Of a DNA stretch of 39,786 bases, positions 1-39,786 are shown piece after piece. The notes beneath the pieces are model-generated. The model had not been told where the DNA came from, ran no database searches, and worked only from the letters and a program-made list of their open reading frames with translations. The first letter of the stretch is position 1. The number at the start of each line of letters is the position of its first letter. A program made the position numbers and the translations under genes. Source of the DNA: a virus; IMG/VR virus record IMGVR_UViG_3300037847_005806, positions 1 to 39,786 of that record; one strand, written 5' to 3'.

Positions 1-939
1 TCAAGTGTAATGGTTAAGGATTATAATTCATCATTAGATTGGAAAAGTTCTTTCTTTAATTTAAGTGCAACAGTTACTTGTGGGGCTGATGTGGCAGGTG
101 GTTTACATTTAAGATACTTTAGGATATATACAGAGACAACTTCATCTTCTGTCAACTTTGAGGTTAATATAAGTGTTGCAGGTGAGCCAGGAACATTTAC
201 TCCAACATCAGGATTTATTTCTGTTCCTATAAATATATCTCCTAATGATGACGCTATAACTATAGCAGCAGCGATTAAGACAGCTTTAGATGCTTCACCA
301 GGTGGGTATGATTTCCATACAAGTGTTGATGGAACTGGTAAAGTTACTTTTAGTGGAATGAAGAACTGTAGAGATGTAGAGGATATTGATTTATCTTTTA
401 GAATATTAAATACCAAAACATTTTATGGTGAACAATTTTTATACTCAGACACATCTGGTAAGTTAAGTTTTAAAACATTACCCTTTGAAAGAGAGTTTCA
501 AATGGGTGCTCTGCCAACAGTAAACAACAGCAATGTATGGCTTCAAAAACCTATAACTAATGTTGGTAATATGGGTGTGGATTCAGGACTTACATTTCCA
601 ACAGTAGCATTAGCTATAAGGCAGGCTCTTGGTGGTGCTGTTTATCATGCTTCTGAGGGTGATAGCTTTGGTTATTGGCGTGGTGTTATTGGTGGTGTAG
701 CATCTTTTAATATAGGTTTATTAAGAGTTAAGAATGATTGTACTCACGCAACCCCTAATAATGGTGATTTGATAGTATCTCAAGCTTTCACTTTAACAGA
801 CCCTGACCATGGTGTTTGTTTTGATTTAACAGCATCATTTAAATTTGAAGAATCAGACTTAATTGTTCCTATTGTATATGGAACAACCTTACCTGGTGCT
901 TGGTATGGAACAACAAGATTAAAAATAAATAGAGAATAA
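1..939 (+). CDS. Virion structural protein, 3' part of a gene split by the window ends
   Basis: The frame is open from base 1 (codons before the Met at position 10 are in frame) and continues from the ATG at 39613 once the terminal repeat is joined, giving a full protein of about 337 residues. The N-terminal part carries a conserved-looking stretch (LPNDQIHAPKDF, then SLDW). The rest is rich in Thr, Ser, Gly and beta-prone segments with no signal peptide or membrane segment, as expected of a virion fibre, decoration or tail-associated protein. It directly follows the connector gene and precedes other structural genes. Exact role unknown; the Met at 10 is not the true start. Confidence 0.7.
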   Translation, partial: SSVMVKDYNSSLDWKSSFFNLSATVTCGADVAGGLHLRYFRIYTETTSSSVNFEVNISVAGEPGTFTPTSGFISVPINISPNDDAITIAAAIKTALDASPGGYDFHTSVDGTGKVTFSGMKNCRDVEDIDLSFRILNTKTFYGEQFLYSDTSGKLSFKTLPFEREFQMGALPTVNNSNVWLQKPITNVGNMGVDSGLTFPTVALAIRQALGGAVYHASEGDSFGYWRGVIGGVASFNIGLLRVKNDCTHATPNNGDLIVSQAFTLTDPDHGVCFDLTASFKFEESDLIVPIVYGTTLPGAWYGTTRLKINRE

Positions 940-965
940 TAATAACTTAAAATAAATAATTTAAA

Positions 966-1502
966 ATGGCAACAAAAATAGTAAACGCAACTTTTACAAG
1001 TACAGTTACCGACTCTATAACCTTGAATGGTAAGACTTATGGTAACACAAACACTAATACTGCTGGGTCTTGCAATGAGGCTTATGAAAGAGTATTTCAT
1101 GTTCCTCCTGTGTCTGCAACACAATGCTGGATTCCAATTTTATCAGCAACAACAGAGCCAGATAGTGGTGGTGATGTAACTTTTGGTGAATTTGAATATG
1201 CAAGATTCACAAACTGTGATGATGAATACCCAATATGGCTTAAATTTACAAATACTGATGGTATTTGCACAGATACATCAGGTGCTTCTCAATGCTTTTG
1301 TGTTAAGCTTGACGCTGGTGCAACTTATTTAACACCAAGCTCACAATGGTTAGCTACTGGTAGCGATATAGATTGTACTACAATTTTAGCTGAGGGTGGT
1401 AGAAAAGCTAAGACTCAATTACAGCTTCCTACTTTTTGGACTGTTCATGCAATAGCACACACAACAGTTTGTGATTTAGAAATGTTTGTAGTTACTACAT
1501 AA
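966..1502 (+). CDS. Probable virion structural protein, unknown role
   Basis: This 178-residue protein has no signal peptide or membrane segment. It is rich in Thr and beta-prone stretches, with about nine cysteines scattered through it. It lies 26 bp after a structural gene, and its stop codon overlaps the next start (TAATG), so it is co-translated with the envelope-protein gene downstream. Position and composition suggest a small virion or fibre component; I do not recognise a family. Confidence 0.6.
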   Translation: MATKIVNATFTSTVTDSITLNGKTYGNTNTNTAGSCNEAYERVFHVPPVSATQCWIPILSATTEPDSGGDVTFGEFEYARFTNCDDEYPIWLKFTNTDGICTDTSGASQCFCVKLDAGATYLTPSSQWLATGSDIDCTTILAEGGRKAKTQLQLPTFWTVHAIAHTTVCDLEMFVVTT

Positions 1503-2548
1503 TGAAAAAGGATATAAGTAAATTTTTATATATCCTAATCATGGCTATAGCTTTTAGTTGTAGCCTTGCTTTTGGACAGGGTGATTTCTTTAAATACTCT
1601 ACTTTTTATACTTCAATGAGTATGAATACAAGTATGGTTGAAAGAGAGGATTATATGGCTATAGATAGGGGTTATGAAGATGTAACTGAAATAAATCCCT
1701 TTGATTACTCTTTAAGATTTGGATTGCGTAAGGTGGCCAGATATGATTATGAGTATAAGGTTAAGACTTGGTATTATGGTAATGAAAAGGCTGTTTCTGA
1801 TAATGTTGCCATTGGAAACGCTGTTGGTTGGGAATACCTACTTAATTATTCTTTTATAAGAAATAGGGGGGAGAAGTTTACAGAGCAAAATTTTTGGTTG
1901 AGGTATCTGGGAAGTAAGTGTGTGACTAAAATTCAATACAAGGACAATCAGAGGGTTGACTTGAAGTACACATCTTTTGATAGCAGATACAGGATGACTT
2001 TTGGTAAACTGGATTTAAGTGTTGGAGTGTGTTTCAGAACGCATCCAGCCTATGGATTTTTACCAATCCGAGATTTTTGGACTCCAGGTGAGTCATCCTT
2101 TTCTCAACTTGCTAATGACTTTGGTTATAGTTTTGAATTTGTAAATGGAGATTTACATTGGTTTGAGGGTGATGAGTTGTTAGCAACATCAAGTGATGAG
2201 TTTTATAAACACTATTTTGGTCAAGCTATTGCGGAATTTAATGAAAGAGAGTTAGAAAAACTTGGCACACAAAAGGAAGTTAGTGCTGTATTAGGTGCTT
2301 CTTTTTATAATTACAACCCTAAATTTTGGGTGCATGCTTGGCTTAATGTTTTGCCTTATCATCATGGATTAGACGATTATTCTTTTGAGTATGGATATGG
2401 TATGGATAATTTAGATTGGGATTCAGGAATGGTTTTAGGTTTGCGTGTCACTAAAAGTTTAGGTATATTTGTGGAGGGGCTTCATCAAAGATATTGGGGT
2501 AAAGAGGTTTTTGAATGTAAGTTTGGGTTTAATTATTTAATATTTTAG
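1502..2548 (+). CDS. Predicted exported outer-membrane beta-barrel protein
   Basis: The 348-residue protein starts with a signal peptide (basic MKKDISK, a hydrophobic stretch to about residue 22, then AFGQ, a typical Bacteroidota signal peptidase I site). The body alternates aromatic and polar residues in many short strands (for example YEYKVKTWYYG, YRMTFGKLDLSVGVCF, FWVHAWLNVL) and ends in FGFNYLIF. A C-terminal Phe is the classic outer-membrane barrel signature. No lipobox is convincing. It sits between virion genes and the lysis block, so it is probably expressed late. Inference: a barrel placed in the host outer membrane, perhaps to block superinfection or help release. A virion protein is less likely because of the signal peptide. 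Confidence 0.65.
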   Translation: MKKDISKFLYILIMAIAFSCSLAFGQGDFFKYSTFYTSMSMNTSMVEREDYMAIDRGYEDVTEINPFDYSLRFGLRKVARYDYEYKVKTWYYGNEKAVSDNVAIGNAVGWEYLLNYSFIRNRGEKFTEQNFWLRYLGSKCVTKIQYKDNQRVDLKYTSFDSRYRMTFGKLDLSVGVCFRTHPAYGFLPIRDFWTPGESSFSQLANDFGYSFEFVNGDLHWFEGDELLATSSDEFYKHYFGQAIAEFNERELEKLGTQKEVSAVLGASFYNYNPKFWVHAWLNVLPYHHGLDDYSFEYGYGMDNLDWDSGMVLGLRVTKSLGIFVEGLHQRYWGKEVFECKFGFNYLIF

Positions 2549-2550
2549 TT

Positions 2551-3123
2551 ATGAAAAAATTATTATTATTTTTATTTTTATCAAGTTATGCTTTTAGTCA
2601 AACAAATTGTGAGTTATGTGTTGAACAAAATGGTTTCTATTGTGGAGATGATGAATCTAATTGGACTCAGTATAGTCCTCTTGGTTGCGTTCCTAATGGT
2701 TATGATGGCTTATTTTATCTTAATGATGGGTGGAGTGATTGTGCAGATAGTTCAGACGAGGATAATGCGACCCCTACAACTATGGAGGAGTGCAACCCTT
2801 ATGTAGAGCCATGTGATACAGTATATGTAACAGAGTATGAAACTATATTTGATACTATAGTTGAGATTCAAGTTATAGAGGAGATAGACACTATGTTTAT
2901 ATATGAGAATGTTTTAGACACATTATATATAACTGAAATAGAATATATGTATATAGAAGAATATATTGATTGTGATACAGGTATGCCTTGTAATACATCA
3001 ATAATGGAATTAATAAACAAATCAAAAGAAGATAATAAAATGTATGATTTGCTTGGTAAAGAAATTTTAAGACCAAGAGGATTGTATATACAAAGTGGAG
3101 AAGTAAAATATAAACTAAACTAA
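2551..3123 (+). CDS. Secreted Cys-rich protein with a C-terminus resembling a T9SS sorting tail
   Basis: The 190-residue protein opens with a clear signal peptide (MKKLLLFLFLSSYAFSQ). A Cys-rich N-terminal region (about residues 18-90) includes an acidic DGWSDCADSSDED stretch reminiscent of a calcium-binding loop. The middle (about 90-145) is a Thr/Glu/Ile-rich linker with repeated DT.Y/F motifs. The last 27 residues (YDLLGKEI, then RGLYIQSGE) resemble the type A C-terminal sorting domain of Bacteroidota type IX secretion cargo. It follows the beta-barrel gene by 2 bp. Inference: exported through host Sec and possibly T9SS to the cell surface. Function unknown. Confidence 0.6.
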   Translation: MKKLLLFLFLSSYAFSQTNCELCVEQNGFYCGDDESNWTQYSPLGCVPNGYDGLFYLNDGWSDCADSSDEDNATPTTMEECNPYVEPCDTVYVTEYETIFDTIVEIQVIEEIDTMFIYENVLDTLYITEIEYMYIEEYIDCDTGMPCNTSIMELINKSKEDNKMYDLLGKEILRPRGLYIQSGEVKYKLN

Positions 3124-3131
3124 ATTAAATT

Positions 3132-3338
3132 ATGAATATTATGAAAGAAATGTTAATGAAAATGTTTAAGTCAAGAAAATTCTGGTATGGATTTTCTATA
3201 ATTATGGTCATTATTTTCTCAGATAAAATGGGGATTAGTGATGTAAAAATGAATACATTGTGTATGGTTGGTGTTGCCATGATTATAGGTCAAGGTATAG
3301 CTGACATAGCGTGCATGAAAAAGGATTGCAAAAAATAA
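3132..3338 (+). CDS. Small membrane protein in the lysis block (holin-like candidate)
   Basis: This 68-residue protein has a charged N-terminus (KEMLMKMFKSRKFW) and two hydrophobic segments (about residues 20-32 and 42-58) separated by a short polar turn, with a basic tail (MKKDCKK). It lies 8 bp after the secreted-protein gene and 12 bp before another single-span membrane protein. Size and context fit a holin or accessory lysis protein, but the family was not recognised with certainty. Confidence 0.55.
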   Translation: MNIMKEMLMKMFKSRKFWYGFSIIMVIIFSDKMGISDVKMNTLCMVGVAMIIGQGIADIACMKKDCKK

Positions 3339-3350
3339 TAATTAATTAAA

Positions 3351-3626
3351 ATGGCAGAATTATCAGAAAATACTAAATTTGATATAAGTCTAAAAACTTT
3401 AGGTGGTATAGCAGCCTTGATAACTACTTTAGTAAGTATGTGGTTTGCTCTAAAAGCGGATATAGCTGAAGCAAAAGAGCTACCAAAACCAGAGATTAAT
3501 AGAGTTGAATATGACCTAAAAGATGAAGCTATAAGAAATGCGATATATGAGACACAGAGTGATGTCCAAGATATTAAAACTCAGCTTGATAAAATAGATG
3601 AAAGACTATATGAAATGGTTAAGTAA
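3351..3626 (+). CDS. Single-span membrane protein with coiled coil (spanin- or holin-accessory-like)
   Basis: The 91-residue protein has one membrane segment (about residues 16-33, GGIAALITTLVSMWFAL) followed by a charged helical tail. Heptad-like spacing there (DVQDIKTQLDKIDERLYEM) predicts a coiled coil. Its 3' end overlaps the next gene by 29 bp. The topology (membrane anchor plus periplasmic coiled coil) next to endolysin and holin resembles an i-spanin or accessory lysis protein. No lipoprotein partner is obvious. Confidence 0.5.
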   Translation: MAELSENTKFDISLKTLGGIAALITTLVSMWFALKADIAEAKELPKPEINRVEYDLKDEAIRNAIYETQSDVQDIKTQLDKIDERLYEMVK

Positions 3627-3975
3627 AATAGTAATACTATTTTTGTTCTGTCAATATTTGACAGCTCAAGAATTTATAACAGAAAGAAACTATCAAAGTA
3701 AAATCGGTAGTGGAGTTGTTGTTGTAGAGGTTTGGGCTGAATTTAATAAAGCTAATGAGGTTTCCTGGATTGGTGACTTAAAGGACTGTAAGGTCTATAG
3801 GATTGATATACAGGAGGCCTCAAGCTTAAATATAAAAACTGTTCCAACAGTTATAGTTTACAGCTCAGGAGAGGAGGATAGTAGGTTTAAAGCTAATATT
3901 ATGTTAGAGTTAAATGCTACAAAAAAAGAAGTTCAAGAAGTTGTTGACAAAATAATTTTATCCAAATTTGAATAA
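3598..3975 (+). CDS. Exported thioredoxin-fold protein lacking the catalytic CxxC
   Basis: The 125-residue protein has a signal peptide (hydrophobic IVILFLFCQYL followed by TAQ). The mature part follows the thioredoxin pattern: a strand VVVVEVWAEFN in place of the usual VDFWAxWC, then a region around NIKTVPTVIVYSSGEE that matches the cis-Pro strand (xxxxPTxxxxxxG), and a C-terminal helix. The positions where thioredoxins carry WCxxC read EFNKAN, so both active-site cysteines are missing and redox chemistry is unlikely. It overlaps the upstream gene by 29 bp and abuts the endolysin (TAATG). The start could also be the Met at residue 5. Confidence 0.6.
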   Translation: MKDYMKWLSKIVILFLFCQYLTAQEFITERNYQSKIGSGVVVVEVWAEFNKANEVSWIGDLKDCKVYRIDIQEASSLNIKTVPTVIVYSSGEEDSRFKANIMLELNATKKEVQEVVDKIILSKFE

Positions 3976-4454
3976 TGAAATTATCAGAAAATTTTTATCT
4001 CTCTGAGTTTTTAAAATCTAATGTAGCAATGAGAAAAAACCTTTCAAATGAGCCAACTACTCATCAGATAGGTCAAATGAAGATTTTATGCGAAGAGCTA
4101 TTACAGCCAATTAGAGACTGTTTAGGACCTATTGGCATTAATTCAGGGTTTAGGTCCGAAGAATTAAATAAAGCTCTTGGAGGGGCTCACAAGTATATTA
4201 ATGGGGTTTACACAGCAACCAGTCAACATTGCAAGGGTCAGGCTGCTGATTTAAGATATATTGATGTAAATAAAAAATTAAATAATAAGGCTATATGGGA
4301 TTGTGTTTTAGAGTGTGGCCTTGAATTTGACCAAATGATTAATGAGTTTGATTATGCTTGGATTCATATTTCATTTAATAAAGGTCACAATAGAAATGCT
4401 TTATTAGAGGCTTACAGGGGTGAGAATGGTAAAACTAAATATAAAAGAGTATGA
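3975..4454 (+). CDS. Peptidoglycan peptidase of the M15 family (endolysin)
   Basis: The 159-residue protein shows the M15 layout: a helical N-terminus, the NSGFRSEELNKALGG motif (about residue 56 on), the zinc motif SQHCKGQAADL with His and Asp ligands (about 82-92), and a final WIHISF His (about 135). M15 enzymes cut peptide bonds in the peptidoglycan stem (D-Ala-D-Ala or L-Ala-D-Glu type). No signal peptide, so it needs a holin to cross the inner membrane; the holin-like gene follows with a 4-bp overlap. The start overlaps the upstream stop (TAATG). Confidence 0.85.
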   Translation: MKLSENFYLSEFLKSNVAMRKNLSNEPTTHQIGQMKILCEELLQPIRDCLGPIGINSGFRSEELNKALGGAHKYINGVYTATSQHCKGQAADLRYIDVNKKLNNKAIWDCVLECGLEFDQMINEFDYAWIHISFNKGHNRNALLEAYRGENGKTKYKRV

Positions 4455-4825
4455 TTAAGGGATTTATAAAATCATTGATTGGTGATGCGTCAACTATTAT
4501 AGATGATGTTGTTACATCTAAAGAAGAAAAAATGGCACTTAAAAATGCTATGAAAAAAATGTTATTAGAATCAGAAGTTGAGTTACAAAAAAATGTAACA
4601 GAAAGATGGAAAGCAGATATGCAATCTGATTCATGGTTAAGTAAAAATGTAAGGCCTCTTACCCTTGCTTTTCTTTTAGTATCTACAGTTTTACTTATAT
4701 TTATAGACGCAGGATTTATTGACTTTGAGGTTAAAAATTCATGGGTTGACCTCTTGCAACTTGTTATGATTTCTGTCGTGGGGGCATACTTTGGAGGTCG
4801 CTCATTAGAGAAGATTAAAAAATAA
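4451..4825 (+). CDS. Holin-like membrane protein
   Basis: The 124-residue protein has an amphipathic, charged N-terminal half (to about residue 65, with WKADMQSDSWLSKNVRPLTL) and two membrane segments (about 72-88 and 99-115). It closes with GGRSLEKIKK. This arrangement matches the phage family often called 'holin of 3TMs / gene-transfer release'. It overlaps the endolysin gene by 4 bp. It would form the inner-membrane lesion that lets the M15 endolysin reach the cell wall. It is the last gene of the block; the next gene has its own promoter. Confidence 0.75.
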   Translation: MIKGFIKSLIGDASTIIDDVVTSKEEKMALKNAMKKMLLESEVELQKNVTERWKADMQSDSWLSKNVRPLTLAFLLVSTVLLIFIDAGFIDFEVKNSWVDLLQLVMISVVGAYFGGRSLEKIKK

Positions 4826-4828
4826 TAC

Positions 4829-4859
4829 TTGCATCATATCTTTTTTTTTCTTTACTTTG
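4829..4859 (+). promoter_or_regulatory. Promoter, Bacteroidota type, for the phosphoesterase gene
   Basis: A -33 TTG (4829-4831) is followed after 20 bp by TTACTTTG (4852-4859), one mismatch from TAnnTTTG. The ATG lies 20 bp further on. Spacing equals that of the other promoters in this genome. Confidence 0.6.
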
Positions 4860-4879
4860 TGTAAACAAAGCAAAACATC

Positions 4880-5644
4880 ATGGCTAAAAATGGACAATTC
4901 AGACCTCGTTTATCAAAATATGAAAATGATTTAATACAAGCTTTTAGGAATAATAAAAATGTGGGTGTTATAGGTGACACCCATGAGCCTTTTTGCCACA
5001 AACACTATAGAGACTTCTGTTATGAAGTCTTTTCTCGTTTTGGGGTATCAGAGATAATTCATATTGGAGATGAGGTAGATAACGCAGCCCTGTCCTACCA
5101 TGAGTCACCAGTAGAGCTACCAGATGCAGAGTCAGAAGCTGAGCAAGCTCAAAAGGCTATGGAAAAATGGTATGCAACATTTCCAGATGTAAAAGTTTGT
5201 GTGGGTAATCATTCCGCTTTACCTTTTAGAAAGGCCACTACAGCAGGAATACCAAGTAGATTTATGAAAACTTATGAAGAGATATGGAACGCACCTAAAG
5301 GATGGAAGTGGGATTTATCTTGGGAAATAGATGGTGTTCTTTATGAGCATGGAACTGGTAGTAGTGGTATATCAGGAGCAAGGAATAGAGCTATTGCCAA
5401 CAGGCAATCAACAGTAGTTGGTCATTCACATTCATTTGGGGGTGTTGCTTATATGGCCTCAAGAAATGATATTATATTTGGACTTAATGTGGGGTGTGGA
5501 ATTGATGTGGACCACATGGCCTTTTCTTATGGCAAAAACTTTCCCAAGAAACCCACCTTGGGTTGTGGGGTTGTTTTAAATGAGGGTAAAACAGGTATTT
5601 TTGTTCCAATGGATTTAGGTAGGAGGAATTTATATAAATTTTAA
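4880..5644 (+). CDS. Calcineurin-like metallophosphoesterase
   Basis: The 254-residue protein carries the metallophosphoesterase motif series in order: GDTHEP (residues 32-37), GDEVD (63-67), GNHS (about 111), and GHSHSFGG (about 178). These supply the two-metal ligands. An acidic insertion (about 75-95) lies between the second and third motifs. Members hydrolyse phosphate esters of nucleic acids, nucleotides or proteins; the substrate here is unknown. It is a monocistronic unit with its own promoter, then a repeat pair and terminator downstream. A role in DNA end processing or defence evasion is possible but not shown. Confidence 0.8.
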   Translation: MAKNGQFRPRLSKYENDLIQAFRNNKNVGVIGDTHEPFCHKHYRDFCYEVFSRFGVSEIIHIGDEVDNAALSYHESPVELPDAESEAEQAQKAMEKWYATFPDVKVCVGNHSALPFRKATTAGIPSRFMKTYEEIWNAPKGWKWDLSWEIDGVLYEHGTGSSGISGARNRAIANRQSTVVGHSHSFGGVAYMASRNDIIFGLNVGCGIDVDHMAFSYGKNFPKKPTLGCGVVLNEGKTGIFVPMDLGRRNLYKF

Positions 5645-5646
5645 AC

Positions 5647-5710
5647 AAAAAAATCCTGGAGAAATCCCTTTTATAGAGTAAAAAGTCCTGAGAAAAATCC
5701 TTTTATATAG
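5647..5710 (+). repeat. Repeat pair A: two tandem 32-bp units
   Basis: Two directly abutting units (5647-5678, 5679-5710) share A-run + TCCTG(G/A)GA + A-rich + CCTTTTATA. The TCCTG cores start at 5654 and 5686, exactly 32 bp apart. The same doublet, with the same period, occurs at 9475-9538 and 10949-11012. Confidence 0.8.
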
Positions 5711-5760
5711 ATTGTTCCAAAAATTTCTTGACTATTTAAAATAAAAGTTGTTAATTGCTT

Positions 5761-5817
5761 ATGAAAGCAATTCCTTTCTTTTTGGTTTGTTTTTGTTTTG
5801 TGTTTTTAATCTTCTAA
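5761..5817 (+). CDS. Possible 18-residue hydrophobic micro-peptide
   Basis: An ATG at 5761 opens MKAIPFFLVCFCFVFLIF followed by TAA. The ATG lies in the loop of a perfect 8-bp hairpin (AATTGCTT 5753-5760, ATGA, AAGCAATT 5765-5772), and a terminator follows the stop codon by 7 bp. It may be a leader or membrane micro-peptide, or chance in AT-rich DNA. No promoter close upstream is convincing. Confidence 0.3.
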   Translation: MKAIPFFLVCFCFVFLIF

Positions 5818-5823
5818 CGAAAA

Positions 5824-5847
5824 GGGAGCAAGTCTGCTCCTTTTTTT
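5824..5847 (+). terminator. Rho-independent terminator
   Basis: GGAGCA (5825-5830), loop AGTC, TGCTCC (5835-5840), then seven T. It ends the phosphoesterase transcript before the promoter at 5860. Confidence 0.9.
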
Positions 5848-5859
5848 ATTGTCTAAAAA

Positions 5860-5891
5860 TTTGGTATTATCATTTTTTATTTATATGTTTG
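5860..5891 (+). promoter_or_regulatory. Promoter, Bacteroidota type
   Basis: TTTG (5860-5863), 20 bp, TATGTTTG (5884-5891), an exact TAnnTTTG match. It starts the 5916 gene, whose ATG is 25 bp downstream. Confidence 0.8.
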
Positions 5892-5915
5892 TACTGAACA
5901 TTAAAATAAATTACT

Positions 5916-6470
5916 ATGACAACAAATAAACCAATCAACGATTTTATTATATTATACATTGATAACGAGGTTGCCTATATGAAAGATGGTGATGGAAATT
6001 ATTATTGTTTAGATTTCTATTATAAAGAAAAATCATTATTTAGAGATTATGCTTGTGTTGAGCCAATATCTATATATGTAGATGAAGATGGTGATATATG
6101 CAAAGAATATGATGATGATACATGGGAATTAAATAGTGATGTAATTAGTTTATATATAAAAGAATATGATAAACTTGATGTTTATGATGACTTTGTTTCT
6201 ATACCTGATAATGATTGTGGTATTTTTAGAATACATAAAGAAGATGAGTGGTGGTATGGCTTACCAATTTCTGAAAGATTAGATGAATTAGATGATATAG
6301 AAGTTGATGGTATCTGTCATAATGATTACCCTAAATATACAGATGCGTATATAAGTGGTGCTACAATTTTTGATGGCTTTAATCAAAGGGAACTAACCGA
6401 AGAAGAGATTGAAATTGTAAATGAAGATTATGATTTTGTTTACAAAAAAGTCATGGAGCATTTGTTCTAA
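5916..6470 (+). CDS. Highly acidic early protein, unknown function
   Basis: A 184-residue protein in which about 27% of residues are Asp or Glu, with many Tyr and few basic residues. No membrane segment or recognised motif. It is the only gene between its own promoter (5860) and the next promoter (6524). Early phage proteins with this charge are sometimes DNA mimics that bind host nucleases or regulators; that is only an inference here. Confidence 0.65.
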   Translation: MTTNKPINDFIILYIDNEVAYMKDGDGNYYCLDFYYKEKSLFRDYACVEPISIYVDEDGDICKEYDDDTWELNSDVISLYIKEYDKLDVYDDFVSIPDNDCGIFRIHKEDEWWYGLPISERLDELDDIEVDGICHNDYPKYTDAYISGATIFDGFNQRELTEEEIEIVNEDYDFVYKKVMEHLF

Positions 6471-6523
6471 AATGTTAATAACTCAACAATTCCTATCTGT
6501 AAATAAAAATAATTGTTGAAAAA

Positions 6524-6555
6524 TTTGGTAGTTTAAAAAAAACTACTTATGTTTG
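6524..6555 (+). promoter_or_regulatory. Promoter, Bacteroidota type, for the 6598-9469 gene cluster
   Basis: TTTG (6524-6527), 20 bp, TATGTTTG (6548-6555). The -33 sits in the string AAATTTGGTA seen at several phage promoters. The first gene starts 43 bp downstream. Confidence 0.8.
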
Positions 6556-6597
6556 TAGAAACAAAACAAATTACTAATTAAAAAAACAAAACAAATC

Positions 6598-7020
6598 ATG
6601 GAGAAATTTAAAGTAAAACAAGATTTTCAATTTGTCAAAAGAATAAAAGAAGATGAAAGTTATTTCGTTGATGTAGATGGTTTTGATGGTGATATAGATA
6701 AATTGGTAGAGTTAGATGAAAAAGGTAAAGAATATAATGTTGAGATGCAATATGGTAGAATAGATTGGGAGGTAGCATGGGAATTAAGAGAGTATGGGAT
6801 AAAATATATGGACATTTATCTTTCATCTATGAGTATTGAGTTGGTTTGGTATGATGATTATGAAGATGAGATTATAACAAAGACTTACACAAAAGATGAT
6901 TTTGAAGATTGTGAGGTAAACTTTGATATAAACTTTACTGATAGAGGGAATAGACATGCCGAGCCAACCAATATCTTATTGGATTTTCAGAATAGTAAAA
7001 TAACATTAGATATATATTAA
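6598..7020 (+). CDS. Acidic protein, unknown function
   Basis: A 140-residue protein starting MEKFKVKQDFQFVKRIKEDE, rich in Asp, Glu, Tyr and Trp, with no membrane segment. The pattern of short alternating strands (YMDIYLSSMSIELVWYDDYEDE) suggests a small beta-rich fold. First gene of an operon of about eleven tightly spaced small genes ending at 9469. No family recognised. Confidence 0.6.
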   Translation: MEKFKVKQDFQFVKRIKEDESYFVDVDGFDGDIDKLVELDEKGKEYNVEMQYGRIDWEVAWELREYGIKYMDIYLSSMSIELVWYDDYEDEIITKTYTKDDFEDCEVNFDINFTDRGNRHAEPTNILLDFQNSKITLDIY

Positions 7021-7022
7021 TT

Positions 7023-7229
7023 ATGGATAAAGAAAAACTACTTGACTTTTTAATGGAAGATTTAAAAAAGTTAAAAATTAATGTAGAGATATTAATTGAT
7101 TATGTAAATAATTATTTAGGGAATACATTAGAAAAAGATTATAATGATAAAGAAAAAGAAAATCCGATAGATGAGATAGATAATTTCTTTTGGTATTGGG
7201 AACAACATATAAAACAATTAAAAAAATAA
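7023..7229 (+). CDS. Small helical protein, unknown function
   Basis: A 68-residue, charged, helix-prone protein (KEKLLDFLMEDLKKLKINVEIL). It starts 2 bp after the upstream stop and ends 4 bp before the next start, so it is co-translated. No family recognised. Confidence 0.55.
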   Translation: MDKEKLLDFLMEDLKKLKINVEILIDYVNNYLGNTLEKDYNDKEKENPIDEIDNFFWYWEQHIKQLKK

Positions 7230-7233
7230 AATT

Positions 7234-7545
7234 ATGAACACAAACACATTAAATAGACATTTAGAGAACAAATCAACACAAGACATAACTGAAATGGTTA
7301 ATGAGATATTAGATATTATTGATAGAAATGATAAGAAATATAATTTAGAACATGAAAGTTTTTATCATTTAAAAATTAATAAAAATGATAGGAATTGTAA
7401 AGAAAAAATAGTTTATGAGGATAAATTATTTAAAATGAGCAACATAAGAGATATGTTAAGAAGTATGTTTAAGGAAAGGTATTTTAATAGAATACTTAAA
7501 AGAAGAACAGAAGATTTATTAACTAAAGTAGAATTATTAGATTAA
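7234..7545 (+). CDS. Small charged protein, unknown function
   Basis: A 103-residue protein, mostly helical by composition, ending in a basic segment (KERYFNRILKRRTEDLLTK). Its start is preceded by AAAATT, the A-rich context used throughout this operon in place of a Shine-Dalgarno site. No family recognised. Confidence 0.55.
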   Translation: MNTNTLNRHLENKSTQDITEMVNEILDIIDRNDKKYNLEHESFYHLKINKNDRNCKEKIVYEDKLFKMSNIRDMLRSMFKERYFNRILKRRTEDLLTKVELLD

Positions 7546-7551
7546 AAAATT

Positions 7552-7914
7552 ATGGGATATAGAAGTAAAGTAATCTTTGGTATCAAAGAAAAGCACCAAG
7601 ATAAATTTAATAAACTGATAAAAAAGGCATGTGAGATGGAGGATAGTGATTATTTTAAAAATAAAGTTAAGATTGTTGAGCCAAAATATACAGATGATAA
7701 GTGGATAGTTTTTGAAGATGATTGGTTAAAATGGTATTGTGAGTATGAAGAGGTTAAATTAATTAATGAAACTATTGATGATTGGTATTGTGAAGATGAA
7801 AATTGTGGTGCATTTATGATTTGTTTAGGTGAAGATGGTTTTAAGCATCAAGAGATTGGTGAGTGGTATGAAGTTGTTATGGAAGAACATAGTTTAAAGT
7901 TAGATTTAAAATAA
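7552..7914 (+). CDS. Phage protein of the 'MGYRSxV' type, unknown function
   Basis: A 120-residue protein beginning MGYRSKVIFGIKEKH, a start seen in small phage proteins of unknown role. It is Trp-, Asp- and Glu-rich (WIVFEDDWLKWYCEYEE) with four Cys. No membrane segment. It lies 6 bp from both neighbours. The N-terminal resemblance is from memory and was not searched. Confidence 0.6.
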   Translation: MGYRSKVIFGIKEKHQDKFNKLIKKACEMEDSDYFKNKVKIVEPKYTDDKWIVFEDDWLKWYCEYEEVKLINETIDDWYCEDENCGAFMICLGEDGFKHQEIGEWYEVVMEEHSLKLDLK

Positions 7915-7920
7915 ATAGTT

Positions 7921-8166
7921 ATGAGATTAAGAGATAGATTAAAATTAAGTGTAATAAAGTTTGCCTACAAGAAGAAAAATGGTGAAGTAAGGTATGCGAT
8001 AGGAACTACAAATTCAGAGTTGTTAGATGTTGTATTTAATATAAAATTAAAAGGGCAGGAAACAGAGCAGGACAATAGGGCAGGAATAACTAATTACTTT
8101 GATGTAGAAAAAAAGGGTTGGCGAAGTTTAAGGGATAATAATTTAATAGAAATAGTAAACGAATAA
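7921..8166 (+). CDS. DUF2693-like small protein (SH3-type barrel family)
   Basis: The 81-residue protein has the order FAYKKKNGEVRYAIGTT, then YFDVEKKGWRSLRDNNLIEI at the C-terminus. This matches the short SH3-like barrel family DUF2693 common in Bacteroidota mobile elements and phages (K/R-rich strand, GT turn, YFD...WRSF...L..I). Function unknown; nucleic-acid or protein binding is plausible for the fold. Confidence 0.6.
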   Translation: MRLRDRLKLSVIKFAYKKKNGEVRYAIGTTNSELLDVVFNIKLKGQETEQDNRAGITNYFDVEKKGWRSLRDNNLIEIVNE

Positions 8167-8170
8167 AATT

Positions 8171-8344
8171 ATGCAAAAAAAGTGGATATTAAACATGGAT
8201 ATATCTTTTGCTTTTAATGGTACAGAAGAAGATGCAAGAGAGAAATTAAAAGAAGATATGCAATTTTTGGAAGATAATGTTTTTACAAGAGATACATTAG
8301 AATATATAATAAATAATAGTGAGATATGCAAAGCAAAAAACTAA
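8171..8344 (+). CDS. Small acidic protein, 57 residues
   Basis: ATG at 8171 is preceded by AAATT like its neighbours and opens MQKKWILNMDISFAFNGTEE, ending ...SEICKAKN. It fills an otherwise empty gap and overlaps the next gene's start by 19 bp. Helix-prone and acidic in the middle (EDAREKLKEDM). No family recognised. Confidence 0.6.
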   Translation: MQKKWILNMDISFAFNGTEEDAREKLKEDMQFLEDNVFTRDTLEYIINNSEICKAKN

Positions 8345-8616
8345 CACACAAAAGAATAAAAGAAATACTAACTGATTTTTGTAGTAAGTGGTTTTATAAT
8401 TCTGTATTTGATGAGGGTTTTATGGAAACAACAGTTGGTTGTGAAGATGAGATGATAGATGATGATAGTGATAGTATGAAGAGATGCTTAATAGGAAACT
8501 ATTTATTGTGGTATGGTTATGATTATGTTTTACAAGATGATGATACATACCCAACACAAGAAGAGTTAATAAATAAATACTTAAATAATGGAAATGACAG
8601 ACAAAAAACAATATAG
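8326..8616 (+). CDS. Acidic small protein, unknown function
   Basis: A 96-residue protein with a basic N-terminus (MQSKKLTHKRIKEIL) and a very acidic middle (CEDEMIDDDSDSM). It overlaps both the upstream gene (19 bp) and the downstream gene (29 bp). No recognised domain. Confidence 0.5.
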   Translation: MQSKKLTHKRIKEILTDFCSKWFYNSVFDEGFMETTVGCEDEMIDDDSDSMKRCLIGNYLLWYGYDYVLQDDDTYPTQEELINKYLNNGNDRQKTI

Positions 8617-8734
8617 AGAAAATTTAATTTTTAATACAAAATATCTAATTAGGGATTTTTTTAATTCAGAAGAATTGAATAATATAAAAGAATTTATAGA
8701 TGAAATAATTGAAATGCAAAAATTAAATGAATAA
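8588..8734 (+). CDS. Very small protein, 48 residues
   Basis: ATG at 8588 (a second in-frame ATG lies at 8594) opens MEMTDKKQYRENLIFNTKYL and the frame runs to TAA at 8734. It is helix-prone with an acidic C-terminal helix (NNIKEFIDEIIEM). It exactly fills the gap between its neighbours. No family recognised. Confidence 0.5.
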   Translation: MEMTDKKQYRENLIFNTKYLIRDFFNSEELNNIKEFIDEIIEMQKLNE

Positions 8735-8738
8735 AGTT

Positions 8739-8990
8739 ATGAGCAAAATATATACAGATAATTCAAAATTTATGGAATATATTGGTATAAGAATAGATGA
8801 GATAGCAACAAGAATAACAGAAGAAAGATTTGGTGAAGAAACATTTGCATACTCAAGTGAGGTAGGGCAAGAAGATACCTTAATGTTTACAGAAAAGGCA
8901 CATGATTTTTATAATGAAGTGTATGATGAGTATGAAACATTAACTAACAATATATTAGGATTGTATTGTAATAACGAATTAAATAAATAA
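8739..8990 (+). CDS. Small acidic protein, unknown function
   Basis: An 83-residue protein (MSKIYTDNSKFMEYIGIRID). An in-frame ATG exists at 8727, but the ATG at 8739 has the AAAGTTATG context repeated before other genes of this operon and avoids overlap. No recognised motif. Confidence 0.55.
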   Translation: MSKIYTDNSKFMEYIGIRIDEIATRITEERFGEETFAYSSEVGQEDTLMFTEKAHDFYNEVYDEYETLTNNILGLYCNNELNK

Positions 8991-8994
8991 TGTT

Positions 8995-9222
8995 ATGAAA
9001 AAGTATTGGATAGAAAAAATAGAATACCCTGATGTTAATTGTATTCCTTATGGTGAAAATAGTTATGATGATAAAGATTTTGCATTACAAGAATTTAAAG
9101 ATTGTGTTAATAGTTTAGATGATGAAACCACTTGTGTTGCTTTATATGAATATGATACTGAATATGATTATGATACAAGAATAAGGATATATGATAATGG
9201 AATAATAACAAATGAAGAATAA
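8995..9222 (+). CDS. Small acidic protein, unknown function
   Basis: A 75-residue protein (MKKYWIEKIEYPDVN...) rich in Asp, Glu and Tyr. It begins 4 bp after the upstream stop with GTTATG. The C-terminal half has alternating YDTEYDYDTRIRIYD, suggesting beta strands. No family recognised. Confidence 0.55.
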   Translation: MKKYWIEKIEYPDVNCIPYGENSYDDKDFALQEFKDCVNSLDDETTCVALYEYDTEYDYDTRIRIYDNGIITNEE

Positions 9223-9226
9223 AGTT

Positions 9227-9469
9227 ATGAGAAACAAAATTAAGTATTGGTTAATAAGAATTTTTAGAGGAAAAAATAAGTCAAAAGATTTTGCAATAGA
9301 TATGCAAATGAAATATATGTATAACAATAAACTTAAATCTGAACTTGAGTGGTATAGAACTTATGGTGAGTATATAAATAGAAACTTCCCTAAAGTAGAT
9401 AGTGAGGCATGTAGTTTTGCAGATGGTGATGAAGAATTATTTGAGGATTCAAGTTTTGGTGATGATTAA
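9227..9469 (+). CDS. Small protein with basic N-terminus and acidic tail
   Basis: An 80-residue protein. The start at 9227 (AAAGTTATG) is preferred over the in-frame ATG at 9212, which overlaps the upstream gene. The N-terminus is basic (MRNKIKYWLIRIFRGKNKSK) and the C-terminus acidic (DGDEELFEDSSFGDD), a charge split that could mean nucleic-acid binding with an autoinhibitory tail; this is speculative. Last gene of the 6598 operon before repeat pair B. Confidence 0.5.
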   Translation: MRNKIKYWLIRIFRGKNKSKDFAIDMQMKYMYNNKLKSELEWYRTYGEYINRNFPKVDSEACSFADGDEELFEDSSFGDD

Positions 9470-9474
9470 AAAGC

Positions 9475-9538
9475 AAAAAAGTCCTGAGGAATTGACTTTA
9501 ATAGACAAAAAAGTCCTGATAATTTTCTTTTAATAACT
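9475..9538 (+). repeat. Repeat pair B: two tandem 32-bp units
   Basis: Units 9475-9506 and 9507-9538 both begin AAAAAAGTCCTGA and end in CTTTAATA or CTTTTAATA. The TCCTG cores start at 9482 and 9514, exactly 32 bp apart. It lies 6 bp after the end of an operon, as pair A does after 5644. Confidence 0.8.
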
Positions 9539-9551
9539 AAAATTTTTATAT

Positions 9552-9626
9552 ATGATTTGGATATGTGTTTTTTTATTCTTCTTTTTTGCGTTAGTAGGCA
9601 TGTTTGATGATGTAAAAAAAAGATAA
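9552..9626 (+). CDS. Possible 24-residue membrane peptide
   Basis: ATG at 9552 opens a short frame to TAA at 9626: a hydrophobic stretch (MIWICVFLFFFFALVG) and a charged tail (DDVKKR), as in single-span micro-proteins. It lies directly after repeat pair B. No promoter or family evidence. Confidence 0.4.
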   Translation: MIWICVFLFFFFALVGMFDDVKKR

Positions 9627-9714
9627 TTAAAATTTGGATTTTTCATAAATTTTATTATAGAGTTAATTTTTGCAATTATACGAAAAATAAATGAGAAAAA
9701 CAAATTTGGTTTGT

Positions 9715-9737
9715 AAGCCCCTGAAAGTCAGGGGTTT
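9715..9737 (+). terminator. Terminator-like hairpin
   Basis: CCCCTGA (9718-9724), loop AAG, TCAGGGG (9728-9734), extendable by A-U and G-U pairs to about 10 bp. The following tract (TTTATAAATTATTTT) is T-rich but broken, so termination may be partial. It separates the 6598 operon from the promoter at 9769. Confidence 0.6.
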
Positions 9738-9768
9738 ATAAATTATTTTAAAAAAAGTTGTAAAAAAA

Positions 9769-9801
9769 TTTGGAAGTTATAAAAACATTGTTTTATATTT
9801 G
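9769..9801 (+). promoter_or_regulatory. Promoter, Bacteroidota type, with a 200-nt leader
   Basis: TTTG (9769-9772), 21 bp, TATATTTG (9794-9801). The first coding ATG is about 200 bp downstream, far longer than the 15-45 bp leaders at most other promoters here. Confidence 0.8.
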
Positions 9802-9804
9802 TAG

Positions 9805-10004
9805 TGTAACGAGTAAGCGATTACATTGATAGTTGAATTTATATTGAGAATAAATAAAACTTGAGTTAGGTTAATAACTAAACAAACGAAGTCAATAGTA
9901 ATGTAAGCCTGAAAGTCTGAACTATCAGAATAATAGTGGTTAGGTTTAACAATAATTGCCGAGCAACCTAAAATTGAATTATATTATTTAACTTAAAAAT
10001 TAAA
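9805..10004 (+). ncRNA. Candidate structured leader RNA
   Basis: Between the promoter and the ATG at 10005 there is no convincing frame but a series of hairpins. These are GTAACG/CG(A)TTAC (9806-9824), ATTTAT/ATAAAT (9837-9855), AGTTA/TAACT (9864-9879), ACTAT/ATAGT (9921-9937) and TTAGGTT/AACCTAA (9940-9971). Long-range pairs GATAGTT (9828-9834) with AACTATC (9920-9926) and TTACATT with AATGTAA compete with these, so a pseudoknot or switch is possible. It does not match a riboswitch class I know. Confidence 0.45.
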
Positions 10005-10214
10005 ATGATGAACACAACAGAAAATTTAAATAAACAAGAATTAATTGAAAAACACATTGAGGATATAGATATTGCCTTTGTAATTGATAGTGCCCTGAAT
10101 GGTGCATTGGAAGAGATAGAGAGACAATTAATAGCCGATAATTGTCCAGATGATATATTTCATATTGTCAAAGATGAAGTCTTTGTAAATAAAATTACAA
10201 TAGATAGAAATTAA
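10005..10214 (+). CDS. Small acidic protein behind the structured leader
   Basis: A 69-residue protein; ATG codons at 10005 and 10008 are both possible starts. It is helix-prone (KQELIEKHIEDIDIAFVIDSALNGALEEIE) and acidic, without membrane segment or known motif. First gene of a three-gene operon (to 10771) driven from 9769. Confidence 0.55.
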   Translation: MMNTTENLNKQELIEKHIEDIDIAFVIDSALNGALEEIERQLIADNCPDDIFHIVKDEVFVNKITIDRN

Positions 10215-10242
10215 AATAATTACTAATTTAAAAATAAACAAA

Positions 10243-10569
10243 ATGAATACAAAATTTAATTATAAAGGAACAGAATTAGAAATTTTAAGACAAAGTGTAT
10301 CAAGAAGAGGAGGGGGGATTGAAATTGATTTATCAAACTTGGGGTTTTATGGTGAGAAAATGAGTGCTTTCCAAAACTATTTAGGAGGGGGCATGTTGGG
10401 TAAAGTTGATAACGATTGTACTTATAGAAATTTTAGAAATGATAAGTTATTGTCTGATGTTGCGTTACATTTAGGTATGTACTTTCACACATTAACAAAT
10501 CCCCCTATTGATGATTGGGGCAATAGAGATTTTTATGATAACCAAAATTTGCCTGTTAGTGCATATTAA
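10243..10569 (+). CDS. Unknown early protein, Gly-rich
   Basis: A 108-residue protein with Gly-rich turns (SRRGGGIEIDLSNLGFYGEK, then YLGGGMLGKV), separated from its neighbours by 28 and 16 bp. No signal peptide or membrane segment. G-runs in this gene (GGAGGGGGGATT, GGAGGGGGC) stand out against the AT-rich surroundings. No family recognised. Confidence 0.55.
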   Translation: MNTKFNYKGTELEILRQSVSRRGGGIEIDLSNLGFYGEKMSAFQNYLGGGMLGKVDNDCTYRNFRNDKLLSDVALHLGMYFHTLTNPPIDDWGNRDFYDNQNLPVSAY

Positions 10570-10585
10570 TTTAATATAGATAGTT

Positions 10586-10771
10586 ATGAGTAAGAATAAA
10601 AAATTAATAGAACTAAACGCAGAACAATTAGATTATTTAATAAGAGTAGTTGAAATTGACATGGAAACTTTGGAGGAGAATATGGAGCATGATGTACTTG
10701 AGGGGGAAGTGCTTGAGTTAAATATGATACAGAATCTGTATAGCAGATTAGTAAGTTTAAATAAAGTTTAA
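10586..10771 (+). CDS. Small acidic helical protein
   Basis: A 61-residue protein (MSKNKKLIELNAEQLDYLIR...) that looks like a two-helix hairpin with acidic faces (METLEENMEHDVLEGEVLEL). It starts 16 bp after the upstream gene, in the AGTTATG context, and closes the operon before hairpins at 10797 and 10911. No family recognised. Confidence 0.55.
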   Translation: MSKNKKLIELNAEQLDYLIRVVEIDMETLEENMEHDVLEGEVLELNMIQNLYSRLVSLNKV

Positions 10772-10796
10772 TTTAAATATAAATTTTTCAAACAAA

Positions 10797-10835
10797 AATA
10801 AGGTGCTTTTTGTTTGTTTGTTGTTGCACCTTATT
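10797..10835. other. Long-stem hairpin in non-coding DNA
   Basis: AATAAGGTGC (10797-10806) pairs perfectly with GCACCTTATT (10826-10835) around a 19-nt T/G-rich loop. On the plus strand it is followed by an A-run, not T, so it is not a plus-strand terminator. On the minus strand it is followed by TTTGTTTG, but no minus-strand gene is near. It may be a 3'-end stabiliser or part of a small RNA. Confidence 0.5.
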
Positions 10836-10910
10836 AAAAAAAAATAACTCTGAAAGCAAATTAATATAAGTATATTATATTATAGAAATCTTAAGTTGTG
10901 TATTTTTTTC

Positions 10911-10944
10911 CCTCCTATTTTTCTCAAGAATAGGGGGTTTTTTT
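10911..10944 (+). terminator. Rho-independent terminator
   Basis: CCTCCTATT (10911-10919) pairs with AATAGGGGG (10929-10937), including one G-U pair, followed by seven T (10938-10944). It ends the 9769 operon. Confidence 0.8.
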
Positions 10945-10948
10945 GTAT

Positions 10949-11012
10949 AAAAAAGTCCTGAGAATTTTCTTTTATAGAGTAAAAAAGTCTTGGGGTTTTT
11001 CTTTTAATAGTT
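10949..11012 (+). repeat. Repeat pair C: two tandem 32-bp units
   Basis: Units 10949-10980 and 10981-11012 start AAAAAAGTC(C/T)TG and end in TTTTCTTTTATAG or TTTTCTTTTAATAG. The cores start at 10956 and 10988, again 32 bp apart. The first unit is the closest to the consensus of all six copies. Confidence 0.8.
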
Positions 11013-11048
11013 ATTTTGGGGCATACCTCTCCCCCTAAAAATTCCACT

Positions 11049-11067
11049 ATTTAGAATTATTCTAAAT
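11049..11067. promoter_or_regulatory. Perfect 9-bp inverted repeat (operator-like)
   Basis: ATTTAGAAT (11049-11057), one T, ATTCTAAAT (11059-11067): a 19-bp palindrome in the non-coding stretch 10772-11232, between repeat pair C and the promoter at 11173. It may bind a dimeric regulator. The remainder of 11068-11172 is AT-rich with nothing I can name. Confidence 0.4.
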
Positions 11068-11172
11068 AATAAAATTTAATCTATCTACTATCAAACGCAA
11101 GAATAATAAAAATATATTAAAATTCAAAATTTTAAAGCAATTATTTTTTTTTAAAAAAAATTATAAAAAAAT

Positions 11173-11203
11173 TTTGTAATTAAAAAAATTCAATTTATAT
11201 TTG
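11173..11203 (+). promoter_or_regulatory. Promoter, Bacteroidota type
   Basis: TTTG (11173-11176), 19 bp, TATATTTG (11196-11203). The surrounding AAAAAATTTTGTAATTAAAA is almost identical at the next promoter (11466). Confidence 0.8.
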
Positions 11204-11232
11204 TGTCATTATTAACAAACAAATTTAAAATT

Positions 11233-11448
11233 ATGCAAATTCAGTATTTTACAGAACAATTTTTTAAAAAAAGATTACCAAAAACATTTGATACAAGTAA
11301 AGCAAAAAACTATTATATAAATAGAGAAAAATTTAAAAACATAATCAAAATATATGAAAATAAAATATGGAACAAAGATTTTAAAAACATGGATGAAAAA
11401 TCAAAAAAAGTTTTATTTGACTTATTGAGGGATATGCTATGGAAATAA
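11233..11448 (+). CDS. Small basic protein, unknown function
   Basis: A 71-residue, strongly Lys-rich protein (MQIQYFTEQFFKKRLPKTFD). The frame is open from a GTG at 11203, but that codon lies in the promoter -7 element, so the ATG at 11233 is taken. No family recognised. It forms a single-gene unit; a second promoter of the same sequence follows 17 bp after its stop. Confidence 0.55.
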   Translation: MQIQYFTEQFFKKRLPKTFDTSKAKNYYINREKFKNIIKIYENKIWNKDFKNMDEKSKKVLFDLLRDMLWK

Positions 11449-11465
11449 AAAAAGTTTAAAAAAAT

Positions 11466-11496
11466 TTTGTAATTAAAAAAAAGATTTATAAATTTG
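11466..11496 (+). promoter_or_regulatory. Promoter, Bacteroidota type
   Basis: TTTG (11466-11469), 19 bp, TAAATTTG (11489-11496). The ATG of the next gene is 30 bp downstream. Confidence 0.75.
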
Positions 11497-11525
11497 AATT
11501 ATTATTAACAATAAAAGCAAACAAA

Positions 11526-11801
11526 ATGAAAGTTAAAAATTTAATTAGTGATAAGGGAAATGTAATTCCAAACCAATTTCAAATAGTAAATAATAATACT
11601 ATTTATTTTCAAAGTTATGAAACAATAATAGCAAAGATAAATAAAAGGACTATGTATTGTGATGAAATTATATTAGATACTCATGCTCTAAACTATAGCC
11701 GAACGACATCAAAATATCTATATAAATTTCTAAATATGAATAGAAAGGAAATAGAAAATTTAATCAAGAAAAAAGAAATAAAATTAAAAAATTTAAATTA
11801 A
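11526..11801 (+). CDS. DUF8033-like small protein
   Basis: The 91-residue protein contains NLISDKGNVIPNQFQI, then IYFQSYETIIAKI, a Leu-Asp strand, and NYSRTTSKYLYKFL. This GN.V.NQF ... FQSY..IIA ... YS.TT.KY...FL order is that of a small domain frequent in phages and Bacteroidota elements (remembered as DUF8033; not searched). Function unknown. Single-gene transcription unit. Confidence 0.55.
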   Translation: MKVKNLISDKGNVIPNQFQIVNNNTIYFQSYETIIAKINKRTMYCDEIILDTHALNYSRTTSKYLYKFLNMNRKEIENLIKKKEIKLKNLN

Positions 11802-11803
11802 AA

Positions 11804-11835
11804 TTTGGTAATTAAAAAAATAGTATTTATATTTG
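11804..11835 (+). promoter_or_regulatory. Promoter, Bacteroidota type, for the ribozyme operon
   Basis: TTTG (11804-11807, in AAATTTGGTAATTAAAA), 20 bp, TATATTTG (11828-11835). It begins only 3 bp after the upstream stop codon. Its transcript contains the 36-residue peptide, the hammerhead ribozyme and two further genes. Confidence 0.8.
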
Positions 11836-11860
11836 TATAAACAAACAAAAATTTAAAGAC

Positions 11861-11971
11861 ATGAAAAAAGCAATAACAATTATTACAACATTATTAAAAA
11901 TTATTCATATAGCAATGGCTCTGACTTTTTTTAGTTGGGTATTATATAACATGATAATAAATATAATATAA
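11861..11971 (+). CDS. 36-residue membrane peptide upstream of the hammerhead ribozyme
   Basis: ATG at 11861 opens MKKAITIITTLLKII, and the frame runs through a hydrophobic segment (AMALTFFSWVLYNMIINII) to TAA ending at 11971. A single membrane helix with a basic N-terminus. It lies 25 bp after a strong promoter, and its stop codon directly abuts stem I of the ribozyme at 11972. Function unknown. Confidence 0.6.
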   Translation: MKKAITIITTLLKIIHIAMALTFFSWVLYNMIINII

Positions 11972-12031
11972 AATATAACTGATGAGTCCTAAAAGGACGA
12001 AACGCATAATTAATTTTATGCGTCTTATATT
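11972..12031 (+). ncRNA. Type I hammerhead ribozyme
   Basis: All parts of a hammerhead are present in order. Stem I 5' strand AATATAA (11972-11978); core CTGATGA (11979-11985); stem II GTCC/GGAC (11986-11989, 11995-11998) with loop TAAAA; core GAA plus A15.1 (11999-12002); stem III CGCATAA/TTATGCG (12003-12009, 12016-12022) with a 6-nt loop; U16.1 and C17 (12023-12024); stem I 3' strand TTATATT (12025-12031). Stem I is the open helix, so the type is I. Predicted self-cleavage is after C12024. It lies between two co-transcribed cistrons. No core residue is missing. The short stem I shows no obvious loop for tertiary contacts, so activity may be modest. Confidence 0.93.
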
Positions 12032-12050
12032 AAACAAACAAATTTAAATT

Positions 12051-12251
12051 ATGAGAAATTTTAAAAACTTTATTAAAAAAATTATATTAGTTGCGTGTCC
12101 TTTGTTGGTGTTGGGTTGTGGTGTTGGGGGCATGGTTTATATTATTGATTCGTTAGGCTTAACCGATAGTATCATATTAATGGGGGCGTGTTGTTTCTTG
12201 CGTGGTGCGTGGCTTATGTTTAGCAATATGAATATAAATATAAAATACTAA
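12051..12251 (+). CDS. Small two-span membrane protein
   Basis: A 66-residue protein with basic N-terminus (MRNFKNFIKK) and two hydrophobic segments (about residues 11-32 and 38-58) containing CGVGG and GACC clusters. A lipobox-like VLGC precedes the cysteine at about residue 23, so a lipoprotein is possible. Its start codon is 27 nt beyond the predicted ribozyme cleavage site, so the cleaved mRNA would carry a short 5'-OH leader. Confidence 0.55.
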   Translation: MRNFKNFIKKIILVACPLLVLGCGVGGMVYIIDSLGLTDSIILMGACCFLRGAWLMFSNMNINIKY

Positions 12252-12255
12252 AGAC

Positions 12256-12459
12256 ATGGAAAAAAATATATTAACATATCAAGAATTTAAAAAAGATAAT
12301 AGAGTTGAATTCTTTAATAAAAAGGTGCTATTTAGAACAAAAGAAAAAACATACTTTTTATTTAGCAAATCAACAAATTATCAACACAATGAACAAAATT
12401 TATATAATTGTTACGAATATATCAAAGAAAATAAAACGCACTTAATACAAAAGGAATAA
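12256..12459 (+). CDS. Small charged protein, unknown function
   Basis: A 67-residue protein (MEKNILTYQEFKKDNRVEFF...) starting 4 bp after the membrane protein stop. It has short strands (KVLFRTKEKTYFLFSK) and a polar C-terminus. Last gene of the early region before the terminator at 12504. No family recognised. Confidence 0.5.
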   Translation: MEKNILTYQEFKKDNRVEFFNKKVLFRTKEKTYFLFSKSTNYQHNEQNLYNCYEYIKENKTHLIQKE

Positions 12460-12503
12460 TAAATTTTTGTTTGTTGCTACTAAAAAAAATAATCTAATTT
12501 TTT

Positions 12504-12531
12504 AAACCTCTATTTTATAGGGGTTTTTTTT
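12504..12531 (+). terminator. Strong rho-independent terminator ending the early region
   Basis: AAACCTCTAT (12504-12513), loop TTT, ATAGGGGTTT (12517-12526, one G-U pair), followed by T through 12531. Confidence 0.85.
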
Positions 12532-12824
12532 ATATATATATATTATATATCCTATTTAACATAATATAAATTATAGGACAATATATATATCTTATCTGTA
12601 TAAGGGGTATATATAGGGGGGGCATATGGTAAGCAATTTATATACATTATACAACACTAATACACTTAATTTAAGCCTATTTTAAAGCGTTCTAATGAAT
12701 TTAAAAAAAATTTGAAATAAAATATATATTCATTTACGAGATGAGGGCTTAGAACTCAGGGGGTCAGATATTTACACTACTTTTTCCTCTTCAAATTATT
12801 ATACACATTGTGTAATATATTTCC
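12532..12824. other. Non-coding region before the terminase genes, candidate packaging site
   Basis: About 290 bp without a credible gene. It holds alternating TA tracts, an inverted pair TCCTAT ... ATAGGA near 12550-12580, G-runs (TATATAGGGGGGGCATATGG near 12610) and ACTCAGGGGGTCAG near 12757. Phages commonly keep pac or cos sites beside the small terminase gene, which follows. No specific site can be proven from sequence alone. Confidence 0.35.
12802..12814. promoter_or_regulatory. Palindrome upstream of the terminase promoter
   Basis: TACACA-T-TGTGTA (12802-12814) is a 13-bp palindrome ending 10 bp before the -33 element of the next promoter, a usual position for an activator or repressor site. 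Confidence 0.45.
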
Positions 12825-12855
12825 TTGACATTTAAGAAGCTTTTACATATTTTTG
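12825..12855 (+). promoter_or_regulatory. Promoter for packaging and tail genes
   Basis: TTGAC starting at 12825, 20 bp spacer after TTG, TATTTTTG (12848-12855), an exact TAnnTTTG match. The palindrome at 12802 lies just upstream. First gene start is 28 bp downstream. Confidence 0.75.
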
Positions 12856-12882
12856 AAAAATAATTATTATGCACTAAATATT

Positions 12883-13338
12883 ATGGATAAAAAACAAGAT
12901 ATTAAATCAGAGATTATTGAAACTGGAACTGATAAAATTCCAACTAAATTTGAGGGTAAAGCTACTAAGTTAGAGGCTCACAAGAGAACTTCTGAGATAG
13001 TTAGATTGGTTTTACAGGGAATTAGATATACTGATATAGTTGAGTATTGTGAGAAGAACTGGGGAATACAAAAGAGACAAGCCTCTATTTATTATAAAAG
13101 GGCTTTGGAGTATTTTAAAGAGCAATTTGATGAAGAGAAGCAATTTGAAGTTGATAAGCACACAATGATGTTATATGATTTATATACTAAGGGTTATAGA
13201 AGTGGTGATTTAAATATTTGTAGATTACTTTTACAGGATATTGCAAAGATGAAAGGAATTAGTATAGATAGGTTAGATTTAACAAGTGGAGGTGATTCAT
13301 TTGTGTTTAATTACACAAAACCTGAAGATGAGAAATAA
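12883..13338 (+). CDS. Probable terminase small subunit
   Basis: A 151-residue, highly charged protein. The frame opens at a TTG (12853) inside the promoter, so the ATG at 12883 is chosen. Residues about 35-75 (KRTSEIVRLVLQGIRYTDIV, then WGIQKRQASIYYKRALEYF) form a helix-turn-helix as in small terminases that recognise phage DNA; the rest is helical and could oligomerise. It lies first in the packaging operon, two genes before the large terminase. Role inferred from position and fold pattern. Confidence 0.65.
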   Translation: MDKKQDIKSEIIETGTDKIPTKFEGKATKLEAHKRTSEIVRLVLQGIRYTDIVEYCEKNWGIQKRQASIYYKRALEYFKEQFDEEKQFEVDKHTMMLYDLYTKGYRSGDLNICRLLLQDIAKMKGISIDRLDLTSGGDSFVFNYTKPEDEK

Positions 13339-13370
13339 ATATAATATTCCCAGTCTCAATAATTTTTTAG

Positions 13371-13401
13371 TTTGTTTTGACAAGCAAAACAATTATATTT
13401 G
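13371..13401 (+). promoter_or_regulatory. Promoter overlapped by an inverted repeat
   Basis: TTTG (13371-13374), 19 bp, TATATTTG (13394-13401). An 11-bp inverted repeat, TGACAAGCAAA (13378-13388) and TTTGTTTGTCA (13398-13408), one G-U mismatch, covers the -7 element. Either an operator or, in RNA, a hairpin. The next ATG is at 13504. Confidence 0.6.
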
Positions 13402-13503
13402 TTTGTCAGAAATAAATAACTCTAAAAAACAAACGAGACCTCAATTTAATAAAAATAAATTAATAATTCAAGAAACTTTTTTCACAAATTAAAATTAATA
13501 GAT

Positions 13504-13854
13504 ATGACAAAGAAAGCAACTCCCCCAACACTTAATGTAGATGTAGAATTTTATTTAAGAGTTTTAGATTCTTCTGCTAAAAATAGAGAGTCTGATTCTG
13601 ACGCAATGTTTAGAATGTATATTAAATGGCTTGGTAAGAGATATTTTGTTTCAACACTAAAGTTATCTATATGCAGAGCTTTAATTGGCTCAGGAATTGA
13701 GTATAACACTATGGTTAGTCAAGCAAGAGGTGAGGGATTGCCTGATGATGGTATTCCACCTGTTATAACAAAATCAATACCCCATACTGATTTTATTGCA
13801 TGGGCTAAAAAATACGAAAAATCATCTGCTTACAAAACTTTTCAAAACTTTTAA
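13504..13854 (+). CDS. Unknown protein between terminase genes
   Basis: A 116-residue protein (MTKKATPPTLNVDVEFYLRVLD...) with a helical first part (residues 12-60) and a Pro/Asp-rich loop (GEGLPDDGIPPVITK). No membrane segment. It lies between the probable small and large terminase genes, so a packaging-related role is possible, but nothing in the sequence proves it. Confidence 0.55.
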   Translation: MTKKATPPTLNVDVEFYLRVLDSSAKNRESDSDAMFRMYIKWLGKRYFVSTLKLSICRALIGSGIEYNTMVSQARGEGLPDDGIPPVITKSIPHTDFIAWAKKYEKSSAYKTFQNF

Positions 13855-13857
13855 ACT

Positions 13858-14019
13858 ATGAACTTTTTAAAAAAAATTTTAAATAAAAATGTTGACTTGT
13901 TAACCAATGTATTTGTGGTAATATCATTTTTTTGGTTAATGCCAGTATTAATACTGTTTCTATTTTGTAAATTTGTTATAGGAATACCAGTAAACTATGT
14001 TATCGGTAAATTGAAATGA
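13858..14019 (+). CDS. 53-residue membrane protein
   Basis: ATG at 13858 opens MNFLKKILNKNVDLLTN, followed by a long hydrophobic stretch (about residues 18-43, VFVVISFFWLMPVLILFLFC) and a short tail ending KLK. It starts 3 bp after the upstream stop and overlaps the large terminase start (ATGA at 14016). A membrane peptide in a packaging operon is odd; function unknown. Confidence 0.6.
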   Translation: MNFLKKILNKNVDLLTNVFVVISFFWLMPVLILFLFCKFVIGIPVNYVIGKLK

Positions 14020-15329
14020 ATATAGATTTTAAGCCAACAATAAAACAACATAAGGCTTGGGAATATTTGCATGACGAAACAACATCTGAAATATTATTTG
14101 GAGGCTCTGCTGGTGGTGGTAAGTCTTATTTTGGAGCTGCCTGGTTATTATACTCCTGCCTAAGATACCCTGGAACAAGATGGTTAATGGGAAGAGCTGT
14201 TCTAAAAACATTAAAAGAAACCACTCTTAATTCTTTTTTTTCTGTTTGCGGTGATTGGAAAGTTAAAAAAGGTGAACACTACAAGTTTAACGCTCAATCT
14301 AATGTTATTGAATTTACTAATGGCAGCCAAATCCTATTAAAAGACCTTTATCAATACCCAGCTGACCCTAATTTTGACTCTTTAGGGTCTCTTGAGATTT
14401 CTGGTGCTTTTGTAGATGAGGTAAACCAATGCACAGAGAAAGCAAAGAATGTGGTTGCTTCCAGGATTCGTTATAAACTTGGCGAATTTGGCCTGCGGCC
14501 AAAGATACTTATGTCCTGCAACCCAGCCAAGAACTGGGTTTATGATTTCTATAAACAATGGAGAGATGACATTTTACCAGAACACCAAAAATTTATCCAG
14601 GCAAAATTAAAAGATAATCCACACATTTCAGAATACTACGAAAAACAACTAAAAACACTTGACCCAGTTTCAAGAGAAAGGCTACTTCATGGTAATTGGG
14701 AGTATGACGAGGGTAAAGATAGATTGTTTGATTATGAAGCCTTGCTTGATTGTTTTAAGCAATCTATAAAGCCAGGTGATGATTCTTACCTTTCTTGTGA
14801 TGTTGCTCTTATGGGAAGTGATAAAATGGTTATAACAAGGTGGAAAGGCATGGTTGTTGAAGAAATTATAACAAAAGACAAGAGTTCTGCTAATTCTATT
14901 GAGGCATTAATTAAGAAAATAGCCGAAAAACACAATATTCCAAGAAAAAACATTGTAATTGACTCTGATGGCGTTGGTCAATACCTTTCTCACTATATGA
15001 AAGGCGTTACAGCGTTTATAAACAATAGTAAACCAATGAAAAAGGAAAATTACAAAAATTTAAAGACTCAATGCTATTATAAGCTTGCGGAAGAGATAAA
15101 TGCAGGTAATATACATATAAAATGCAAAGATATTGAAATAAGAAATAAAATTATTGAAGAATTAGAGGTTGTTAGAAGAAAAAACATAGATGTAGATGGA
15201 AAATTGGCTATTTTGTCTAAAAAAGAGATAAAAGCAGCTATCGGTAGGTCTCCTGATTATGGAGATAGCTTGATGATGAGGATGAAATTTTTATTTGGTG
15301 GGGGTAAAAAAATATTAGCATGGGGATAA
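14016..15329 (+). CDS. terL: Terminase large subunit
   Basis: The 437-residue protein is the DNA-packaging motor. Its N-terminal ATPase has Walker A GGSAGGGKS (residues 29-37), Walker B ISGAFVDE (about 128-135) with the catalytic Glu, and a coupling motif MSCNP (about 165). The C-terminal RNase H-like nuclease has acidic residues in SCDVALMG (about 260), VIDSDGVG (about 315) and SPDYGDS (about 413). Length fits the family. It starts within the stop of the membrane peptide gene (ATGA). It cuts concatemers and pumps DNA through the portal. Confidence 0.95.
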   Translation: MNIDFKPTIKQHKAWEYLHDETTSEILFGGSAGGGKSYFGAAWLLYSCLRYPGTRWLMGRAVLKTLKETTLNSFFSVCGDWKVKKGEHYKFNAQSNVIEFTNGSQILLKDLYQYPADPNFDSLGSLEISGAFVDEVNQCTEKAKNVVASRIRYKLGEFGLRPKILMSCNPAKNWVYDFYKQWRDDILPEHQKFIQAKLKDNPHISEYYEKQLKTLDPVSRERLLHGNWEYDEGKDRLFDYEALLDCFKQSIKPGDDSYLSCDVALMGSDKMVITRWKGMVVEEIITKDKSSANSIEALIKKIAEKHNIPRKNIVIDSDGVGQYLSHYMKGVTAFINNSKPMKKENYKNLKTQCYYKLAEEINAGNIHIKCKDIEIRNKIIEELEVVRRKNIDVDGKLAILSKKEIKAAIGRSPDYGDSLMMRMKFLFGGGKKILAWG

Positions 15330-15383
15330 AATGTTCCAAACATGGGTTGAAAAAATGTAAACTATTTCTTAATATTGCAAAAT

Positions 15384-15785
15384 ATGGATTATAAGATTAA
15401 AATAATGTGTGCTAATAACAGGCATGAGCTTGTGATTGTTCATTTTATTGAGCAAATCCAGGATTATATTGACAAAATAACTAAAAATGATGAAGATTTT
15501 GTTGTTTTTATTAATGTTTTGTCAGAATTAGTTAGAAAAAGTAATGAAGATGTGATATTTTCATTTTTAGGAGGAGATTATCAAGAAAAGTGGCTAAAAG
15601 GGTTGCCAATGATGATTTATTACGCTGTAGTGGGGTATATGCACATGATTGATGTTAGTTTATTGAATTTAATAGACACAACTGAAAAATTAAACAATTT
15701 ACTCAATGAAACTCTTGATTCTATTGATTTAATAATAGATTATGAAGATTTTGATGATAATTATTATAAAATAAATTTAAACTAA
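15384..15785 (+). CDS. Unknown acidic helical protein after terminase
   Basis: A 133-residue protein. A TTG at 15375 extends the frame, but the ATG at 15384 (AAAATATG) is preferred. Mostly helical with an acidic C-terminus (IIDYEDFDDNYYKINLN). Its stop overlaps the start of the tail chaperone gene at 15785. No recognised family. Confidence 0.55.
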   Translation: MDYKIKIMCANNRHELVIVHFIEQIQDYIDKITKNDEDFVVFINVLSELVRKSNEDVIFSFLGGDYQEKWLKGLPMMIYYAVVGYMHMIDVSLLNLIDTTEKLNNLLNETLDSIDLIIDYEDFDDNYYKINLN

Positions 15786-16471
15786 TGAAAACAGTTAAAA
15801 TAGGGGGGAAAGAGGTTGATTTTCCGACATCATGGCATGAGGTTAAATTTAAAAAATTTCAATCTTTCTATGATTTGATGAGTAATCAAAAAACACCAGA
15901 GGAGCTTGAGAAAGAATACTCTGAATTAGATGATGATATAAGACATTTACAGATTAGTCTTGATAATGTAAAACTTAATACAAAGATAGTTTCTTTTTGG
16001 AGCGGCATGAGTGAGGAAGAGGTTTCTATGTGTGATTTAAATGAAGTTGAAGATGCTTTAAAAGCAATGGATTTTGTTAATGACACTTATCAACCTATAG
16101 TGTTATCAAAATTTACACATAATGATGAGACATATTACTTACCAGAAGTTGGTATGACTAATGAAAATTTTGGAACTTATGTTGAAGCTGAGCAGGTTGA
16201 GTTAAATAACAAAATGCTTAAAAAGGGTCATTTGGAAGTTATACCTAAACAAGCGGCTATAATATGTAAAAAGGAGGGAGAAAAAAGAGGCTTAATAAAT
16301 GATAAGTTGGTAGAAGAGCGAACAAAACTCTTTCAAGATTTAGATATGGCAACTATTTGGGATATAGGTTTTTTTTTGTCCAAACAAGAAAACAAATTAA
16401 TGAACAATATCCTAATCTCTCTAAAGGGGGAAATGATGCGAAAGCAAATGCAGCAGCCAAAGGAACAATAG
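15785..16471 (+). CDS. Tail assembly chaperone, zero-frame product
   Basis: The 228-residue zero-frame product has a helical, charged body (MKTVKIGGKEVDFPTSWHEV...). It carries a T9 slippery run at codons 195-198, after WDIGF. After the slip site only about 31 residues remain in this frame. In long-tailed phages a gene of this kind yields a short form and a -1 frameshifted long form (like lambda gpG/gpGT) that coat the tape measure during assembly. Here it lies at the head of the tail-gene cluster, directly upstream of a zinc-finger gene. Confidence 0.75.
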   Translation: MKTVKIGGKEVDFPTSWHEVKFKKFQSFYDLMSNQKTPEELEKEYSELDDDIRHLQISLDNVKLNTKIVSFWSGMSEEEVSMCDLNEVEDALKAMDFVNDTYQPIVLSKFTHNDETYYLPEVGMTNENFGTYVEAEQVELNNKMLKKGHLEVIPKQAAIICKKEGEKRGLINDKLVEERTKLFQDLDMATIWDIGFFLSKQENKLMNNILISLKGEMMRKQMQQPKEQ

Positions 16472-16653
16472 ATGGGTATGGTTGGTTAAATAGTATTTAC
16501 CCAACAGCACAAGATGGTATATTTAATTTACCTGACCAAAATCCTTTAAATAGTGTTTTATTAACAGATTTATATGAGGTTTTGACATATTTATCTTGGA
16601 AAAGTGCTTGTGTTCAGTATGAAAAAACTTATAGTAAGTTAATACAAAAGTAA
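15785..16653 (+). CDS. Tail assembly chaperone, predicted -1 frameshift product
   Basis: After the T9 run a second frame, shifted by -1 (open 16357-16653), continues for about 90 residues. It has protein-like composition: YGWLNSIYPTAQDGIFNL, then VLLTDLYEVLTYLSW and QYEK, a Trp/Leu pattern seen in C-terminal extensions of Bacteroidota-phage tail chaperones. It has no start codon with a good context of its own, and its only initiation codon is a TTG inside the upstream gene. The joined product would be about 288 residues. A plain sequencing error in the T-run would give the same fusion as a single gene. Confidence 0.7.
16369..16377 (+). promoter_or_regulatory. Slippery site for -1 ribosomal frameshifting
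   Basis: Nine consecutive T. In the zero frame they read gg-T TTT TTT TTg, so the heptamer T-TTT-TTT (16369-16375) is in the register required for a tandem -1 slip. Both outgoing frames are open downstream. Confidence 0.7.
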
Positions 16654-16916
16654 TGCCGAAACAGATACATAAATGTGCATATTGTGGAGAGGAAATGACA
16701 GGTTGCCCTTGTGCTTGGGTTAAAACATCTGATGGTAAAATTGCTCATCAAAAATGTATAAAAGATTATGAAAAATCTTTAAAGCATACTAAACCAACCT
16801 GTGCATATTGCGGACTACCATTTGTTGAGCCGCCATATTTTAAAGGTGAAGATGGTAAAGATGTTCATTTTAAATGTAGGAACAGTTATAATATAGAATT
16901 AAAAAATAAAAAATGA
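16653..16916 (+). CDS. Small protein with two treble-clef/LIM-like zinc fingers
   Basis: The 87-residue protein is an internal duplication: C8-x2-C11 ... H32-x2-C35 and C50-x2-C53 ... H72-x2-C75, each opening with CAYCG and containing a D-G-K turn before the His. CxxC-x(18-20)-HxxC is a plausible four-ligand zinc site; the first unit has two further Cys (C18, C20). It overlaps the frameshift extension by 1 bp and the next gene by 4 bp, so it is co-translated with tail genes. Role unknown; tail assembly or a regulatory protein are possible. Confidence 0.65.
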   Translation: MPKQIHKCAYCGEEMTGCPCAWVKTSDGKIAHQKCIKDYEKSLKHTKPTCAYCGLPFVEPPYFKGEDGKDVHFKCRNSYNIELKNKK

Positions 16917-17605
16917 GTTATTCAACAACATACAATCTTGTCAGTTTGATGACAGATTTTAAATCTTGTGCTACAGCAGCAGGATTTGATACAGTAAAGT
17001 TTGGTAAACCAGATGCTATAAATTTTGACCATAATATAGATTATGATTTATTAAATATAAATTATCCAACAACATATATTGCTGAGGGAGTTAAAGAAGT
17101 TTACACTTTTGATTGTATTATAGCGAGACCTCATTCATTAGGCTCAACACAGGGTGTTCAGGTTTTTGATGATGATGTTGTAGCTATCATGGCTGAGCTT
17201 GAGTTAAAATGTTGGAATATGCTATCTTGCCTCGCACTTGGTATTAGTGGTGGTGGTGGTTGTAAGGCTCATATACCTAAACATAAAATACAAATAGTAA
17301 GAGATAAAGGAACTTTTAATGATAAACTAATTACATTAAGAGTTAAATTTGATGCTATAGCAAATATAGCTGTAACTGTTGACCCTTGTGGTGGTGGCGG
17401 TAGTAGTAATAGTGGTTGTGATGACCCATGTGAGGATTTCTTTGGTGCTTGTGGTTGTACAGACCCAACCGCTTTAAATTATAACCCATCTGCTGGTATA
17501 GATGATGGAACTTGTTGTTATGGTGCTGACCAAGACCCATGTCTTAATACTGACCCATCATTCCCACCTACATACCCAGATGACGAAATTTCAAACCCAG
17601 GATAA
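16913..17605 (+). CDS. Tail or neck structural protein with a C-terminal GCTDPTALNYNP motif
   Basis: The 230-residue protein has an N-terminal domain (about 1-155) looking like a tail-completion or connector-type fold. A Gly/Ser/Cys linker (GGGGSSNSGCDDPC) follows, then GCTDPTALNYNP and IDDGTC near residues 181-201. That motif recurs in surface and secreted proteins of marine Bacteroidota and in some marine phages. The Cys-rich tail may stabilise the protein outside the virion. Neighbours are the zinc-finger gene and the next tail gene. Confidence 0.55.
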   Translation: MSYSTTYNLVSLMTDFKSCATAAGFDTVKFGKPDAINFDHNIDYDLLNINYPTTYIAEGVKEVYTFDCIIARPHSLGSTQGVQVFDDDVVAIMAELELKCWNMLSCLALGISGGGGCKAHIPKHKIQIVRDKGTFNDKLITLRVKFDAIANIAVTVDPCGGGGSSNSGCDDPCEDFFGACGCTDPTALNYNPSAGIDDGTCCYGADQDPCLNTDPSFPPTYPDDEISNPG

Positions 17606-17606
17606 T

Positions 17607-18143
17607 ATGTTAGAAAAGTTAGCTCAAACATTATATAGTTCAGGTCAAAAGGTTGTTGACATCATGAAAATGAAGTTGGACACTAAGGTTACAGCTGGTA
17701 ACACAAGGCCACATTCAACAACTTTTAGAACATCAAATAGTATAAGTGCTAACTTCCCAAATATTGAGGGAGATATTTTAACATGGAATTTTGTAGCAGA
17801 AGATTCTGCTGTTAGATTAAACACAGGTGGTAGTTTAAAAGAAAATGCAGAGCCAGGGAATCAAAGTGTTCCTTATGGTAGATTTGATAAGAGTAAACCT
17901 AAAAGTGATTATATTGAGGCTTTAGCTTTATGGGCTACATCAAAATATGGTGTTGATAGCTATACAGCTAAAAGAATGGCTTTTGCTATAGCACAGGCCG
18001 CTGAAAATAGAGGTCAAACTGTAAAAGCAGCTGGCTGGTTAGATGATGCTAAAAGAGAGCTTGAAGAAGAGGTTAGAAAAAGTATGGATTCTGCTTTATC
18101 ACAAGAAATAAATAACATGGTAAGAACAAGTTTAAAATTATAA
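17607..18143 (+). CDS. Probable tail-completion/neck protein
   Basis: A 178-residue protein. The frame is open from 17502 across the upstream gene, but the ATG at 17607, 2 bp after the upstream stop, is the natural start (MLEKLAQTLYSSGQKVVDIM). A helical N-terminus is followed by a beta part (SISANFPNIEGDILTWNFVAEDSA) and a charged C-terminal helix (WLDDAKRELEEEVRK). Size and order fit HK97 gp10-like connector or neck proteins; this was not confirmed. Confidence 0.5.
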   Translation: MLEKLAQTLYSSGQKVVDIMKMKLDTKVTAGNTRPHSTTFRTSNSISANFPNIEGDILTWNFVAEDSAVRLNTGGSLKENAEPGNQSVPYGRFDKSKPKSDYIEALALWATSKYGVDSYTAKRMAFAIAQAAENRGQTVKAAGWLDDAKRELEEEVRKSMDSALSQEINNMVRTSLKL

Positions 18144-18146
18144 AAT

Positions 18147-19544
18147 ATGTCAGGTACAGTAAATTTTAGTGTTTATAAGGAGGCTCATAGTAAAATGGTT
18201 ACATGTTATAGGCCCATAGTTCTTGCTACAAGAGTTACTGGTAATATAGTACCAGCACATTTTGAGGCACATTTATGGATAGAAAACACCAATTATAGTG
18301 ATGAATGGATAGATACAGGAGTAAGGGCTAATGCTTATTATGATTCAAAATCACCTGTTCCAGCCACATTCTCTATTAACATAGCAGAATACTGTAGGCA
18401 GTATTTTACAGAAGATGAGGCTTTTTTTCATCAAGACTGGTGTAATAGCTTTACACACATGGCTGAAAGAAGATTTAAAGTTTATTTTTATCCAGTACAA
18501 TTTGTTTTAGGTGGAACTTTAGTTACAGATTATGATAATGTTAAAATAACAAGAGCTTTTTCTGTAATACCAACAGTAACAATGGATAATGAAACTACTG
18601 ATACAACAGGAGCAAATATTAGATTAGATAAGTTTGTTTGTAATTCTACTAACAATAGTGGTATTACCCAGCCAAGTAGTGATTTTAATAAACTTTTATC
18701 AAATATGCCTCAAAACCAAACAATAGATTTATCTAAGGGGTTTTATTATTTTTATCAATATCTATACTCTGGTATATCAAGTAGGAGGGCTTATATAAGA
18801 ATAACAAACAATACTACAGGTGTTTATTATGATTTAGATTCACCTAATTGGGATTATGAGGGCTATTATTACCAAAACATACATCCAGGTTTTTTAGAAT
18901 TTATGATGGCTGTTGAGAGTGGTGTTTACCAAGGTTTATTACTATCACCTGCTGGAGATTTGCTAACAGACTCTATGACTATACAAGCTGTATTTAAGAG
19001 TACAGCAACCTGGGCTATTGTAAGAACAGCACCAGCAATGACATATAAGTTAAAAGACACTTTGGGTAATAGTGGAACTTGTAATAGTAAGTATTTTGTT
19101 TTTAGAAACATGAGGGGTGGTTTTGATTGGTTTGAAGCCAAAGGAAGCCAGTTTCATGAAGTATCAATAGATGGAAGCGAGTACGATAGAGTGAAAGAAT
19201 TTAGTAGATATGACTCAGATTTTGGTTTATTGGATGGTGAGCACCATACTTCAAAATTATGGAGTGGCAGAAAAGATAATTTTACTGTATTTTCACAAGT
19301 GAATAAAGAAACAGCAAACTGGCTTACAGAATTAATATCATCCACACAAGTTTGGGTTATTGAGCCAATTATTGATGGCCCTGGTTATAATCAGATGACT
19401 CTTTTCCCAGATAGTTATGGTACAAGGCTTGTTCCTATAACTATAAATAAAGGCTCTTATAAAATACATAATACAGAAAAAAGAATTAACTATATAGAAT
19501 TTAAATACACACTATCTGCTAATAACTTAGTACAAAAGACTTAA
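18147..19544 (+). CDS. Tail-associated structural protein (distal-tail-like)
   Basis: A 465-residue beta-rich protein, no signal peptide. The N-terminal part (YRPIVLATRVTGNIVPAHFEA) and C-terminal part (TANWLTELISSTQVWVIEP, then RLVPITINKGSYKIHNTE) follow a pattern I associate with tail proteins of Bacteroidota siphophages. It lies 3 bp after the neck-like gene and 1 bp before the 1458-residue tail protein. It may be a distal tail or baseplate adaptor. Confidence 0.55.
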   Translation: MSGTVNFSVYKEAHSKMVTCYRPIVLATRVTGNIVPAHFEAHLWIENTNYSDEWIDTGVRANAYYDSKSPVPATFSINIAEYCRQYFTEDEAFFHQDWCNSFTHMAERRFKVYFYPVQFVLGGTLVTDYDNVKITRAFSVIPTVTMDNETTDTTGANIRLDKFVCNSTNNSGITQPSSDFNKLLSNMPQNQTIDLSKGFYYFYQYLYSGISSRRAYIRITNNTTGVYYDLDSPNWDYEGYYYQNIHPGFLEFMMAVESGVYQGLLLSPAGDLLTDSMTIQAVFKSTATWAIVRTAPAMTYKLKDTLGNSGTCNSKYFVFRNMRGGFDWFEAKGSQFHEVSIDGSEYDRVKEFSRYDSDFGLLDGEHHTSKLWSGRKDNFTVFSQVNKETANWLTELISSTQVWVIEPIIDGPGYNQMTLFPDSYGTRLVPITINKGSYKIHNTEKRINYIEFKYTLSANNLVQKT

Positions 19545-19545
19545 T

Positions 19546-22500
19546 ATGGCAAATTATTCACCAGAACAAAAAAATGTAATATTAGAAATAGCTAAAGTAG
19601 CTGACGACACTCCTGCTGTAATAGAAAATGTAGTTGGTTTTGAGGAGAAAACAATTTTTAGTGGTTGTAAAACTTCTTGTGATAATGATATTAAAAACTG
19701 GAATCCATCATTTGACGATTTTAATGGTTGGCAGCAGATGGATATATGTAAAGTATGGAGCTGTAGGCCAACTAATTCTGGCCCTATATCATTTGGTGTA
19801 GGTCCTATACAATACAGAAAAGCACCTTATGATAAGTATGTTTTTCACCTATCAAAACCTGGTGGTGTTAACCCAGAGTTTAATGGAACAGAATGGTCTT
19901 ATAATGAGCCATTTGGTAGTTCTGAACAAAGCATACAGTTTGCTGAAATAAATAACATGATTGAGGATAATAGGCAAAATACCGAGCAAGGTAGATTACT
20001 TTACTTATACCCAAAATCAAGTATTAGTGAAGTGAGCCAATATAAAGTAGCTTTAACTTTTGAAATAATAGAGGGTGATGGCCACCACTTAATAGTTGCA
20101 GGTCCTGATGGTTATAATGGTAATAATGGTGGAGTAGGCCTACAATCTTGGATAAGGGATAATGCTTATCCTGATATAGTAGGCTCAAATTGTGCTCCAG
20201 CACCTTTGTTTGATGAAGATGAGGTAGAAGATTTTGAGTGTTTTTATTATCAGGGAAATAATAATGCAGCTTTTTGGAAACACTTTGATGCTTATATATC
20301 TCCCTATGTTCATTCAGGTAAGTTTAGATATGATGTAAACTCTTCAGGAGGTGCTTTAGAGTGGAGAGGAGATACTCAAACATTACATTGTAGTTATATA
20401 CGAGTAGATGGTCAACCTCAATATGCTTCTATGTTTGATGCTGGGGGTGTTGATGAGGATGGTACTCCACTTACAGGTAGTATTTACGATACACTTGGTA
20501 TAAGAAGTAGTGGAGAACTTTTTACCTGTCCTCCTGGTGTTGATTCAACTAAGGGTTATAAAATTAAATTAGATATTGGTACTATCAATAATGCTAAAAT
20601 AAAAATACTGACCTATGAGGATGATATAATTTCCATTAATAACGAAATATTTAATTTTACTTTACCCTATTCAGGAGTTGATACTTCAACATATCCTTGG
20701 GTTTGGAGAGAAATAACTGAGCCTGGCATACATGAATTTTGCGTTCCTTATGTAAATGAAACTTGTGATGAGGAAGAAGTTTGGGTTGGTAATCAAAATG
20801 ATTGGAATGGAGAGGTGTATGGTCATGCTTACTCAACATATACTCTTGTTCAAACTGGCTCTTTATCAACTAATGACAAAGTGGCTTATAATTATCAATA
20901 TAGACTACTTAGAATAGAAGAAGATATTACTGGACCTGGAGACCCTTTGGTTAGGATTAATAGTATAGAGCTTAGAGATGGTGGACAAACTGTAAAACCA
21001 GATAATTTCCCTATTTATGAATATGAGTCAGCACCACAAATACTTTTTGATTGGGATTATTTAGATATTTATAATAGAGACAAAGTTCCTCTTGCTTTGA
21101 ATTTTAATAGTGGCGATTTAAGAGACCCAGGTAAAAAATCTACAGGTTACTCCAAAACATTTGAGTTGCCTGCGTCAGCTCATAATAATAGAGTTTTAAA
21201 TACTATTATAGGTAATACATCAGATAAACAATCTTTAGATATAGGATGGAATAAAGCAAGAATATCTGTTAATGGTGTTGTTGTTTTTAATGGATTTGCA
21301 AGAATAGAAAAAGGTATAACTGGTAATGGTGGGCGTTATAGTTGCCATATATTACAAGACCCAAGTTATTGGCCTGAATTAATTGGTGATAAAAAACTAT
21401 GTGATTTAAGTTTTCCTACTCACACTAAAAATTTTGCAAACATAGTTAATAGCTGGGATAGTAATGTTGATATTCAACCTTATGTTTATCCTGTTATAAG
21501 TTATGGTGAATGGGCTGGAGGTGCTAATGGTGTTAGAGGTTTTGCTGACTTTCATCCTGCTGTTTACGCTAAAGCTATAGTTGATAGGATATTTGGTGAT
21601 ATTGGTTATACAATAAATAGTAACTTTTTTAATTCAGAGTTTTTTAAAAAATTAATAGTACCATATACAAGTGGCGAGGATTATGTTGATGAGGGTAGTG
21701 CTTTTGGGCCAGAGGGTGATTATTTTGGTGAAGCAAGGCGTGCTCCTAATGATGGTAATTTTCCAAATATTGGCAGCACAGGTTTTTTTAATGATGATTG
21801 TAACTCTGAGTATTATTATCCAGTATTAACAGTAACAGAGGGTCTTGATTATATGAGTCCTGGTAGTTTAACAAGTATTCAGGGTGGATATACTGTTCCA
21901 TTTACAGGTAGATATACAGTTTTTTATAGAGCTACAGTAGAAATAAGTCAATGTACAAATAATTACAATTCAGGTAGATGGGCCGCATGGACTCATTGTA
22001 ATGGACAAGTAATATTTGCTCAAGCTGAACAGCTTGGTGGTGGTGGTAGTGCTTGTAATAGTATATACTGGAACGCAAGTCCTGGCCCTGGCCCTTATGG
22101 CTTTAATGTTGGTACAGCTGAGTATAATGGTAGTGAGGGTGGTAATACAGGTAATTGGTGGTGGAAGTGGGCTGATGGTGGAGACCCAACTACCAAACAA
22201 ATTCTTTTTTCGGCAGATTTTACTGTTGGTGACAAAATTCAAATAGGATTTTATGGTAGAAATAGCTCAGATGGTTGCACAGCTTTCTGTAATATAGAGG
22301 ACCAAGTATTTCAAGTTTTCCCAACAGTTGATAATATTTTTGTTCCCCCAACTGAAGCTGGCCTTAGCTCTGCTCTTGGATGTGGTGTAAAGCAAAAAGA
22401 TTTCTTAAAAGGAATAACAGAAATGTTTAATCTATATTGGACAGCTGATAATGAAGCTAAAATTGTTGATGTAGAGCCTTATAATGATTTTTATGGTAGT

Positions 22501-23922
22501 GGTAGCATGGTTGATTGGAGTAAAAAAATAGATAATAAATCTGTTACAGATAAATATGTAATACAAGAACTTGCAAAAGAAACAAGATTTGGCTATAAAG
22601 TAGATAGTAATGATAAGTTAGTTGAGGAATATAACAGCTCTATGAATAAAGAGTTGTGGGATATGAAGCATACTAATGAAGATTTGTATAGAAAAGAATA
22701 CAAAGAAATGGGAACAACTGTGTTTTCACCAACATTTAGATTATCCGCAAATCTTGATGGTGCTGCAAGAACATTTACTTATGTATATAATGATAACCCC
22801 CCAACAATACCAGCTATGTGGGGTGGTGGAGCATGGAGTTATTTTGATAATTCAAATAGACCAGAGGCTGAATTTAATTTTAATATAAGAATATTAAATT
22901 ATTATGGAATGTCTCCTAATACTGGGGCTTGGAGATTGACAATGGATGATGGTGAGCCATCAGGTAATATATATTCTTATCCATACGCATATACATATAA
23001 TATGGAACATGCTGCTACCGCTTCGTATGATGACAACCTTTCTTGGCATGATTGTCAAAAAGCTGGTCCAGAGACTTTTCAAAGGGGTCTTTTTAATAGA
23101 TACTGGGGTAGGCTTTTTGATAAAATTAGTGGAGGAGCTACTTTAAGAACTTGTATGATGGATTTAAATTCAACTGATATTTCTCGTTTTGATTTCAGAG
23201 ATATAGTTAAAATTGAAGAGGAGGGAGGAACTTGTACTTACTGGACTGTTAATAAGATAATAGATTATCAACCAGGTAAAGATAAATTAACTAAAGTTGA
23301 GTTAGTACAATGGGATTATGAAGTTCCAGGAACTGGTGGAGACCAAGAATTATTATATGAAAGGTCTGTTACTAATTATGGTATATTAAATAATAGAACT
23401 CCTTATGGTGATGTTGAGGTTAAAGATAAAGATGGTAATGTACTGAGGACTATGAGGATTTTTAAGGGAGGCCAAAGCACTTTATTGCCAGGTAATAATA
23501 TAAAAGAAAATACTAAATTTAAGTTTTCATCAGATATAACACCAAGAGTTTTAAACCCAGAGCCAAGAAAGCGTGGGGAAAAACTTTCAAAAACAGCAAA
23601 TAAATCTAAAAAGGGTGCAATGGCTGTTGGTAAATATTTAAAAGCTAATAAAAATCAATTAGTGGCTGGTAAATATAATAAACCAAAAACTGACGATTTA
23701 TTTCAGGTGGGTAGTGGTTATGTTGGTTACAATGGTGAAATTGTTAAACAAAATGCAATTAGTGTTGACTCTGATGGTAATTTTAAAATATATGGAGGCG
23801 AAGTTGTAGCTGAATTTAAAACAGGTGATTTAACAATAACTGGAGATGTTTATTACGAAAAGAATGGTAAAAAAATGAAAGTATTTTTAAAAGACGATAA
23901 GAAAAATTATAACCAATATTAA
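19546..23922 (+). CDS. Large tail tip/baseplate protein
   Basis: A 1458-residue protein, the largest in the genome. Residues about 1-480 are beta-rich and may be a receptor-binding or carbohydrate-type domain. A conserved-looking central block starts near residue 505 (FDWDYLDIYNRDKVPLALNF, then STGYSKTFELPASAHNNRVL) and resembles the hub domain of Bacteroidota-phage tail proteins. A Gly/Tyr/Asn-rich region follows (about 690-930). The C-terminus (about 1340-1458) is Lys-rich and ends as a probable attachment segment. It likely sits at the tail tip and contacts the host. It is upstream of the tape measure gene. Confidence 0.6.
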   Translation: MANYSPEQKNVILEIAKVADDTPAVIENVVGFEEKTIFSGCKTSCDNDIKNWNPSFDDFNGWQQMDICKVWSCRPTNSGPISFGVGPIQYRKAPYDKYVFHLSKPGGVNPEFNGTEWSYNEPFGSSEQSIQFAEINNMIEDNRQNTEQGRLLYLYPKSSISEVSQYKVALTFEIIEGDGHHLIVAGPDGYNGNNGGVGLQSWIRDNAYPDIVGSNCAPAPLFDEDEVEDFECFYYQGNNNAAFWKHFDAYISPYVHSGKFRYDVNSSGGALEWRGDTQTLHCSYIRVDGQPQYASMFDAGGVDEDGTPLTGSIYDTLGIRSSGELFTCPPGVDSTKGYKIKLDIGTINNAKIKILTYEDDIISINNEIFNFTLPYSGVDTSTYPWVWREITEPGIHEFCVPYVNETCDEEEVWVGNQNDWNGEVYGHAYSTYTLVQTGSLSTNDKVAYNYQYRLLRIEEDITGPGDPLVRINSIELRDGGQTVKPDNFPIYEYESAPQILFDWDYLDIYNRDKVPLALNFNSGDLRDPGKKSTGYSKTFELPASAHNNRVLNTIIGNTSDKQSLDIGWNKARISVNGVVVFNGFARIEKGITGNGGRYSCHILQDPSYWPELIGDKKLCDLSFPTHTKNFANIVNSWDSNVDIQPYVYPVISYGEWAGGANGVRGFADFHPAVYAKAIVDRIFGDIGYTINSNFFNSEFFKKLIVPYTSGEDYVDEGSAFGPEGDYFGEARRAPNDGNFPNIGSTGFFNDDCNSEYYYPVLTVTEGLDYMSPGSLTSIQGGYTVPFTGRYTVFYRATVEISQCTNNYNSGRWAAWTHCNGQVIFAQAEQLGGGGSACNSIYWNASPGPGPYGFNVGTAEYNGSEGGNTGNWWWKWADGGDPTTKQILFSADFTVGDKIQIGFYGRNSSDGCTAFCNIEDQVFQVFPTVDNIFVPPTEAGLSSALGCGVKQKDFLKGITEMFNLYWTADNEAKIVDVEPYNDFYGSGSMVDWSKKIDNKSVTDKYVIQELAKETRFGYKVDSNDKLVEEYNSSMNKELWDMKHTNEDLYRKEYKEMGTTVFSPTFRLSANLDGAARTFTYVYNDNPPTIPAMWGGGAWSYFDNSNRPEAEFNFNIRILNYYGMSPNTGAWRLTMDDGEPSGNIYSYPYAYTYNMEHAATASYDDNLSWHDCQKAGPETFQRGLFNRYWGRLFDKISGGATLRTCMMDLNSTDISRFDFRDIVKIEEEGGTCTYWTVNKIIDYQPGKDKLTKVELVQWDYEVPGTGGDQELLYERSVTNYGILNNRTPYGDVEVKDKDGNVLRTMRIFKGGQSTLLPGNNIKENTKFKFSSDITPRVLNPEPRKRGEKLSKTANKSKKGAMAVGKYLKANKNQLVAGKYNKPKTDDLFQVGSGYVGYNGEIVKQNAISVDSDGNFKIYGGEVVAEFKTGDLTITGDVYYEKNGKKMKVFLKDDKKNYNQY

Positions 23923-23945
23923 ACAAACAATTAATAATATAAATT

Positions 23946-26900
23946 ATGATAACTACAGCATATAAATTTGAGGCAAATATAAAAGATGTTATAAGATTAA
24001 AAGAAGAATTTGCTAAAGTAAAAGCACAACTTGATGGTTTAACTAAATCAACAAAGGAGTATAAAGAGGCTTCTGCTAATCTAAAAGGTATAGGAACTGA
24101 TTTGAATAATGCTAAAAATGCTGCTGAGGGAACTAATAAAGCTACACAGCAATTAAATAAATCAGGGCTAAACCTTGTGAATACTTTTAAATCTGCGGCT
24201 GTAGCTATTATGGCTGCTTTTGCCTTTAGAGCTATTATTGGTGGTTTAAAGAGTGTTGTTACATCATTTAAAGAGTTTGAGGCTCAAATGGCCGCTGTTA
24301 AAGCTATATCAGGTGCTACAGCTGATGAGTTTGAAAGGCTTGAAGAATCTGCAAGGCAATATGGTAGAACTACTGTATTTACAGCTGTTCAAGTTGCTCA
24401 ATTACAAGAAGAGTTTGCTCGTTTAGGTTTTTCTACAGATGAGATTCTTGCGGCAACAGGTGCTACGCTAAACTTAGCTGCTGCTACTGGAGAAAGCTTA
24501 GCTAACTCAGCACAGGTTGCAGGTAGCACATTAAGAGCTTTTGGTATGGATGCTTCTCTAACAGTAGAGGTTGCTGATACAATGGCCGCTTCATTTACAA
24601 ACTCTGCCTTAAATCTTGACGCTTTTACAGAATCAATGAAATTTGTTGCTCCTGTAGCAAGAACTACTGGGTTTACATTACAAGAAACAACAGCTATACT
24701 TGCAGAACTTGCTGATAATGGTATAAGGGGCTCTATAGCAGGTAACTCTTTAAAAAATATATTACTAAGACTTGCTGATTCTAATTCTGATTTATCAAAA
24801 AGATTAGGGGGTACTGTCCAAGGTACAGGGCAGCTTGCTGACGCTTTACAGAAACTAAAAGATGAGGGTTTTGGTGCTACAGACGCTGTAGAGCTTTTAG
24901 ATAAAAGAGCAGCTCCTGCTTTTCTTGCTTTAATAAACAATATAGATGGTTTAAGGGAAAGTACAGAGATATTAAATGATGCTGAGGGAGCTGTAACAGA
25001 AATGGCTGCTATTAGGCTTGATACACTCCAGGGTGATATGACTTTATTACAATCTGCTTCTGAGGGGGTTGCACTTGCTTTAGGTGAAGAGTTTAAGGTT
25101 ACATTAAGAAATGTTGTTTTTAGTTTAACAGAATTTTTACAAAAAGTTGCTGATAGCCCTACAGCTATAAGCTTCTTAAAAACAGCCTTACAACTTGCCG
25201 CTGTTGCTGTAACAACGCTAATGGCAAGATTTGCTGCTCAAGGTATTGTTTCTTTTATTGGTGGTGTAAGGTCTGCCGCAACATCAATATTAACAATGTT
25301 AACTCCATCTATAAGGGGTGCTACAACAGCACAACAAGGTTTAAACGCAGCAATGAGAATGAATCCATTTGTTGCTGTCGCAAGTGTGGTTGCTGGTCTT
25401 GCTTCCGCATACTTTCTTATGGGAGAAGAAATGAGTGAAGCTGAAATGAAGCAAAGGAGACTTAATAAAGCAATGAGAGAGGAATTATCTTTAACATTTG
25501 AACTTTCAGAGGGTACATCAGAGAGGGCTGTAAAAATAAGAGAATTAAAAGATAGTCTTGGTAGTTTGGGTGATGAGATAGATATAGAAGTTGCAACAAA
25601 TGAACAATTAAAGCAAATAGATGAATTTCTTGAAAGTACAGGTGATATTCAAATTCAAATAGCAAGAATAAAATCAGATGTGGAAAATGCTGAAGAACAG
25701 CTTGCTGAAAAAGGAAGTAACTTTAGAGCTGTTTTAAAAGATAATCTTGAATACTATGCAAAATTAGAGCAAGCTCAGGATGATTATGTGGAGGGTACTG
25801 GATATTGGACAAAAGCTTTAGAAGATTTTAACAAACAAGGTTATATATCAGTTAATCAACAAAATACTTTAATAGCAAGATTAAGCCAAATAGCTGGTGG
25901 TGGTGGTGCTGTTCAAACAGCAGCAAGTCAGTTAAGGGAGTGGGAGGTTACAATTCAAACAGCTGATGCCAAAATAAATCAGTTAAATAAATTAAGGATG
26001 AAAGACCTTAAAAATCAAAAGTTCTATATAGATTTATTTCTTGGTGCTAATGCCACATTTAGAGAAGAAAATAGAAAAAGACTTGAGGGTGAGTTAGAGG
26101 ATTTTAGAAATTTCAGCAGGAGTAAGCAAAAAGACAAAATAGAGGATATAGAAAATCAAATGCAAGAATTACAATGGCTTGAGGATTATGCTGAATTGAA
26201 AAAACAAATAGATGAAACAGATAGAACATCTAACCCAACTATTTTTGCAAGATTACAACAAGACATGAATAAACTAAAAAAGGAGGCTGGTGATTTTGAT
26301 GTTGCAGCTGAATTTACAAAAGCTTTTCAAGCTGGTGATTTAGGTAGAAATAGTGTTTTATTATCACTTTTAGAATCTTTTGTCGGTAGATTTAAAAGTC
26401 AATTAAAGACAGCTTCTACAGCTGTTAAAGAATTTGGGGAAGTTACAGCTGTTAGATTAAGAAAAACAAAAAATGTTTTAAAAGACCTTATAAAAGAGTT
26501 AACTCAAGGTTTTGATGATGATATAACATCTCAATTAGTTGATATTAAAGTAAATTATCAATTTGATATGGGTGAGATAGAGAAAGAAAAAGAGATGATT
26601 CAAGCCAATATAGATGATATAGCTTTCATGCGTGATGAGGGTACTCAAGCAGAGTTGTCTAAAATGATTGAAACAAATAGAAAGAAATTTGATGTATTAG
26701 AAAAATTAAGCAATGAGGAGTTTCAGTATTTGGTTAAAACACCAGAAGAATTGAATAAAATGAGTGAAGTTGATAGGGCTACTCATGCAGAAGAAATGTT
26801 AAGAATAACTGAATTAATGATTAGTGAGGAAGAAGATAAGATGGATGTTTACCGCAAATTAGGTGCAGAAAAAACAGCTAATTATTATATAGAATTAGCT

Positions 26901-28076
26901 AAGATTAGAAGAGATGCTAATACAAAAATGCTTCTTGCTCTCAATGAGCATGAGAAAGCTAAATTGAATTTGATTGACCAGAATGAGTTTTCAATATTTA
27001 AAAATTTTCAAAAAAATAGAAAACTTAGACAAGATGCTTTAAAAATATCTACTGATGCTATTACTGATATTGAGTTTGATGCCTTAGCTGAGAATCAAGA
27101 GGCTTATAATTTAGGTTTAATTTCTTGGCTTGATTTTCAAAAAAGTAAAACAAGAATACAAGAGGAGGCTGATGTTGAGAGGGCTAAATTAACAGCTGAT
27201 GCCAACCAAGCTGATGTTGATGCTTTACATGAGGTGCTTGGGAAAGTACAAGAATATTATGCTATGGCAAGTGAGGCTTTATTTTCATTTATGAATAATA
27301 GAATAGAAATTAGGAGGGAAGAAATAAATCAAGAGTTTGACCAAGACCAGCAACAATTAAATGATGAAATGGAGGCACAACTTGAAGCTAATGAGGGTAA
27401 TGCAGCGGCACAAGAAGCTATTAGAAAAAACTTTAACGAAAGGCAAATTGTATTAGAGAAACAAAAAGATGAAGAGTTAAGAAAGTTAGCCAAAAAAGAA
27501 TTTCACATACAAAAGGCTAATGATATAGTTTCTGCTATTATAAATGGTGCTGTTGCTATTACAAAGGTAGCAGGGCAAACTGGTATTGGTGCTATTGCTG
27601 CTGCTCCTTTAATGTCAGCTCTTGTGGCCGCTCAAATATCCGCTATTGCAGCTCAAAAGTTTGTTGGTGCTAAAGGTGGTGTTATTCCTGATATACCTGA
27701 GTTTGGTGGAGGAGGAATGGTTTATGGCCCAAGTCACGCACAGGGTGGTGTTAAGTTTAATGCAGGCGGAAGAGTTGTTGAATTAGAGGGTGGTGAAGCT
27801 GTTATAAACAAAAGAAGTACATCTATGTTTAGAAAACAGCTTAGTGCTATGAACGCTGCTGGTGGTGGGGTAAGGTTTGCTGAGGGTGGTATAACACCAG
27901 GAACTTCCAATATGCTACAAGGTGTGTCATCAACTAATAAAGTTACTTTAAGTGCTGATGATATTTCTAAAATAATTGGTGGTATTAACGATAAAACAGT
28001 AACAGTAACAGAGGGGGATGTGACATCTGCACAAGAAAATGTTAGTATTTCTGAGTTAACCTCTTCCATATTTTAA
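23946..28076 (+). CDS. Tape measure protein
   Basis: The 1376-residue protein carries the TP901-type phage tail tape measure core at about residues 95-300 (FKEFEAQMAAVKAISGATAD, then TAVQVAQLQEEFARLGFS and ETTAILAELADNGIRGS). Hydrophobic segments lie near 75-100, 405-480 and 1190-1240. Long coiled-coil helices lie between about 480 and 1180, and a Gly-rich C-terminus ends in ISELTSSIF. It sets tail length and enters the cell with the DNA. At roughly 1.5 angstrom per residue it predicts a tail of about 200 nm. It is the last of the tail genes here; small genes follow. Confidence 0.92.
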   Translation: MITTAYKFEANIKDVIRLKEEFAKVKAQLDGLTKSTKEYKEASANLKGIGTDLNNAKNAAEGTNKATQQLNKSGLNLVNTFKSAAVAIMAAFAFRAIIGGLKSVVTSFKEFEAQMAAVKAISGATADEFERLEESARQYGRTTVFTAVQVAQLQEEFARLGFSTDEILAATGATLNLAAATGESLANSAQVAGSTLRAFGMDASLTVEVADTMAASFTNSALNLDAFTESMKFVAPVARTTGFTLQETTAILAELADNGIRGSIAGNSLKNILLRLADSNSDLSKRLGGTVQGTGQLADALQKLKDEGFGATDAVELLDKRAAPAFLALINNIDGLRESTEILNDAEGAVTEMAAIRLDTLQGDMTLLQSASEGVALALGEEFKVTLRNVVFSLTEFLQKVADSPTAISFLKTALQLAAVAVTTLMARFAAQGIVSFIGGVRSAATSILTMLTPSIRGATTAQQGLNAAMRMNPFVAVASVVAGLASAYFLMGEEMSEAEMKQRRLNKAMREELSLTFELSEGTSERAVKIRELKDSLGSLGDEIDIEVATNEQLKQIDEFLESTGDIQIQIARIKSDVENAEEQLAEKGSNFRAVLKDNLEYYAKLEQAQDDYVEGTGYWTKALEDFNKQGYISVNQQNTLIARLSQIAGGGGAVQTAASQLREWEVTIQTADAKINQLNKLRMKDLKNQKFYIDLFLGANATFREENRKRLEGELEDFRNFSRSKQKDKIEDIENQMQELQWLEDYAELKKQIDETDRTSNPTIFARLQQDMNKLKKEAGDFDVAAEFTKAFQAGDLGRNSVLLSLLESFVGRFKSQLKTASTAVKEFGEVTAVRLRKTKNVLKDLIKELTQGFDDDITSQLVDIKVNYQFDMGEIEKEKEMIQANIDDIAFMRDEGTQAELSKMIETNRKKFDVLEKLSNEEFQYLVKTPEELNKMSEVDRATHAEEMLRITELMISEEEDKMDVYRKLGAEKTANYYIELAKIRRDANTKMLLALNEHEKAKLNLIDQNEFSIFKNFQKNRKLRQDALKISTDAITDIEFDALAENQEAYNLGLISWLDFQKSKTRIQEEADVERAKLTADANQADVDALHEVLGKVQEYYAMASEALFSFMNNRIEIRREEINQEFDQDQQQLNDEMEAQLEANEGNAAAQEAIRKNFNERQIVLEKQKDEELRKLAKKEFHIQKANDIVSAIINGAVAITKVAGQTGIGAIAAAPLMSALVAAQISAIAAQKFVGAKGGVIPDIPEFGGGGMVYGPSHAQGGVKFNAGGRVVELEGGEAVINKRSTSMFRKQLSAMNAAGGGVRFAEGGITPGTSNMLQGVSSTNKVTLSADDISKIIGGINDKTVTVTEGDVTSAQENVSISELTSSIF

Positions 28077-28098
28077 ATATTTTACATATATTTGTTTT

Positions 28099-28332
28099 AT
28101 GAAAGATATATTAAGAATATTTTGGAGTTACTTTATAGGTAAGGGTGTTAAAAAAGCATCAGAAGAAAAGTTCCAAGAAAGAATAGGTATATGCAGAAGT
28201 AATGTTTGCAAATCCTACAAAAAACCTTTTAATATAAAAGCTTTAGAGAAATGTGGTGAGTGCGGTTGTTTTCTTAATATAAAAAACAGAATAGATGAAT
28301 TTTATATTAAATGCCCTAAGGATTTATGGTAA
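28099..28332 (+). CDS. Small zinc-ribbon-like protein
   Basis: A 77-residue protein with basic N-terminus and the cysteine set C-RSNV-C ... CGECGCFLNIK ... IKCPKDLW, a likely zinc ribbon. Small phage proteins of this pattern follow tape measure genes in related genomes as I remember them. A TATATTTG lies 5 bp before the ATG, but a -33 element is lacking. It overlaps the next gene by 7 bp. Confidence 0.6.
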   Translation: MKDILRIFWSYFIGKGVKKASEEKFQERIGICRSNVCKSYKKPFNIKALEKCGECGCFLNIKNRIDEFYIKCPKDLW

Positions 28333-28577
28333 AAAAAATAACAAAAACAAAAGGTTGGGAGTTTATTCCTGAGTCACAAAAAGAAATAATAAGAGACTCT
28401 TTAATTAAAATAAAAGACCCAAAGTTAGATAGAAGAGATTATTTAGACATACTGTTTGAAATGTATAATTTATATATGGGTGGTAGCTACCCTCCCTCAT
28501 CAAAAACATGTGGCTCTTGTGTTGGTAATGTCTTAAGAGTTTTTCAAGTAAATGTAGATAAAGAAAATGGCCAATAA
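28326..28577 (+). CDS. Small protein with CxxC motif
   Basis: An 83-residue helical protein (MVKKITKTKGWEFIPESQKE) with a C-terminal CGSCVGNVLRVF segment. It starts inside the upstream stop and overlaps the next gene by 11 bp, forming a compact three-gene cassette 28099-28887. No function known. Confidence 0.55.
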   Translation: MVKKITKTKGWEFIPESQKEIIRDSLIKIKDPKLDRRDYLDILFEMYNLYMGGSYPPSSKTCGSCVGNVLRVFQVNVDKENGQ

Positions 28578-28887
28578 ACAAGAAATAGTTTTTGAGTTTA
28601 GAGACATTCTTTTTGAGCAATTAGAAAGGCGTTTTGGTGAAAATTTTGGATTAGGTGATGTTATTTATCAATTATGTTCACAAGGATTAATACCACCCAA
28701 AACACTAAGAAACTATATGATGATTAAAGATTTTGATAAATTTATAGTTGATAATATGGGGCATGTGGGTAATACCTTTATTGACCTTTCTGTTAAATAT
28801 GAAATATCGGAAAAACAAGCAAAAAATATAGTTTATAAACAAAGAAATAAGTTTATTGCTAAATCAAATATTAAAGTTAATCCATAA
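28567..28887 (+). CDS. Helix-turn-helix-like protein
   Basis: A 106-residue protein whose C-terminal half (IDLSVKYEISEKQAKNIVYK) has the shape of a helix-turn-helix. It could bind DNA, but no family was recognised. Its end overlaps the convergent RusA-type gene by 11 bp, so the two transcripts meet here with no terminator between them. Confidence 0.55.
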   Translation: MANKQEIVFEFRDILFEQLERRFGENFGLGDVIYQLCSQGLIPPKTLRNYMMIKDFDKFIVDNMGHVGNTFIDLSVKYEISEKQAKNIVYKQRNKFIAKSNIKVNP

Positions 28888-29236
28888 AACATATACCTGG
28901 ATTATCACTCCAAATCTTTTTAGCACAAACTGTGTGAACATGAGAATCTTCTTTAAATAAAGAATCCATTAATCCTTTAACAAGATTATCTATATCTGGC
29001 CTTTGTTCGTGAGGTTTGTTGTTTAATAGTAATTTCTTTTTCTTACTCCATGATTTAGGCATCTCCATATAAAACTCAACATAAATTTCTTTATCTATTT
29101 CAATATTATTCTTTTTTATAAGCCTCCTTAATTCATCTTTATAAGCCCAATACTTAACAACACAAGGTCTTTTTTTCCAAGTGTCAGCTCTTGTCATCCG
29201 AGGTTTTGCTATCGGTTTTATTTTTATTCTTTTCAT
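28877..29236 (-). CDS. rusA: RusA-like Holliday junction resolvase
   Basis: The 119-residue protein matches RusA: N-terminal KPRMTRADTWKKRPCVVKYW, a beta-strand IYVEFYMEMPKSWSKKKK, and the active-site region RPDIDNLVKGLMDSLF with paired aspartates. RusA enzymes cut four-way DNA junctions as dimers and resolve replication or recombination intermediates before packaging. It is the last gene of the leftward replication operon; its start overlaps the upstream gene by 53 bp. Confidence 0.85.
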   Translation of the reverse strand: MKRIKIKPIAKPRMTRADTWKKRPCVVKYWAYKDELRRLIKKNNIEIDKEIYVEFYMEMPKSWSKKKKLLLNNKPHEQRPDIDNLVKGLMDSLFKEDSHVHTVCAKKIWSDNPGICFMD

Positions 29237-29429
29237 TTTCTATCATTACCTTATTAATTTTTTGCATAATACCTCTTGCAATTATATCTTTAGTTACAGT
29301 TTTTTTACAACCTGGACATTTTAAATTTTTCTTTGTTTTATACCACTTTCTCTTACAACAAGATGTTAGTGTTAAATCATCATTTTTTATAAAATGTTTA
29401 TCAAATTCTTCTCTGCTAAACTTGTTCAT
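29184..29429 (-). CDS. Small zinc-ribbon protein
   Basis: An 81-residue protein with SCCKRKWYKTKKNLKCPGCKK, four cysteines in a ribbon-like arrangement, and a Lys/Asp-rich disordered C-terminus. It overlaps the RusA gene (53 bp) and the DUF3310-type gene (14 bp). Possibly nucleic-acid binding; function unknown. Confidence 0.55.
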   Translation of the reverse strand: MNKFSREEFDKHFIKNDDLTLTSCCKRKWYKTKKNLKCPGCKKTVTKDIIARGIMQKINKVMIENEKNKNKTDSKTSDDKS

Positions 29430-29724
29430 TCTCTATTTTCTCAAGTTCAAACTTTAAGTGAGCCATAGCCTTAGTTATACACTCAACAGGGCTTTTATGT
29501 TTTCTTCTTGCTCTTAATAAGTATGTTACAGCTGTTCCTAAATTATATGATAATTCAAAATCTTCAACAACTTTTCTTGCCTCATACCTATGTGTTTTAC
29601 CTATATAATATTCAGGTATATCTATATCTACTACATCTTTTTTAGGTAAACATTCATCATCATTATAAACAACTCCATCACAAGAGTCAAATTCGTATGG
29701 GTAAATATCTTTATTTTTAGTCAT
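29416..29724 (-). CDS. DUF3310-type protein (phage nucleotide-kinase-like family)
   Basis: The 102-residue protein ends with LSYNLGTAVTYLLRARRKHK and ITKAMAHLKFELEKIE. This is the G..(V/L)TYLLRA.RK...E...KA..YL pattern of DUF3310, a small helical family common in phage replication clusters. The N-terminus is acidic and variable. Biochemical role is not settled. Confidence 0.7.
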   Translation of the reverse strand: MTKNKDIYPYEFDSCDGVVYNDDECLPKKDVVDIDIPEYYIGKTHRYEARKVVEDFELSYNLGTAVTYLLRARRKHKSPVECITKAMAHLKFELEKIENEQV

Positions 29725-30133
29725 GGTAATTTATTTTTATTTTGTCATCAAATTTTAGTTTTCTACTCATAAGAGATATTTTATCCATGTCTCTTTTCAT
29801 GCTTTTATATATTTGTTGTTGACTTCTAATTCTTTGAGCTAAGCTTTCAACATACTTACTTAACTCCTCTAAACTATCTGTAACATAATAACCTTTACTG
29901 TTACAACATAATCCCATAATTAACTCCTCAACTCTTATATGGTGAATTATTTTTCTAAGTCTTGGGCCATTGACTTTATATCCTAAACCAGTTAATGCTT
30001 CACAAATCTTTTTATTAGTTATGGCATTTTCTTTTCCATGTTTATTTTTTAAACCTTTTACAACTATAGGTAATAAAGTTGTTTTTTCATATTCTGTAAG
30101 CTCGTATGTTATTTCCTCAAATAGTGCTATCAT
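29717..30133 (-). CDS. Winged-helix-like protein of the replication operon
   Basis: A 138-residue protein. Residues about 38-85 (ITNKKICEALTGLGYKVNGP, then RKIIHHIRVEELI and KGYYVTDS) fit a winged-helix DNA-binding domain, followed by a coiled-coil helix (LAQRIRSQQQIYKSMKRDMD). It could be a regulator or replication accessory protein. Overlaps the downstream gene by 8 bp and abuts the upstream one. Confidence 0.6.
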   Translation of the reverse strand: MIALFEEITYELTEYEKTTLLPIVVKGLKNKHGKENAITNKKICEALTGLGYKVNGPRLRKIIHHIRVEELIMGLCCNSKGYYVTDSLEELSKYVESLAQRIRSQQQIYKSMKRDMDKISLMSRKLKFDDKIKINYHD

Positions 30134-30342
30134 TATTTTGGTAATTCTTTTGATTGTATTGTTACTATTTCTAAATCATCTGTTCCATCATAAACAAGCC
30201 CAACAACTTTTGTTTTACCATCACTTTCTATTTTTCTTATTTTATTTTTTATTAAACTACACCTAATAAAAATTCCACCTTTAGCATCTCCTTTAAAATC
30301 TAAGTCTATAAAATATCTAATTTTTTGTTCTATTACTTTCAT
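30133..30342 (-). CDS. Small beta-rich protein, unknown function
   Basis: A 69-residue protein (MKVIEQKIRYFIDLDFKGDA...) with alternating strands. It is separated from the primase-helicase gene by 23 bp and has its own promoter candidate; the ATG is only 5 bp beyond the -7 element, so its mRNA could be nearly leaderless. Confidence 0.5.
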   Translation of the reverse strand: MKVIEQKIRYFIDLDFKGDAKGGIFIRCSLIKNKIRKIESDGKTKVVGLVYDGTDDLEIVTIQSKELPK

Positions 30343-30346
30343 AATG

Positions 30347-30378
30347 CAATTATACTAAAAATATATTAAAATTCCAAA
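30347..30378 (-). promoter_or_regulatory. Internal promoter of the replication operon
   Basis: On the minus strand TTTG (30375-30378), 20 bp, TATAATTG (30347-30354), one mismatch from TAnnTTTG. It overlaps the 3' end of the primase-helicase gene and could uncouple the last five genes. Confidence 0.5.
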
Positions 30379-32063
30379 TTTTGTTGTTGAAATTGTTTTA
30401 TATATGGGTTGTTGTCAGGTTGTTCTATCTGTTCAAAATATCTACCATTTTGTAAATTATAATTAAATATAGCCTCACCTATTTCGCCAATATGTCTAAA
30501 TTTAACTTTCTGAACATAAACATGTATAAAGTTTGTTTCAAAATTTCTATAAACAGTAATGCCATTGTCAACTTGGTTATAAAAATTAGCAGAGCCAGCT
30601 ATATCATATAATGTTGGAACTTCATATAAACCATTATCTTTTTTACTCATTTTTCTTGGGTGTGCAACTAAAAATATATGTATATCATATTTTTGTTTAA
30701 ATATAGTTAGTTTAGTTAAAAACTCATTTATGTATTGAGTTTCACTCTGTCCATTAAAACTTGCGTGTATTTTGTTATATGGGTCTATAATTAAACCTTT
30801 AATACCATGTCTCTTTACTAATGCAGCAGCAGAAGATAATATTGAATCTATTGTAAACACATCACCATCAGGCCTTATCCAATGATATTTTTTAGATATA
30901 AATTTTTTAGCAAAATCAAGTTCTTCTTTATTCATTCTTTCATATATAGTTTTCTCTCTAAATGTTTTTCCTATAAACTTCTCTGCTAATACAGAAAAAT
31001 GTAATTGTAATGGGTAATGCTCAGGTGAGAAAACACCAAAACTCCAATTATGTTTACATGAAAGTCTCATACATATATGTTCAAGCCAATTACTTTTACC
31101 ATGAGTAGGTACTCCTGTTATTACAGTAAGTTGTGATGTGTTAAAAGTAAAAAGCCTATCAAAATTCTGATGACCTGAAGCATCACCTCTTGATAAACCA
31201 TTATTGTATAAATCATCTATATCTAAATTAAAACCATCTACACTTATAACACCCTCCAATGGGTATGCTTTAGCATATTTTAATGTCTTTTCTAATGTTT
31301 GTAATCCTTTATTTAAAATCCAATCATTAGCATCTTTATGATTTAAAAAGTCAACTCTATAACAAATATCTCTACCTATTCTCCTGGATAACTCTTCAGC
31401 TAATTTTCTACCTGGGCCATCATTATCTGTTGCTATATAAACTTTCTTTAAATCATCAGGAAAGTCTTTTAAATAGTCTAATTTTAAGTTAGATGCACCA
31501 TTAGGAACTGATACGCAATTTTTAAATCCTGCCTCATAATATGATAACTTATCCATCTCTCCCTCAACAATAATAACCTCATCACAATCTTTTATATCAT
31601 CTAATCCATATAATATTTTTTCAGCATCTTTTACAAGTTTAAAGTTTTTTTCACCATCTCTATATTTAATATTTATAAGTTCACCATCTTTATAATAATT
31701 AAATTGTATAGTATTTCTTTCACCACTAACTTGTGGCATATATTCATTACCCTCACTAACTTTGTTGCTTATTAAGGTTTTTTCACTAATTCCTCTATCT
31801 TTAAAAAAGTTAATCATACCTGAACTATATTTTGATAATTCTGGTTTTTTAGTTGGTCTTTTGTAAAATACTTCTTGCATATAATTTGTTTTTTTTAAAC
31901 TTCCTTTCCATCCACAATTATGGCAATTCCAAATACCCTCATCTATATTTACAGATAAACATGGCTCACTCTTTTTTCTTCTTTCATGTGAGCATTTTGG
32001 ACATTTTGTTTTAATCTGCCCTGATGATTTATTAATATATATTCCATTCTCTCTAAATGTCAT
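30366..32063 (-). CDS. Bifunctional primase-helicase (T7 gp4/Twinkle type)
   Basis: The 565-residue protein has three parts. First, a zinc-binding primase domain (C21, C24, C47, C50). Second, a TOPRIM domain (VIIVEGEMDK near 164, ATDNDGPGRK near 211, HKDANDWI near 243). Third, a RecA-fold helicase with Walker A GVPTHGKSNW (about 315-324) and Walker B GLIIDPYNK (about 425). Together they make RNA primers and unwind the fork. It overlaps the upstream winged-helix gene by 4 bp. No DNA polymerase gene is recognisable in this genome, so the host polymerase must extend the primers. Confidence 0.9.
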   Translation of the reverse strand: MTFRENGIYINKSSGQIKTKCPKCSHERRKKSEPCLSVNIDEGIWNCHNCGWKGSLKKTNYMQEVFYKRPTKKPELSKYSSGMINFFKDRGISEKTLISNKVSEGNEYMPQVSGERNTIQFNYYKDGELINIKYRDGEKNFKLVKDAEKILYGLDDIKDCDEVIIVEGEMDKLSYYEAGFKNCVSVPNGASNLKLDYLKDFPDDLKKVYIATDNDGPGRKLAEELSRRIGRDICYRVDFLNHKDANDWILNKGLQTLEKTLKYAKAYPLEGVISVDGFNLDIDDLYNNGLSRGDASGHQNFDRLFTFNTSQLTVITGVPTHGKSNWLEHICMRLSCKHNWSFGVFSPEHYPLQLHFSVLAEKFIGKTFREKTIYERMNKEELDFAKKFISKKYHWIRPDGDVFTIDSILSSAAALVKRHGIKGLIIDPYNKIHASFNGQSETQYINEFLTKLTIFKQKYDIHIFLVAHPRKMSKKDNGLYEVPTLYDIAGSANFYNQVDNGITVYRNFETNFIHVYVQKVKFRHIGEIGEAIFNYNLQNGRYFEQIEQPDNNPYIKQFQQQNLEF

Positions 32064-32659
32064 AATATCATTCCTTTTAATTTACCATTTGATATGCCAT
32101 CAGTTTTATCATCAAGCTCATCATTGAAACACTCCTGATTTATCCAGGTAACAGCATGTTTCCTAAATTTTTTATCAGGAGTATTTCTCACATATACAGG
32201 GGCTACATCAATACATTTATTACAATCTTCAATAGATAATTTTAAAAACTTATCTTTAGCAGGTTTTTTAGAAACTGGCTTGTCATATAGTTTCCAAAAT
32301 ATTTCAAATAACTTTTCTTTTTCTTTATTATTTGTTTTTGTAATTGTATTATTATGTTTTAACTTTTGTTTAATAGGGTCTTTATGTTTTGTTAAAGAGG
32401 TCTTTAATATTCTTTTATTACCCTGTTCTTGATTTATGTTAGATATAACATATCCCTTTTCAATTAAAGATTTAATTACAAGAGATACCCTGGTGTTAGA
32501 AAGTCCAAAGAACTTTCCGAAATAAGAATTATTTGCATAACAACCCCCATTATTATCCAAAGAATCTATTTCCACCAGGAATACCTTTTCTTGTAATGTT
32601 AAATTTTTAGACAGCCAAATATAGTTAGGAATCCAAATTCCTTTAAATTTTCTATTCAT
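32060..32659 (-). CDS. Winged-helix replication initiation protein
   Basis: The 199-residue protein starts with a winged-helix domain typical of phage replication initiators. It shows IWIPNYIWLSKNLTLQEKVF, then NNSYFGKFFGLSNTRVSLVI and LIEKGYVI, as in DnaD/O-type N-termini. A basic linker (about 90-115) precedes a C-terminal region (EIFWKLYDKPVSKKPAKDKF, then KHAVTWI) of the type that contacts a helicase. It lies directly before the primase-helicase (4-bp overlap) and should load it. Confidence 0.75.
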   Translation of the reverse strand: MNRKFKGIWIPNYIWLSKNLTLQEKVFLVEIDSLDNNGGCYANNSYFGKFFGLSNTRVSLVIKSLIEKGYVISNINQEQGNKRILKTSLTKHKDPIKQKLKHNNTITKTNNKEKEKLFEIFWKLYDKPVSKKPAKDKFLKLSIEDCNKCIDVAPVYVRNTPDKKFRKHAVTWINQECFNDELDDKTDGISNGKLKGMIL

Positions 32660-32673
32660 GTTTTGTTTTGTGT

Positions 32674-32752
32674 TTAAAAAAGTGGGTGATTATGAGAACA
32701 CATTTAGGTTGCGGACACGACATATTTTAAACAACCACACAACCACCCACTT
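32674..32752 (-). ncRNA. Large-loop hairpin ending in a U-run (attenuator candidate)
   Basis: Read on the minus strand, AAGTGGGTG (32752-32744) pairs perfectly with CACCCACTT (32688-32680). A 55-nt loop holds a second possible stem GGTTG/CAACC, and the outer stem runs into a T-run. It fills the gap between the SSB-like and winged-helix genes. Its terminator shape suggests that it lowers expression of the downstream genes. Confidence 0.5.
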
Positions 32753-32762
32753 AGAGTTTTAA

Positions 32763-33035
32763 TTAAAATGGTAAATCAGATTCTTTTTCTTCTTTAACCA
32801 TTTTAGATTTAGAGGCATCAGGTTTCCAGGTATCTACTTTAACATAATGTGTAACACCAGTATCAGATGGCTCTTTTCTTCTACTAACAATTAAGTTAGC
32901 CCAACCATTACTCTCAATAGATTTTAATTGAGATACAAAATCCTCAACTTTTACACTCATTTTAAGTTGAGAGCCTCCATTATCAAAAGTTTTTTCTTTG
33001 ATAACAATTCCATTTACATAAATTTTTTCTTCCAT
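32763..33035 (-). CDS. Single-stranded-DNA-binding-like protein
   Basis: The 90-residue protein is short for an OB-fold SSB. It has beta strands (EKIYVNGIVIKEKTF, QLKMSVKVEDF, WANLIVSRRK) and ends in an acidic tip ESDLPF, resembling the DDIPF tail by which SSBs recruit partner proteins. Its place between DnaA-like and initiator genes agrees. It begins 2 bp before the upstream gene ends its frame. Confidence 0.6.
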   Translation of the reverse strand: MEEKIYVNGIVIKEKTFDNGGSQLKMSVKVEDFVSQLKSIESNGWANLIVSRRKEPSDTGVTHYVKVDTWKPDASKSKMVKEEKESDLPF

Positions 33036-33037
33036 GT

Positions 33038-33442
33038 TTAATAATTTTTAGTTAATAATTGTTTTTGAAACTCTAATTCAGCAATTAGATTTTTAAGTGA
33101 TTTAATTTTAAGGTCTAAATCACAGTCATCAGCGACCATATAATTACCCCAAAATGTTTCTGAAATCATAACATATTTTTCTCTAAAATCTCTAAAGAAA
33201 TTGTAATTATCATCAAACACTTTTGAATAATAAGTTATTGTTGAGTGGTCTCTACCTATAATTTTACCAGAATCCATAACTGTTAAACCAAGTTCATTAT
33301 GTAGAATATAACCAACAATATTCCTTGCTATAGAGATATACTGTTTCCTTTTTTTAGAAAGTATATCATCTTTAGTTGCACCTGAAACAGCCTCTGTTAC
33401 AGCAAACAACATATCTATTTTATTTTCAGTAAAATCTTCCAT
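33038..33442 (-). CDS. DnaA domain IV-like DNA-binding protein
   Basis: The 134-residue protein has the DnaA C-terminal helix-turn-helix: RKQYISIARNIVGYILHNEL, then GKIIGRDHSTI with the DnaA signature GRDHST at residues 63-68. The AAA+ ATPase domain of DnaA is absent. In DnaA this domain reads TTATCCACA-type boxes. Here it could recognise the phage origin, compete for host origin sites, or act as a regulator. It overlaps the upstream gene by 17 bp. Confidence 0.8.
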   Translation of the reverse strand: MEDFTENKIDMLFAVTEAVSGATKDDILSKKRKQYISIARNIVGYILHNELGLTVMDSGKIIGRDHSTITYYSKVFDDNYNFFRDFREKYVMISETFWGNYMVADDCDLDLKIKSLKNLIAELEFQKQLLTKNY

Positions 33443-33944
33443 CTAATATTCTTTTAGCTTTAATAAATGCAAGTTTTAATTCTATTTCACTTGCGTTTTC
33501 TTTTAAATAATACAATGATTCAAGTAATCTTTCTTTAGGATTTTCTATAAGCCTAAATAACTCTTCATCATTATCTAATACATCAATTAATCTAATTCCA
33601 AGACAATCTTTATAATATAATTGCAATGTTTTGCTTTTTAAATTAAACTCATGCACCCTTTCACCTAACATACCAAGTCCATCAAATTTTCCTTTTCTAA
33701 AATAGAATGTAGGTCTTGTTGCAAATAATTTAAGGGGCACTAAGTTAAAAAATTTTATGTAATTATCAATACGAATATGCGAAACACCAACATCAATTAT
33801 AAAATGCTTAGACATAAACTTAAATAAGTTTCTTTGCTCTTTTTCAGTCTCGCTCTCTTCTAAGTACCTTGTAAAATTGCTCTCTACAATCTCTTGGGTT
33901 GTCGTTTTCTTTGAGGTGATAAATGATTTTATTTCCTTGTTCAT
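33426..33944 (-). CDS. Unknown replication-operon protein
   Basis: A 172-residue protein starting MNKEIKSFITSKKTTTQEIV. It overlaps the upstream gene by 101 bp in another frame; an internal Met at about residue 44 (start near 33815) would remove the overlap, so the start is uncertain. The C-terminal half is helical and acidic. No domain recognised. Confidence 0.5.
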   Translation of the reverse strand: MNKEIKSFITSKKTTTQEIVESNFTRYLEESETEKEQRNLFKFMSKHFIIDVGVSHIRIDNYIKFFNLVPLKLFATRPTFYFRKGKFDGLGMLGERVHEFNLKSKTLQLYYKDCLGIRLIDVLDNDEELFRLIENPKERLLESLYYLKENASEIELKLAFIKAKRILDGRFY

Positions 33945-34086
33945 AAGTTAATTTTTCTAATTTTATATTAATATAATCTTGACCTACTGATGATGTTTCC
34001 ATTAAACCCTCTATTTTAGCTATTTGCCACCAAGTAATAGGTTTATCATCTAAAACATCATCAATCCAATCTTTTTCTTCACTCAT
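33844..34086 (-). CDS. Small helical protein, unknown function
   Basis: An 80-residue protein with TWWQIAKIEGLMETSSVGQD, then LEKLTYEQGNKIIYHLKEND. It looks like a small helical domain found in phage replication clusters. It starts within the upstream stop codon. Function unknown. Confidence 0.55.
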   Translation of the reverse strand: MSEEKDWIDDVLDDKPITWWQIAKIEGLMETSSVGQDYINIKLEKLTYEQGNKIIYHLKENDNPRDCREQFYKVLRRERD

Positions 34087-34475
34087 TAGTTAGGTCGTTT
34101 AAAGTCATCAGCCTCATCTTCTGAGAATACACCATGCTCGTAAAATCCAGCAAGCTTTAATACAGCTCTACTCATAGCTCTTTTTTCAGCCATAGCTACT
34201 GGATAGGCGTTTTGATTATTCATAGGTGCTGCTTCACCAAAAGTTTGTATCATTTTATCACCTAAATGAGCTGTTGCTTTTATTATAACACATTTAGTAT
34301 CTTCTGAATTATACATTAACTCATAATTAATATCTATTTTATTAGCAGCTTGTATTTTATCTATACCAGCTCTTGTTATAATAGTATAGAACTTGTGTTT
34401 AAACACATCTTCTTGAACAAGATTATTTTCAATAAACAATCTTCTTAATGTTTCTTTTTTAGTTTCTTTTTCCAT
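34086..34475 (-). CDS. Possible ssDNA annealing-type recombination protein
   Basis: A 129-residue protein, first in the leftward operon. Its C-terminal half has NNQNAYPVAMAEKRAMSRAV, LKLAGFYEHGVFSEDEADDF, a pattern familiar from short ERF/Rad52-like phage annealing proteins (the A-EKRA-xRA-hhhhG segment and acidic end). Beta strands precede it. First position after the promoter and company of RusA and SSB support a recombination role, but the family assignment is tentative. Confidence 0.5.
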   Translation of the reverse strand: MEKETKKETLRRLFIENNLVQEDVFKHKFYTIITRAGIDKIQAANKIDINYELMYNSEDTKCVIIKATAHLGDKMIQTFGEAAPMNNQNAYPVAMAEKRAMSRAVLKLAGFYEHGVFSEDEADDFKRPN

Positions 34476-34500
34476 TTGATTTTATTTTGTGATTATGTAG

Positions 34501-34532
34501 CAAACATAAAACAAATAATTTTAATTACCAAA
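34501..34532 (-). promoter_or_regulatory. Promoter of the leftward replication operon
   Basis: On the minus strand TTTG (34529-34532, in AAATTTGGTAATTAAAA as at 11804), 20 bp, TATGTTTG (34501-34508), exact TAnnTTTG. The ATG of the first gene is 26 bp downstream. Confidence 0.85.
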
Positions 34533-34564
34533 TTTTTACTAACATTTTTTTAAAAGTTCCTTTT

Positions 34565-34610
34565 ATTTCCTATTCTGTGAAAGAAATTTCCTATATATAT
34601 AAATATATAG
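34565..34610 (+). promoter_or_regulatory. Candidate control region of the capsid operon
   Basis: ATTTCCTAT occurs twice, at 34565 and 34586, 21 bp (two helical turns) apart, followed by the inverted repeat CTATATA ... TATATAG (34591-34610). No good TTTG/TAnnTTTG pair precedes the 34650 gene (best -7 is TATAGTTG at 34606), so this operon may need an activator. Confidence 0.4.
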
Positions 34611-34649
34611 TTGTATTATTGCATTTAAACCATAAAATATATTATTGAT

Positions 34650-35621
34650 ATGAATTGGTATAATATAAAAAATTTAAATAAAACCTCTACAGAAGTTGTT
34701 ATATATGACGAAATAGGGTCTTGGGGTGTTGACTCCAAGTCTTTTATTGAAGAGGTTAAAGATATATCCACAGAGGAAGTTCTATTAAGAATTAACTCCC
34801 CAGGCGGCTCAGTTATAGATGGTCTTGCTATACATGACGCTATTAAGCGTATGCCTCAGAAAGTTACCGCCAAAATAGAGGGTCTTGCTGCATCTATTGC
34901 TTCTGTAATAGCTTTAGGTGCTGATGAAGTCTCCATGAGTCAAAATAGCTTGTTTATGATTCATAATGTTTGGGGTGGAGAAACAGGGGGTGCAAAAGAT
35001 ATGAGAAAGGCTGCTGACCTAATGGAAAAAATGGGAGACAGGCTTGTTAATATCTATGTAGGTAAGACAGGGAAAGACGAGTCAGAAATCCGAAACTGGA
35101 TGGATGAGGAAACCTGGTTTACATCTGACGAAGCTCTTGAGGCTGGCTTTATTAACTATGTTGATGAGCCAATAGCTTTAGCGGCTAAGTTTGATATAAG
35201 TAAGCTCAACTATAAAAATACAAGCTTAGTAGTTGAAATGTTTAATTCTAATAAAAAATTATTTAAAATGGAGAAACAATTTGAAGAACTTAAGAACTTT
35301 ATCTCTGATATGTTTGCTAAAAATAATAAAGTAGAAGAGGTTAAAATTCTTGACAACGAAGAGGTTGTAGATAAAATGAATGTATTAGAGAAAGCTATTG
35401 AAGCTTCTAAAACTAATATAGACGAACTGTCTGCTGCTCTTGAAGAAAAAGAATCTAATATTGTTGCTTTGGTTGACGAAGTAAAATCATTAGAGGATAA
35501 ATTAGCTAAATTTGAGGGCACGCCAAGTGAGGTAGTACCTGAGAAAGACCCAAGCCCAGAAATGGAAGCAAAAGCTGCTAACCCTTGGGATAAGTTAGCT
35601 TTAGAAATATTTAATTCGTAA
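34650..35621 (+). CDS. ClpP-like prohead protease fused to a scaffold domain
   Basis: The 323-residue protein has an N-terminal ClpP/S49-type serine protease: RINSPGGSVIDG (47-58), nucleophile Ser82 in GLAASIAS, His105 in MIHN, and an acidic region MDEETWF near 150. From about residue 207 it is a coiled-coil, acidic scaffold (KQFEELKNFISDMF, VLEKAIEASKTNIDELSAAL). Such fusions direct capsid assembly and then digest the scaffold. It heads the capsid operon, 26 bp before the major capsid gene. Confidence 0.9.
   Translation: MNWYNIKNLNKTSTEVVIYDEIGSWGVDSKSFIEEVKDISTEEVLLRINSPGGSVIDGLAIHDAIKRMPQKVTAKIEGLAASIASVIALGADEVSMSQNSLFMIHNVWGGETGGAKDMRKAADLMEKMGDRLVNIYVGKTGKDESEIRNWMDEETWFTSDEALEAGFINYVDEPIALAAKFDISKLNYKNTSLVVEMFNSNKKLFKMEKQFEELKNFISDMFAKNNKVEEVKILDNEEVVDKMNVLEKAIEASKTNIDELSAALEEKESNIVALVDEVKSLEDKLAKFEGTPSEVVPEKDPSPEMEAKAANPWDKLALEIFNS
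35268..35621 (+). CDS. Possible nested scaffold protein from an internal start
   Basis: An in-frame ATG at 35268 (Met207 of the protease), preceded by ATTTAAA, an A/T-rich context like the genuine starts in this phage, would give a 117-residue scaffold alone (MEKQFEELKNFIS...). The position coincides with the protease/scaffold boundary, as in lambda C/Nu3. Expression is unproven. Confidence 0.4.
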   Translation: MEKQFEELKNFISDMFAKNNKVEEVKILDNEEVVDKMNVLEKAIEASKTNIDELSAALEEKESNIVALVDEVKSLEDKLAKFEGTPSEVVPEKDPSPEMEAKAANPWDKLALEIFNS

Positions 35622-35647
35622 TAATAAAAATTTAAAATTTATAAAAA

Positions 35648-36658
35648 ATGGCAAATATAATTTCAGGACCGATTTCGTGGAATCAAGAGGATGCGGCTAA
35701 GTATTTCTTGCAACCACTATTTATATCAAATAATGCTTTAAATCATTTTGATGTAATGACAAACATTTCAGGCGGTAAGATTTTACTTGATTCTTACGCA
35801 GCTATGAAAGATGTAACAAAAGCTTTAAACTCAACAGAGTGTTTTGCGGAAAACACAGAACAAGCTGCTAATACACAAGTAGAGCTTGTTTTAGACAGAT
35901 TAGAGGTAGAGCATAAGCAAAAAGCTGCATCTTTATTCAATCACATTAAATCTCAATTCCTTAAAAAAGGTGTTGCGAGAATGGATTTATCAGGTACTAT
36001 GTTAATGGAGATTATCTCCGAATTATTAATGGGTGGAATCATGAGAGATTTCTCTACTATCTTATGGTGGGGAGATAAAACAAATGGTGCTGCTGGTACT
36101 CCTCAAAAACTATCTGATGGTATTTGGGAAGCTATATCTGGCATGCCAGGTGCAGGTGCAGGTACAGGCCAAAATGTTACTTATACAGGTGCTGCTGCTG
36201 CTTCAAACATCTTAGATAACCTTGCAGACTTAATGACAGCAAGAACACCTGAGTTGGCTCAAGAAGAGCAAGTAATGTTTGTTTCTCGTTCTTTCGCTGA
36301 TAGATATAGAGAAGCTTTAATTGCTACTACAAGTGGTGCTGCTTACATGGACTTACAGAAAGGTTTCTCAGGACTTCAATACAATGGTATTGATATGGTT
36401 GTTATGCCTGACTGGGATGTTAATATCGCTGAGCATGGTGCAGATATTGCAAATACAACAGGTGCTCCATCAGGAACTGGTAAAACAGAATGTGCTATGT
36501 TGTTAGCTAAAAATGCTATCGCAATAGGAACTGACTGGGAGGCTCAAGATGTTGATATGTGGTACAACAAGGACTGTAAAGAAAACAGATTTAGAATGGT
36601 TTATTCATTCGGATGTGCTTTAAAGTCAACTAAACTTGTTGCAACTATAACTTACTAA
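35648..36658 (+). CDS. Major capsid protein
   Basis: A 336-residue protein directly after the protease-scaffold gene. The order of helix-rich N-terminus (residues 90-140, KQKAASLFNHIKSQFLKKG), Gly/Ala-rich loop (SGMPGAGAGTGQ), and a beta/helix core with AQEEQVMFVSRSFADRYREA and YNGIDMVVMPDWD fits an HK97-fold major capsid protein. Codon use includes more C-ending codons than the neighbours, as in highly expressed genes. Start context TTATAAAAAATG lacks a Shine-Dalgarno site. Confidence 0.8.
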   Translation: MANIISGPISWNQEDAAKYFLQPLFISNNALNHFDVMTNISGGKILLDSYAAMKDVTKALNSTECFAENTEQAANTQVELVLDRLEVEHKQKAASLFNHIKSQFLKKGVARMDLSGTMLMEIISELLMGGIMRDFSTILWWGDKTNGAAGTPQKLSDGIWEAISGMPGAGAGTGQNVTYTGAAAASNILDNLADLMTARTPELAQEEQVMFVSRSFADRYREALIATTSGAAYMDLQKGFSGLQYNGIDMVVMPDWDVNIAEHGADIANTTGAPSGTGKTECAMLLAKNAIAIGTDWEAQDVDMWYNKDCKENRFRMVYSFGCALKSTKLVATITY

Positions 36659-36688
36659 TTAATTAATAACTTTAAAATTTAAAAAATT

Positions 36689-37300
36689 ATGGCTTTATCA
36701 AGAGGACATCAGGTTATATGTTGTGATAGAAACCGAAGAGGTGGTCTAAAAAATGTTTGGTTAATTGAATCAGACAAACTTACAGGTCCTGTTACATTTA
36801 ACGCAGCTGGACAGATTACTTCTTTCCCAACTTCAAACGCATATCAATTTGATTTTGACAGAGGAACAGGTGGTTTCTCTGCTAACGCTTCCAGAGAAAA
36901 TGGAAGTACAATTATTACTGTAGAATTAGAGTTCTACATACCTAAAGTAACAGGTGCTGTAAATACAAACTTAGATGAACTTGCAAGAAGTTGCGGTTTG
37001 TTTGCGATTGTTGAGTCTTACGCAGATGACTGTGGAGACCCTACAGCTGACCCAGCTGTTCCAGCTTCTACATATTTCTTTGTATTAGGTTATGACGAAA
37101 TATTTGAATCTACAGCTTATATGGAATTTGCTTCAGGTGAGATGACATCAGGTGTTGGTTTACAGGATGCTTCAGGAACATTAGTTAAATTATCAGGTGA
37201 GCAAGGTGAATACCCTTGTGAATTAGATATGAGTAATGTTTCTATGACTGACCCTACAACAGGTAGTGGTACTTATACTGACGCTTGGGTGATTACTTAA
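36689..37300 (+). CDS. Probable tail tube or second structural protein
   Basis: A 203-residue beta-rich protein (RGGLKNVWLIESDKLTG, ASRENGSTIITVELEFYIPK, TAYMEFASGEMTSGVGL). It follows the capsid gene by 30 bp and is followed by a terminator, so it is co-expressed with capsid. The pattern, strand-rich with GEMTSGVGLQDASG near the end, resembles tail tube proteins of Bacteroidota siphophages; a capsid decoration protein is the alternative. Confidence 0.5.
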   Translation: MALSRGHQVICCDRNRRGGLKNVWLIESDKLTGPVTFNAAGQITSFPTSNAYQFDFDRGTGGFSANASRENGSTIITVELEFYIPKVTGAVNTNLDELARSCGLFAIVESYADDCGDPTADPAVPASTYFFVLGYDEIFESTAYMEFASGEMTSGVGLQDASGTLVKLSGEQGEYPCELDMSNVSMTDPTTGSGTYTDAWVIT

Positions 37301-37320
37301 TCGCTACTTTTAGTGAATGA

Positions 37321-37356
37321 TTTTTTAGGGGGGTGTTTGACATTCCCCTAAATTTT
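37321..37356 (+). terminator. Terminator after the capsid genes
   Basis: TTTAGGGG (37324-37331) pairs with CCCCTAAA (37345-37352), 13-nt loop, followed by TTTT. The short T-run suggests partial readthrough. The -33 element of the next promoter lies in the loop. Confidence 0.65.
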
Positions 37357-37367
37357 CATTATGTTTG
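37336..37367 (+). promoter_or_regulatory. Promoter of portal/connector operon embedded in the terminator
   Basis: TTTG (37336-37339), 20 bp, TATGTTTG (37360-37367), exact match. It overlaps the terminator hairpin at 37324-37352. The first coding ATG is at 37390. Confidence 0.75.
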
Positions 37368-37389
37368 TTTCAAAATTAAAATAATTGTT

Positions 37390-37683
37390 ATGTATAAATT
37401 AAACAAAAAGTGGTTTGTTGGAAAAGAAAGAGAGGTGGTTTCTACTTCAAAAATAACAATAGATTTTGGCTACCCTAATGCTATTAACAATGTTGCTAAT
37501 AGTCAGACTGCGTTACACATACTTTATGACATGGGTAAGCCTTATGTTACTAAAGATGGAGAATCAAAAACTATTGCAAAAAAAAGTAAAAAGAAAATAA
37601 AGAAAGTTGTTACAAATGACCCAAAAGAAACCACAAATGAGCAAAAAGAAGAGCAAGTATTACCAGAGGCCAGCGAAGAATAA
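37390..37683 (+). CDS. Small basic protein preceding the portal
   Basis: A 97-residue protein. A GTG at 37333 extends the frame but lies in the terminator/promoter, so the ATG at 37390 is used (MYKLNKKWFVGKEREVVSTS). A globular N-terminal part is followed by a Lys-rich segment (AKKSKKKIKKVV) and an acidic C-terminus. It overlaps the portal gene by 47 bp. Role unknown; a short head-assembly protein is possible. Confidence 0.6.
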   Translation: MYKLNKKWFVGKEREVVSTSKITIDFGYPNAINNVANSQTALHILYDMGKPYVTKDGESKTIAKKSKKKIKKVVTNDPKETTNEQKEEQVLPEASEE

Positions 37684-38917
37684 ATTACTCGCTTATGGTT
37701 TTTCTAAGGACATAGCTCAAGACGCTCCTGAGGAAACTAAAAATATTGATAAACTAAAAAACGCTTGGATTCCTTTTGGGGATGATAACTTATTCCCACA
37801 ACATTTAAGCGAACTGGCGAGGTCTGCATCAACACATAGAGCGATTTTAAACACTAAAACAACCTTTACCATTGGTGAGGGTTTTCGTACTTTAGATGAT
37901 AAATTTAGTGAGTATATAAAAGATGTAAATGCAAGTGGTGAGAGTCTTGATGATGTAATGAGAAAAGTTATATCAGATTATTGGACTCATGGAAATGCTT
38001 ATATTGAGATTGTAATGGGTAAGGGTTATATAAATCTTTATCATCAAGACGCAACAACAGCAAGGGTTGGTAAAACTAAGGATAAAATACTTTTTCATCC
38101 TGATTGGGCTAATGTTAGAAAGAGTGAGAGTAAGGTAAAATCTCTTGACATATACCCAAATTTTAGAAAATACACAAAAGGTATTCAAAGAGCTGTGATT
38201 CATTTTTCAGACTATGAGAGTACATATTACTATTATGGATTACCTGATTATGTGGCAGCTTTAGACCACATAAAAATAGCAAACCAAATAGGTAAATACA
38301 ATTTAACTCGTTTTAAAAATGGCTTTATGCCATCTGCAATTATAGAGCTTGGTGCTGATATGTCAGAGGAAGAGGCTCAACAATTTATAGATGAGGCAAA
38401 AGATAAACTTACTGGAGAAAACAATAACTCTAAAATGTTATTTATAGCAAAGAATGGAGATGAGTCTGCATCTAATGTTCAGGTTATAAATGATACAAGT
38501 GATGGCTCATTTATGGAGCTTCAAACAATAACTAATGATAATATAATATCTGCTCACAGATGGAATCCTGCTTTATCAGGTATTCAAGTTGCAGGCTCTT
38601 TGGGTAATAATCAACAAATATTGACTATATATGATATAGTTATGTCAACTGTTGTTAAAGAGCCTCAGAGAATGATTATAAGAGAGTTACAGAAAGTTTT
38701 ATCAAGACAGGGTGGTTATAATGTAGATGACCTCCATATCGTTAATAAGCCCCCAGTAACAATGCTTGGAGCTATTAACCCAACAGATTATATTTCTGTT
38801 CAAGAGGGTAGAAAGATATTTCATTTGCCTGAATTAACAGAAGATGAATTGGAAAGTTTATTAATTGAAAAAAATAAAATAAAAGATGGCGTTAATAACA
38901 GCAGCGAAAGTAATTAG
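37637..38917 (+). CDS. Portal protein
   Basis: A roughly 426-residue protein. Starts at 37607 (TTG), 37616 (ATG) or 37637 (ATG) are possible; 37637 gives least overlap with the upstream gene. Features are LAYGFSKDIAQDAPEE near the N-terminus, IPFGDDNLFPQHLSELARSA, a central alpha/beta core with HGNAYIEIV, and a helical region with RFKNGFMPSAIIEL and WNPALSGIQVAGSLG. These fit Bacteroidota-phage portals of the HK97/PBSX type. The dodecameric portal is the DNA channel and binds terminase. It overlaps the connector gene by 32 bp. Confidence 0.8.
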   Translation: MSKKKSKYYQRPAKNKLLAYGFSKDIAQDAPEETKNIDKLKNAWIPFGDDNLFPQHLSELARSASTHRAILNTKTTFTIGEGFRTLDDKFSEYIKDVNASGESLDDVMRKVISDYWTHGNAYIEIVMGKGYINLYHQDATTARVGKTKDKILFHPDWANVRKSESKVKSLDIYPNFRKYTKGIQRAVIHFSDYESTYYYYGLPDYVAALDHIKIANQIGKYNLTRFKNGFMPSAIIELGADMSEEEAQQFIDEAKDKLTGENNNSKMLFIAKNGDESASNVQVINDTSDGSFMELQTITNDNIISAHRWNPALSGIQVAGSLGNNQQILTIYDIVMSTVVKEPQRMIIRELQKVLSRQGGYNVDDLHIVNKPPVTMLGAINPTDYISVQEGRKIFHLPELTEDELESLLIEKNKIKDGVNNSSESN

Positions 38918-39611
38918 TAAGGCTTTAACTAATCAAAATGTTGATACACATTTAATAAAAGATTCTTTTATTGAAATAGCTGAGCTTAATTTTATAAAAC
39001 CAGCTATTGGTGAAGATTTGTATAGACTTATTAATGAAGAGAAAAATAATGGAACAGTTTGGTCTTACACAAAGAATGATTGTATTGTTACATCTGATAG
39101 TAAAACTATTACCTGTAGTGCAAGTACAAGCATAAAGGTTGGTGATTTTATTAGCGGAACAGGAATACCTCTTGGAAAAGACAATGGTGATGGTGAATTA
39201 TGTAGAGTTGAAACTGTTAATGTGCCAGGTGCTGTAACCTCTTTTACTATTAGCGGAACTCCAACAGCAGGTGATGGAGCTACAGGTATTCCTTTATATT
39301 TTAAAACACCAAATGGTAAGTTGGTAGAAGATTATATAGAGAATTACCTTGCTTTTTGTGTAAAATTTGAAATATTGCCTGACATGACTTATAATACAAC
39401 ATCACAGGGTGTTGTAGAAAATGTAGCTGACTTTACTGTTCCTGTTGATTCAAAGAAGTTAAGCTTTTTAAGAAATGAAACATATAAAAAGTCTGAAACA
39501 TATTTGTTAAAAATGACACAATTTTTAGATGATAATTCAGAAGCGTTCCCAGATTATTGTAATGAAAATTTAGGGGGTGTTAGTAAGAAAAATGGAATAA
39601 TACTATATTAA
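38886..39611 (+). CDS. Head-tail connector (DUF6712-like) with an inserted domain
   Basis: The 241-residue protein begins with a helical connector pattern (FIEIAELNFIKPAIGEDLYR) and resumes near residue 143 (EDYIENYLAFCVKFEILPDM). This two-part pattern resembles DUF6712 adaptors. Between them (about 66-138) lies a Thr/Ser/Gly-rich beta segment (SKTITCSASTSIKVGDFISG) that looks like an inserted small domain. It begins inside the portal gene (32-bp overlap). Confidence 0.6.
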   Translation: MALITAAKVISKALTNQNVDTHLIKDSFIEIAELNFIKPAIGEDLYRLINEEKNNGTVWSYTKNDCIVTSDSKTITCSASTSIKVGDFISGTGIPLGKDNGDGELCRVETVNVPGAVTSFTISGTPTAGDGATGIPLYFKTPNGKLVEDYIENYLAFCVKFEILPDMTYNTTSQGVVENVADFTVPVDSKKLSFLRNETYKKSETYLLKMTQFLDDNSEAFPDYCNENLGGVSKKNGIILY

Positions 39612-39612
39612 T

Positions 39613-39786
39613 ATGCCTACAAACTTTCATTCAGATTTACCAAATGACCAGATACATGCACCTAAAGATTTTAGTGTTGCAGGTAACTCAAGTGTAATGG
39701 TTAAGGATTATAATTCATCATTAGATTGGAAAAGTTCTTTCTTTAATTTAAGTGCAACAGTTACTTGTGGGGCTGATGTGGCAGGG
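39613..39786 (+). CDS. Virion structural protein, 5' part (continues at position 1)
   Basis: ATG at 39613 lies 1 bp after the connector stop. Twenty-five codons lead to 39688, where the sequence becomes identical to the window start, in the frame that ends at 939. The last base (39786, G) differs from position 99 (T) and is probably an end error. Confidence 0.8.
   Translation, partial: MPTNFHSDLPNDQIHAPKDFSVAGNSSVMVKDYNSSLDWKSSFFNLSATVTCGADVAG
39688..39785 (+). repeat. 98-bp terminal direct repeat (copy of 1-98)
   Basis: Bases 39688-39785 equal 1-98 exactly; only the final base disagrees. The repeat lies inside a gene and its frame is continuous across it. This is what an assembler leaves on a circular or circularly permuted molecule; a genuine short terminal repeat is less likely. 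Confidence 0.9.

Follow-up and report, generated by a model that had tools for sequence, protein, structure and literature searches.

In 2011, hammerhead ribozymes were reported from positions between small genes of phages, and were proposed to cut long phage transcripts into gene-length mRNAs (Perreault et al., PMC3088659). The locus described here poses the question of their role in a simple form: what does one hammerhead do within a short transcription unit, directly behind one stop codon and shortly before the next start codon? The viral record that contains it is 39,786 bases long and classed as linear; it was analysed whole and is referred to as the window. The ribozyme kind, its setting and its proposed role are all known beforehand; we consider that this hammerhead probably serves to process its own mRNA in cis, with both its cleavage and the uncoupling of the cistrons being predicted from the features listed below.

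11804–11835 (+): Bacteroidota-type promoter TTTG-N20-TATATTTG, exact consensus match
11861–11971 (+): hydrophobic ORF of 36 aa, likely with a single membrane helix; ends in UAA at 11969–11971
11972–12031 (+): entire type I hammerhead ribozyme, RF00163 at 40.0 bits
11972–11978 (+): stem I 5' strand, AAUAUAA (direct reading)
11979–11985 (+): core C3–A9, CUGAUGA (direct reading of bases)
11986–11998 (+): stem II, GUCC(U)-AAA-(A)GGAC (direct reading and loop covariation)
11999–12001 (+): core G12-A13-A14, GAA (direct reading of bases)
12002–12023 (+): stem III, 8 bp with a 6-nt loop, A15.1–U16.1 included (structural scan)
12024 (+): C17, with predicted cleavage 3' of C12024 (inferred from the hammerhead rule, GUC triplet)
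12025–12031 (+): stem I 3' strand, UUAUAUU (direct reading)
12025–12050 (+): 26-nt leader of the 3' product, from the predicted cut at C12024 to the AUG at 12051
12051–12251 (+): 66-aa ORF, hydrophobic, Cys/Gly-rich; homologue in locus L142, 42% identical
12256–12459 (+): 67-aa ORF; homologue in L142, 55% identical
12504–12526 (+): intrinsic terminator with T-run, closing the unit (terminator scan)

The ribozyme and its transcription unit

Judged by its bases, the element is a complete type I hammerhead, for which self-cleavage is predicted. The original prediction had proposed a search with the Rfam covariance models, and RF00163 (Hammerhead_1) matches 11973–12030 (+) across the whole of the model (1–45), scoring 40.0 bits where the gathering threshold is 34, with an E-value of 7.2e-7, this being the sole Rfam match in the record. 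The invariant core is intact, comprising CUGANGA, GAA, the A15.1–U16.1 pair (A12002–U12023) and H17, and G16.2-U16.1-C17 can be read directly as GUC at 12022–12024. There are three stems, of 7, 5 and 8 bp, and both ends of the molecule lie within an open stem I, as in type I topology. Stem I consists of A-U pairs throughout (11972–11978 with 12025–12031), stem II of four pairs plus one U-A pair (11986–11990 with 11994–11998), and the strands of stem III are 12002–12009 and 12016–12023. The RF00163 match and the reading of the core bear out the type, strand and cleavage site first proposed, and each of the invariant elements claimed was verified in the sequence. The stem lengths given at that time hold for stem I (7 bp) and for stem II (4 bp, to which the U-A pair is to be added), whereas stem III has 8 bp and not 7, the A15.1–U16.1 pair having been left out. 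Compared with RF00163, the window ribozyme shares the core, the three stems, the GUC triplet and the open stem I, and is structurally no different; its stem I is A-U only.

When 600 first-order Markov copies of the window were scanned under a lenient rule (at least 14 bp), 4 hammerhead-like calls were obtained, as against a single call of 20 bp in the real window. In folding, the ribozyme region is more stable than shuffled sequences (z -4.3). Stem I is a weaker element: a rival 8-bp register, 11964–11971 with 12025–12032, can form with the last bases of the ORF, stop codon included, at a predicted energy of -17.0 kcal/mol against -15.6 for the stem I register (tertiary energy not included), and in a 409-nt context (11842–12250) the predicted probability of the stem I pairs is near zero. 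An all-A-U stem I with a competing register would therefore counsel caution towards the cleavage reading.

Tertiary structure provides a more independent line of evidence. Relatives of the locus lack the ribozyme, and for this reason covariation was scored on phage hammerheads at large; stem pairing counts were excluded as evidence because the scanner itself demands pairing, while pairing at position 7 was not among the search criteria, so that its covariation is usable. Among the matches listed, 193 phage hammerhead clusters have a 5-nt loop II, and in these the last nucleotide of loop II covaries with position 7 of the 3' strand of stem I (z 31.8 against shuffles), with counts of 150 for U/A, 18 for A/U and 17 for G/A, making this the strongest of 110 column pairs. 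In the window the pair is A11994/U12031, that is A/U, the rarer form of the U/A pair. U11990, A11992 and A11972 agree with the phage consensus, A11972 being the conserved position-7 A found in 96% of those listed phage type I hammerheads whose loop II has 5 nt. The loop II/stem I contact thus appears to be present in the window. Loop–loop contacts have been described for type I ribozymes, and the covariation fits them (PMC6155905); it is the best sequence evidence that the window ribozyme has kept its putative tertiary fold.

The ribozyme is intergenic and in the sense orientation within a phage unit composed of the promoter at 11804, three co-directional ORFs and the terminator at 12504. The promoter consensus, TTTG-N20-TATATTTG, occurs at 11 sites in the window against 3.5 expected, and none of 100 shuffles reaches 11. 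The stem III hairpin was tried as a terminator and rejected, the U-run being absent after the hairpin. A position between two cistrons had been proposed from the outset and is confirmed, the unit having its own promoter and terminator (12504–12526). The proposed assignment to an early operon is not supported: the unit is flanked by endolysin/holin lysis genes (3975–4825) and terminase genes (12853–15329); primase/helicase lies at 30366–32063 on the opposite strand. A Pfam search with the 36-aa ORF gave no match, and the peptide is too short for the viral relative scan; promoter, leader and ATG together suggest that it is coding. For the 66-aa ORF, the viral scan found no relative.

The stretch between the predicted cut and the next gene, UUAUAUUAAACAAACAAAUUUAAAUU, is 26 nt long when counted to the AUG at 12051, correcting an earlier figure of 27. 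It contains AAACAAACAAAUUUAAAUU, resembling the leaders behind promoters 11173 and 11804, the former of which reads ..UUAUUAACAAACAAAUUUAAAAUU-AUG, and the gene starting at 12051 lacks a promoter match that belongs to it alone. The ribozyme would thereby supply the second cistron with a promoter-type 5' leader.

Four Bacteroidota-type promoters (9769, 11173, 11466 and 11804) are found in 2 kb of small ORFs at 9769–11835. Those at 11173, 11466 and 11804 have a common spacer motif, TAATTAAAAAAA, and A-rich leaders, which suggests a duplicated promoter cassette. The ORF at 11203–11448 is listed with a GTG start; ATG 11233 is the more likely start, as the promoter -7 box and the GTG overlap and the ATG is preceded by the leader AACAAACAAATTTAAAATT.

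Placement of type I hammerheads in phages

Pattern scans of viral contigs yielded at least 353 loci, the window included, and in these a structural scanner called at least 430 type I hammerheads, in at least 319 clusters. Gene calling followed a simple longest-ORF rule; 78 of the listed clusters fell within called ORFs, 66 in antisense, and were left out. Among the matches listed, 229 intergenic clusters have both neighbours; in 175 these are co-directional on the ribozyme strand, and in 7 the ribozyme is antisense to both. In 140 of the 175 co-directional clusters listed, the stop codon of the upstream gene touches or overlaps the ribozyme, against about 68 expected by uniform placement in the gap, and in 111 of the 175 it lies inside the ribozyme, as the UAA just before C3 (32), the UGA of the C-UGA core (27), or elsewhere. 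Among the matches listed, genes reading through the ribozyme being left out, a UAA just before C3 is more common when it falls in the frame of the gene (31 of 35) than when the gene reads in another frame (16 of 42; p 6e-6). The distance from cleavage site to start codon, again among the matches listed, is 15–45 nt in 63%, with a median of 26 within that range. The layout of the window, with 0 nt from stop to ribozyme and a 26-nt leader, is typical of this pattern.

Many phage type I hammerheads score 25–33 bits despite intact cores, just under the Rfam cut-off, and RF00163 at its gathering score under-reports them, missing most of those checked. Among the matches listed, 255 surveyed loci have at least one call and 170 of these have a single ribozyme; clustering of several in one genome is frequent but not required, and the record has one. 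Some phage contigs (L026, L052, L035, L077 and others) are rich in type I hammerheads, with as many as 8 in a single stretch; in such multi-copy phages there is apparently one hammerhead per gene boundary, and stem I is near-identical within a phage. A second phage group (L008, L021, L055, L110, L120 and about 30 more) has the same CUGAUGAGUCC..GGACGAAACG core and closes stem I as a hairpin, as in type II/III topology, the ribozyme body staying on the 5' side of the downstream gene. On L036, a contig that also bears a window-like hammerhead, a DUF805b RNA motif is present at 2160–2195 (-) (RF02914, 50 bits).

Proposed processing of the transcript and its possible link to translation termination

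The anatomy of the element, its class membership and the covarying tertiary contact are established by these results, as is the finding that stop-abutting placement with a leader of about 26 nt is common in phages. For the window, the processing reading would proceed as follows. A transcript from the 11804 promoter would carry three small cistrons and end at the 12504 terminator; the ribozyme would fold behind the first cistron's stop codon and cut after C12024. The upstream product would be a one-gene mRNA ending, right after its stop codon, in the ribozyme body, which would give it a 3' hairpin cap and a 2',3'-cyclic phosphate, and the downstream mRNA would begin with a 5'-OH and a 26-nt leader resembling those of the phage's own promoters. 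A terminating ribosome may delay folding of the ribozyme.

This last step can be extended to the class as a whole: phage type I hammerheads may be coupled to stop codons, with the stop forming part of stem I or of the CUGA core. Termination would then compete with self-cleavage and the cistrons would be separated only once ribosomes have cleared, the window being one instance. We regard this broader formulation as tentative and, at present, rather unlikely. That stop-codon abutment or overlap is the rule among the listed clusters nevertheless makes gating by translation a class-wide question. Slightly less likely again is the version that follows the original prediction, in which the mRNA would be cut only while the upstream cistron is untranslated and cleavage would report translation status. 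Gating of some kind would be a sound corollary of the contact with the stop codon. Stem I starts, as first proposed, directly behind the UAA of the peptide. Ribosomes at this stop would shield stem I together with some of the core; the direct contact at the window, the stops inside the ribozyme and the excess of in-frame UAA across phages all agree with it. Against this, compact packing of stop and ribozyme, where a leader is needed downstream, yields much of the same pattern (the 68 or so of 175 expected), and the core contains UGAUGA, such that any ORF entering that frame terminates there.

The processing reading has published precedents. Like the hammerheads of Perreault et al., that of the window is intergenic, on the sense strand and flanked by small phage genes, and phage and prophage hammerheads have been found active in vitro and in E. 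coli (PMC3088659). In the haloviruses HF1 and HF2, the 5' end of an early mRNA lies no more than 3 nt from the hammerhead cleavage site, which is 13 nt before a start codon (PMC3088659). Both HHphage of HF1/HF2 and the window ribozyme are thus placed shortly before a start codon, with a mapped mRNA end in HF1/HF2 only; HHphage is a salt-tuned variant in an archaeal virus, whereas the core of the window ribozyme is canonical and its carrier an 11b-like phage with an inferred Bacteroidota host. Stop codons are not mentioned in PMC3088659, and we found no description in the open-licence literature of stop-codon coupling or overlap, or of a fixed leader length, for phage hammerheads; the abutment and the leader of about 26 nt are quantified here. 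The survey offers a precise and testable placement rule: the stop adjoins the ribozyme or is contained in it, and cleavage is expected some 26 nt ahead of the next start. As a clean single-copy case with a defined promoter, leader and terminator, the window makes both monocistronic processing and its coupling to translation termination directly testable.

Relatives of the locus

The terminase shares 53% identity with its counterpart in Flavobacterium phage 11b and 50% with the one in Cellulophaga phage phi10:1, and the host is therefore probably a marine member of the Flavobacteriia. Across 80 phage loci related by their terminase (808 kb), many of them contigs ending before the syntenic position, the scanner called no hammerhead. 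No match above the RF00163 cut-off was found in 32 terminase-relative records, so conservation of the locus does not back a function here; likewise, no hammerhead reached the Rfam cut-off in phage 11b (whole) or phi10:1 (43.7 of 53.7 kb). L142 encodes homologues of the 66- and 67-aa proteins in a different order and without the ribozyme, and blastn of 11000–14000 against GenBank phages gave no match. With the ribozyme missing in relatives and the small-gene region shuffled, it is, on present comparisons, an apparent lineage-specific acquisition.

Such a history would also suit a passive passenger, a selfish or neutral element put into gene ends by recombination and cleaving without benefit, and phage hammerheads do occur in many differing gene contexts. 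The near-fixed placement relative to stop and start, the sense orientation and the tertiary covariation over at least 319 clusters nevertheless argue for selection, and we consider this explanation improbable, more so than translational gating. An inactive or chance look-alike, with hairpins that act as an attenuator or a simple 3'-end structure, is highly improbable: a consensus scan scored the stem III hairpin as terminator-like and stem I is weak with a competing register, but the hairpin lacks a U-run, all core positions are intact, the E-value is 7e-7 and the tertiary contact is kept.

In phi10:1 itself, a distant relative, an annotated RNA ligase gene with a possible link to RNA ends (L436, 13014–13514) lies shortly upstream of the terminase.
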